37,977 bases of DNA. It comes from an uncultured Bacteroidota bacterium. Its GTDB lineage: Bacteria > Bacteroidota > Bacteroidia > Chitinophagales > Saprospiraceae. Location: the NCBI GenBank assembly GCA_937870795.1, contig CALMWS010000370.1:1-37977 (forward strand). Direction: 5' to 3'. This document shows, one piece after another, positions 1 to 37,977 of this stretch (its first letter is position 1; each line of letters opens with the position of its first letter). A program made the position numbers and the translations under genes. The notes below the pieces were generated by a model. That model was not told the DNA's origin. It was given only the letters and a program-made list of their open reading frames with translations, and ran no database searches.

Positions 1-1487
1 AAAAAGATAATGTCCCAACCTGTTACCAATACATTGGTAGGGTAGTAGTAGTTTAGCTGTTTGGGATCATTGAAACCATCAAATACAGAGATGGGCCAAA
101 GCCAGCTCGAAAACCATGTATCCAATACGTCTTCATCCTGCCTGAGATCACTCAAAAGCAGATCGGCATTGCCGGTCTTTTCTCTTGCCAACTTTAAAGC
201 GCTTTCGGCATTTTCTGCTACAAACACTTCTTCATTGTAATACCATGCGGGCACCCTGTGTCCCCACCAAAGCTGTCGTGAAATACACCAGTCCCTGATG
301 TTTTCCATCCAATGGCGGTATAGGTTTTTCTGGTTTTTGGGAAAAAACTCTATGTCATCGTTTTCCACTGCAGCCAGGGCCGGGCCTGCCAATGCCTTCA
401 TATCAACATACCACTGCAGAGACAATCTTGGCTCTACAACTGCATTGGTCCGCTCAGACCGGCCTACATTGTTTTTATAGTCTTCAATCTTTTCAATGAA
501 GCCCGCTGCTTCCAGATCTGCAGCAAATTTTTTCCTGACCACAAATCGATCCTCTCCCGGATATATGCCCGCTTCGGCACTCATCGTACCGTCATCATTG
601 AATACATCGACCGTTTGCAATTCATGCTTAACTCCCAAATCAAAGTCGTTGACATCGTGTGCGGGGGTTACCTTCAACGCACCTGTACCAAAATCCATGG
701 TGACATACTCGTCAAAAATAACGGGCACTACGCGGCCAATAATAGGCACGATTACATTTTTGCCCTTCAGGTGCTGATACCTGGGATCTTCCGGGTGCAC
801 CGCAACTGCCGTATCACCTGGTATGGTCTCCGGCCTTGTAGTAGCAATGACCACAAAGTCGCTACTGCCTTCAATGGCATATTTTACATGAAATAGTCTG
901 GAGTTTTCAAGACCATAAATTACTTCTTCATTCGACAAAACCGTCTTTGCCTCGGGATCCCAGTTGACCATTCTTTTTCTGCGGTACAACTTACCCTTTT
1001 CGTACAAATCCACAAAAACCTTATACACTGCATCAGACCTTACCTCATCCATGGTAAATGCGGTACGATCCCAATCACATGAAGCGCCCAGCTTCTGCAA
1101 TTGCTGCAAAATGATGCCTCCGTACTCTTCTTTCCATTCCCATGCGTACTTAAGAAATTCCTCTCTGCTAAGATCTGATTTTTTGATGCCACGCTCTCGC
1201 AACATCTTTACCACCTTTGCTTCTGTAGCAATGGAGGCGTGATCGGTGCCAGGAACCCAACAGGCATTTTTGCCCTGCATCCTTGCCTTGCGAATGAGCA
1301 CATCCTGGATGGTGTTGTTGAGCATATGCCCCATGTGCAAAACTCCGGTGACATTGGGTGGCGGTATCACTATGGTGAAAGCTTGCCGCTCATCAGGGGT
1401 ACTGGAAAAATACTTTTTGTCCATCCAATGCTGATACCACCTTGCCTCTGTTTCGGCCGGACTGTATCTCGCTGAAATCTCTGTCAT
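1..1487 (-). CDS. valS: Valine--tRNA ligase, N-terminal part (runs off the left edge)
   Basis: Cytoplasmic class I aminoacyl-tRNA synthetase that charges tRNA-Val with valine. The frame starts at ATG 1487-1485 and stays open for 495 codons to the window edge. The class I signature is visible at residues 42-54 ([13 protein letters not shown], with the HIGH motif as HMGH), followed by [13 protein letters not shown]. The CP1 editing domain is recognisable from [17 protein letters not shown], and a catalytic-core segment ([11 protein letters not shown], then VTGWDIIF) lies at the edge. The KMSKS loop and anticodon-binding part lie outside the window. The aminopeptidase gene upstream on the same strand ends 55 bp before this start, so co-transcription is possible. 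The partner identity is firm; only completeness is unknown. Confidence 0.97.
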
Positions 1488-1542
1488 TTGTATATTTTTT
1501 TTGGCCGCTTAATTTTATAAGCAAGCCCCTGCTCTAAACTAT

Positions 1543-2631
1543 TTATATCTTGTCGAAGTATTTGAAGCTCTGACCTGCCTTTATGCTCAACAAGGTTTCG
1601 TAAATGAGCTTAATCACATTTTCGATGTCGTTTTTATGAGCCATTTCTACCGTGGTGTGCATGTACCGAAGCGGCAATGAAATCAACACAGAAGGTATGC
1701 CCCCACCGGTATAGGCAAAGGCGTCGGTGTCGGTACCCGTAGACCTGCTGGAGGCTGATAGCTGCACGGGTATTTTTTTTGCATCGGCTACGTCCCTTAC
1801 CTGACGGAGCAATTTGTTGTGTACAGCAGGTGCAAAAGTCAGGACAGGGCCTTTACCACAAGCCAGATCTCCTTCTTTGCGTGTGGTGACCAAAGGGGTA
1901 TTGGTGTCGTGACACACATCGGTAACAATGGCAACATCGGGTTGAATGGTGTTGGCAATCATTTCAGCACCCCTTAGACCAATTTCTTCCTGTACCGAGT
2001 TTACGATGTATAGGGTAAAAGGTAGTTTCTTTTTATTTTCCTTGATGAGGCGTGCTACTTCTGCAATGCAAAAACCGCCAATTCTGTTATCCAGAGCCCT
2101 GCCGGTGTAAAATGTATTGTTGATCATGGTGAGGCCATCATCAAAGGTGATCACACATCCGGGGTGAATGCCCATGGCTTCCACTTCTTTTTTATCGGCG
2201 GCACCTACATCGATGAATATGTTGTCCATGTTGGGTGTGATGTCCGCCTCTTTGCCGGTGCGGGTATGGATGGCAGGCCAACCAAATACTCCTTTTACCG
2301 GGCCTTTGTCGGTATGAATGGTCACCCTCATGGATGGAGCTATCAAATGATCACTCCCCCCGTTTCTGATGACACTGATGTAACCCTTGTCTGAGATGTA
2401 ATTGACAAACCATGAAATTTCATCTGCATGACCTTCGATGACTACTTTGTATTTTTTTCCCGGATTGATAACAGCATACGCAGTACCGTAATTGTCAAGG
2501 TGCCATTCATCAATGTACGGCTTGAGGTATTTCAACCATATTTTCTGCCCTTCCCACTCAAAACCGGTAGGAGAAGTATTGTTGAGGTATTCGTATAAAA
2601 AGCCCTCGGATTTTTTATTGAAAAAGGTCAT
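1543..2631 (-). CDS. M42 family metallopeptidase (glutamyl aminopeptidase / endoglucanase-like)
   Basis: Predicted cytoplasmic di-zinc aminopeptidase of the M42 (PepA/FrvX-like) family, 362 residues from the chosen start, normal for the family. Metal and catalytic positions are visible: H68 in EGHADEI, D181 in ALDNRIGG, the E215-E216 pair in VQEEIGLRGAE, D238 in TDVCHD and H325 in LRYMHTTVE. There is no signal peptide. The frame can be extended upstream to a TTG, but a promoter-like pair (TTG at 2680-2678, GATCTTTG at 2657-2650) sits over that extension, so the ATG at 2631 is preferred. It lies upstream of valS on the same strand. Exact peptide specificity cannot be read from sequence. Confidence 0.93.
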   Translation of the reverse strand: MTFFNKKSEGFLYEYLNNTSPTGFEWEGQKIWLKYLKPYIDEWHLDNYGTAYAVINPGKKYKVVIEGHADEISWFVNYISDKGYISVIRNGGSDHLIAPSMRVTIHTDKGPVKGVFGWPAIHTRTGKEADITPNMDNIFIDVGAADKKEVEAMGIHPGCVITFDDGLTMINNTFYTGRALDNRIGGFCIAEVARLIKENKKKLPFTLYIVNSVQEEIGLRGAEMIANTIQPDVAIVTDVCHDTNTPLVTTRKEGDLACGKGPVLTFAPAVHNKLLRQVRDVADAKKIPVQLSASSRSTGTDTDAFAYTGGGIPSVLISLPLRYMHTTVEMAHKNDIENVIKLIYETLLSIKAGQSFKYFDKI

Positions 2632-2649
2632 GCTTTTGGAAAATTTGCG

Positions 2650-2680
2650 CAAAGATCGGCTTTTTTATCGTTTTAGCCAA
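2650..2680 (-). promoter_or_regulatory. Candidate promoter of the M42 peptidase gene
   Basis: On the minus strand, TTG (2680-2678) is followed after 20 nt by GATCTTTG (2657-2650), one mismatch from the Bacteroidota -7 consensus TANNTTTG. The inferred start of transcription is near 2644, about 13 nt before the ATG at 2631. Confidence 0.5.
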
Positions 2681-2754
2681 TTTTATTTTGTAATGTGTAC
2701 ATTTTCAGTAGGTTGTATCTACTTGCTTTAAGACTTCATAAGGCGTAATATTTC

Positions 2755-3378
2755 TTATTCCCAGTTCTGTGGATCTACCCGCCATTCAATGAGCATGCGC
2801 ACATCGTCTTCTTTTATGTAATCATTTTCATTGGCTACCTGGATGAGTGTGTCATAATTGGTGATGGTCTTGTACACCACGTTGTGCTTCAAAAAATTCT
2901 GCCTTGCCTGCTCAAATCCATAGTCGAAAATGGCAACCACTCCTACTACGTTTTTACCTTCCTCCCTCAATACATCCACAACTTGCAGCGAACTCCCCCC
3001 CGTAGAAATGAGGTCTTCCACCACCAGAATATCCTGACATGCCGATAAATCCCCTTCAATTCTGTTCTTGCGGCCATGCGACTTGGCTTCCGCCCTCACG
3101 TAGGCAAAAGGTACATTCAAAAGGTCGGCCAATAAGGCACCATGCGCTATGCCGGCTGTGGCTACTCCGGCTACGGCATCAAATGAAGGCATTTGGCTAC
3201 ATATTTTTTTGAGCCCTTCTTTTACCAGATTGCGTACCTCCGGATAAGACAAACTTATGCGGTTGTCGCAATAAATGGGCGACTTGATGCCACTGGCCCA
3301 GGTAAACGGGTTTTGGGGGCTGAGTTTTATTGCGTTTATTTGTAATAATTTTTCACATAACAACTGACTGGTATTCAT
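2755..3378 (-). CDS. pyrE: Orotate phosphoribosyltransferase
   Basis: De novo pyrimidine synthesis enzyme that joins orotate and PRPP to give orotidine 5'-monophosphate. It is 207 residues from ATG 3378-3376, the usual length. The PRPP-binding segment ILVVEDLISTGGSS is intact, as are AGVATAGIAHG and the substrate-side segment FTWASGIKSPIYCDNR near the N terminus. The frame is open for another 20 codons upstream, but those are outside the family alignment and overlap the divergent Nudix gene, so I start at the internal Met (NTSQLLCEKL). The divergent Nudix hydrolase starts only 15 bp away. An exact -7 box for pyrE lies inside the Nudix coding region. Confidence 0.96.
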   Translation of the reverse strand: MNTSQLLCEKLLQINAIKLSPQNPFTWASGIKSPIYCDNRISLSYPEVRNLVKEGLKKICSQMPSFDAVAGVATAGIAHGALLADLLNVPFAYVRAEAKSHGRKNRIEGDLSACQDILVVEDLISTGGSSLQVVDVLREEGKNVVGVVAIFDYGFEQARQNFLKHNVVYKTITNYDTLIQVANENDYIKEDDVRMLIEWRVDPQNWE

Positions 3379-3393
3379 AAATTCCTGATTTCG

Positions 3394-4044
3394 ATGAGTC
3401 TCAAACAAAGTTACAAAATTTACATCAACGAAGTACAATTGTTGCTGATTTCAAGCACCGACCAGCACCTGTTTACAGCCGCCGAAGACACGCTGGTGGT
3501 GGCCTACATGGGCAAGGTAAAAATGCTGATCAATTACATAGATATGTGTGAAAAAAAACCGAAGTTTCATCACCTGGTCATCCATTACAACGATTACAAT
3601 GAACTAAAAAAAGACTTTTTATCTCTTTTTGAAATCAATGAAGCGGGAGGTGGGCTTATCCAAAATGATTTTGGTGAATTTCTGTTCATATTCAGACGCG
3701 GGTTTTGGGACTTACCCAAAGGAAAAATCGAAGCAGGTGAAACCAAAAAGCAGGCAGCTGTGAGAGAAGTTATCGAAGAAACCGGACTCAAAAAGGTTGA
3801 CCTTATTCGAAAACTATGTGTGACGAAACACACATTTCGAAATCGACTGGGCAAGCGCATCATCAAAAAATCGCACTGGTACCTGATGCACAGCCAAAAG
3901 CAAGAGCTCAAACCTCAAACCTCAGAAGACATCGAAAAGGCAGTGTGGATGAAGATGGATGAATTCAGAGCAGAGTGTCATCCGGTTTATGGCAACATTA
4001 TAGATGTATTGGATGCCCTCGAAAAGGAATACCAGCCCTCTTAA
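3394..4044 (+). CDS. Nudix hydrolase
   Basis: Predicted cytoplasmic pyrophosphohydrolase acting on a nucleoside diphosphate linked to another moiety; the substrate is not readable. It is 216 residues. The Nudix box is complete at residues 110-132: G110, E116, R124-E125, E128-E129, G131. Before it lies an N-terminal region of about 85 residues opening with YKIYINEVQL, which I recall as typical of the Bacteroidota Nudix protein that neighbours pyrE. It is divergent from pyrE with 15 bp between start codons, so the two promoters must overlap the opposite genes. Linkage to pyrE suggests a nucleotide house-cleaning or salvage role, which is inference. Confidence 0.93.
   Translation: MSLKQSYKIYINEVQLLLISSTDQHLFTAAEDTLVVAYMGKVKMLINYIDMCEKKPKFHHLVIHYNDYNELKKDFLSLFEINEAGGGLIQNDFGEFLFIFRRGFWDLPKGKIEAGETKKQAAVREVIEETGLKKVDLIRKLCVTKHTFRNRLGKRIIKKSHWYLMHSQKQELKPQTSEDIEKAVWMKMDEFRAECHPVYGNIIDVLDALEKEYQPS
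3406..3439 (-). promoter_or_regulatory. Candidate pyrE promoter inside the divergent Nudix gene
   Basis: The minus strand carries TAACTTTG at 3413-3406, an exact match to TANNTTTG, and ATTG at 3439-3436 about 22 nt upstream. Transcription would start near 3400, giving pyrE a leader of roughly 20 nt. The element overlaps codons 5-16 of the Nudix gene. Confidence 0.45.
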
Positions 4045-4123
4045 CGTTTATTTAGCATTTGGCTTTTAAACGTTTAGGGTCTTGTTTTATCAAAATGAAA
4101 ACTTTCAATTAAAATACTGCAAC

Positions 4124-5011
4124 ATGAAAACACATTTTATTTTATGGCTATTGGTGGGCTTTTGCTTTTCAATCGCATCGGCCCAAGACCAGACAGGCGT
4201 GGATTCTACCGGGCTGCCGGGAGATAATTTTAGCCTGCAGGGGGCCTTACAATTGTTTCGCCAGGCAGCTTCTCCTGAGGCCTTCGAAAAGGCACTCAAC
4301 GATGAGTCCAACCATGTCAACAACCTTGACCTGAATGAAGACGGAGACATTGATTACATCCGCGTAGAGGATCGCTCAAAAGACGAGCTCCACGTGCTTG
4401 TTCTCCAGGCGGTTGTGGGTGACAACGATGCGCAGGACATTGCAACCATTGAAATCGAGAAAACCGGCAATGAGGAGGCCATGCTCCAAATCATAGGAGA
4501 TGAAGACATCTATGGAGAAGAGGTCATCATTGAACCCACAGAAGACAATGATGAAAAAATGGAAGGCAAAGGACCTTCTTACAAGCCCGATGCTCACATG
4601 GCCATTGTGGTCAATGTGTGGGCGTGGCCATCTGTGCGGTTTGTATATGCACCCGTTTATCGTCCCTGGGTAAGCCCATTCAGGTGGAGGGTCTATCCGG
4701 TAGGCTGGCGTCCATGGAGACCACTTGGTTGGAGGGTATTTCATCCTTTCCATCTGGGATTTCACAGGCATTACACGGTAGTGCATGTGCACAGAACCAT
4801 CCACGCCCGTGCCATATATAAGCCTCACAGAACCAGCTCTGTTACCGTAAGAACCCGTCATTCTGCGAAAATTGGCAATTACAGGGTCACCAGGACCAAA
4901 ACAACACACACAGGTCCACGTGGCAATACGGTTACCAAAAAGACCACCACTGTTAAAAAGGGAGGTGAAATCCAGGGCAAAAAAACCACCGTCAAAAGAG
5001 GAAGACGGTAA
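4124..5011 (+). CDS. Secreted protein with acidic N-terminal and Trp/Arg-rich basic C-terminal half (unknown function)
   Basis: Exported protein of 295 residues; the start is the ATG before a clear signal peptide (MKTHFILWLL to SIASA, cleavage near residue 20). A longer frame from a TTG at 4082 is unlikely. Residues about 40-140 are acidic and include NLDLNEDGDIDYIRV (68-82), an EF-hand/dockerin-like calcium loop, then a beta-rich segment ending GEEVIIEP. From residue 165 the character flips: VWAWPSVRFVYAPVYRPW and repeated W-R-P segments, then His-rich and finally Lys/Arg/Thr-rich sequence ending KRGRR. I know this layout as a recurrent uncharacterised Bacteroidota family; I cannot assign a function. 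A shared terminator follows at 5021-5050. Confidence 0.8.
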   Translation: MKTHFILWLLVGFCFSIASAQDQTGVDSTGLPGDNFSLQGALQLFRQAASPEAFEKALNDESNHVNNLDLNEDGDIDYIRVEDRSKDELHVLVLQAVVGDNDAQDIATIEIEKTGNEEAMLQIIGDEDIYGEEVIIEPTEDNDEKMEGKGPSYKPDAHMAIVVNVWAWPSVRFVYAPVYRPWVSPFRWRVYPVGWRPWRPLGWRVFHPFHLGFHRHYTVVHVHRTIHARAIYKPHRTSSVTVRTRHSAKIGNYRVTRTKTTHTGPRGNTVTKKTTTVKKGGEIQGKKTTVKRGRR

Positions 5012-5020
5012 TGGTTTGAA

Positions 5021-5050
5021 ATAAAAAAAGGGGCTTGCCCCTTTTTTTAT
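5021..5050. terminator. Bidirectional intrinsic terminator between convergent genes
   Basis: Perfect hairpin: AAAAAAAGGGG (5023-5033), loop CTTG, CCCCTTTTTTT (5038-5048). A-run and T-run make it work on both strands. The stop codon of the minus-strand symporter gene (5049-5047) lies within its arm. The same 30 bases recur at 12205-12234. Confidence 0.9.
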
Positions 5051-6822
5051 TGTTTAATGGAATTCCATAATTTGTAAATAATATACCCGGATATTATCGC
5101 TATGCCAAAACAAGCCAGCATCAGACTGGTTTGTCCGTACAATAAATAGCCCAGCCCAAACAGCAGGCCATAGACCATAAAACAACCGGTAATCATAGCA
5201 AGAATTTGGTTTAACAATTTGCCGGTGCCCAACTCGGAGGGGGCTATCAATCCCTTTTCAGTGGCCTTGCTTATGACAGGTTGCCATCCAACCGGATTGG
5301 GTTTGATTTTTTGCACAAAATTTAACAGCACTCCTTCAGAGGTAGGTTTCGTGATTAAGGCTATCGCTATCCAACTTACATTGGTAATCATCACACTTAT
5401 GATAAGTTTTTCGTGGAACTCCAGTCCTCTGGCAAAATCCATTTGTAAGATCAGTGCCAACACAAAAGAAACTACCATGGCCGTAATTTCACTAATGGCG
5501 TTCACACGCCACCAGAACCACCTGAGTATAAATAGTAAACCAGTGCCGGCTCCTATCTGCAAGATGATGTCGAAACTTTGTTTGGCATTTTCCATCAGCA
5601 AAGCAGCGCCGGCGCCCAAAAACATCAATACAAGGGTGGATACCTGTCCTACCCTTACCAATTCCTTTTGATCAGCCTCGGGCTTGTAAAATCGGTGGTA
5701 CAAATCGTTGACGAGGTACGAACTGCCCCAGTTGAGGTGTGTACTCAATGTACTCATAAGGGCTGCTATCAATGCTGCAATCACCATGCCCAAAAGACCG
5801 GAAGGTAAAAAAGACAGCATGGCTGGAAATGCCAGGTCATTTTTTACATACTGGGGATCCAGTGCCGGAAATTTTGTGGCAATGTCACTTACATTGGGAA
5901 AAACAATCAGAGAGGCAAGGGCGATAAGGATCCAGGGCCATGGACGCAATGCATAGTGTGCAATGTTAAACAACAGGGTAGCGGTCACAGCATTGGTCTC
6001 ATCTTTAGCTGATAACATGCGTTGGGCAACATATCCTCCTCCGCCTGGTTCTGCGCCCGGATACCATGTACTCCACCACTGTACCGCGATGGGAATGATA
6101 AACAAACTTATCATCATTTCGTGGTTGTCAAAAGAAGGAAGCATGTCCATCTTTGCTTTTACTGCCTCATGCGCCAATAGTTGGTTCAGACCGCCGATTT
6201 CTGGCATGTTCACAATGTAAATACAAGCCCATACCATGCCCACCATGGCCACAATAAACTGAAAAAAATCGGTGTACAATACACCCCTCAAACCACCAAA
6301 AGATGAGTATATGACCGTGATGACAGAAACGATCAACACCGTTTCAACCGCACTCATGCCCAATAAAATACCTGCTATCTTGATGCCTGCCAACATGACG
6401 GTGCCCATAATCAATACATTAAAAACTACACCCAAATAAAAAGCACGGAACCCTCTCAATAGCCTTGCTTCCGCTCCGCTGTACCTGAGTTCATAAAATT
6501 CCAGATCTGTGGTCACTGCCGATCTTCGCCATAATCTTGCATATACAAAAACGGTCAACATGCCCGTCAGCAAAAAGGCCCACCATGCCCAGTTGCCGGC
6601 TACTCCGTTGACCCTCACAATATCGGTAACCAGATTGGGGGTGTCGGCAGAAAAAGTGGTTGCTACCATCGAAATACCCAATAGCCACCACGGCATCTTC
6701 CTACCCGAAAGAAAAAATTCTGCACTGCTCTCTCCTGATTTTTTGGCTACCGATAAGCCGATGATCAGGGTAATCACAAAAAAGAGGGCAATGATGATCC
6801 AATCTGTTTGGCTTAACTGCAT
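5047..6822 (-). CDS. Sodium:solute symporter family protein (SSS)
   Basis: Inner-membrane secondary transporter of the LeuT-fold SSS family, 591 residues with about 13-14 hydrophobic segments. It begins with a first helix at about residues 8-25, followed by EFFLSGRKMPWWLLGISMVATTFSAD (35-60), the usual SSS helix 1 region. The Na2-site helix is recognisable as LMSTLSTHLNWGSSYLVNDLY (355-375), with S357/S360/T361 in the conserved positions. It lies 60 bp downstream of the GH20 hexosaminidase on the same strand, suggesting co-transcription and uptake of the released amino sugar or an oligosaccharide. The substrate is inferred from that context only. The gene ends within a bidirectional terminator. 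Confidence 0.92.
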   Translation of the reverse strand: MQLSQTDWIIIALFFVITLIIGLSVAKKSGESSAEFFLSGRKMPWWLLGISMVATTFSADTPNLVTDIVRVNGVAGNWAWWAFLLTGMLTVFVYARLWRRSAVTTDLEFYELRYSGAEARLLRGFRAFYLGVVFNVLIMGTVMLAGIKIAGILLGMSAVETVLIVSVITVIYSSFGGLRGVLYTDFFQFIVAMVGMVWACIYIVNMPEIGGLNQLLAHEAVKAKMDMLPSFDNHEMMISLFIIPIAVQWWSTWYPGAEPGGGGYVAQRMLSAKDETNAVTATLLFNIAHYALRPWPWILIALASLIVFPNVSDIATKFPALDPQYVKNDLAFPAMLSFLPSGLLGMVIAALIAALMSTLSTHLNWGSSYLVNDLYHRFYKPEADQKELVRVGQVSTLVLMFLGAGAALLMENAKQSFDIILQIGAGTGLLFILRWFWWRVNAISEITAMVVSFVLALILQMDFARGLEFHEKLIISVMITNVSWIAIALITKPTSEGVLLNFVQKIKPNPVGWQPVISKATEKGLIAPSELGTGKLLNQILAMITGCFMVYGLLFGLGYLLYGQTSLMLACFGIAIISGYIIYKLWNSIKQ

Positions 6823-6882
6823 GGTTTTGATGTTTGGGTAAAAATAAATAAATGATGCGGCTTTAAAGCCTTTTTTAAAACT

Positions 6883-9108
6883 TTACCTCACTACTATTTC
6901 ATCTACAAAAACCCATGGCAGGTTGCCACTACCCGGCATACCCTTTTCTATCGCTTTGTCATTGGGTATTTTAAGCTTCAATGTCGATGTTTTAATGCCT
7001 TGAATTACAAGTAAAAGGCTTTCCACATTGCCCTTTAAAGTCTCCTGGGTTTTGATGATATGGATGCTCTGGTCTCCAGCCCATAGACTCAAACTGCCGG
7101 CATCGGGAGCATAAATCCACTGCGATGGATTGTGGTAAAATGATATTTCAATGGTGTCGATGGCTTCATTTGCATCCAACGCTATTTCAAAGTCCAAATC
7201 CTTTTGATTAAAGCCCAGCCACCCCTCTTTGTGGGAATCGGCCCTTCCTCTCAACCCGTCACATAGGGTGATAGCACCAAATGAACGATACCTGTCGTCT
7301 GGCTCCTTTCCCAAAACAATCGTTTTTCCGGCTGCTTTGTGCCAGGTAAATTCAAAGTTAAGTTTGTTTTTTTCAGGCGAGGCAGCCAATGTTGCATTGA
7401 TGTTGCAACTTTCATTAACCCATAAGCCTCCATTAGTATCTGACACACGCTGACCATTTTTGCTAAGATTTACTTTTTGGTCTTTGCCTTTGGCCCTGAT
7501 ATTGAGTTGAATGCCCTGCCGCTCATGTTGTTTGATTTCATAATACAGCTCGTTTCGTTTATCCGCTGCATTGATGCCCTGGGCTTGCCAATATGTATAA
7601 TGGTCATCCAATCGGTTGAGATAATCGTTGAAATCTTTTTGGTTGTTGTTACTCCATGCCACCTCTGCCAAAGCTGTCATTCGTGGTAATACCTGATACC
7701 AAACCCGTGCCGGACTGTCCATGTATTCGGTCCATACATTACCCTGTGTACCCAGTATGTATTTCCTTTCATCAACAGCAAGATCAGAAGGCACGGGATC
7801 ATAGCTATACACTTTTTCCAGCGGCAGAAAGCCTCCAATTGCTAATCCTTCATCTTGCCCCTTTGATTGAAGGTAATCGAGGTAACAATAATCTGTTGGT
7901 GTCATGATAACATCATGGCCCATTTTGGCAGCAGCTTTACCGCCTTCTATGCCACGCCACGACATTACTGTTGCATTTGGTGCCAACCCACCTTCCAAAA
8001 TTTCATCCCAGCCGATGATTTTTTTACCGTGCTTATTGACAAATGTTTCAATTCTTCTGATAAAGTAGCTTTGCAGCTCATGTTCATCTTTCAAGCCCAT
8101 TTTACGGATTAATTCCTGGCAAGCTGCATTGTTTTTCCATTGTATTTTCGGACACTCATCACCTCCGATGTGGATGTATTCAGATGGAAAGAGTGACATT
8201 ACTTCCGTCAGTACATCTTCCAGAAATTGAAAGGTAGTTTCGGTCGGACAAAAAACATCGTCGAAGACGCCCCAGTCACCTACCACTTCGATGTTGTTTC
8301 CGGTGCAGCCGAGCTCAGGGTAAGCCGCTATGGCAGCACTGGCATGGCCGGGCATTTCTATTTCAGGAATCACTTCAATGCCCAGTTTTTTGGCATAGGA
8401 TACTATTGCCTGAATGTCTTCGTGGGTATAGTAACCGCCATATTTGATATCGTCGTATTTTTTCGGATGATCACCTGCGTGTCCTATCAAAGTCTTATTC
8501 CTCCAGGCAGCCACCGTTTGCAGTCGGGGGTATTTTTTGATCTCGATGCGCCATCCCTGATCCTCGGTGAGGTGCCAGTGAAAAACGTTCAATTTGTACC
8601 TCGCCATCATATCCAGGTACTCGAAGATAAATTCTTTAGCAAAGAAATGCCTGCCCGTGTCCAAATGCAGGCCCCGGTACCCAAATCTGGGCTCATCACT
8701 GATGTTTGCTTTTATGAGGTAGGGTAGACCATCGTATTTTTTGGTAAGCTGTTTTAACGTTTGCAGGCCATGATTCACCCCCGGATAGCTGGCAGCTGTT
8801 AAAATGAGATTTCCATTTTTAAATTCAATTTGGTAGGCTTCCTTTGAAAGCGAAGCATTTTTTTGAACCACCAATTGTATTTTTCCCTCTTTTTGAATTT
8901 GCAATTCTGGAAAATGCATACCCACCAAATCAGCCACTTCTGTCCAGGCTTCGTTGGGAAGAAAGCCAATGTCCCTCCACGCTACGGAATCTTGCAGCCA
9001 CTCGATTGAATTCGGCTTTGGGATCAGGCCCGGTTTTTGGGCATGAACGTAGTTATTTGCCCAAATCATCAGTATAAGGGTAATGAAGCGTAAAACAATG
9101 GTTTTCAT
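6883..9108 (-). CDS. Glycoside hydrolase family 20 beta-N-acetylhexosaminidase
   Basis: Exported enzyme predicted to remove terminal beta-linked GlcNAc or GalNAc from glycans by substrate-assisted catalysis. It is 741 residues with a signal peptide (first 23 residues, ending VHAQ). An N-terminal GH20b-type domain (about 25-140) precedes the catalytic barrel starting GYRGLHLDTGRHF. The catalytic pair D317-E318 sits in HIGGDECPKIQW, and VFHWHLTEDQGWRIEI (175-190) and EIEMPGHASAAIAAYPEL are also typical. The barrel runs to about residue 520 (MTALAEVAW); the last 200 residues form an extra beta-rich domain ending VFVDEIVVR, perhaps carbohydrate binding. It probably forms an operon with the downstream symporter. 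No GlcNAc kinase or deacetylase lies next to it. Confidence 0.95.
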   Translation of the reverse strand: MKTIVLRFITLILMIWANNYVHAQKPGLIPKPNSIEWLQDSVAWRDIGFLPNEAWTEVADLVGMHFPELQIQKEGKIQLVVQKNASLSKEAYQIEFKNGNLILTAASYPGVNHGLQTLKQLTKKYDGLPYLIKANISDEPRFGYRGLHLDTGRHFFAKEFIFEYLDMMARYKLNVFHWHLTEDQGWRIEIKKYPRLQTVAAWRNKTLIGHAGDHPKKYDDIKYGGYYTHEDIQAIVSYAKKLGIEVIPEIEMPGHASAAIAAYPELGCTGNNIEVVGDWGVFDDVFCPTETTFQFLEDVLTEVMSLFPSEYIHIGGDECPKIQWKNNAACQELIRKMGLKDEHELQSYFIRRIETFVNKHGKKIIGWDEILEGGLAPNATVMSWRGIEGGKAAAKMGHDVIMTPTDYCYLDYLQSKGQDEGLAIGGFLPLEKVYSYDPVPSDLAVDERKYILGTQGNVWTEYMDSPARVWYQVLPRMTALAEVAWSNNNQKDFNDYLNRLDDHYTYWQAQGINAADKRNELYYEIKQHERQGIQLNIRAKGKDQKVNLSKNGQRVSDTNGGLWVNESCNINATLAASPEKNKLNFEFTWHKAAGKTIVLGKEPDDRYRSFGAITLCDGLRGRADSHKEGWLGFNQKDLDFEIALDANEAIDTIEISFYHNPSQWIYAPDAGSLSLWAGDQSIHIIKTQETLKGNVESLLLVIQGIKTSTLKLKIPNDKAIEKGMPGSGNLPWVFVDEIVVR

Positions 9109-9315
9109 TTTCCTACTTTAGAGCCACAAAATATAAAAACACTTTTAACTGACCGCTATCTTTTTTATTTGAAGCAATGCTTTGATTTTCAATGGATAAC
9201 CATAAATTTTATGAAGGCATTACGCATAAAAAAATAATTTATACAACTTTTTCAAATATTCTGTACACTATGTATGCTTATTTTGCGTTCCATTTTAAAC
9301 AAACCAAAACCAAAT

Positions 9316-10173
9316 ATGCCAGTCCTCAGGTACGGAGTATTGCTTTTACTTTTCATTTCCTCCTGTACATTTTCTGATAACGATAGCTTTGAACCGGCAT
9401 ATTTAATCCTGTCTGACCCCCAAATTACAGTACGCACAGATGAAGGTGCCCCCGTCAATGGCATTCAGGATGCATGGGTCTTTGCAGACGGACAGTTAAT
9501 CGGGGTTTTCCCCCTACCAGCCAAGGTGCCGCTGATTACTACCGGCAAGGCTATGCAAATCCAGATCAATGCAGGCGTAAAAGAGAACGCAGACAGAAAC
9601 ATTTCTGCCGAATATCCTTTTTTTACCCCTTTGGTCACAACTTTGACGCCTGAACCGGGTAAGGCTTACACCATTCCTCTCAACTACCAATACAAAGACG
9701 AGACTTATTTTGATTTTACAGAAGGCTTTGAAACTTCACTGCACTTACTGACCAACGATCTGGATGGCAATACCGAAACAAGGTTATCTATCACAAATGA
9801 AGATGCCGTATTCGGCAATAAATCGGGTTTGGTCAAACTTACCAGAGACAACGATGATGCTGAATTTACGCTTGAAAGTTTTTTAAGCAACAACAACAAT
9901 AAAAGAGGGGCGGTTTATCTGGAGTTCGACTACAAATCTGAAGAAGTCATATACGTGGGCACCCAACTCAATACCCAGGGTGCTGAGATCCTGCAATACA
10001 AAGTATTGTTGCTGCCTACGGATACCTGGAAAAGGGCATACATCAATTTTTCTGATGAAATCTCTGCGCCCAATGTTGTTTCTTACCGTCCGGTCTTTAG
10101 GGTAATCTTTGAAGATGACCAGAAAGAAGTTACCAAAACTTATTTCGACAATATCAAATTGGTACACTTCTGA
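9316..10173 (+). CDS. Lipoprotein with beta-sandwich-like C-terminal domain (unknown function), coupled to sugar transferase
   Basis: Predicted lipoprotein of 285 residues. The ATG at 9316 gives a short signal peptide with lipobox FISSC; an upstream in-frame ATG at 9274 would add 14 polar residues before it and is less likely. Residues about 28-120 form a beta-rich domain (PQITVRTDEGAPVNGIQDAWVF onwards). Residues about 145-285 look like a jelly-roll: DFTEGFETS, then YLEFDYKSEE, and a final FDNIKLVHF typical of carbohydrate-binding-like sandwiches. Its stop is 1 bp from the start of the polyprenyl-phosphate sugar transferase gene, so the two are almost certainly co-translated. A role in exopolysaccharide handling is inferred from this pairing; I do not recognise a named family. 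Confidence 0.82.
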   Translation: MPVLRYGVLLLLFISSCTFSDNDSFEPAYLILSDPQITVRTDEGAPVNGIQDAWVFADGQLIGVFPLPAKVPLITTGKAMQIQINAGVKENADRNISAEYPFFTPLVTTLTPEPGKAYTIPLNYQYKDETYFDFTEGFETSLHLLTNDLDGNTETRLSITNEDAVFGNKSGLVKLTRDNDDAEFTLESFLSNNNNKRGAVYLEFDYKSEEVIYVGTQLNTQGAEILQYKVLLLPTDTWKRAYINFSDEISAPNVVSYRPVFRVIFEDDQKEVTKTYFDNIKLVHF

Positions 10174-10174
10174 C

Positions 10175-11596
10175 ATGGCAAAAAATACCGCTGCTGGCCT
10201 CTTTATTTACAAATTCTTCGACATCTTGTCGGCCTTACTGGCATGGGCCCTGTTTTTTGTTCTCAGAAAACAAATAGAAAGTCCGGGGCTGGCTTTAGAC
10301 AAAATATTTCACGACAATAAACTAATCCTGGGCTTATTGCTTATACCCGGCTTTTGGTTTCTGCTGTACAACCTCATGGACAAGTACCGGGATATCTACA
10401 GGTACAGTAGGATCAATGTATTAAAACGCACCTTTGTTACTTCTCTCATTGGCTCTTTGATTTTGTTTTTTGCGGTGCTTTCTGATGACATCACCACCAC
10501 CCAAAACGGCTTCTTTACCTCATTTATCAAACTTTTCGTCATCCATTTTTCTTTCACTACCTTATTCAGGATGATCATCCTTACCTGGGCCAGCAAGCGA
10601 CTCAAATCGGGTAAGGTGAGTTACAATACCATCATCATCGGGGGTGATAAAAATGCGGTTGACTTGTACGAAGAAATCACCAGCAAACCTTATTCGCTGG
10701 GGCACAACTTTGTTGGGTTTATCGACTCCAACGGCAATTCCAAAAACCACCTTGAAAAGTACCTGCCCAAAAAAGGTAAAATTGCCAACCTTTCTGAAAT
10801 CATCGAAAGAGAGGGGGTGGAGGAAGTTATTGTAGCTGTAGAAACCTCTGAACACAGCAAGATCAAAGCCGTTTTTGATACCTTGTTTGATTATTCCGAC
10901 AGACTGTTGATCAAAATTATTCCCGATATGTACGACATCATGTTGGGTACCGTCAAAATGAACCACGTCTACGGTGCGGTACTGATTGAGATCGAACAAG
11001 ACCTCATGCCCCAATGGGAGCGCGTCATCAAACGAGTGATGGACCTGGTAGTCAGTGTCATTGCTTTGATCATTCTTTCACCGCTAATCCTGTATATTAT
11101 CATAAAGATAAAAGCCTCCTCATCCGGCCCTATTTTCTATAAACAACCCAGGGTTGGGCTGCATGGCAAGATTTTTAATATTCTCAAATTCAGATCCATG
11201 TATGTGGATGCAGAAAAAGCAGGGCCCCAGCTCTCCCATGAAAATGACAACAGGGTTACTCCCTGGGGTAGAATCATGCGCAAATACAGATTGGACGAGA
11301 TTCCGCAATTTATCAATGTATTAAAAGGCGAAATGGCACTGGTAGGTCCCCGACCCGAACGACAGTTTTACATCGACCAGATTATGAAGGAGGCTCCCCA
11401 CTACAAACATCTCCTCAAAGTGAGACCCGGAATTACATCATGGGGCCAGGTAAAATACGGCTATGCCTCCAATCTGCCCCAGATGATCCAGCGACTGAAG
11501 TTTGACATACTTTACATCGAAAACATGAGTCTTTCACTGGATTTTAAAATCATGATTTATACCGTGATGGTGTTGATCCAGGGCAGGGGTAAATAA
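10175..11596 (+). CDS. Undecaprenyl-phosphate sugar phosphotransferase (WcaJ/WbaP-type bacterial sugar transferase)
   Basis: Integral membrane initiating glycosyltransferase that moves a sugar-1-phosphate from a nucleotide sugar to undecaprenyl phosphate, starting exopolysaccharide or O-antigen repeat synthesis. It is 473 residues from ATG 10175. Four N-terminal membrane segments (about 10-140) precede a CoA-binding-like Rossmann domain (NTIIIGGDKNAVDLYEEI, 151-168). A fifth membrane segment follows at 287-310, then the catalytic domain with KFRSM (338-342), the catalytic D374-E375 in RLDEIPQF, and GPRPER (391-396). Family architecture is complete. The start lies 1 bp after the upstream lipoprotein stop. 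No other polysaccharide genes are adjacent, so the polymer is unknown. Confidence 0.95.
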   Translation: MAKNTAAGLFIYKFFDILSALLAWALFFVLRKQIESPGLALDKIFHDNKLILGLLLIPGFWFLLYNLMDKYRDIYRYSRINVLKRTFVTSLIGSLILFFAVLSDDITTTQNGFFTSFIKLFVIHFSFTTLFRMIILTWASKRLKSGKVSYNTIIIGGDKNAVDLYEEITSKPYSLGHNFVGFIDSNGNSKNHLEKYLPKKGKIANLSEIIEREGVEEVIVAVETSEHSKIKAVFDTLFDYSDRLLIKIIPDMYDIMLGTVKMNHVYGAVLIEIEQDLMPQWERVIKRVMDLVVSVIALIILSPLILYIIIKIKASSSGPIFYKQPRVGLHGKIFNILKFRSMYVDAEKAGPQLSHENDNRVTPWGRIMRKYRLDEIPQFINVLKGEMALVGPRPERQFYIDQIMKEAPHYKHLLKVRPGITSWGQVKYGYASNLPQMIQRLKFDILYIENMSLSLDFKIMIYTVMVLIQGRGK

Positions 11597-11627
11597 AAAA
11601 AAACATGCTTTCCCCATTGCATGGGTA

Positions 11628-11657
11628 TTGCCTAATTCAGGTCTTTGCCTATATTTG
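11628..11657 (+). promoter_or_regulatory. Candidate Bacteroidota promoter for the DUF1761 gene
   Basis: TTG (11628-11630), 19-nt spacer, then TATATTTG (11650-11657), an exact TANNTTTG. The expected start of transcription is near 11664, about 22 nt before the ATG at 11686. Confidence 0.65.
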
Positions 11658-11685
11658 ATTCATTTATCAATCAAAATCTTATGCA

Positions 11686-12189
11686 ATGAATTCAACCCTT
11701 TTAACTTTTCTTACAGCCTTGATCCCTCTATTGGTGGGCTTTTTGTATTACAGTCCCAAGACCTTTGCCAATATCTGGATGAAGGAGGCTGGGGTAGAGG
11801 CATCCAAATTGCAGTCAGGCAACATGGCCATGATCTTTGGCATGACGTATGTGTTTTCGCTTATGCTGTCTTTTTTTCTGCAATCGATGGTCATTCACCA
11901 GTTCCACATCAATTCTATCGTATTCAATGAACCTGGTTTTGGCGATGCCAACTCTCAGGTCATGATGGATGTCAAATCATTTATGGACAAGTATGGCAAC
12001 AATTTCAGAACCTTTGGCCACGGTGCTTTGCATGGTTTTATTTCTTCGGTTTTTGTTGTTTTACCGGTAGTAGGTATCAATGCCTTATTTGAGCGCAGAA
12101 GTTGGAAATACATCATGCTGCATTGGGGCTATTGGGCCATTACGCTGGTACTGATGGGTGGTTTGATTTGTGCATACCAGACCATATAA
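11686..12189 (+). CDS. DUF1761 domain-containing membrane protein
   Basis: Small inner-membrane protein of 167 residues with about four hydrophobic helices (about 5-20, 47-70, 112-130, 145-165). The opening LVGFLYYSPKTFANIWMKEAG matches the DUF1761 pattern of a helix followed by WYSP-like and W-M-K-x-x-G residues. The family has no established function that I know. It is monocistronic, with its own near-consensus promoter and a strong terminator right after it, and converges on the amidohydrolase gene. An upstream overlapping frame from 11628 is out of frame and rejected. Confidence 0.85.
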   Translation: MNSTLLTFLTALIPLLVGFLYYSPKTFANIWMKEAGVEASKLQSGNMAMIFGMTYVFSLMLSFFLQSMVIHQFHINSIVFNEPGFGDANSQVMMDVKSFMDKYGNNFRTFGHGALHGFISSVFVVLPVVGINALFERRSWKYIMLHWGYWAITLVLMGGLICAYQTI

Positions 12190-12204
12190 TCGCGATTACA
12201 TAAA

Positions 12205-12234
12205 ATAAAAAAAGGGGCTTGCCCCTTTTTTTAT
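12205..12234. terminator. Bidirectional intrinsic terminator, identical to that at 5021-5050
   Basis: AAAAAAAGGGG (12207-12217), loop CTTG, CCCCTTTTTTT (12222-12232). It separates convergent genes and contains the stop codon of the minus-strand amidohydrolase. All 30 bases match the copy at 5021-5050. Confidence 0.9.
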
Positions 12235-13784
12235 TCCTCTCTTGCTTTTTTCACCATTGCTCTGACATCAGCCAGTAATTTTTTTGCGTCGTAAATGATG
12301 CCGTCTTTGATGGTATAATCTACTCCTCCGGCCCTTACTTCTTCATTGTTTTCATCCAGCTCCGGTGTGCCGGTGCCGTATAGGTATTTGAGATTGATCA
12401 GAGGGTTTTTTCGAATCAGTATGATGTCTGCTTTTTTATTGACCTCAATGCTGCCGAGTTCGCGGTCAGCACCCAGTGCTTCGGCACCCTTGAGCGTGGC
12501 CGCCCTGATCACCTCCAGTGGATGAAAGCCGGCTTCTCTTAGCAATTCCAATTCACGGATGTAACCAAAGCCATACAGTTGATAAATAAATCCTGCATCT
12601 GAACCGGCAGTAACACGCCCGCCCCGATTTTTGTACTCATTGACAAATTTCATCCAGAGTTGATAGTTTTCTTTCCAGGCTACCTCCTGCTCCGTACCCC
12701 AATTGAACCAATATGAGCCGTGAGAGACCCTGCTGGGTGCATAAAATTTCCATAAGGAGGGCAGGGTATAGTCTTTGTGCCAATCGGCATTTCGAGCCCT
12801 CATGAGATCGCGGTTGGCTTCGTAAATATTGAAGGTTGGGTCGAGCGTAAAGTCGAGCGCCAGCAATTTGTCCATAACCAGCTTCCATCTATCGCTGCCG
12901 GGCTGAGCGGCTTGTTTCCACAACTTGCCGGCTTCCTCAAAGCGATGTTGTTCATTGTTGTAATTGTAATCTCCGGGATAATTCTGGATGGTACGATCTT
13001 CAAAGAGCGCCTCAGGGAGTCCGTACCAATGTTCCATACTTGTAAGACCCGCTTCCGCAGAAGCCAATACATTCATCCGGGCAACTTCAAGTTGTGCGTG
13101 GTGGCAGGCCGACCGCAGTCCAAGCATTTTGTTTTCTCTAAGTGCAGCTGCAAAAATGGTAGGAGGAGCACCAAAAAATTTAATGCCATCTGCTCCTTTT
13201 TTTGCGTTCTCCCTTACCCAGGCTACAGCTTCATCTTCAGTGGTGATGGCTTTGTCCCTGCCCTGACCAAAGGTGGTATAACAAAAAATACGGGGGGCGG
13301 TGATTTCATTTTTGGCACTTTTTTGTTTGTGGTCCAGGTTCCATTCTATGCCATTGCCACTGCCCGGATCCCGCACCGTTGTGATGCCGTGACCCAGCCA
13401 TAATTTAAACACGTATTCAGAGGGAGTGCCCTGCGATTTGCCACCTATGTGTCCGTGCATATCCACAAAGCCAGGAAGGGCATACATGTCGCTGCAATCC
13501 ATCACCTCATCTCCCGCATTTGCTTTGGGCCTCGACTTTTCTTCGATGGCTACACCCGGATAACCTACCATCTTGATTTCTGCTATTCTATTGCCCTCAA
13601 TGACTATGTCTACAGGGCCATAGGGCGGAGCCCCCGTGCTGTTGATCAGGGTCAGCCCCCTCAATATCAGGCGGTTAAATGGTCCTTTGCCTTCTTTTAT
13701 TAGGGGAGCACTTTCCACTTGAGCATTGATATATAGATTAATACATATAAAAGATATTATTAATATAAGTATTTTTTTAGCCAT
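12231..13784 (-). CDS. Exported amidohydrolase family protein
   Basis: Metal-dependent hydrolase of the amidohydrolase superfamily, 517 residues, with a signal peptide (AKKILILIISFICINLYINA, cleavage near residue 21), so it acts in the periplasm or outside. The first metal site is H110 and H112 in GFVDMHGHIGG. Further conserved elements are GADGIKFFGAPP, the HHAQ segment, SMEHWYG, and the final metal Asp in TAGSDAGF. It ends with the usual EALGADRELGSIEVNKKADIILI barrel-to-sandwich return. This resembles imidazolonepropionase/prolidase-like amidohydrolases, but the substrate cannot be assigned. It converges on the DUF1761 gene and its stop lies in the shared terminator. Confidence 0.92.
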   Translation of the reverse strand: MAKKILILIISFICINLYINAQVESAPLIKEGKGPFNRLILRGLTLINSTGAPPYGPVDIVIEGNRIAEIKMVGYPGVAIEEKSRPKANAGDEVMDCSDMYALPGFVDMHGHIGGKSQGTPSEYVFKLWLGHGITTVRDPGSGNGIEWNLDHKQKSAKNEITAPRIFCYTTFGQGRDKAITTEDEAVAWVRENAKKGADGIKFFGAPPTIFAAALRENKMLGLRSACHHAQLEVARMNVLASAEAGLTSMEHWYGLPEALFEDRTIQNYPGDYNYNNEQHRFEEAGKLWKQAAQPGSDRWKLVMDKLLALDFTLDPTFNIYEANRDLMRARNADWHKDYTLPSLWKFYAPSRVSHGSYWFNWGTEQEVAWKENYQLWMKFVNEYKNRGGRVTAGSDAGFIYQLYGFGYIRELELLREAGFHPLEVIRAATLKGAEALGADRELGSIEVNKKADIILIRKNPLINLKYLYGTGTPELDENNEEVRAGGVDYTIKDGIIYDAKKLLADVRAMVKKAREE

Positions 13785-13953
13785 ACCACCAAATTTTATG
13801 CGAAAGATAAGGATTTATCAAGGCGCTGCTGGCACTTTCTTTGGTTAAAGAGGTGAAGTGAATAATTTTATATGGTTGATTTTGATGACCGCCAACAGGT
13901 CTCCAACTGCCATTAATCGCTGATTTTTAGGCCTTTTATTGCTTCGATTTCCG

Positions 13954-13961
13954 TACTTTTG
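13954..13961 (+). promoter_or_regulatory. Candidate -7 box for the saccharopine dehydrogenase-like gene
   Basis: TACTTTTG matches TANNTTTG exactly and lies 23 nt before the ATG at 13985. No clear TTG -33 element is visible at 19-21 nt upstream. Confidence 0.45.
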
Positions 13962-13984
13962 CAGTCCTAATTGAATTTAACCAA

Positions 13985-15130
13985 ATGAAAGCAACCATTT
14001 TTATAGCAGGGGCCGGTGGTATTGGCCAGGCAGTAGCGCTTATTATATCTGAATACAATATTTTTCAGGCCGATATTATTTTTGGTGATATTTCTCAAAA
14101 AGCCATCGATGATGCCATCTACTTTGTGAAAGAAGGCACTTCTCACCCGGTCCATGTTTCCGGTGTACTCATGGATAAAAATGGCGACTATGACAACCTC
14201 GTTCCTGTCCTTGAAAAATCTGATGTTCTCCTCGATTGTCTGCCTGGCAGCCTGGCACCCAAAATGGCGGCACTGGCCAAACAATGCAGCTGTCATTACG
14301 CTAACCTCACAGAATACGTTTCTGAAACCAACCAGATCAAATCCATTGCAGAGGATGCAGACACCGCCTTTGTACTTCAAACCGGTCTGGCACCCGGCTT
14401 TATCAATGTACTGGCCTGTAAGCTGTACGAACAGTTCCGCGAAAAGTACGACAACGACATGCTGGAGGAAATGACCATGAAAGTGGGGGCACTTCCGCAA
14501 AATGCTTGCCACCCGCATTATTATGCCTTTACCTGGAGTCCTATTGGTGTAGCCACCGAATACTTAAAAAATGCCGTCATTGTTGACAACTACAAGCAAA
14601 CAGAAGTAGCTGCACTGAGTGATACCGAGTCATTGATCATCAATGGCGACCGTTTTGAAGACAATTATACCTCAGGAGGTGCAGCCAACCTACCCGAAGC
14701 ATTTTCTGGAAAGATCAAAAAACTGCATTACAAAACCCTCCGCCAGCCTGGCCACTACCAATGGGTAAAGAGGCAGCTGGAAACCATTCCGGAAGGCCTC
14801 GATAAGATCGCCACGCTCGAAAAAATAATGCTCGACAACATCCCATCGGTTGAAAATGACATGGTGGTCATTTATGCATCTGTCGAAGGATTTGATAATT
14901 CCGGCAGAAGGAGAAAAATCGAGAAAGCTTACAAAATTACGCCTGTAGTCATTGGCAAAAGGGCACTCAGAGCCATTCAAACCACCACTGCAGCTCCCAT
15001 GTGCGAAATGGCTTACATGATGCTGAGTAAAAAATGGAAAGGCCTGATTCAACAAAGTGATGTACCCACTTCTGAATTTTTGAATGGTCCGTTTGTTGCC
15101 AGGATCTATGGCAGTTTTGAAGACCATTGA
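13985..15130 (+). CDS. Saccharopine dehydrogenase family protein
   Basis: Predicted cytoplasmic NAD(P)-dependent oxidoreductase, 381 residues. The Rossmann fold opens at the very N terminus (MKATIFIAGAGGIGQAVALI), and DCLPGSLAPKMAALAKQ plus AFVLQTGLAPGFINVLA fit the saccharopine dehydrogenase N-terminal and substrate-side regions. The C-terminal half includes a conserved TTAAPMCEMAYMML stretch. Family members act in lysine metabolism, but many Bacteroidota homologues are uncharacterised, so the reaction is left open. A quinone oxidoreductase-like gene follows 78 bp downstream on the same strand but has its own -7 box. Confidence 0.88.
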   Translation: MKATIFIAGAGGIGQAVALIISEYNIFQADIIFGDISQKAIDDAIYFVKEGTSHPVHVSGVLMDKNGDYDNLVPVLEKSDVLLDCLPGSLAPKMAALAKQCSCHYANLTEYVSETNQIKSIAEDADTAFVLQTGLAPGFINVLACKLYEQFREKYDNDMLEEMTMKVGALPQNACHPHYYAFTWSPIGVATEYLKNAVIVDNYKQTEVAALSDTESLIINGDRFEDNYTSGGAANLPEAFSGKIKKLHYKTLRQPGHYQWVKRQLETIPEGLDKIATLEKIMLDNIPSVENDMVVIYASVEGFDNSGRRRKIEKAYKITPVVIGKRALRAIQTTTAAPMCEMAYMMLSKKWKGLIQQSDVPTSEFLNGPFVARIYGSFEDH

Positions 15131-15157
15131 TCGCTTAACCAACTCATTTCTTTGCTT

Positions 15158-15165
15158 TATCTTTG
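15158..15165 (+). promoter_or_regulatory. Candidate -7 box for the quinone oxidoreductase-like gene
   Basis: TATCTTTG is an exact TANNTTTG match. The predicted leader to the ATG at 15209 is about 37 nt. No convincing -33 element is seen. Confidence 0.4.
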
Positions 15166-15208
15166 AGTCAGCAAGCCACAATGTTGTGTCTTGCCTAATC
15201 GACTTGTG

Positions 15209-16231
15209 ATGAAGCAATGGGTATTGACAAAATTTGGTGCTGCGCGCTCCGTCTTTCAGTTAAAAGAATCAGAAACGCCCAGGCCGGGTCCTGGCCAGGT
15301 GCTGATCAAGGTGAGCCATTCAGGTATCAATTTCGCAGATATTGTGGCCAGAAACGGGCTCTATGATGAGGCCCCCAAACCGCCTTGCGTCATAGGTTAT
15401 GATGTTTCAGGCATGGTAGAAGCAGTGGGCGAAGGGGTGACCGATCTGGTTGAAGGTAGCAGGGTTTTTGCACTTACCCGTTTTGGTGGCTATGCCTCTC
15501 ATGTGGTGGTGCCTCGCTCGAGTGTAGCCGCAGTGCCTGTCAATGTCAGCATGGAGGAAGCCACAGCTTTGGCTACACAGGCTTGTACGGCTTACCATTG
15601 CAGCATGGAGCTCACCCAACTCCATCCGGGCGACGTAGTGCTGGTGCAGGCTGCTGCAGGCGGCGTGGGCAGCATGATCGTACAAATGGCCAAACAACGC
15701 GGCTGTTTTGTCTATGGCACCGCCTCTTCTTCCAAGCAGTCATTTTTAAAAGAATTGGGTGTTGACCATGCCATTGACTATACGAAAGAAGATTTTGCCA
15801 ATGTGATCAAGGCGGGACCACATAAAAAAGTAGATGTTGTGTTTGACAATTTAGGGGGAAGCGAATTTAAAAAAGCCATGTCTTTGATCGGCCCATGCGG
15901 AAAAATGATTTGTTATGGGGCTACCGAACAAATCAAAGCAGCTACCAATAAATTGAGCCTCTTGTCACTGGCCTATGGTTTTGGCTTGTTTTCTCCTATT
16001 CCGATGCTCATGCAATCCAAATCCATCCTCATGGTCAACATGCTGGTATTGGCCGACAACAAACCACAACTTTTTCAGCACCATCTGGAAGCAGTAGCTT
16101 CTTTGGCCGCCGGCGGTAAAATAGTGCCCCATGTTTCCAAAGTTTTTGATTTTAAGGATATTGCCCTGGCCCACGAATTTGTAGAATCCCGTCAATCTAC
16201 TGGCAAAGTGGCCCTGAGCTGGTCGGAATAA
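15209..16231 (+). CDS. Zinc-binding dehydrogenase / NADPH:quinone oxidoreductase-like MDR protein
   Basis: Cytoplasmic medium-chain dehydrogenase/reductase, 340 residues from ATG 15209; the frame can be extended to a TTG at 15191 but MKQWVLTKFG is the natural start. The GroES-like half contains the signature SHSGINFADIVARNGLY and PPCVIGYDVSGMVEAVG. The NADPH site is VLVQAAAGGVGSMIVQMAKQ, followed by GTASSSKQSFLKELGVDHAIDY. The usual structural-zinc Cys cluster is absent, as in the quinone oxidoreductase (zeta-crystallin) branch, and the C terminus ends SRQSTGKVALSW. It probably reduces quinones or enals; the substrate is unknown. Confidence 0.92.
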   Translation: MKQWVLTKFGAARSVFQLKESETPRPGPGQVLIKVSHSGINFADIVARNGLYDEAPKPPCVIGYDVSGMVEAVGEGVTDLVEGSRVFALTRFGGYASHVVVPRSSVAAVPVNVSMEEATALATQACTAYHCSMELTQLHPGDVVLVQAAAGGVGSMIVQMAKQRGCFVYGTASSSKQSFLKELGVDHAIDYTKEDFANVIKAGPHKKVDVVFDNLGGSEFKKAMSLIGPCGKMICYGATEQIKAATNKLSLLSLAYGFGLFSPIPMLMQSKSILMVNMLVLADNKPQLFQHHLEAVASLAAGGKIVPHVSKVFDFKDIALAHEFVESRQSTGKVALSWSE

Positions 16232-16285
16232 TGTCGTTTTGGAGCAATATTTACCCTTTCTGATTTAAGGTTGAATACAATTTGA

Positions 16286-16293
16286 TATATTTG
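16286..16293 (+). promoter_or_regulatory. Candidate -7 box for the T9SS-type repeat protein
   Basis: TATATTTG, exact TANNTTTG, 17 nt before the ATG at 16311. No clear TTG lies at the optimal -33 distance. Confidence 0.4.
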
Positions 16294-16310
16294 ATCATTA
16301 AACAAAATGT

Positions 16311-18260
16311 ATGGCCCTCAAAGTCCGGACCCTGTTATTGCTATGTTGGTTGCCTATGGCAATTCAGGCTCAGGTCGATACATGTGGCTGTGAAAAAAAA
16401 GAACTCAACACCATCTGCCACCTGTCTGTCAAGGATTTTTGCTACAACGTGGATGGTTGCCAACATACACTCGATGGTGAATTTATGGCAGGCTCTCTTG
16501 CCCTCAAATTAAAAAACCCCAAAAACTTTGGTTCCATGGGCATTTCAGAGTGCGGCATCAATATCAAACGCATGCCACCATTTTCGCAGGCTCGCGAAAT
16601 CGATGATGCGGGCTGTGATATCTTTTTTGTGGGAAGCTTTGCCGTTGATACCCTCAACTACAGGATCAATTCCGACAAAACGTCTGTTCCCAACTTTATG
16701 CTGGAAGCCATCCGCTCCTGGTCGATGGCCTGTGACCGGAATCTGGTGGTGGTGGCGCAGGCAGAAGCAAAGCCCTGGGGCTATGTGGTGCAAAATAAAA
16801 ATGTCAATCCCAATACGGCTATTTCTGACCCATCCAAGTTTTCTATCTTCAACGGCATCTTCGGCAGCTTGCAGGAGTTTAAACAGGGTGGCACTTACCA
16901 GGGTGTCATTACCCAACAACCATCAACTGGAACGGAAATTTTAGCCAAGGATGCCAACGGCAGACCAACTGTTGCTTTTGATGTGGCTACCAAAGATCTG
17001 ATTCTCGGAGATATTGGCATCCTTTGCGGCATTGCAGGCTTTTTATCCAATGGCAACCAGATTCGCTCCAGCAACGACAATGATATTCTGGCCGGAAATA
17101 TCTTTGCCCTGGGTTGTAAAATCAACCAGGGTACTAAATTTACGGAGGACGTAATTTACAAATGTGAGGGCGAAATTTTTACTGCACCCAACGGCCTCGT
17201 TTTTCAACAGCCGGGCATATTCGTGGATAAATTTGTTACCGACAAGGGCTGCGATTCACTGCACTACACCAAAATTTTAGACTACAAAAAATCGGTCACC
17301 TATTTTGATAAATTGCAATGCAAAGGAGACAGCAGCAGCTACCAGATAGGCAATTATACTTTCAATGAAAATTTTCCTACGGGTACGGCTTTATTTACTG
17401 ATGTCCATGGCTGTGATTCCGTTATCAACGTAAGGCTCAACTATTTTGCCAATACGAGCTACACTTTTGCTGATACAGTATGCGCAGAGTCGGGCTTTAT
17501 CTTTAGCGCGGGACCGGAAATCTACAGCCTCACCAAGCCCTCAGGGACTACCCACATCAAAAATGTTTTGGGCTGCGATTCTGCCATTCATGTAAATATC
17601 CTTTACATCCACGCGGATTCTACTACCCTTGCCGACACCATTTGTTATCACGATTCTCTCTTGTACAACAATGAATACCTTTTTCCAGACCAAAAGTACA
17701 AGTTCAGGTACCCCTCAAAAAATCCCTGTGACTCTATAGTAACCATTTTTTTGGAATCCTATAATAAACCGGATTATGAGTTGGAAAGCCCCATCGTCCT
17801 TGACCTCTACGGCGGCCACCAATTTCAAAACAAAGTGGATGAGCCCCTGGAAATTGAATGGCAAAATGACCCCGGACTGAGCTGCCTCAATTGCCCCAAT
17901 CCTTATTACAAACCGGTCGAATTTTCAGAGTTGCTCCCGGGCAAAATTATCGATGGCTTTCAGTGCCATTATCCATTTGGCATTGAAGTAGGGTATAAGT
18001 GTGATCCCGTCCTGCCCAATATCATATCTACTGCCAGCCAGGGCGTGGAAAGTGAATTCAGGTGGATAACCCAGTGCCCGGTCAAAAATTTTACTATGCG
18101 CATTTATGACAGGTGGGGCAATGTTATGTTCCATAGCAGCGATGCTGCTCTCGGCTGGAATCCTACCCAGGTGGTTCCCGGCGTTTATACCTACGTCATC
18201 GAATTTGAAGACATCGTTGGTCCGCAGTATAAAACCGGGGATATTACGGTAGTGAGGTAA
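16311..18260 (+). CDS. T9SS-type secreted protein with CDS repeats and gliding-motility-associated C-terminal domain
   Basis: Exported protein of 649 residues with signal peptide (cleavage near residue 20, IQAQ). A Cys-containing N-terminal region (about 22-270) that I cannot name is followed by four repeats carrying (G)CDS at residues 313, 367, 421 and 473, spaced 54, 54 and 52. Each repeat has the pattern of a Cys about 20-30 residues earlier and a hydrophobic strand after CDS. The last about 70 residues (FTMRIYDRWGNVMF, GW, PGVYTYVIEF, ending GDITVV) fit the CHU_C/gliding motility-associated domain used by the type IX secretion system. It is probably cell-surface or released. It ends 2 bp from the convergent symporter gene. 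Confidence 0.88.
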   Translation: MALKVRTLLLLCWLPMAIQAQVDTCGCEKKELNTICHLSVKDFCYNVDGCQHTLDGEFMAGSLALKLKNPKNFGSMGISECGINIKRMPPFSQAREIDDAGCDIFFVGSFAVDTLNYRINSDKTSVPNFMLEAIRSWSMACDRNLVVVAQAEAKPWGYVVQNKNVNPNTAISDPSKFSIFNGIFGSLQEFKQGGTYQGVITQQPSTGTEILAKDANGRPTVAFDVATKDLILGDIGILCGIAGFLSNGNQIRSSNDNDILAGNIFALGCKINQGTKFTEDVIYKCEGEIFTAPNGLVFQQPGIFVDKFVTDKGCDSLHYTKILDYKKSVTYFDKLQCKGDSSSYQIGNYTFNENFPTGTALFTDVHGCDSVINVRLNYFANTSYTFADTVCAESGFIFSAGPEIYSLTKPSGTTHIKNVLGCDSAIHVNILYIHADSTTLADTICYHDSLLYNNEYLFPDQKYKFRYPSKNPCDSIVTIFLESYNKPDYELESPIVLDLYGGHQFQNKVDEPLEIEWQNDPGLSCLNCPNPYYKPVEFSELLPGKIIDGFQCHYPFGIEVGYKCDPVLPNIISTASQGVESEFRWITQCPVKNFTMRIYDRWGNVMFHSSDAALGWNPTQVVPGVYTYVIEFEDIVGPQYKTGDITVVR

Positions 18261-18262
18261 AC

Positions 18263-19924
18263 TTACTTCTTGATTAAGGAAAATACATAAGCCAAAATCA
18301 ACACGAGTGCGCATCCTATGGCATTCAACCAGAGGTAGCCAACCCAATCCATGTAAAAAACACCGATCACGGCAGCTTCAGTTAGGACAGCGGCGGGCAG
18401 GATGTGTTTCGCCTGTATGCGTTTGAAGTAAAAGCCGGCTAAAAAGATGCCCAGGATGGTGCCGTAAAACAAGGATCCCACGATGTTGACAAACTGAATC
18501 AGGTTTTCAAAAAGACTGCTGATGTTGGCAAAACCGATGGCAATGGCACCCCACAAAATGGTCATGCCCCTGCTGAAACCCAGGTAATGCTGGTCATCTG
18601 CTTTCGAATTGTAATTGCGTTTGTATATGTCTAAGGTGGTACAAGAAGCCAGCGCACTCAATTCAGAGGAACTGGATGACATGGCAGCACAAAATATGAC
18701 TGCCAGCAGCAAGCCTACCAACCCTTTGGGTAGGTACGACAAAACAAAATAAATGAATACGTAGTCCTTGTCATTTTCTTCCACACTGGCATTATTGGCC
18801 TTTACCAGGGCCTTAGCCTCTGACCTCAATTTTTTCTCAGCATTGTTGAGCGTCAAAATCCGGGCCTGGGCATTGGCATCAGCGTTGCCGTTTAGCAGCA
18901 AAGTTTTGCGCTCATTAAACAGGCTGTCATAGCGGGCTTCCAAAGCCAAGATTTGTTCTTTGTAAGGTCCCTGTCTGGTATTTTCCAGCGCCGGTTGATT
19001 GAAAAACAATGGGGCGGGTTGAAATTGAAAAAACACATAAACCATGATGCCACACAGCAGGATAAAAAACTGCATGGGCACTTTAAAAAGTCCGTTGAAT
19101 ACCAAACCCAGCCTGCTTTCTTTGATGCTGTTGCCGGAGATGTAACGTTGTACCTGACTTTGGTCGGTACCAAAATACGCGAGGGCCAAAAACATACCTC
19201 CCGTGATGCCAGACCAAAAAGTATACCTGCTTTCTACATCAAAAGAAAAATCCACCAGCTTCATCTTGCCATCCATGCCCGCAATGCGGAGTGCATCGGT
19301 AAAATGAATGTGTTCCGGAAGACTTTTGAGGGCCACGGTAAAGGCGGCTGCCATGCCCAGAAAAATCACAAACATCTGCTGCTTTTGGGTTACTGCTACC
19401 GCTCTTGTACCCCCACTCACGGTGTACAAAACCACGAGACTGCCCGTGATGATGTTGAGCGCGGTGAGGTTCCAGCCCAGGATGGTGGAAAGTATGATCG
19501 AAGGGGCATAAATGGTGATACCTGCCCCCAGTCCCCGCTGGATCAAAAACAAAACTGAAGTCAGTACCCTGGTGTGTTTGTCAAAGCGGTTTTCGAGGTA
19601 TTCATATGCCGTGAAAATTTTTTGCTGGTGGAAGATGGGAATAAACGTTGCGCATATAATAATCATGGCTATTGGTAGCCCAAAATAAAATTGCACAAAG
19701 CCCATGCCATCGTGAAACGCCTGCCCTGGTGTGCTCATAAAGGTAATGGCACTGGCCTGGGTAGCCATTACGGATAGACCAATGGTCCACCATTTTACTT
19801 CCTGTTTTTCTTTGAGAAATTCATCGGCGGTCATTACTTTTTTACCGGCTACATACATGCCGTAAATAATGATGAAGGCCAACGTACCCGCCAGCACCAG
19901 CCAATCTTCCAGCGCTATGGTCAT
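18263..19924 (-). CDS. Sodium:solute symporter family protein with charged insert
   Basis: Inner-membrane SSS-family transporter, 553 residues, about 13 helices. Typical elements are WWTIGLSVMATQASAITFMS (45-64), the Na2 helix CAAMSSSSSELSALAS (412-427) followed by TTLDIYKR, and FGTDQSQVQRYISG (251-264). Between two helices, residues about 303-387 form an unusual soluble insert rich in charged and helical heptads (LEARYDSLFNERKTLLL, AEKKLRSEAKALVKAN). Its ATG overlaps the stop of a 33-codon membrane gene (ATGA), which itself overlaps the stop of the PIG-L deacetylase gene. This coupling implies uptake of a product connected with the deacetylase. The substrate is unknown. Confidence 0.93.
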   Translation of the reverse strand: MTIALEDWLVLAGTLAFIIIYGMYVAGKKVMTADEFLKEKQEVKWWTIGLSVMATQASAITFMSTPGQAFHDGMGFVQFYFGLPIAMIIICATFIPIFHQQKIFTAYEYLENRFDKHTRVLTSVLFLIQRGLGAGITIYAPSIILSTILGWNLTALNIITGSLVVLYTVSGGTRAVAVTQKQQMFVIFLGMAAAFTVALKSLPEHIHFTDALRIAGMDGKMKLVDFSFDVESRYTFWSGITGGMFLALAYFGTDQSQVQRYISGNSIKESRLGLVFNGLFKVPMQFFILLCGIMVYVFFQFQPAPLFFNQPALENTRQGPYKEQILALEARYDSLFNERKTLLLNGNADANAQARILTLNNAEKKLRSEAKALVKANNASVEENDKDYVFIYFVLSYLPKGLVGLLLAVIFCAAMSSSSSELSALASCTTLDIYKRNYNSKADDQHYLGFSRGMTILWGAIAIGFANISSLFENLIQFVNIVGSLFYGTILGIFLAGFYFKRIQAKHILPAAVLTEAAVIGVFYMDWVGYLWLNAIGCALVLILAYVFSLIKK

Positions 19925-20022
19925 GCCGTAAAATGATTCATCAGCCAGATAAATATCACCACATACAAGGCATTTACAATCAACAAGGCAAGGTAGATTT
20001 TATTCCAGTTTTGGATTTTCAT
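19921..20022 (-). CDS. 33-residue single-helix membrane protein between PIG-L deacetylase and symporter (previously easy to miss)
   Basis: A 34-codon frame, ATG 20022-20020 to TGA 19923-19921. It begins MKIQNWNKIYLALLI, continues with a hydrophobic stretch of about 20 residues and ends LMNHFTA, giving a single predicted membrane helix with a short charged N terminus. Both junctions are ATGA overlaps: its ATG overlaps the stop of the PIG-L gene, and its stop overlaps the ATG of the symporter. Such exact double coupling is hard to explain by chance. I infer a small accessory subunit of the symporter, by analogy with other tiny membrane subunits; I know of no named family. Alternative: a leader used only for translational coupling. 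Confidence 0.75.
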   Translation of the reverse strand: MKIQNWNKIYLALLIVNALYVVIFIWLMNHFTA

Positions 20023-22550
20023 GGCTTGATGTCTTTGCCCAGCGAAACCATATTGGCAAATATCCTGTAGGCACCCGCAACACCCGCTGGCAACTGACGG
20101 AACCAGCTGTAGCCAGTGTATATAAAGTTGCCTTCTCCATATTTGGCAATGAGCATGCCCCCATCTCGGGCATCTTCACCCGGATCGTTGCACGATAGGA
20201 TAGGAGTATAAGCGGCATCCCACTCACTGGCAAAATACAAGCCACGCTCCTGAACCCAACCTTCAAAATCTTTTTCTGTGATTTTATTGGGGTAATTCAA
20301 CACTTCGTGTTCAGGATGTAAAAATCGAACCGGTGCCTCTTCTACCGTTACCCTTTCTCTGCCAATCTTAAGAGGGTATGGCCCCAAATTGGCACCCACA
20401 GTCAAGCGATTGTTGGTATTGTATTGCACAATCACATTGCCCCCCTGCCTGGCGTATTCCAGAATTTCTTTTTGCTTAAATTTTAAATCTTCATTGGTGT
20501 TGTATGCCCTTACGCCCAGAATTACGGCATCGTATTGATTCAGTTGGTCACCTCTAAGCTGGGCCGCCTCTATTTCATCTACGATGTATCCAATTTGTCT
20601 CAGACTTTTGGCCACCTCATCACCTGCTCCGGGAATATAGGCAAGTCTGTTACCCGCTTTTTTGATGTCGAGCCTAACCAAACGTGTTTCGGCAGGCATG
20701 TAAACCAGCTGTGTGGGTATATGGTCATAACTGATGGTGATCAATTGTTTGTTGTAAATGTTGCCATTGATTTCGGCCTCTGCTTGCAGCGTCAACTCTC
20801 CACTCGTAGCGGGTGGACTCACATCAAATTCAAATCTCTGTTCCGCATTTTTTTCAGCTATGTCAAATTCATAATAGGCAGGACTTACACTCCAGCCGTT
20901 ACTCACCGGCAGCCTTACCTTTCCTTTTTGATTGGCAGCTCCTGCTTTTACACTTACACTCACTTTTCTGGTGTGATTGTCTCCAAATACAATCACCTTT
21001 TCGCTGAAATTGACGGAAACTTCAGGTGTCACCTCAAATGGTCTGTAGGTTTCGCCATCTTCCGGACTGTTGTACTTGTAAGCCACCGGCCTGGTGATGG
21101 AAAGCGCCTGACCATTGAGCTCAAAATCAAACTGCACCATGATCTGGCGCGGGGTCTCCGGCAAGCCAATCCACTCTGCCTGATCTACCTTGTACATGCC
21201 CATGCTGCCTCTTTCGTTGAGCCAGTACGCATTGGTGTGCCATGCATTGGTGGGTACGGTAAAAGAATAGGTTTGCAGATAGGTTTCATTGTCACCCAGT
21301 TCTTTCATAACCAGGGTATCTTTTCCGGCAGGGTGTAAGGCAATCCTTTTTAATATGGCCTTACCCGGCAATCTTTTGACCACTTCGATGTCAGTTTTGA
21401 TCACCTCTCCTCTTACCGCAGTATGAGCAGAGGCAATGGCTTCTGCATAAAGGCCCAGACATTGTAAAATAACGTCGTTGATTTCCTTTGTTTTTCTTTC
21501 CCTCCAGAATTCATCCTTCAGGCCAGCTATCAGGTTCTTTGCTTTGAGCAACTCAGCTACCGATTTTTCCGGATGCAAAAAGTCGTAGTTTTTCTGAACG
21601 CCATCCATGATCTTGAGAATGGCAGCCCCGCCTTCTACCCGGGTCCACGTAGTATTGATGCCTTCAAATAGATTTTCTGTGTTGGTGGGCTTGCTGCCTT
21701 TCAACAATTCCAGGTACTCAGATTGATTGCCCCTTGTGCCGGTATTGCCAAAGCCCTGGCATTTGTGTTTACTTCGGGATAGAGCAGAAATTTCTGTATT
21801 GGACTTGCCCAGTAATGGATAGTAACTGCCTACCTCAAAGCTCAGCAAATGACTTTTATCTGCCTTGTTGAAAGCTTCCTGACTGCCGAAGAAAAACCAC
21901 GAAACGTTGAAAAACAACCGGGACGCCTTCCATGGAGCTACGTGACTCAGTTGATCTTTGTAGGCATTGGCATCCGCAGCCTTTTCAAACAATTCATGGG
22001 CAAGCATGGCCGATGCTGTATGGTGGCCGTGTGTAGTGCCACTGGTGCGGTGATCAAAACGATTGATGATCACGTCTGGCCTGGTTTTGCGAATGGCCCA
22101 AACCACGTCGTGTTTTACTTGTTCATTGTCCCAGATGGAAATGGTCTCTTCTGCATTTTTGGAGTATCCAAAATCATTGGCCCTCGAAAACATCTGGTTG
22201 CCACCATCGATCTTTCTGGCCTGCAATAATTCCTGGGTGCGTATTACCCCCAATAGCTCTTCAATTTCAGGACCAATCAGGTTTTGCCCGCCATCCCCTC
22301 TGGTGAGCGACAAATAGGTGGTATGTGCATTTACGCCATTGACCAAATGCGAAATCAGTCTGGTATTTTCATCATCAGGGTGTGCCGCAACATAAAGTGC
22401 ATTACCCAAAAAATTCAGACGCTCAATGGCCTTGTAAATTTCACCGGATGTGGGTTTGGCAGGTTGTTGTCCGTACAATTGCCATGCCAGCCCTAACCCA
22501 AATACAAAACAAATCAGCCTTTGAAAATTGTGTAATCTTTGCTGCGCCAT
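20019..22550 (-). CDS. Exported PIG-L/LmbE family deacetylase with C-terminal GATase-like domain
   Basis: Predicted zinc-dependent de-N-acetylase, 843 residues, with an N-terminal signal or anchor segment (FQRLICFVFGLGLAWQLYG, about 9-27). The PIG-L domain (about 40-290) has the AHPDDE motif at 56-61 and the second metal motif HGHH at 174-177. A long middle part (about 400-640) is beta-rich, containing immunoglobulin-like segments such as VSVSVKAGAANQKGKVRLP. The last about 200 residues resemble a class I glutamine amidotransferase-like fold (YDAVILGVRAYNTNEDL, YARQGGNVIVQYN), probably without amidotransferase activity. It is translationally coupled to a 33-residue membrane protein and a sodium symporter, suggesting processing of an N-acetylated sugar or conjugate for uptake. 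Confidence 0.9.
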   Translation of the reverse strand: MAQQRLHNFQRLICFVFGLGLAWQLYGQQPAKPTSGEIYKAIERLNFLGNALYVAAHPDDENTRLISHLVNGVNAHTTYLSLTRGDGGQNLIGPEIEELLGVIRTQELLQARKIDGGNQMFSRANDFGYSKNAEETISIWDNEQVKHDVVWAIRKTRPDVIINRFDHRTSGTTHGHHTASAMLAHELFEKAADANAYKDQLSHVAPWKASRLFFNVSWFFFGSQEAFNKADKSHLLSFEVGSYYPLLGKSNTEISALSRSKHKCQGFGNTGTRGNQSEYLELLKGSKPTNTENLFEGINTTWTRVEGGAAILKIMDGVQKNYDFLHPEKSVAELLKAKNLIAGLKDEFWRERKTKEINDVILQCLGLYAEAIASAHTAVRGEVIKTDIEVVKRLPGKAILKRIALHPAGKDTLVMKELGDNETYLQTYSFTVPTNAWHTNAYWLNERGSMGMYKVDQAEWIGLPETPRQIMVQFDFELNGQALSITRPVAYKYNSPEDGETYRPFEVTPEVSVNFSEKVIVFGDNHTRKVSVSVKAGAANQKGKVRLPVSNGWSVSPAYYEFDIAEKNAEQRFEFDVSPPATSGELTLQAEAEINGNIYNKQLITISYDHIPTQLVYMPAETRLVRLDIKKAGNRLAYIPGAGDEVAKSLRQIGYIVDEIEAAQLRGDQLNQYDAVILGVRAYNTNEDLKFKQKEILEYARQGGNVIVQYNTNNRLTVGANLGPYPLKIGRERVTVEEAPVRFLHPEHEVLNYPNKITEKDFEGWVQERGLYFASEWDAAYTPILSCNDPGEDARDGGMLIAKYGEGNFIYTGYSWFRQLPAGVAGAYRIFANMVSLGKDIKP

Positions 22551-22647
22551 ATCTTTAAATATATAAAATCTTTAATGTATGCAATGATAATGAATCTACT
22601 GCACAATTGTTTCAACAATCAAGAGATTTTTGAGGCTAACGGTACTG

Positions 22648-23217
22648 TTAAAGCGATAAAAGATGCCGTTCAATGACGGAGGCAAAATATTTGTGCTCCA
22701 GGGACAGCACCCTTTTGGCAACTTCATCTGCATGGTCATGAGGAAAAACAGGGCAAATGGCCTGGAAAAGTATCTTGCCTTCATCGTATTTTTCATTGAC
22801 CAGATGGATGGTCATGCCACTCTGTGTTTCACCATCCCTTACTACTGCTTCGTGCACAAAATGGCCATACATGCCTTTGCCGCCATACCTGGGCAAGAGG
22901 GCAGGGTGGATGTTGATGATGCGGTTTGCATACTTTTCAATAAGCGCTTCCGGAATTTTTTTAAGATAGCCTGCCAGGATAATGGCACCTATTTTGTGCT
23001 CATTCAATAGGCCGGCAAACGAATCAGTGGCCAACTCGCCTTTTTCGTGGATGTAGTAGGGTAGAGCATTGTCCCTGGCATGCTGAATGACGCCTGCATG
23101 GGGCTTATTGGTCACGATGAGTGACACGATTATATTTTCATGCCCGCGAAAGTATTCAATGATTTTTAATGCATTGGAACCCCCACCGGAGGCAAATATG
23201 GCAAGCTTTATTTTCAC
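22648..23217 (-). CDS. purN: Phosphoribosylglycinamide formyltransferase
   Basis: Purine synthesis enzyme that transfers the formyl group of 10-formyl-tetrahydrofolate to GAR. It is 189 residues, the usual size. FASGGGSNALKII is the phosphate-binding loop, and the active-site region NIHPALLPRYGGKGMYG contains the catalytic Asn-His pair; VNEKYDEGKILFQ carries the conserved Asp. The start codon is GTG (23217-23215), overlapping the TGA of the preceding PorD-like gene (GTGA), so translation is coupled. It is the last gene of the bamD-rpoZ-coaBC-porD-purN run. Confidence 0.95.
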   Translation of the reverse strand: MKIKLAIFASGGGSNALKIIEYFRGHENIIVSLIVTNKPHAGVIQHARDNALPYYIHEKGELATDSFAGLLNEHKIGAIILAGYLKKIPEALIEKYANRIINIHPALLPRYGGKGMYGHFVHEAVVRDGETQSGMTIHLVNEKYDEGKILFQAICPVFPHDHADEVAKRVLSLEHKYFASVIERHLLSL

Positions 23218-24119
23218 TTCAACGCGTCGTACCTCGAAGCCAGCGAAGGCGAAGTGAGGGTCATCAATGCCCTTAGTTTGGCCTTCTGCCCGGTATCGGC
23301 TGCTTTAAAAATCTCCACCAGCTCATTGAACTTGGCATCTCCAAAAGATTGAAGAAAATAGGAATAAGGATAGGCCTGGTTGAGATCCTCAATCAAACCC
23401 AAACTGCTCAACAATACGGCCCTGCTTTTTTCAGCATCCTGCCACATATTGTCAAGGGCAAGTCTGTGGTATTCATAGATTACCTGACGGAAGGGCCTTA
23501 GCCTTGGACTTTGGATGTTTTCAATCAAAAAATACTTGGAACGCCCATTGACACCTACGTTTGACCAGCTGGGATCATCTCTTTTTGTGCCGTTGGGCAA
23601 ATTCTGAAATACATCGCGCGCTGCCTGAAAATAATCTTCACCTCCGTAAAGAGAGAAACTGTCGTAATCATAACCAAGGGTCAAAAAAGCATAAAAACTA
23701 AGCGTGCTGCTCAGATTGTCAAAAAATGAACGATCACTGCGCTGTATGGGCTGACCCGGCAGATAGGTGAAGGTCACCGACTTGTCCTGGATGTTGATCA
23801 TTTGGGTTTTATAATCTGAATTATAAACCGGCCTGCTGGTTTTTAGGGTAATATCTGCCAAAAAGGTAGAACTGCTCAACTCTTCTGTAACGGTAATTTG
23901 TACACTGCCCTCAATTTTTTCTACCTCGGTATATTCATGGTCGGTCCATCGGGTCTTGTTGAAAAAATCTTTTACATCTGTTTCCATTTGGCGATATACG
24001 GATGGATCCGTTTTTAGGTTTACAGGAATCACAACCTTTACATCAAACTTTAATTCCTGTGCTTGTGCCGGATGCAGGCAAATGACAATAGCAATGAGTG
24101 GTAGAATTATTCTGTACAT
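23214..24119 (-). CDS. porD: DUF4835 family protein, probable type IX secretion protein PorD
   Basis: Exported protein of 301 residues with a signal peptide (YRIILPLIAIVICLHPAQA). The body begins QELKFDVKVVIPVNLKTDP and includes the family-typical stretch FTYLPGQPIQRSDRSFFDNLSSTLSFYAFLTLGYDYDSFSLYGGEDYF, with a helical second half (RPFRQVIYEYHR onwards). This is the DUF4835 layout, which public annotation names PorD; a precise molecular role is not something the sequence shows. It sits between coaBC (4 bp upstream) and purN (GTGA overlap). The position directly after coaBC is conserved across Bacteroidota as I recall. The T9SS-type protein at 16311-18260 is consistent with a functional secretion system in this organism. 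Confidence 0.85.
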   Translation of the reverse strand: MYRIILPLIAIVICLHPAQAQELKFDVKVVIPVNLKTDPSVYRQMETDVKDFFNKTRWTDHEYTEVEKIEGSVQITVTEELSSSTFLADITLKTSRPVYNSDYKTQMINIQDKSVTFTYLPGQPIQRSDRSFFDNLSSTLSFYAFLTLGYDYDSFSLYGGEDYFQAARDVFQNLPNGTKRDDPSWSNVGVNGRSKYFLIENIQSPRLRPFRQVIYEYHRLALDNMWQDAEKSRAVLLSSLGLIEDLNQAYPYSYFLQSFGDAKFNELVEIFKAADTGQKAKLRALMTLTSPSLASRYDALK

Positions 24120-24123
24120 GACT

Positions 24124-25314
24124 TTATAACGCTAAGATGGCATCGATAATATCCACGGCCACCATTTCTTTTGATTTTAATGATAATTTTTCATGCCTTC
24201 CTCCTTTGTAAACGAGGCTTACCTGATTGGTGTCAACCCCAAAGCCGGCACCCTCATCTCTGAGTGAATTCAAAACTACAAAATCCAGGTTTTTCTTGAC
24301 CACTTTCTGGCTTGCATTTTCAATTTCATTTTGGGTCTCCAACGCAAAGCCAACTAAAATTTGATTTGCTTTTTTTCTCTGCCCCAGGCTCGCTGCTATG
24401 TCGATGGTTTTTACCAACTCAAGCTGTAGGGTGGTGCCTTCTTTTTTTATCTTTTCATGCGCTACCTCAGCGGGTGTATAATCCGCCACCGCGGCTGCCC
24501 AGATTACGATGTCCTGTTGATCAAAAATGCCATCACAAGCCTCATACATCTCTTTGGCCGAAACTACATTGACCACTGTCAATCCGGCAGGAATGGTAAT
24601 TTTTACGGGACCCAATACCACCGTTACTGCTGCGCCCCTTAAAGCCGCTTCCCTGGCCAAAGCCAAACCCATCTTGCCACTGCTGTGGTTGCCAATAAAC
24701 CTTACGGGATCCAGATGTTCGTAGGTTGGGCCAGCTGTGATCAGTACATTTTTGCCCTTCAGATCTTGCTTCTTTTGAAGAAAACGAGTGATATGCTCGT
24801 GGATTTCTGCCGGTTCTGCCATGCGTCCTTCACCCGTGAGACCACTGGCCAGTTCGCCGTAACCCACAGGTAACAACAAGTTGCCATAAGCCTGCGCTCT
24901 TTTGAGATTTTCTTTGGTAGATGGATGGTGCCACATGTCGAGGTCCATGGCGGGAGCCAGCATAACCGGACACTTGGCGGATAGATAGGTAGCCGTGAGC
25001 AGGTTGTCTGCCAGGCCATTGACCATCTTACCGAGGGTGTTGGCGGTGAGAGGAGCTATGACCATGAGGTCAGCCCATAAGCCCAACTCTACATGATTGT
25101 TCCACGTTCCGTGGGCAGACAACTCCGAATCAACCGGGTTTTTGCTGAGGGTAGAAAGGGTAAGGGGAGAGATAAATTCACCAGCAGCAGCTGTCATTAC
25201 ACAGCGGACTTCATAACCTGCCTTGATCAGCAAGCGACAAAGTTCTGCCGATTTATAGGCTGCAATGCTTCCGGTAATTCCCAGAAGAATCCTGGGTGCT
25301 CTCTGCCCGGTCAT
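24124..25314 (-). CDS. coaBC: Bifunctional phosphopantothenoylcysteine decarboxylase / phosphopantothenate--cysteine ligase
   Basis: Coenzyme A synthesis enzyme carrying out two consecutive steps: ligation of cysteine to phosphopantothenate and decarboxylation to phosphopantetheine. It is 396 residues, normal for the fusion. The FMN-dependent CoaC half (about 1-185) has LLGITGSIAAYKSAELCRLL, the catalytic-His segment NNHVELGLWADLMVIAPLTANTLGK and APAMDLDMW. The CoaB half begins near GKNVLITAGPTYEHLDPVRFIGN and includes AAVADYTPAE, with KIKK soon after. It starts 7 bp after rpoZ and ends 4 bp before porD, in the conserved Bacteroidota order. Confidence 0.97.
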   Translation of the reverse strand: MTGQRAPRILLGITGSIAAYKSAELCRLLIKAGYEVRCVMTAAAGEFISPLTLSTLSKNPVDSELSAHGTWNNHVELGLWADLMVIAPLTANTLGKMVNGLADNLLTATYLSAKCPVMLAPAMDLDMWHHPSTKENLKRAQAYGNLLLPVGYGELASGLTGEGRMAEPAEIHEHITRFLQKKQDLKGKNVLITAGPTYEHLDPVRFIGNHSSGKMGLALAREAALRGAAVTVVLGPVKITIPAGLTVVNVVSAKEMYEACDGIFDQQDIVIWAAAVADYTPAEVAHEKIKKEGTTLQLELVKTIDIAASLGQRKKANQILVGFALETQNEIENASQKVVKKNLDFVVLNSLRDEGAGFGVDTNQVSLVYKGGRHEKLSLKSKEMVAVDIIDAILAL

Positions 25315-25321
25315 TAAAATA

Positions 25322-25657
25322 TCAGGCGTTTTCTTCGTCCCTGTACTTCATTACAAGTTCGCCATTGAGGTACTCCTCTGTGGCTATGATGGCCGGGTTG
25401 GGTAACCTTTCATAAAACTTGGAAATTTCGATTTGTTCCTTGTTTTCGTGAATCTCTTCAATGGTATCTGATGTGACAGAAAATTCCTCCAGCTTGGTGT
25501 GCAACTCTCTCTTCAGCTGGTTGCTGATTTGATTGGCCCTTTTTGAAATAGCCACCAATGCTTCAAACATATTGCCCGTAGGTCTTACCATATCTTTGAT
25601 GTTCCTGGCTTTTACATTGGGATCCAGATTCTGCACCTTGTTCTTTATATCTGTCAT
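25322..25657 (-). CDS. rpoZ: DNA-directed RNA polymerase omega subunit (Bacteroidota type)
   Basis: Small RNA polymerase subunit that aids assembly of beta'. It is 111 residues. The core ARNIKDMVRPTGNMFEALVAISKRANQIS corresponds to the omega/Rpb6 helix that contacts beta', and it carries the longer acidic tail seen in Bacteroidota (ERLPNPAIIATEEYLNGELVMKY). Its ATG overlaps the TGA of bamD (ATGA, 25657-25654), and coaBC begins 7 bp later. Identification rests on both motif and conserved position. Confidence 0.92.
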   Translation of the reverse strand: MTDIKNKVQNLDPNVKARNIKDMVRPTGNMFEALVAISKRANQISNQLKRELHTKLEEFSVTSDTIEEIHENKEQIEISKFYERLPNPAIIATEEYLNGELVMKYRDEENA

Positions 25658-26466
25658 GCTTTGATTTTTTTAAGGTTTGTCAAGCTTTTTTCGTAAATTT
25701 CTTTTATCTCTTTGTTGAGCTTTCTGTCTTTGAACTTATCCATGTATTTTTTGCAGTGATCTATGGTTTCACTGTAGCGCTCTTCTCTTTTTTCTTCAAT
25801 GCTGTTTTCTGCCAGTTCAAAGCTCGATTTAACCAACAAATATTTGGCTTCGGTCTCAAATGCTGAACCTGGAAAATCCTTGAGCAGGATCTCAAATGAT
25901 TTCACAGCTGATTGGTACTGCCCCAATTTATAATAAAGCAGTCCTTGCTGGTGCGCTTTCTTTTCCAGTTTTTTGCGCATCTCATCCATCAACTTATTAC
26001 ACTCGGCTAACCGTTTGCTGTCAGGGTACTTGTTGACAAATGCCTGCATGGCATCGATCGACTTTTGCGAATAACTCTGGTCCAATTTGTAGTTGGGCGA
26101 CAATTTGTAATGCGAATAGGCCGCCATGAAATCAGCTTCTTCCTTGTTCTTACTGTTGTAAAAAGTAGATACAAAATTGGAAAAGTAATGAGAAGCGGTA
26201 ATGTACTCTCCGGTATGATAGTACGTGTAGGCTATGTTGAAAAAGATTTCTTCTGCCTCCGTTTTTCCTCTGTAATACTGTACAGCCAATTCGTACAAAG
26301 TTTGGGCAGATACCCATTCTTTGTCCTTGTAGTACTCGTTGGCCTTGTTGAGTATGAGCTTGGGATCGTTGCTGGTACGCACACGCTCAAACTCAGTTGA
26401 GCATGAAGACAAACCCATAATAACCCCAATCAAAAGGGTTAAAATTCCAAATCCCGGATATTTCAC
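25654..26466 (-). CDS. bamD: Outer membrane protein assembly factor BamD (lipoprotein)
   Basis: Lipoprotein component of the BAM complex on the periplasmic face of the outer membrane. I start at GTG 26466-26464, giving 270 residues whose signal peptide (KYPGFGILTLLIGVIMG) ends in lipobox LSSC. The frame can be extended to a TTG at 26493, but that falls within the promoter -7 box. Five TPR-like repeats are recognisable (for example NKANEYYKDKEWVSAQTLYE, IAYTYYHTGEYITASHYF, YYKLGQYQSAVKSFEILLKDFP). It is the first gene of the operon with rpoZ, coaBC, porD and purN, and overlaps rpoZ by 4 bp. Confidence 0.93.
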   Translation of the reverse strand: MKYPGFGILTLLIGVIMGLSSCSTEFERVRTSNDPKLILNKANEYYKDKEWVSAQTLYELAVQYYRGKTEAEEIFFNIAYTYYHTGEYITASHYFSNFVSTFYNSKNKEEADFMAAYSHYKLSPNYKLDQSYSQKSIDAMQAFVNKYPDSKRLAECNKLMDEMRKKLEKKAHQQGLLYYKLGQYQSAVKSFEILLKDFPGSAFETEAKYLLVKSSFELAENSIEEKREERYSETIDHCKKYMDKFKDRKLNKEIKEIYEKSLTNLKKIKA

Positions 26467-26490
26467 GTAATAATGGTTAAAATAAGTGTG

Positions 26491-26522
26491 CAAAATTAAG
26501 CATAATACCCGAAAACGCCAAA
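26491..26522 (-). promoter_or_regulatory. Near-consensus Bacteroidota promoter of the bamD operon
   Basis: On the minus strand TTTG (26522-26519), a 20-nt spacer, then TAATTTTG (26498-26491), an exact TANNTTTG. Transcription is expected near 26485, about 18 nt upstream of the GTG start at 26466. This is the best promoter match in the window. Confidence 0.8.
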
Positions 26523-26610
26523 TAAATGAATACGTTGCCTTGAAAATCAGGATTTTATTGTTAAAAAAAACCTAAAATCCTGATTTCACCCAATATTATT
26601 TGCTTTTTGA

Positions 26611-26979
26611 CTATTGAACAGCGCCGTTTTTCACCCAACAAGTCAGTTGGTCAATCACATCCTGCTCAAGTTTGTCGGAACCCTGGGGCATGGGCTTGCA
26701 GTCGTGATAAATGGTACAAAGCGCATCGCCATTTACAAATTCATCTTTTACTTTTGAATAAGTACTCAAATCAATGCCTTCAGCTGCGGTCTTACTGTCG
26801 TGACAGCCACTGTATGCACAAGAACCATCTACGATGGACTTTACTGCCTTAGTATAGGTGTTTTGATCGGTACTGATGCCACTGCAATCTACATTGTCTG
26901 TGTAAGAGGAGGTGTTGTCTTTGTTGCAGGCTGCCATTAAAAGCCCCATGGTCAAAAGGGCAAAAAATCTTTTAGTCAT
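26611..26979 (-). CDS. Cytochrome c-like lipoprotein with a CX4CH haem motif
   Basis: Predicted lipoprotein of 122 residues; lipobox LMAAC at 15-18. Downstream lies GSCAYSGCHD (52-61), where C54 and C59-H60 form CX4CH instead of the CX2CH of ordinary c-type cytochromes. CKPMPQGSDKLEQDVIDQLTCWVKNGA follows at 94-120 and is the usual end of small Bacteroidota cytochromes of the Planctomycete-cytochrome type, where the Met in PMP would be the axial ligand. Extra Cys at 32, 88, 94 and 114 could form disulfides. Whether haem is bound is uncertain. The gene is alone, with 117 bp to bamD and 287 bp on the other side. Confidence 0.8.
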   Translation of the reverse strand: MTKRFFALLTMGLLMAACNKDNTSSYTDNVDCSGISTDQNTYTKAVKSIVDGSCAYSGCHDSKTAAEGIDLSTYSKVKDEFVNGDALCTIYHDCKPMPQGSDKLEQDVIDQLTCWVKNGAVQ

Positions 26980-27266
26980 TTGTAATTCAATTTTACGTGA
27001 TAAAGTTACTAATTCAACGACGTAAATTTTATTTTTTGTACTCTCGAAAACCTGAAACAGCCGTTTTATGTCCCCATTTGGATTTACTTTTTGAATGCAA
27101 TGCCGGTGTCTGATTTAGGCAGTTTCGTATGCTTCTATGGTACAGTGTATTAGCAAATTTACCTCATATTCAATTTTTTAAATTTAAGATCTTCGATTGT
27201 AAATGATTTGTTTTCACCATTGTTTTATTAAAAAGTATATTTGCATACATTTTACCTCTTTGTACT
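26980..27266. other. AT-rich divergent intergenic region
   Basis: No gene, RNA or repeat is seen in these 287 bases. They separate the divergent CX4CH lipoprotein and beta-helix genes. The right end carries the -7 box at 27236-27243. Confidence 0.6.
27236..27243 (+). promoter_or_regulatory. Candidate -7 box for the beta-helix gene
   Basis: TATATTTG, exact TANNTTTG, 23 nt before the ATG at 27267. A TTTG at 27207-27210 is 25 nt upstream, longer than the usual spacing, so the -33 assignment is weak. Confidence 0.5.
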
Positions 27267-28910
27267 ATGAACCGTCTATGTAATCATTGGTTTTTTACTG
27301 TTCTTTTTCTTTTATGCTCACCATCACTCAAGGGGGCCCAATGGTTTGTTTCTCTTTCCGGCAACAATGCAAATCCCGGCAGCATTTCTTTGCCATTTAG
27401 AGATGTTCAAAAGGGCTTGGATGTTATGGGGCCTGGAGATACCGTATGGGTCAGGGCAGGCGTATATACAGAAAAACTGGTATGGAAAACTTCGGGTTCA
27501 TCATCACACAAATCGCTGCTTTCCGCTTACAGCAATGAGACTGTGGTGTTGGATGGCTCCACTTCTTCCAATCTGGCCATGATTTACATTGATTCCAAAT
27601 CTTTTTTCACCATCCGTAAGTTGACCCTCACCAACAACTTCATGCAGGATGCAGAGGGCATTCACATCGTAGGCACCGCCCAGGACATTGCCATCGAATC
27701 ATGCAAAATCAACCACATCGGCTGGACCAGCAATGCCAACGCCGATCCCTACAGTGTTTCTCCCAGCGGCCAGTCGCACGGCATCATCATCAATGGGCGT
27801 ACCGTGCAGGGCATTTCAAACGTTGCCATCAGGCATTGCCATCTGAGTGATCTCATCACCGGCAACAGTGAAGCCCTCACCCTCGTGGGCAACGTCAATG
27901 GTTTTGATGTGAGCCACGATACCATCCACCATACCAAAAACATTGGCATCGTGGCCGCAGGACATTATGCCTGGGCCGTTGATCCGGGCGTGCCGGCTTC
28001 TCTCAACCAGGCTAGAAATGGAGTGATCAGTCATAACCTCGTATATGAAAACAGGCGATTCTCCAATGTAGATGCTCCCGCCGGTATTTATGTGGATGGT
28101 GGTAGAGACATCCAGGTCTTTGACAACGTGGTGTACAACAATGGAAATGGCTTGTCTTTGGGCTGTGAAAATGGGGGAGCATCTGTAGCAAGCTTTGTTT
28201 CCTTCTTCAACAACAGGGTGTATCAAAACGACAACCACGGCATTGTGTTTGGTGCCAATGCAGGACAGGTTAAAAAATGTATGCTGAGAAACAACACATT
28301 TTATCATAATGGTACCATTCAAAACTGGACAAGCGAGGTCTCGCTTCAAAAAACCGATAGCTGCCAGATTTTGCAAAACATCCTCCTTCCATTGTCAAAC
28401 CTTCATTATGCTGCTTCCATTTTTGGTTATACCACCACCCAATTGACCTTCGACAATAATCTCGCATATCGTTATACCGGTTACCAGGGCGACCTTATTT
28501 ACACAGGCAGCCCTACGCAATTTACAGCTGTCAACACCCTGATAACAGATCCTCAAATGGTCAATCCGGGTACCTTTGATTTTGGCTTGCTCGATGCCTC
28601 TCCGTGTATCAATGCAGGGCTTGCAGTCTACGGCATCCCTGCACAAACCGATGCCCTGGACAATGCCAGGCTGGTCAATGGCAATATCGACCTCGGTGCC
28701 CTCGAAAATACAGATGGAGGCTGCCCTTCTGTCCACACCGTTGGCAGTGGGCAATTGTTGGATGGCATTTTTACGGCTTCACAAAAAGTAATTTTTGCTT
28801 CCAATGCATCCCCGGTTGCACCCATGGTGGTCAAGTGCCCCAATGTACAAGTCAACAGCCCCCTTACCCTGCACACACTTTTATCGGTTCAGAACACCGG
28901 CTGCAACTAA
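27267..28910 (+). CDS. Secreted right-handed parallel beta-helix protein
   Basis: Exported protein of 547 residues, signal peptide ending near residue 23 (SLKGA). It opens with WFVSLSGNNANPGSISLPFRDVQKGLDVMGPGDTVWVRAGVYTE, the DUF1565-type entry to a beta-helix fold. Coils of the NNR/N-x-x-Y type follow through about residue 470 (for example NGISHNLVYENR and FFNNRVYQNDNHGIVFG), and it ends the helix with SPCINAGL and GNIDLGALEN, common in Bacteroidota beta-helix proteins. The last about 60 residues (DGIFTASQKVIFASNAS to the end) resemble a short coathanger-type module. Related folds are polysaccharide lyases or carbohydrate-binding proteins, but no catalytic residues can be named. It converges on the M14 gene with 16 bp between stops. 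Confidence 0.85.
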   Translation: MNRLCNHWFFTVLFLLCSPSLKGAQWFVSLSGNNANPGSISLPFRDVQKGLDVMGPGDTVWVRAGVYTEKLVWKTSGSSSHKSLLSAYSNETVVLDGSTSSNLAMIYIDSKSFFTIRKLTLTNNFMQDAEGIHIVGTAQDIAIESCKINHIGWTSNANADPYSVSPSGQSHGIIINGRTVQGISNVAIRHCHLSDLITGNSEALTLVGNVNGFDVSHDTIHHTKNIGIVAAGHYAWAVDPGVPASLNQARNGVISHNLVYENRRFSNVDAPAGIYVDGGRDIQVFDNVVYNNGNGLSLGCENGGASVASFVSFFNNRVYQNDNHGIVFGANAGQVKKCMLRNNTFYHNGTIQNWTSEVSLQKTDSCQILQNILLPLSNLHYAASIFGYTTTQLTFDNNLAYRYTGYQGDLIYTGSPTQFTAVNTLITDPQMVNPGTFDFGLLDASPCINAGLAVYGIPAQTDALDNARLVNGNIDLGALENTDGGCPSVHTVGSGQLLDGIFTASQKVIFASNASPVAPMVVKCPNVQVNSPLTLHTLLSVQNTGCN

Positions 28911-28926
28911 GTGATCATGGTTGCTC

Positions 28927-31536
28927 TTAATTTTTTTCCACACTGGCCTTGTCTATGGTGTGTCCAAAAAACAAGGCATTGGCAAAGACCCTGAAGCCAC
29001 CCCACCAATAACCCCTGAAAAGCAGGTTGTCTGCAAAACAAATGATGGTGCCATTGCCCTGACCAAAGACGGCTGCTGCAGGACTGGACTTGATTTTTTC
29101 TTCCAGGCCTTTAGGACAATAACCCGACAGCAAAGGCGACGTTTCTGTATAACGGATGGGTATAGCAAAGGTGTTTTCTGTGCCCTTGAAAATTTCTGTG
29201 TCTTGTTTGAATAAGGCCAGCTGCGCATCCGGCAGTCCATAACACAACGGATGGCTCAGATCTGCTGTAGCGTTAAAGATGGCTCCGGCCAATACCCTGG
29301 CTCCATTGATTTCGCCAAGTTGTGCATAGGGCATGTCTTGTACCTTGGGCTTGTCGGCTTCAACGGTATTCCACTTGATCCAGTTTTTATTTTTTAGAAA
29401 TTCTATGGCCTTACCCATGGCTATGATTCGCCCTCCCTTTTTTACAAAGTCCTCCATTTTTTTTACAGCATTGTCCTGCAAGTCACTGTAGCTACCATCA
29501 ACCAGCACCAGCGTATTGTATTTTTCGAAATTGACCTTGCCTACATCTTTTTTATCTACCATGGTCGTGGCTATGCCCAGGCGCTGGTCCATGTAATGCC
29601 ACAATTCTCCGGCATCGTACGCAGAAATGCCCTGACCCACCAGTGTGATGACCTTGGGCTGCTCTGCATTGCGGAGTGATGGGTGACCCGCCGATAGGCC
29701 ATCTTGTTGCATGCCATCCATTATGCTTTCCACATTTACCATGTTTTTTGTTGCCAGGGCCTGGATGATTTGGCTCAGGCCTTTTTTGTCTTTGTTTTGG
29801 CCACCGGTAGGTATCAGCAGAGAACCGGCGCCCAGGTACACGCTGCCTCCTTTGCCTGAATATGAAGCGGGCTTAGTCAATACCCTCACGTTAATTTTTT
29901 TCTGTAGAAGTTGATACAAAAATGCGGGGGCATGGGCTTGCTGCCATTCTACAGCATAAGCCACAGCATTTTCTTCACATTGACTTTGAACCGCATCAGT
30001 GGGGCTCATTGACAGCAGTGTGGCGTGCTGGCTGCATTGTAGAGTTTGCTCTTTATTTAATGCGGCATATTTTACATCATAGGCCAGTGGTAGTGTCCAC
30101 GCAGATACATCATAAAAAATACTATCTTGAAAAGTCGTGACTTTTTCAAAAAGGGTCTTGATGAGCTTGCCTTGTTTTTGCCGTATGGGTACCATATAAC
30201 TGAGGCCTTTTTCATAGTGCTGACCGCCTGTGTCAAAATCCCGGTTAATGGTGTACACATCAATTTGATGCGCCCTCAGCAGATCGATCATTTGCACACA
30301 CTTTTGTACATCAGCATCGCTAAAAAGATAGGCTTGTGTGCTTTCTTTTGCCATTTCGCCGGCCAGGTCTGTATAAAATTGTTTTTTGTATGCGTGTAAT
30401 TTTTCCTTCATTGTCAGACACGCTTTTTGAGTAGAAAGCGACGTCACCACCTGATTGCGGATGGTAAAGGGAAACGACAATGGCCCGTTGGCACTTTCCT
30501 GCAAATGCCCTCTGGATGAAGCCTGCTCAAACAAGATACCTATAGCACCATGGATGTCTGGGTACGTGGACCCCTTGCCGTAATAAAAATCATCATAGCC
30601 TTCTTTGCTGTAATACAATGAGCCAATGGAATCCAGCGCGCGGGCGTGGTAATTGGCAATCAACCCCGTTAATTCCTGATTGGCAGCCGGGGTGAGGGCA
30701 TTGGTCCTCGAAGGCACGCCGGGCTGAAAAAAGAAGGTGGCATTGGTGCCCATCTCGTGGTGATCGGTGAGCACATTGGGCTTCCAGTCGTGAAATTGTT
30801 TGACCCTGGCCCTGGACTCTGGCTGTACCAACAGCAGCCAGTCGCGGTTGAGGTCAAACCAGTAGTGGTTGGTTCTGCCTCCCGGCCATACTTCATTGAA
30901 TTCCCGGCTGGCACCATCTGTGACCAGGTTTTTTCCTCTATGACTGTTGACCCAAGCCGAAAATCTCTGCATGCCATCAGGGTTGTAACAGGGATCCAGA
31001 AGGATGTAACATTTTTCTAAGGTGGCGGCGACCATCTCACTTTCTCCTGCAGCAAGGTAGTAGGCTACCAGCATGGCAGCATTTACACCACTGGCCTCAT
31101 TGCCGTGGATGGTATAGCCCTGGTATAAAATCAGGGGCAGTTGTGAATGGTCTGCCTGGGCTTTGGTCACATCCGTTTGATCTGCACTCATCTGTTGAAT
31201 CTGATCTTTTTTCGCGAGATTAGATGGACTGCTGATGTGCAGGGTGATGAGGGGCCGATTTTCATGGGTCCTTCCATATTCTGTATAATCTACCCTGTCA
31301 GATTCAGCGGCCAGCAATTTCAGGTAGCCTACCAATTGGTCATGACTCACATGCCATTCTCCTACCTGATATCCCAACCAGGCTTCAGGACTGGTAATGG
31401 CAGCATTGTATTTGATGTTGGGAAGGTAATAGGAGATGTCCTTTTTGAGCGAGCCGTCATTGGCCTGGGCCATCAGGAAATTGCACATTAAGACAAAGGA
31501 CAACAGGCTAGTGGTTTTTAATTTTTTAATCTTCAT
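28927..31536 (-). CDS. Exported M14 family zinc carboxypeptidase with C-terminal GATase-like domain
   Basis: Predicted metallocarboxypeptidase, 869 residues from ATG 31536; a frame extended to an ATG at 31560 adds eight residues before a good signal peptide (KIKKLKTTSLLSFVLMCNFLMA) and is less likely. The M14 metal site is H144-x-x-E147 in YTIHGNEASG, with the third ligand in TDHHEMGTN (258-265), and the catalytic Glu is probably E337 in GILFEQASSRG. DPCYNPDG and DLNRDW are also typical. The last about 230 residues resemble a class I GATase-like fold (EKYNTLVLVDGSY, VKKGGRIIAMG), ending FRGYWWGGFRVFANALFFG. Size and layout match the large Bacteroidota M14 proteins. Confidence 0.92.
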   Translation of the reverse strand: MKIKKLKTTSLLSFVLMCNFLMAQANDGSLKKDISYYLPNIKYNAAITSPEAWLGYQVGEWHVSHDQLVGYLKLLAAESDRVDYTEYGRTHENRPLITLHISSPSNLAKKDQIQQMSADQTDVTKAQADHSQLPLILYQGYTIHGNEASGVNAAMLVAYYLAAGESEMVAATLEKCYILLDPCYNPDGMQRFSAWVNSHRGKNLVTDGASREFNEVWPGGRTNHYWFDLNRDWLLLVQPESRARVKQFHDWKPNVLTDHHEMGTNATFFFQPGVPSRTNALTPAANQELTGLIANYHARALDSIGSLYYSKEGYDDFYYGKGSTYPDIHGAIGILFEQASSRGHLQESANGPLSFPFTIRNQVVTSLSTQKACLTMKEKLHAYKKQFYTDLAGEMAKESTQAYLFSDADVQKCVQMIDLLRAHQIDVYTINRDFDTGGQHYEKGLSYMVPIRQKQGKLIKTLFEKVTTFQDSIFYDVSAWTLPLAYDVKYAALNKEQTLQCSQHATLLSMSPTDAVQSQCEENAVAYAVEWQQAHAPAFLYQLLQKKINVRVLTKPASYSGKGGSVYLGAGSLLIPTGGQNKDKKGLSQIIQALATKNMVNVESIMDGMQQDGLSAGHPSLRNAEQPKVITLVGQGISAYDAGELWHYMDQRLGIATTMVDKKDVGKVNFEKYNTLVLVDGSYSDLQDNAVKKMEDFVKKGGRIIAMGKAIEFLKNKNWIKWNTVEADKPKVQDMPYAQLGEINGARVLAGAIFNATADLSHPLCYGLPDAQLALFKQDTEIFKGTENTFAIPIRYTETSPLLSGYCPKGLEEKIKSSPAAAVFGQGNGTIICFADNLLFRGYWWGGFRVFANALFFGHTIDKASVEKN

Positions 31537-31847
31537 TTTGGTACGACTTTCATTCACCATTGGCGAAAATAGGATTTTCAGTGGTTATGTCACCCTGAAT
31601 TGACCATGGTGCAGTTCTTTGCTGTCATTTATATGAGAATAAATTGAAACGAGCCTCGATATCGCCAAACATTTAAATCCTTTGTAACCAGGGTCTAAAT
31701 GATTGTAACATATAATTTATTGTAAATTGTATGTATCTGATATACAGTTAATAATAATTTTAACACTTCTTTAATTTACTTTTTCACCGATCTTGTAACT
31801 TTTTCGCACGAAATTTGTCTTGTTAAAACAAATCATAAAAAGTAAAA
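31537..31847. other. AT-rich divergent intergenic region with three TTGTAAC repeats
   Basis: No gene or RNA structure is seen in these 311 bases between the M14 and DUF1573 genes. The heptamer TTGTAAC occurs at 31682-31688, 31703-31709 and 31793-31799, with the first two exactly 21 bp apart. A degenerate -7 box GAAATTTG lies at 31810-31817, about 30 nt before the DUF1573 start. Confidence 0.5.
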
Positions 31848-32270
31848 ATGTCAACTTTCAGAATTCTTGTATTCGCACTCTTTACCCTTGTTGGTTTTCA
31901 GCTATCGGCACAAAAGACCCCTGTGAAACCCAAAAAACAAGGTGTCCACATGACTTTTGAAAAAGAAACCGTCGAACTCGGCAGGATGAAAAAAGGGGAT
32001 AAACGCACCTTCGACTATGTATTTACCAACACAGGTACAGAAGTCATAGAAATTGAAATCGTTTCAGGCTGCGATTGTACCACTCTCGACTGGACGCGTA
32101 AGCCCATCAAACCGGGAGAAAAAGGTAAAGTAAACGTCATCTTTGACTCCAAAGAAAAAGAGATGACCGAAAAATCGGTTGATGTTGATATCTACCTCAA
32201 AAACAAAGACCCCAAGACCAATTCACAAATCCTGAAAATCCTGAACTATACCTTTGAATTGTATAAATAG
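31848..32270 (+). CDS. DUF1573 domain-containing exported protein
   Basis: Exported protein of 140 residues with signal peptide cleaved near residue 21 (FQLSAQ). The remainder is a single Ig-like DUF1573 domain: MTFEKETVELGRMKKGDKRTFDYVFTNTGTE and SGCDCTTLDWTRKPIKPGEKG, with C75 and C77 as in the family's C-x-C, then KVNVIFDSKEK. DUF1573 proteins are abundant in Bacteroidota and have no firmly established role. It is monocistronic and followed by a strong terminator, 22 bp past its stop. Confidence 0.9.
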   Translation: MSTFRILVFALFTLVGFQLSAQKTPVKPKKQGVHMTFEKETVELGRMKKGDKRTFDYVFTNTGTEVIEIEIVSGCDCTTLDWTRKPIKPGEKGKVNVIFDSKEKEMTEKSVDVDIYLKNKDPKTNSQILKILNYTFELYK

Positions 32271-32291
32271 GTGATGACTATTTGATAGGAT

Positions 32292-32316
32292 AAAAAGGGG
32301 GCAATGCCCCCTTTTT
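32292..32316 (+). terminator. Intrinsic terminator of the DUF1573 gene
   Basis: AAAAAGGGGGC (32292-32302), loop AAT, GCCCCCTTTTT (32306-32316), followed by more T. It cleanly separates this gene from the copper-type locus that begins with the palindrome at 32333. Confidence 0.9.
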
Positions 32317-32332
32317 TATTTCGTCACCCAAC

Positions 32333-32352
32333 TTTATGACTGATGTCATAAA
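32333..32352. promoter_or_regulatory. Perfect 8+8 bp palindrome, candidate operator
   Basis: TTTATGAC-TGAT-GTCATAAA, a perfect inverted repeat with a 4-nt spacer. Its centre is about 43 bp before the transcription start estimated from the TACCTTTG box at 32372-32379, close to where a class II Crp/Fnr-type activator would bind. The size and layout fit a helix-turn-helix dimer. The regulator is not in the window. Confidence 0.7.
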
Positions 32353-32371
32353 ATTCTCCGTTTTGTTTTCC

Positions 32372-32379
32372 TACCTTTG
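32372..32379 (+). promoter_or_regulatory. -7 box of the copper-type locus
   Basis: TACCTTTG, exact TANNTTTG, only 7 nt before the ATG at 32387. Transcription would start at or near the ATG, implying a leaderless or almost leaderless message. No -33 TTG is found, consistent with activator dependence through the palindrome at 32333-32352. Confidence 0.55.
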
Positions 32380-32386
32380 CCTCGCT

Positions 32387-32779
32387 ATGCAGTTTCGCAA
32401 AGTCATATCATGGACTATGATCACATTGGTCACCTTCCTTTGCTTTAAGGATTGGATCACCGTTGTGCAATTTAAAGCCAACAGAAGTTATGTAGAACGT
32501 TATCTCTGCGTCAACCGCAACAACCCTTCCATGAAATGTAACGGCAAGTGTTTTCTAATGAAAAAACTCAAGGCCGGCCACAAACAAAACAATCAAAATC
32601 TTCCCCAAAACCAGGAGGAATGGCGCTCGGTTTATTATACCATCACAGAAGTGCCTGCTCTTTCTTTCCAGGACAGACCAAAGCCACTGAAATCAAAAAA
32701 CAATCATGTGGTCTTTGCCTCTAAATACCAAACCTGGTTATCTCTTTCTTCTCCACCTCCGGAGTATTCAGTGGGCTAA
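32387..32779 (+). CDS. Small membrane protein with a Cys-rich CNGKC motif
   Basis: Protein of 130 residues. One N-terminal membrane helix (about 8-28) precedes CVNRNNPSMKCNGKCFLMKKL, where C41, C51 and C55 form C-x9-C-NGK-C. I recall a recurrent uncharacterised Bacteroidota family with this pattern, C-x-N-x(5-7)-C-x-G-K-C-x-L. Met49, Met58 and the three Cys could bind a soft metal such as Cu(I), which is inference. An in-frame ATG at 32336 would add 17 residues but sits in the palindrome and before the -7 box, so I start at 32387. A beta-barrel gene follows after 42 bp, then MbnP- and MbnH-like genes. Confidence 0.8.
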   Translation: MQFRKVISWTMITLVTFLCFKDWITVVQFKANRSYVERYLCVNRNNPSMKCNGKCFLMKKLKAGHKQNNQNLPQNQEEWRSVYYTITEVPALSFQDRPKPLKSKNNHVVFASKYQTWLSLSSPPPEYSVG

Positions 32780-32821
32780 TTTTTTAGGTAACCACCTTAT
32801 TAACCTTCACTGAAATTTATT

Positions 32822-33715
32822 ATGGCAAACAAATTTATTTTGTGTTTGCTGTTAATGATGTTTGGGTCACCCATGGTAAAAGCTTGTGACGCATGCGGAT
32901 GCAGCATCGGCAATACCGGCAATGGCCTTACCACCGTCTTTAAAAAGAACTTTTTTAGTCTGGGCTATTTTGGATACAGCTTCAATGGCGCTCTCAACCA
33001 AACTTTGGCCACTAAAGACGGACATTACAGCATCACCGCTTCTGCCAGGATGAGTCTGGCGCAAAATTGGTACATGGTGGCTTCCGTGCCTTTTAAGTGG
33101 AATGTAAGAGCTGCCCTCGTCAGCCATTATCGTTTGCAGGGCGTGGGCGACATTCAACTGGCAGTGCACCGCGTAGTGATGAACCGCGCTATTGGGGCAT
33201 CTTCTTTGTACCTCGATGGAGGGCTCGCGCTTAAGATGCCGGTTGCCAATTTTAATCCCGTATTGGAGGATGGCAATTTACCCGTCAATTTTAATGTGGG
33301 CACAGGTACATGGTCACCCCAACTCAGACTCAATGCGGTTTACAATTACAAGCAGCTGGGTTTGTTGGTGTCGCCTTCCTTCCAATGGAGTCCCAAAAAC
33401 AGCAAGTCTTACCAGTTTGGCACACAGTTGGCAGTGCAGGCCGTGGCCTTTTATCAGCTGAAAGCAGGCGCTACATTGAGTATTACACCTTATGGTGGTT
33501 TTTATACCGAAAAAATTGGCAGGGACATCAATGCCAGCGGCAAGTACGAACACGGAACCGGGGCTACCGGAAGTTATACAATTTTTGGCCTCAACGTTAA
33601 ATGGAAAAATTTTGTCTTCGATGTGTCCACCCTTTCACCCCTCCAATCTACCTACGCCGGTGGTGAGGTAAAGGCAGGGAGCAGGTGGTCCGTACAAACT
33701 ACTTATTTATTTTAA
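32822..33715 (+). CDS. Outer membrane beta-barrel protein with N-terminal CDACGC motif
   Basis: Exported protein of 297 residues. The signal peptide (ANKFILCLLLMMFGSPMVKA) is followed at once by CDACGC, with Cys 22, 25 and 27 at the mature N terminus. The rest alternates amphipathic strands (for example ITASARMSLAQNWYMVASVPF, GASSLYLDGGLALKMPV) and ends in an aromatic residue (SVQTTYLF), typical of an outer membrane barrel. Homologues opening with CDxCGC are known to me as uncharacterised Bacteroidota barrels often beside MbnP-type genes. The three Cys suggest metal or thiol chemistry at the periplasmic N terminus. A 188-bp inverted repeat lies between this gene and the MbnP-like gene. Confidence 0.78.
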   Translation: MANKFILCLLLMMFGSPMVKACDACGCSIGNTGNGLTTVFKKNFFSLGYFGYSFNGALNQTLATKDGHYSITASARMSLAQNWYMVASVPFKWNVRAALVSHYRLQGVGDIQLAVHRVVMNRAIGASSLYLDGGLALKMPVANFNPVLEDGNLPVNFNVGTGTWSPQLRLNAVYNYKQLGLLVSPSFQWSPKNSKSYQFGTQLAVQAVAFYQLKAGATLSITPYGGFYTEKIGRDINASGKYEHGTGATGSYTIFGLNVKWKNFVFDVSTLSPLQSTYAGGEVKAGSRWSVQTTYLF

Positions 33716-33716
33716 C

Positions 33717-33904
33717 GTAACTATTCAGGTGGCTGCTTTCAGATTAAAAAAAACAGGCAATTTTGAGTCAGATGAGGCTTGCTTCGGCAAGCTCAGCACA
33801 TGGCATTTTGAGGAATCATAGCAGCGCTATGGTGACGAAAATAGCCGAAATATCACTCAAAATTGTCATTTTTTAATCGAAATTGAGTACACCTGAATAG
33901 TTAC
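33717..33904. repeat. 188-bp nested inverted-repeat element (MITE/REP-like)
   Basis: Terminal arms GTAACTATTCAGGTG (33717-33731) and CACCTGAATAGTTAC (33890-33904) are perfect over 15 bp. Inside are two more perfect pairs: GATTAAAAAA (33742-33751) with TTTTTTAATC (33869-33878), and CAATTTTGAGT (33758-33768) with ACTCAAAATTG (33855-33865). The centre has a hairpin with TTCG loop (33774-33794, one bulged G) and another, CATAGC-agc-GCTATG (33817-33831). No coding frame and no clear target duplication. It sits between the barrel and MbnP-like genes. Confidence 0.75.
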
Positions 33905-33926
33905 ATCATAACTAAAAATTGAAAAA

Positions 33927-34778
33927 ATGAAAACCCTTATAAAATTATTCACCCTTATTTCTATCATTACTTTTTTCTCTTGTGGCGATGATGATACTTC
34001 CACCACCACAGGCAGCATGGAAGTTGAATTCGACAACATCGCCATCGTCAATGGCATTGAACAACAACTTTCTTTGGTAACCGCTGGAAGTACCAGCTAT
34101 GGCTATACCAATTCCCTGGGACAAAAATTCAACATCAATTTGTTGCGTTACTACATCTCTGCCATCGAACTGGAAACTACCGATGGTAAGGTGTACAAAG
34201 ATGTACTCGAAGTATCGGCTACAGGCAGCAAAGGATATTACCTGATCGACGAAGCCAACCCTGCTTCACAGGTAGTTGAGCTGGACAACATTCCCGCCGG
34301 CAAGTACAGCAAGATTACCTTCACGGTTGGTGTCGACAGCACAGGTGTACTCAATGGTGCTACCGGTGGCGCACTTGACCCTGCTACCAGCAAGATGTTC
34401 TGGAACTGGAATTCAGGCTACATCGCCCTCAAATTTGAAGGTCAGTCTGATGCTTCCAACGGCGGTGTGAGTGGTGCAGAAACCGTCACTACTACCAATC
34501 CAAATGGCATCGCTTACCACATAGGAGGTTGGAAAAACATTGCAGGTACAGCCTTTGTGTACAACAACAAAAGAATCAGTTTCAACTTTGACACCGATGC
34601 TGTTGTGGATGCAAAATCTGCGCCCCACGTACACATGACCTTTGATGTAATGGGCTTATTCAATGGTCACCACAAAGTTGATTTCACAGGCAACCACAAT
34701 GTGCACAAACCATCCGATGGGGTGGACATGGCACACAACATGGAAGAAGCCTTCAACTTTGACCATATTCATCAGTAA
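33927..34778 (+). CDS. MbnP family copper-binding-type lipoprotein
   Basis: Predicted lipoprotein of 283 residues; lipobox FFSC19 after a short signal peptide. The MbnP pattern is recognisable: FNINLLRYYISAIELETTDG, then KMFWNWNSGYIALKFEGQSD (157-174). In methanotroph MbnP a Trp is oxidised to kynurenine by its partner MbnH to form the copper site; candidates here are W159, W161 and W202. The last 50 residues carry nine His (234, 236, 248, 249, 257, 260, 270, 280, 282) plus Met237, 242, 268 and 272, a likely metal-binding tail. The MbnH-like gene follows 57 bp downstream. No methanobactin precursor or biosynthesis gene is visible. Copper binding is inferred from family. Confidence 0.87.
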   Translation: MKTLIKLFTLISIITFFSCGDDDTSTTTGSMEVEFDNIAIVNGIEQQLSLVTAGSTSYGYTNSLGQKFNINLLRYYISAIELETTDGKVYKDVLEVSATGSKGYYLIDEANPASQVVELDNIPAGKYSKITFTVGVDSTGVLNGATGGALDPATSKMFWNWNSGYIALKFEGQSDASNGGVSGAETVTTTNPNGIAYHIGGWKNIAGTAFVYNNKRISFNFDTDAVVDAKSAPHVHMTFDVMGLFNGHHKVDFTGNHNVHKPSDGVDMAHNMEEAFNFDHIHQ

Positions 34779-34795
34779 TAGTTTTTATTGGAATT

Positions 34796-34821
34796 GGGCG
34801 GGCGGGGAAACCTGCCTGCCC
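34796..34821 (+). other. GC-rich intercistronic hairpin with GAAA loop
   Basis: GGGCGGGCGGG (34796-34806), loop GAAA, CCTGCCTGCCC (34811-34821): an 11-bp stem with two G-U pairs and a GNRA tetraloop. It lies between the MbnP-like stop and the MbnH-like ATG at 34836, 14 nt before it. No T-run follows, so processing, stability or partial termination is more likely than a full terminator. Confidence 0.7.
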
Positions 34822-34835
34822 TTATATCTTTTATC

Positions 34836-35849
34836 ATGAAAAAGTGGTTCTTTTTCCTGCCCTTCATTCTGGGCCTTATGGCATGCGGACAGGACAATAC
34901 AGATACTGAAAATCTATTCCCGGAGCTGCCTTCCTATTTTCCGGACCCGGTCTATCCGGTTGACAAATTTCCGGTGACCCAGGCAGGTTTCGACCTGGGT
35001 AAAAAACTCTTCAATGACCCCATCTTATCCGTAGATCAATCCATTGCCTGCAGCAACTGCCACGTCAAAGCCGTAGCCTTTGTAGATCCGCAGCACGCAC
35101 TCAGTCTGGGCGTCAATGAGCGGCATGGCATTCGCAACGCACCCTCCATTGCCAATATGGCCTTTATGAAGGAGTTTATGTGGGATGGAGGCGTCGTCCA
35201 CCTCGATTTTGTACCCCCCAATGCCATCGAAAATGAATTGGAAATGGATGAAAAATTGGCCCATGTGGTAGCCAAACTCAACCGCAGTTCTGTTTATCCG
35301 GCCATGTTTAAAAATGTTTTTTCGGGTATCGATACCATTACGGCTCCCCTTATGCTCAAGGCTTTGTCGCAATACCAGCTGATGTTGGTTTCCAAAGCTT
35401 CAAAGTACGATAAAGTCAGACAGGGAAAAGATCAATTCTCAGCCGATGAGTCAAAGGGATATGAGATTTTTAAAAGCAAATGTGCTGCCTGCCATTCAGA
35501 ACCCCTCTTTACCAACCAGGGCTATTTCAACAATGGCCTGGACGTGGTATTTCCTGATCTGGGCAGGGCCAGGATCACAGAAGACTTGGGCGATTTGGGC
35601 AAGTTTAAGGTGCCTTCACTGCGAAATGTGGCACTCACGGCTCCTTACATGCACGATGCCCGCTTCAAATCACTGATGGAAGTTTTAAACCACTATTCAG
35701 ACGGGGTCAAAGATTCACCCACATTGGCAGCTCCACTCAAGTCGGGCAGCCAGTTGGGCATTGCCCTCACCCTGGCAGAAAAACAATCGCTCATTGCTTT
35801 TTTAGGTACTTTGACCGATCACGAACTCATAAGTGACCCCCGATTTTGA
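34836..35849 (+). CDS. MbnH/MauG-like diheme cytochrome c peroxidase family lipoprotein
   Basis: Predicted lipoprotein of 337 residues from ATG 34836 with lipobox LMAC17; a longer frame from a TTG at 34788 crosses the GC hairpin and is rejected. Two CXXCH haem motifs are seen: C72-S-N-C75-H76 and C216-A-A-C219-H220. Other family features are FDLGKKLFNDPILSVD (52-67), HGIRNAPSIANMAF (97-110), FMWDGGV (114-120) and VPSLRNVALTAPYMHDARF (259-277). Immediately downstream of an MbnP-like gene, this fits the MbnP-MbnH pair rather than a general H2O2 scavenger; MbnH would oxidise a Trp of MbnP. Family assignment is firm; the specific partner reaction is inferred from context. Confidence 0.9.
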   Translation: MKKWFFFLPFILGLMACGQDNTDTENLFPELPSYFPDPVYPVDKFPVTQAGFDLGKKLFNDPILSVDQSIACSNCHVKAVAFVDPQHALSLGVNERHGIRNAPSIANMAFMKEFMWDGGVVHLDFVPPNAIENELEMDEKLAHVVAKLNRSSVYPAMFKNVFSGIDTITAPLMLKALSQYQLMLVSKASKYDKVRQGKDQFSADESKGYEIFKSKCAACHSEPLFTNQGYFNNGLDVVFPDLGRARITEDLGDLGKFKVPSLRNVALTAPYMHDARFKSLMEVLNHYSDGVKDSPTLAAPLKSGSQLGIALTLAEKQSLIAFLGTLTDHELISDPRF

Positions 35850-35872
35850 ACCAAGCACTGCCTTTAGATTGT

Positions 35873-35880
35873 TATCTTTG
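35873..35880 (+). promoter_or_regulatory. Candidate -7 box for the superoxide dismutase gene
   Basis: TATCTTTG, exact TANNTTTG, 18 nt before the ATG at 35899. TTTG occurs at 35845-35848, 24 nt upstream, a little far for a -33 element. The gene may also be read through from the MbnH-like gene, 49 bp upstream. Confidence 0.5.
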
Positions 35881-35898
35881 TGACTAAACCCAATTAAT

Positions 35899-36909
35899 AT
35901 GCGTCATTTAATATTTGCATTTTTGGTGACCCTTGCCACAACCGCATGGGCACAACCCGCAGGACCCTTTATTTTACCCCTGCTCCCTTACAACTATGAT
36001 GCCCTTGAACCCTATATCGATGCCCAAACCATGGAAATCCACCATTCCAAACACCACCAGGCGTATGTCAACAACCTCAATAAGGCACTGGCAGGAACCA
36101 AGTTTGAAGCCATGCCCCTGACTGACATCATCATGAGGGCTGAAAGAGCAGGTGCTGCCATCCGCAACAATGCAGGCGGTCACTACAATCACTCTTTGTT
36201 TTGGAGCATCCTGGGCAAAGGTGCTGCCTTCAATCCCAAATCAAAAGTAGGGGAAGCCATCATCGCCGACCTCGGTGGACTCGACAGCCTCCAGAAAATG
36301 CTCAACAAAGAAGCATCCTCCCGTTTTGGCTCTGGCTGGGCCTGGCTCTATCTAACGCCTGATAAAAAACTGGCGGTATGCTCATCTCCCAATCAGGACA
36401 ACCCCATCATGGATGTGAGCACTTACAGAGGCATTCCAATTCTTGGTATCGATGTGTGGGAACACGCCTACTACCTCAAATACCAGAACAAAAGAGGCGA
36501 CTACCTTTCTGCCATCTGGAACGTGATCAACTGGAATCAGGTCAACGAAAACTACCTCAATGCACTAAACGATGATCTTTTGCGCGTCATCGAAAAAGAT
36601 GCATGGACAGAGCTCAAGGAATTTCACAAAGTAATGGCCGCTACCTTCCACCCGGCTGAAGAAGGCGACTTTAAGCCCATCAGAGAGCGATCAGGAGAAA
36701 TGGCACTCAAAGCCATGGCCATCCAGAAGGGGAGAATACCAACTTCTTTCAATACGCCTGAAATCAACAAAGCAGTAGCAGACCTTGTATTGGGCGCCGA
36801 AAAATTGAACATGGCAGTGAAAAAGAATAAAAAAGACAAAGAACTCAACAAACAACTCACTGCCCTGCACGATGTGTTTCATACTATCCAGGGGCTGTGT
36901 AGTCATTGA
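35899..36909 (+). CDS. Exported Mn-type superoxide dismutase fused to an extra His-containing helical domain
   Basis: Protein of 336 residues with a signal peptide (MRHLIFAFLVTLATTAWAQ, cleavage near 19), so it acts in the periplasm or outside. The SOD domain is residues about 23-235. Metal ligands by alignment are H48 (MEIHHSKHH), H98 (GGHYNHSLFW), D185 and H189 (DVWEHAYY). GGH before the second ligand and Q166 (SPNQDNP) fit the Mn branch. Normal SODs are about 200 residues; here residues 236-336 add a helical domain with HKVMAATFHPAEEGD (243-257), RSGEMALKAMA and LHDVFHTIQGLCSH (323-336), His-containing and of no family I can name. It lies 49 bp downstream of the MbnH-like gene. Confidence 0.9.
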   Translation: MRHLIFAFLVTLATTAWAQPAGPFILPLLPYNYDALEPYIDAQTMEIHHSKHHQAYVNNLNKALAGTKFEAMPLTDIIMRAERAGAAIRNNAGGHYNHSLFWSILGKGAAFNPKSKVGEAIIADLGGLDSLQKMLNKEASSRFGSGWAWLYLTPDKKLAVCSSPNQDNPIMDVSTYRGIPILGIDVWEHAYYLKYQNKRGDYLSAIWNVINWNQVNENYLNALNDDLLRVIEKDAWTELKEFHKVMAATFHPAEEGDFKPIRERSGEMALKAMAIQKGRIPTSFNTPEINKAVADLVLGAEKLNMAVKKNKKDKELNKQLTALHDVFHTIQGLCSH

Positions 36910-36971
36910 TATTACCATCCGGTAAAAAAAAATCTCAGGGTCGGTTCCGTCAGGTATCGGCCCCTTTTTTT
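36910..36971 (+). terminator. Possible terminator after the superoxide dismutase gene
   Basis: A small hairpin TTACC-atcc-GGTAA (36912-36925) is followed by a G/C-rich stretch and a T-run at 36965-36971. The longer stem pairing is imperfect, so this is only a candidate. Confidence 0.35.
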
Positions 36972-37063
36972 GAATAGCCTGGTGTAAAACTTCATTTTTG
37001 AATTTTTGCCACTTTCAGAATTTGCCTGTTTCAAAGTATAGCAGACTGATTTCCAGTCATCTT

Positions 37064-37104
37064 CCCAGGGGAAATTTCCCCCCGCACAAGGGGAAATTAC
37101 TGGG
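37064..37104 (+). promoter_or_regulatory. Stem-loop upstream of the 37164 lipoprotein gene
   Basis: An inner stem AATTTCCCC (37073-37081) and GGGGAAATT (37090-37098) around an 8-nt loop, flanked by CCCAG (37064-37068) and CTGGG (37100-37104). It ends 22 nt before the -7 box, so it would overlap the -33 region. It could be an operator or the end of the preceding transcript. Confidence 0.4.
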
Positions 37105-37126
37105 TCTGGCTATGGGTAATCCTGCC

Positions 37127-37134
37127 TACATTTG
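37127..37134 (+). promoter_or_regulatory. Candidate -7 box for the 37164 lipoprotein gene
   Basis: TACATTTG, exact TANNTTTG, about 29 nt before the ATG at 37164. No good TTG is present at -33. Confidence 0.45.
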
Positions 37135-37163
37135 GCATTATTTTACCTTATAAACTTTTCCTA

Positions 37164-37655
37164 ATGAGTAAACAAAACGTCAAACCGACAGGAGGCCATG
37201 TACTATTTTTCCTCCTCTTAGTACTTATTTTTGGGGCCACCGGATGTCAAAATTATGATGCTTCTGTATTTCAAAACAAATTGATATCTGAAGATCAAGC
37301 ATCAAATTTATCCTCAAATTTTGTCAATAAATTTGCTGCTTGTGATTCATTTGTACAGACTTATGCCTGGTTTTCAGCTGAAGAACTGTCAAACTATTTG
37401 ACCTATGCCCAAAGGCAGGCAGATTCATTGCACGTAGTGCCAAGCGGAGTGAGGGTGTACTTTGGAGTCTATCCCAAAGGTGCCCCTGAAGGCAGGGAAG
37501 GGAAACTAACGGTTTTCTTTGCACCTACGCAGGCAGTTCCGGTTGATGGAAGAACGGTTCATAAATTAATTGACCTTCAAAATGATCAGCAAAAATATAT
37601 GCTTAACTTTGGCAATATGGGCTATCCGCCAAAAGTTTACGGAGCTCCTGAATAA
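37164..37655 (+). CDS. Small lipoprotein of unknown function
   Basis: Predicted lipoprotein of 163 residues; a 17-residue hydrophobic stretch ends in lipobox GATGC. The mature part includes AWFSAEELSNYLTYAQRQADSL and SGVRVYFGVYPKG, a pattern I recall from an uncharacterised Bacteroidota family with a GVRVYFG core. No catalytic motif is visible. The next gene begins at the base after its stop codon, so they are probably one operon. Confidence 0.82.
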   Translation: MSKQNVKPTGGHVLFFLLLVLIFGATGCQNYDASVFQNKLISEDQASNLSSNFVNKFAACDSFVQTYAWFSAEELSNYLTYAQRQADSLHVVPSGVRVYFGVYPKGAPEGREGKLTVFFAPTQAVPVDGRTVHKLIDLQNDQQKYMLNFGNMGYPPKVYGAPE

Positions 37656-37977
37656 ATGGATATATACAGCTTAGCAAATATTATCATCCCGTGTATCACC
37701 CTGGGAGTAAGCCTTTTTACTCCCGGGGTTTTTGTTTCATGCGACCGGCTTTTCAAAGGCATGCTGGCCCTGGCTGCGGTCACTGAACTGCTGGGATGGT
37801 TGTACAGTGATTCCAATGCCTTTCTTTATAATCTCTACATGCTCCTGCTTTTTCATGGTTATTTTTACCTGTATTTTCTTTTGAACAGGTCAAGTAAAAA
37901 ACGCTGGCTCCTTAACGCTGGCTTGTTAACTTTTTTCTGGCTGGCAGAACTGTTGTATTTAAATGGCATCCATCATG
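37656..37977 (+). CDS. Integral membrane protein, N-terminal part (runs off the right edge)
   Basis: An open frame from ATG 37656-37658, directly after the stop of the preceding lipoprotein gene, continues for 107 codons to the window end. It opens MDIYSLANIIIPCITLGVSL and is very hydrophobic, with about four helices (about 8-28, 35-48, 55-75, 85-100) separated by short polar turns (CDRLFKG, NRSSKKRW). No family can be assigned from this fragment. The zero-gap junction indicates co-translation with the lipoprotein, so a membrane-lipoprotein pair is likely. Confidence 0.78.
   Translation, partial: MDIYSLANIIIPCITLGVSLFTPGVFVSCDRLFKGMLALAAVTELLGWLYSDSNAFLYNLYMLLLFHGYFYLYFLLNRSSKKRWLLNAGLLTFFWLAELLYLNGIHH

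Follow-up and report, generated by a model that had tools for sequence, protein, structure and literature searches.

The five genes at positions 32387-36909 of the window (the whole stretch of 37,977 nucleotides analysed here) appear to form a copper acquisition/handling operon controlled by its own first gene, whose product, the CNGKC protein, would act in cis as a nascent copper sensor; we assign this reading a probability of about 0.6. It draws on the observed gene content, linkage, conservation of motif and spacing, promoter position and fold predictions. All five genes (CNGKC, CDACGC barrel, MbnP, MbnH-like and SOD) were found on the + strand (Table 1), as an earlier sequence-only reading had it, and its interpretation of the region as a copper locus of the periplasm and outer membrane that includes an MbnP-MbnH pair is supported. 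Copper sensing by a nascent protein on the ribosome has been demonstrated in a few Proteobacteria, and to our knowledge copper sensing and copper uptake in Bacteroidota are little understood; a literature search on copper with MbnP, CutF or Bacteroidota returned no experimental work on these genes.

Table 1. Features of the putative copper operon and its surroundings (window coordinates).
Feature	Position	Strand	Description
DUF1573 gene	31848-32270		Upstream neighbour
Terminator-like hairpin	32292..32316	+	11 pairs; closes the upstream DUF1573 gene, boundary outside the operon
Perfect palindrome TTATGAC-TGAT-GTCATAA	32334..32351	.	About 30 bp upstream of the -7 box
-7 promoter element TACCTTTG	32372..32379	+	Ends 7 bp upstream of the first codon of CNGKC
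CNGKC protein	32387..32779	+	130 aa; N-terminal hydrophobic segment; C41...C51-N-G-K-C55
CDACGC outer-membrane beta-barrel	32822..33715	+	297 aa; signal peptide closely followed by C22, C25, C27
Repeat with inverted ends GTAACTATTCAGGTG / CACCTGAATAGTTAC	33713..33915	.	Between barrel and MbnP
MbnP-family lipoprotein	33927..34778	+	283 aa; lipobox C19, W159-N-W161, H198, H236, H260, H280
MbnH/MauG-like diheme protein	34836..35849	+	337 aa; two CxxCH
Exported Fe/Mn superoxide dismutase (SOD)	35899..36909	+	336 aa
SOD C-terminal domain, residues 220-336	36556..36906	+	117 aa; predicted four-helix bundle

The open frame of the first gene begins at 32336, and its start was set at the ATG at 32387 on the basis of conservation and a Bacteroidota-type -7 box, which fits the consensus of this element, TAnnTTTG. 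Five residues before its end the protein carries an arrest-like Pro-Pro pair (P124-P125, codons 32756-32761), and C41, C51 and C55 are invariant in 18 CNGKC sequences. Neither the window protein nor the 18 members of CNGKC set A2 matched PF11162 (DUF2946). CutF-like proteins are delimited in PMC9973294 by a length below 150 aa, an N-terminal signal, PP in the last 15 residues and a same-strand gene less than 1000 nt behind; the window protein has 130 aa, an N-terminal hydrophobic segment, Pro-Pro at positions 124-125 of 130 and the barrel gene 42 nt behind it.

The CNGKC family is present in 116 of 296 Bacteroidota genomes, where it stands first in gene groups that encode TonB receptors (OprC-like and others), the MbnP-MbnH pair, SCO, YHS and the barrel. 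Each of the 115 non-redundant recruited copies combines CxxxC with Pro-Pro in the last 13 residues, a count that is partly due to recruitment because the recruiting profiles include the motif; among other genes of 80-220 aa at the same loci, 8 of 220 have Pro-Pro in that position. Ahead of the Cys region, 104/115 copies have a clear hydrophobic segment, and the residue before Pro-Pro is H in 43, R in 24, K in 17, P in 14 and Q in 9. The last Cys and the Pro-Pro are separated by 67.0 residues (sd 2.2; 64-69 in 100 of the 115 copies) across a linker with a median identity of 15%. Compared with the median sd of anchor-pair spacings in the barrel (2.0), MbnH (1.9) and MbnP (3.9), with SCO (2 sequences) and TBDRc1 (1 sequence) left out of these controls, the CNGKC value is not below that of the structured barrel and MbnH families and is low only against the expectation for so divergent a linker.

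What follows CNGKC was surveyed for 49 copies from 40 loci chosen irrespective of the barrel. The next gene encodes a TonB receptor in 16 cases, MbnP in 11 and a YtkA-like protein with an OprC-like receptor behind it in 8, the remainder being barrel (3), YHS (3), SOD domain (1), a second CNGKC (1) and other genes (6). A recurrent family lies within the next three same-strand genes for 48 copies, and the 49th stands at a contig end. The TAnnTTTG box occurs just before 40 of 68 copies (mean 5.0 and maximum 13 in 200 shuffles), and all of these open a transcription unit: 40/57 unit-starting copies have it against 0/11 of those lying 10 nt or less behind an upstream gene (Fisher p 1.4e-5). CNGKC thus typically opens copper-type operons, and the 11 internal copies, which usually head a second module, appear to be kept where only post-transcriptional control would make sense, since none has the promoter box. 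CutF-like genes are also characterised by a stem-loop over the start of the gene that follows; the folding z score of the mRNA behind CNGKC averages -1.6 over 67 copies, 26 of them below -2, and is -0.82 in the window. The sequence-only reading had suggested that the small Cys protein may be the membrane part of the pathway; this is not supported as stated. The protein belongs to a widespread family of its own, which has an arrest-like Pro-Pro near the C-terminus and stands at the head of copper-type operons of many different kinds, and a regulator made in cis fits these properties better than a pathway component.

Conserved linkage, whose absence the earlier reading had named as grounds for refutation, was found. 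Of 55 named barrel loci (6 of them repeats of loci in an earlier sample), 50 have CNGKC no more than three genes upstream of the barrel. MbnP is present in 31 and MbnH in 30 of the 55, making these two frequent partners of barrel loci and SOD an occasional one. In an even draw across the phylum, covering barrel places of 54 bits or more and MbnP places that reach the family cut-off (3 lie below it), CNGKC accompanied at least 23 of 24 strong barrels among the matches listed and stood upstream of at least 1 of 20 weak ones (54-100 bits), again among the matches listed; these distant barrels are probably other families. For MbnP, 57 of 100 places in the draw had no CNGKC within 5 kb upstream among the matches listed (at least 150 CNGKC places). 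In two barrel loci without CNGKC the barrel lies between nosL-nosD-nosF and a nosY-like gene, which is a copper-enzyme maturation cluster. Flavilitoribacter nigricans DSM 23189 (L121) and Membranihabitans marinus (L123) are among the organisms that have CNGKC together with barrel, MbnP and MbnH.

Pfam and NCBIfam searches with the window barrel gave no match. Its AlphaFold2 model (pLDDT 86.5, pTM 0.81) has 12 predicted strands and matches the solved structures 4rl8 (E 1.4e-9) and 5o67 (E 3.8e-12), and the protein is modelled as a 12-strand channel like COG4313 and FapF, for which a channel function would be expected. The fold is shared with the COG4313 outer-membrane channel (4rl8) and FapF (5o67) at a TM of about 0.63-0.69, whereas the window barrel differs from them in its 12-14% identity, its N-terminal CDxCGC motif and its linkage to copper genes; PF13557, the profile for COG4313 channels, matches 5 of 43 barrel relatives and leaves the window barrel without a match.

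The pairing of MbnP with an MbnH-like protein was borne out. MbnP scores 149.1 bits against PF20243 (cut-off 27), and the diheme protein scores 154 bits against PF03150 and has the 'Di-heme enzyme' 6e1c as its best solved structure (E 1.6e-43). A search of solved structures with the single MbnP sequence found nothing useful, and a profile search matched 7l6g. W159 and H198 are conserved in 34/34 sequences and W161 in 33/34, and both CxxCH haem sites are present in 31/31 (window plus relatives). The arrangement of an MbnP domain beside a diheme partner, with an invariant W-x-W and H198, resembles the MbnP-MbnH 'metallo-mystery pair' (6e1c; 7l6g), CorA-CorB and MopE-SACCP. Unlike the equivalogs, the window proteins fall below the cut-offs of TIGR04052 (33.7 bits against 140) and TIGR04039 (195.2 against 362.85), the latter being the best NCBIfam family for the diheme protein, with MauG next at 155.9.

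The SOD matches both Pfam domains, PF00081 and PF02777, with 109.8 and 125.7 bits. Its C-terminal domain, in which H243, H251, H324, H328 and C334 are invariant in 7 sequences, is modelled as a four-helix bundle (pLDDT 92.8); no solved structure matched it at E <= 0.001, the cytochrome b562-like 4er9 reaching E 0.069 and TM 0.63/0.68. In other genomes this domain occurs as a stand-alone small exported protein beside CNGKC. The enzyme is thus present in the locus as originally described, but elsewhere a full-length exported SOD accompanies CNGKC only now and then, being recognised in 5 of 40 loci (L086, L087, L091, L093 and L104) besides two same-genus relatives, and we rejected it as a core member. 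The repeat of about 200 bp between barrel and MbnP has two further copies in the genome (81-82% identity) and is absent from the two same-genus relatives, where the barrel-MbnP gap is 23 nt; it is an insertion outside the function of the locus. Neither this repeat nor the extra SOD domain was mentioned in the earlier reading.

The strong terminator that had been described before the operon exists as a hairpin, but lies directly behind the DUF1573 gene and belongs with it. A similar hairpin occupies the equivalent position in two same-genus relatives; terminator-like calls are weak here, with 10 sites in the region against 7.2 expected. The DUF1573 protein was rejected as a member of the unit, as the hairpin lies between them and the linkage is confined to the same genus. 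The perfect palindrome is likewise present (chance expectation 0.17 in the window, allowing up to two mismatches) and is kept in two same-genus relatives, one with a single change, but it is not a shared element: TGAC-n3-6-GTCA of any kind occurs in 5 of 67 regions upstream of CNGKC copies, and the rest of the genome holds 2 one-mismatch sites against 1 for a control pattern. We therefore rejected it as a regulon-wide operator; it is a possible Crp/Fnr-type operator. An Rfam search of the window gave no match.

In the mechanism we propose, the N-terminal hydrophobic segment of CNGKC would dock the translating ribosome on the Sec translocon, and the ribosome would slow or stop on the C-terminal F/hydrophobic-[HRKQP]-Pro-Pro motif. 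Tunnel and translocon together are roughly 65 residues long; the approximately 67 residues from the last Cys to Pro-Pro would about span them, which would place the C-x9-C-x-G-x-C site just in the periplasm, able to bind copper. Bound copper would alter the stall and thereby the expression of the downstream genes. We infer arrest, copper as the ligand and a sign that is likely CruR-like, on when copper is scarce and off when it is bound, since the controlled genes serve uptake and scavenging. Downstream, MbnP would be a surface or periplasmic lipoprotein in which the MbnH-like diheme enzyme may create the copper site by converting Trp to kynurenine, the barrel a 12-strand outer-membrane channel with an N-terminal Cys clip, and the SOD an exported protein with a His/Cys four-helix domain. 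More tentatively, as a view that we hold possible rather than probable, CNGKC proteins may form a Bacteroidota class of arrest peptides with an F[HRKQP]PP motif and a 67-residue ruler that places the copper site at the translocon's periplasmic mouth during arrest, periplasmic copper being read through the ribosome; several per genome, even inside operons, would control different copper-uptake modules, including a non-TonB CDxCGC copper channel.

The closest parallel is CruR (DUF2946, PF11162; Bordetella pertussis bp2923), likewise a short exported first gene with a Cys motif and a C-terminal Pro-Pro at fixed spacing (PMC9426467). TonB receptors of the OprC type and others are among the genes in the operons of both, as are PepSY_TM, Sco and MbnPH-like genes. 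CNGKC has no DUF2946 match and falls outside the CruR family. Sensing by CruR withstood the change that corresponds to removal of the N-terminal hydrophobic segment. CruR is defined in PMC9426467 by CXXC and a C-terminal RAPP with a spacing of 45 residues, give or take one or two, in contrast to C-x9-CxxxC, F[HRKQP]PP and 67 +/- 2.2 residues in CNGKC, whose motif thus differs from RAPP/RGPP, the form for which arrest was shown in CruR; the gap to the next gene is 42 nt in the window and 162 nt in CruR. Rhodobacter capsulatus CutF and its like (PMC9973294) share with CNGKC size, signal, CxxxC, PP and a same-strand next gene, but the gene behind CutF is a multicopper oxidase, whereas those behind CNGKC are mostly of the uptake/scavenging kind. 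Small exported RAPP/RGPP arrest peptides with Pro-Pro near the C-terminus, some copper-related, likewise lie upstream of the genes they control (EMBO J 2025, PMC12992588; Nat Commun 2024, PMC10987492). Copper-related RAPP/RGPP uORFs are reported missing in Bacteroidota in the first of these studies, a gap that CNGKC, with its different motif, would fill.

That CNGKC instead works as a mature protein, a copper(I) chaperone or reductase anchored in the membrane on the periplasmic side, feeding MbnP, receptors, SCO or the barrel while ordinary transcription factors regulate, we consider rather unlikely. One hydrophobic segment and three conserved Cys do suit a metal carrier, CNGKC always stands beside copper-type genes, and the palindrome before it in this genus could be an operator. 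Such a role would leave unexplained why every copy has Pro-Pro near its C-terminus after a linker of 15% median identity, why operons carry a single copy each while a genome has up to three, why tandem copies occur at L079 and L121, and why promoter-less copies occur inside operons.

Regulation might also have the opposite sign, copper strengthening the CNGKC pause to turn on a copper-tolerance operon in which SOD and diheme protein are protective. CutF is described in PMC9973294 as having CxxxC, a Pro-rich end and a Sec signal that it requires, the gap from CNGKC to the next gene is often short, and protection against oxidative damage would be a fitting task for an exported SOD and a diheme protein of the peroxidase family; most genes behind CNGKC nevertheless belong to acquisition (TonB receptors, MbnP, SCO), no efflux gene was recognised directly behind it in 49 contexts viewed without a dedicated efflux-family scan, and no marked stem-loop covers the window barrel start (z -0.82), which leaves this sign improbable. 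Iron, zinc or nickel as the metal, or a general envelope redox-stress operon, is very improbable: for the second receptor group (c5) the NCBIfam scores lean towards siderophore/heme receptors, and the window SOD is of Fe/Mn type, yet MbnP-MbnH, OprC-like receptors with CxxxM, SCO and nosL/nosD neighbours point to copper. The CxxxM of OprC was found by motif search in 10 of 14 receptors of the OprC-like cluster, four OprC-like receptors have TIGR01778 (TonB-copper) as their best NCBIfam family, below its cut-off, and SCO, YHS and nosL/nosD occur in CNGKC/barrel contexts. In one genome (G298) the place of CNGKC immediately ahead of MbnP-MbnH is taken by a DUF2946 protein with RGPP at its end; DUF2946 is rare in Bacteroidota (8 of 296 genomes, 5 over the cut-off).

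If CNGKC is a nascent copper sensor, a short motif search would mark copper-uptake modules across Bacteroidota, and an outer-membrane barrel and a helical domain that both lack annotation would be given a role. The spacings of 45 residues in CruR and 67 in CNGKC predict cytoplasmic and periplasmic sensing, respectively, and with this family one could test directly whether metal beyond the membrane is reported by a nascent chain.

The genome carrying the window (4.5 Mb, 97% complete) has the five genes on one strand, downstream of a DUF1573 gene and of the terminator-like hairpin that closes it. In two same-genus relatives the order and strand of all five genes are retained and the run is preceded, as here, by DUF1573 and M14 peptidase genes; Saprospiraceae are the nearest relatives having this locus. 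We regard it as a real, conserved copper-type operon, and the sequence-only reading was right to assign it to copper handling and to pair MbnP with MbnH. The repeat between the barrel and MbnP genes has perfect 15-bp inverted ends and two additional genome copies (81–82% identity); since the same gap is 23 nt in the same-genus relatives, it is a recent MITE-like insertion within the operon that could affect expression from MbnP onwards. A GC-rich, 11-pair hairpin with a T-rich stretch behind it lies between the MbnP stop and the MbnH start and may be a terminator or processing site inside the operon. Two other MbnP genes were found in this genome; the stretches fetched around them, one of which (L043) lies at a contig end, contained no recognisable gene like those for MbnH or CNGKC.

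Coordinates of features in the window and in loci (L numbers) fetched from other contigs and genomes
Sequence	Positions	Strand	Feature
Window	32387–32779	+	CNGKC gene
Window	32822–33715	+	barrel gene
Window	33713–33915		repeat
Window	33927–34778	+	MbnP gene
Window	34796–34821		GC-rich hairpin
Window	34836–35849	+	MbnH-like gene
Window	35899–36909	+	exported SOD gene
G000:C40 (L043)	51–500		other MbnP gene
G000:C74 (L044)	67191–67793		other MbnP gene
L079	5972–6976		tandem CNGKC genes
L136	964–2199		WD40-looking exported gene
L137	4311–7831		nos cluster: NosL (42.5 bits), NosD (129.5 bits), ABC ATPase, ScdA/hemerythrin protein, barrel, ABC-2 permease
L139	4747–5970		WD40-looking exported gene
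L149	2104–4056		M1-family peptidase gene (Pfam)
L180 (G298)	1387–3348		DUF2946 gene, MbnP-MbnH pair

The barrel was present in 20 of 60 relative genomes, with a same-strand CNGKC gene upstream in 18 of 19 fetched stretches; the 19th was cut by the contig end, with MbnP at its edge. Scanning named genomes yielded 55 barrel loci (6 duplicating loci fetched earlier), whose neighbours were labelled by profiles built in this analysis. CNGKC lay no more than three genes upstream of the barrel in 50 of these, and the neighbourhoods also contained MbnP (31), MbnH (30), a His-rich lipoprotein (33), a YHS-domain protein (13) and the SOD C-terminal domain (6). Among the remaining five, L128 begins at the edge of its contig, in L145 the CNGKC gene is part of the same run but lies five genes upstream, no CNGKC was found in L117, and in L137 and L138 the barrel sits within a nos cluster without CNGKC. 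The order there is nosL-nosD-nosF-(ScdA/hemerythrin)-barrel-nosY-like, the neighbours being nitrous oxide reductase copper maturation genes. Of 296 Bacteroidota genomes drawn evenly across the phylum, 116 contained CNGKC and 78 MbnP, and the barrel profile matched 106, many weakly. Among the matches listed, CNGKC was upstream of at least 23 of 24 strong (≥200 bits), at least 10 of 12 middling and at least 1 of 20 weak barrels; at least 43 of 100 MbnP places had a listed CNGKC match within 5 kb upstream. CNGKC and the barrel thus form a unit, CNGKC is commonly linked to MbnP, and MbnP and CNGKC each also occur apart; the conserved linkage proposed as a check on the earlier reading was borne out. 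Two genomes carry a WD40-looking exported gene between CNGKC and the barrel (L136, L139), and an M1-family peptidase gene repeatedly lies 3′ of the YHS-domain gene (L149, with comparable genes of roughly 650 aa in L150–L157).

Genes behind CNGKC were read for 49 copies in 40 loci picked by CNGKC score. The next gene encoded a TonB receptor in 16 (OprC-like cluster c1, 6; cluster c5, 8; two others), MbnP in 11, a YtkA-like protein in 8 (followed by a c1 receptor in all 8), the barrel in 3, a YHS protein in 3, and the SOD domain and a second CNGKC in 1 each; 6 were other, spurious or at a contig end. At least one recurrent family occurred within the next three same-strand genes in 48 of 49. The best NCBIfam family of four c1 receptors tested was TIGR01778 (TonB copper receptor), at 81–246 bits, below the cut-off of 472, and a motif search placed CxxxM, half of OprC's CxxxM-HxM copper site (PMC8610252), in the plug stretch of 10 of the 14 c1 receptors. 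PepSY_TM proteins follow four c5 receptors, an arrangement also seen in CrtA operons (PMC12914433). SCO and YHS identities near CNGKC are from Pfam. Three loci (L087, L093, L104) share the run CNGKC-YHS-SCO-SOD-CNGKC-MbnP-MbnH-barrel, adjoined by Fur-family-like regulator and His-rich P-type ATPase-like genes, named by sequence appearance. A TAnnTTTG box lies just 5′ of 40 of 68 CNGKC genes (200 shuffles: mean 5.0, maximum 13), being present in none of the 11 copies within 10 nt of a preceding gene versus 40 of the other 57 (p 1.4e-5). The CNGKC gene thus usually opens the transcription unit; where it is buried within one, any regulation by it must act after transcription start.

The CNGKC protein had no match in Pfam or NCBIfam. 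Its core, C-x9-C-x-G-x-C, is conserved: CxxxC is present in all 115 non-redundant copies, with the first Cys 10 residues before it in 110, and a hydrophobic stretch is N-terminal to this core in 104. Pro-Pro falls within the last 13 residues of all 115 copies, versus 8 of 220 other genes of 80–220 aa in the same loci; in 107 copies the residue before it is H, R, K, P or Q. That all 115 carry these features is partly by construction, because the recruitment profiles contained the motif. The last Cys and Pro-Pro are 67.0 residues apart (sd 2.2), a variation matched by anchor pairs in the structured barrel (median 2.0) and MbnH (1.9) families and exceeded in MbnP (3.9), while linker identity is 15% versus 27–44% in those families. 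Tandem CNGKC genes head one operon in L079, and likewise in L121.

Among 34 MbnP sequences the lipobox Cys, W159 and H198 are invariant, W161 nearly so, and H236, H260 and H280 are conserved in 82–88%. All 31 MbnH-like sequences have two CxxCH motifs, and the closest solved structure is 6e1c. As both window proteins score under the NCBIfam equivalog cut-offs, membership of the MbnP family is safe and the kynurenine site is a prediction; its precedent is CorA and MopE, which bind copper by two His and kynurenine and are encoded beside a diheme gene (PMC3912023). The barrel model has 12 predicted strands (pLDDT 86.5), with FapF and the COG4313 channel as closest folds, and low confidence over the N-terminal Cys segment, in which all 43 sequences share C22, D23 and C25 and nearly all share G26, C27 and S28. 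The last 117 residues of the SOD form a separate predicted four-helix domain (pLDDT 92.8) with four His and one Cys invariant in 7 sequences; a fold search gave no confident match, and the domain adjoins CNGKC as a stand-alone gene in L080, L088, L136, L146, L152 and L163. The His-rich lipoprotein contains 7.1% His (28 proteins) versus 2.3% in 133 other small genes.

CNGKC, which the sequence-only reading proposed as a possible membrane component, is instead probably a regulator that acts while being made. CruR, encoded by the first gene of its operon in Bordetella, is a short exported protein whose CXXC and C-terminal RAPP lie 45 residues apart; in low copper its arrest keeps the operon on, and copper relieves the arrest so that Rho terminates transcription (PMC9426467). 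Arrest has been demonstrated in vitro (PMC12992588). The gene set of CruR operons (OprC-type receptors, PepSY_TM, Sco and MbnPH-like genes; PMC9426467) is also that of CNGKC loci. CutF senses periplasmic copper through CxxxC and a Pro-rich end and requires its Sec signal; Bacteroidota make up 40% of CutF-like proteins after normalising, so the CNGKC family may be among the published lists (PMC9973294). DUF2946, the CruR family, is rare in Bacteroidota (8 of 296 genomes, 5 over cut-off). In G298 a DUF2946 protein with an RGPP end immediately precedes an MbnP-MbnH pair, the place held by CNGKC in other genomes, and two further DUF2946 proteins, one ending in RGPP and one in RAPP, lie upstream of TonB receptors. 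We consider the exchange before MbnP-MbnH the strongest individual argument for CNGKC being a regulator of the CruR kind. Spanning ribosome and translocon takes a chain of about 65 residues, so the 67-residue spacing would put the CNGKC Cys site at the periplasmic mouth of the translocon, and CruR's 45-residue spacing would put its site in the cytosol. This placement is inferred, as are arrest, the ligand and the sign of control. CNGKC would then be of a known kind, alongside CruR and CutF, and new in motif, spacing and phylum.
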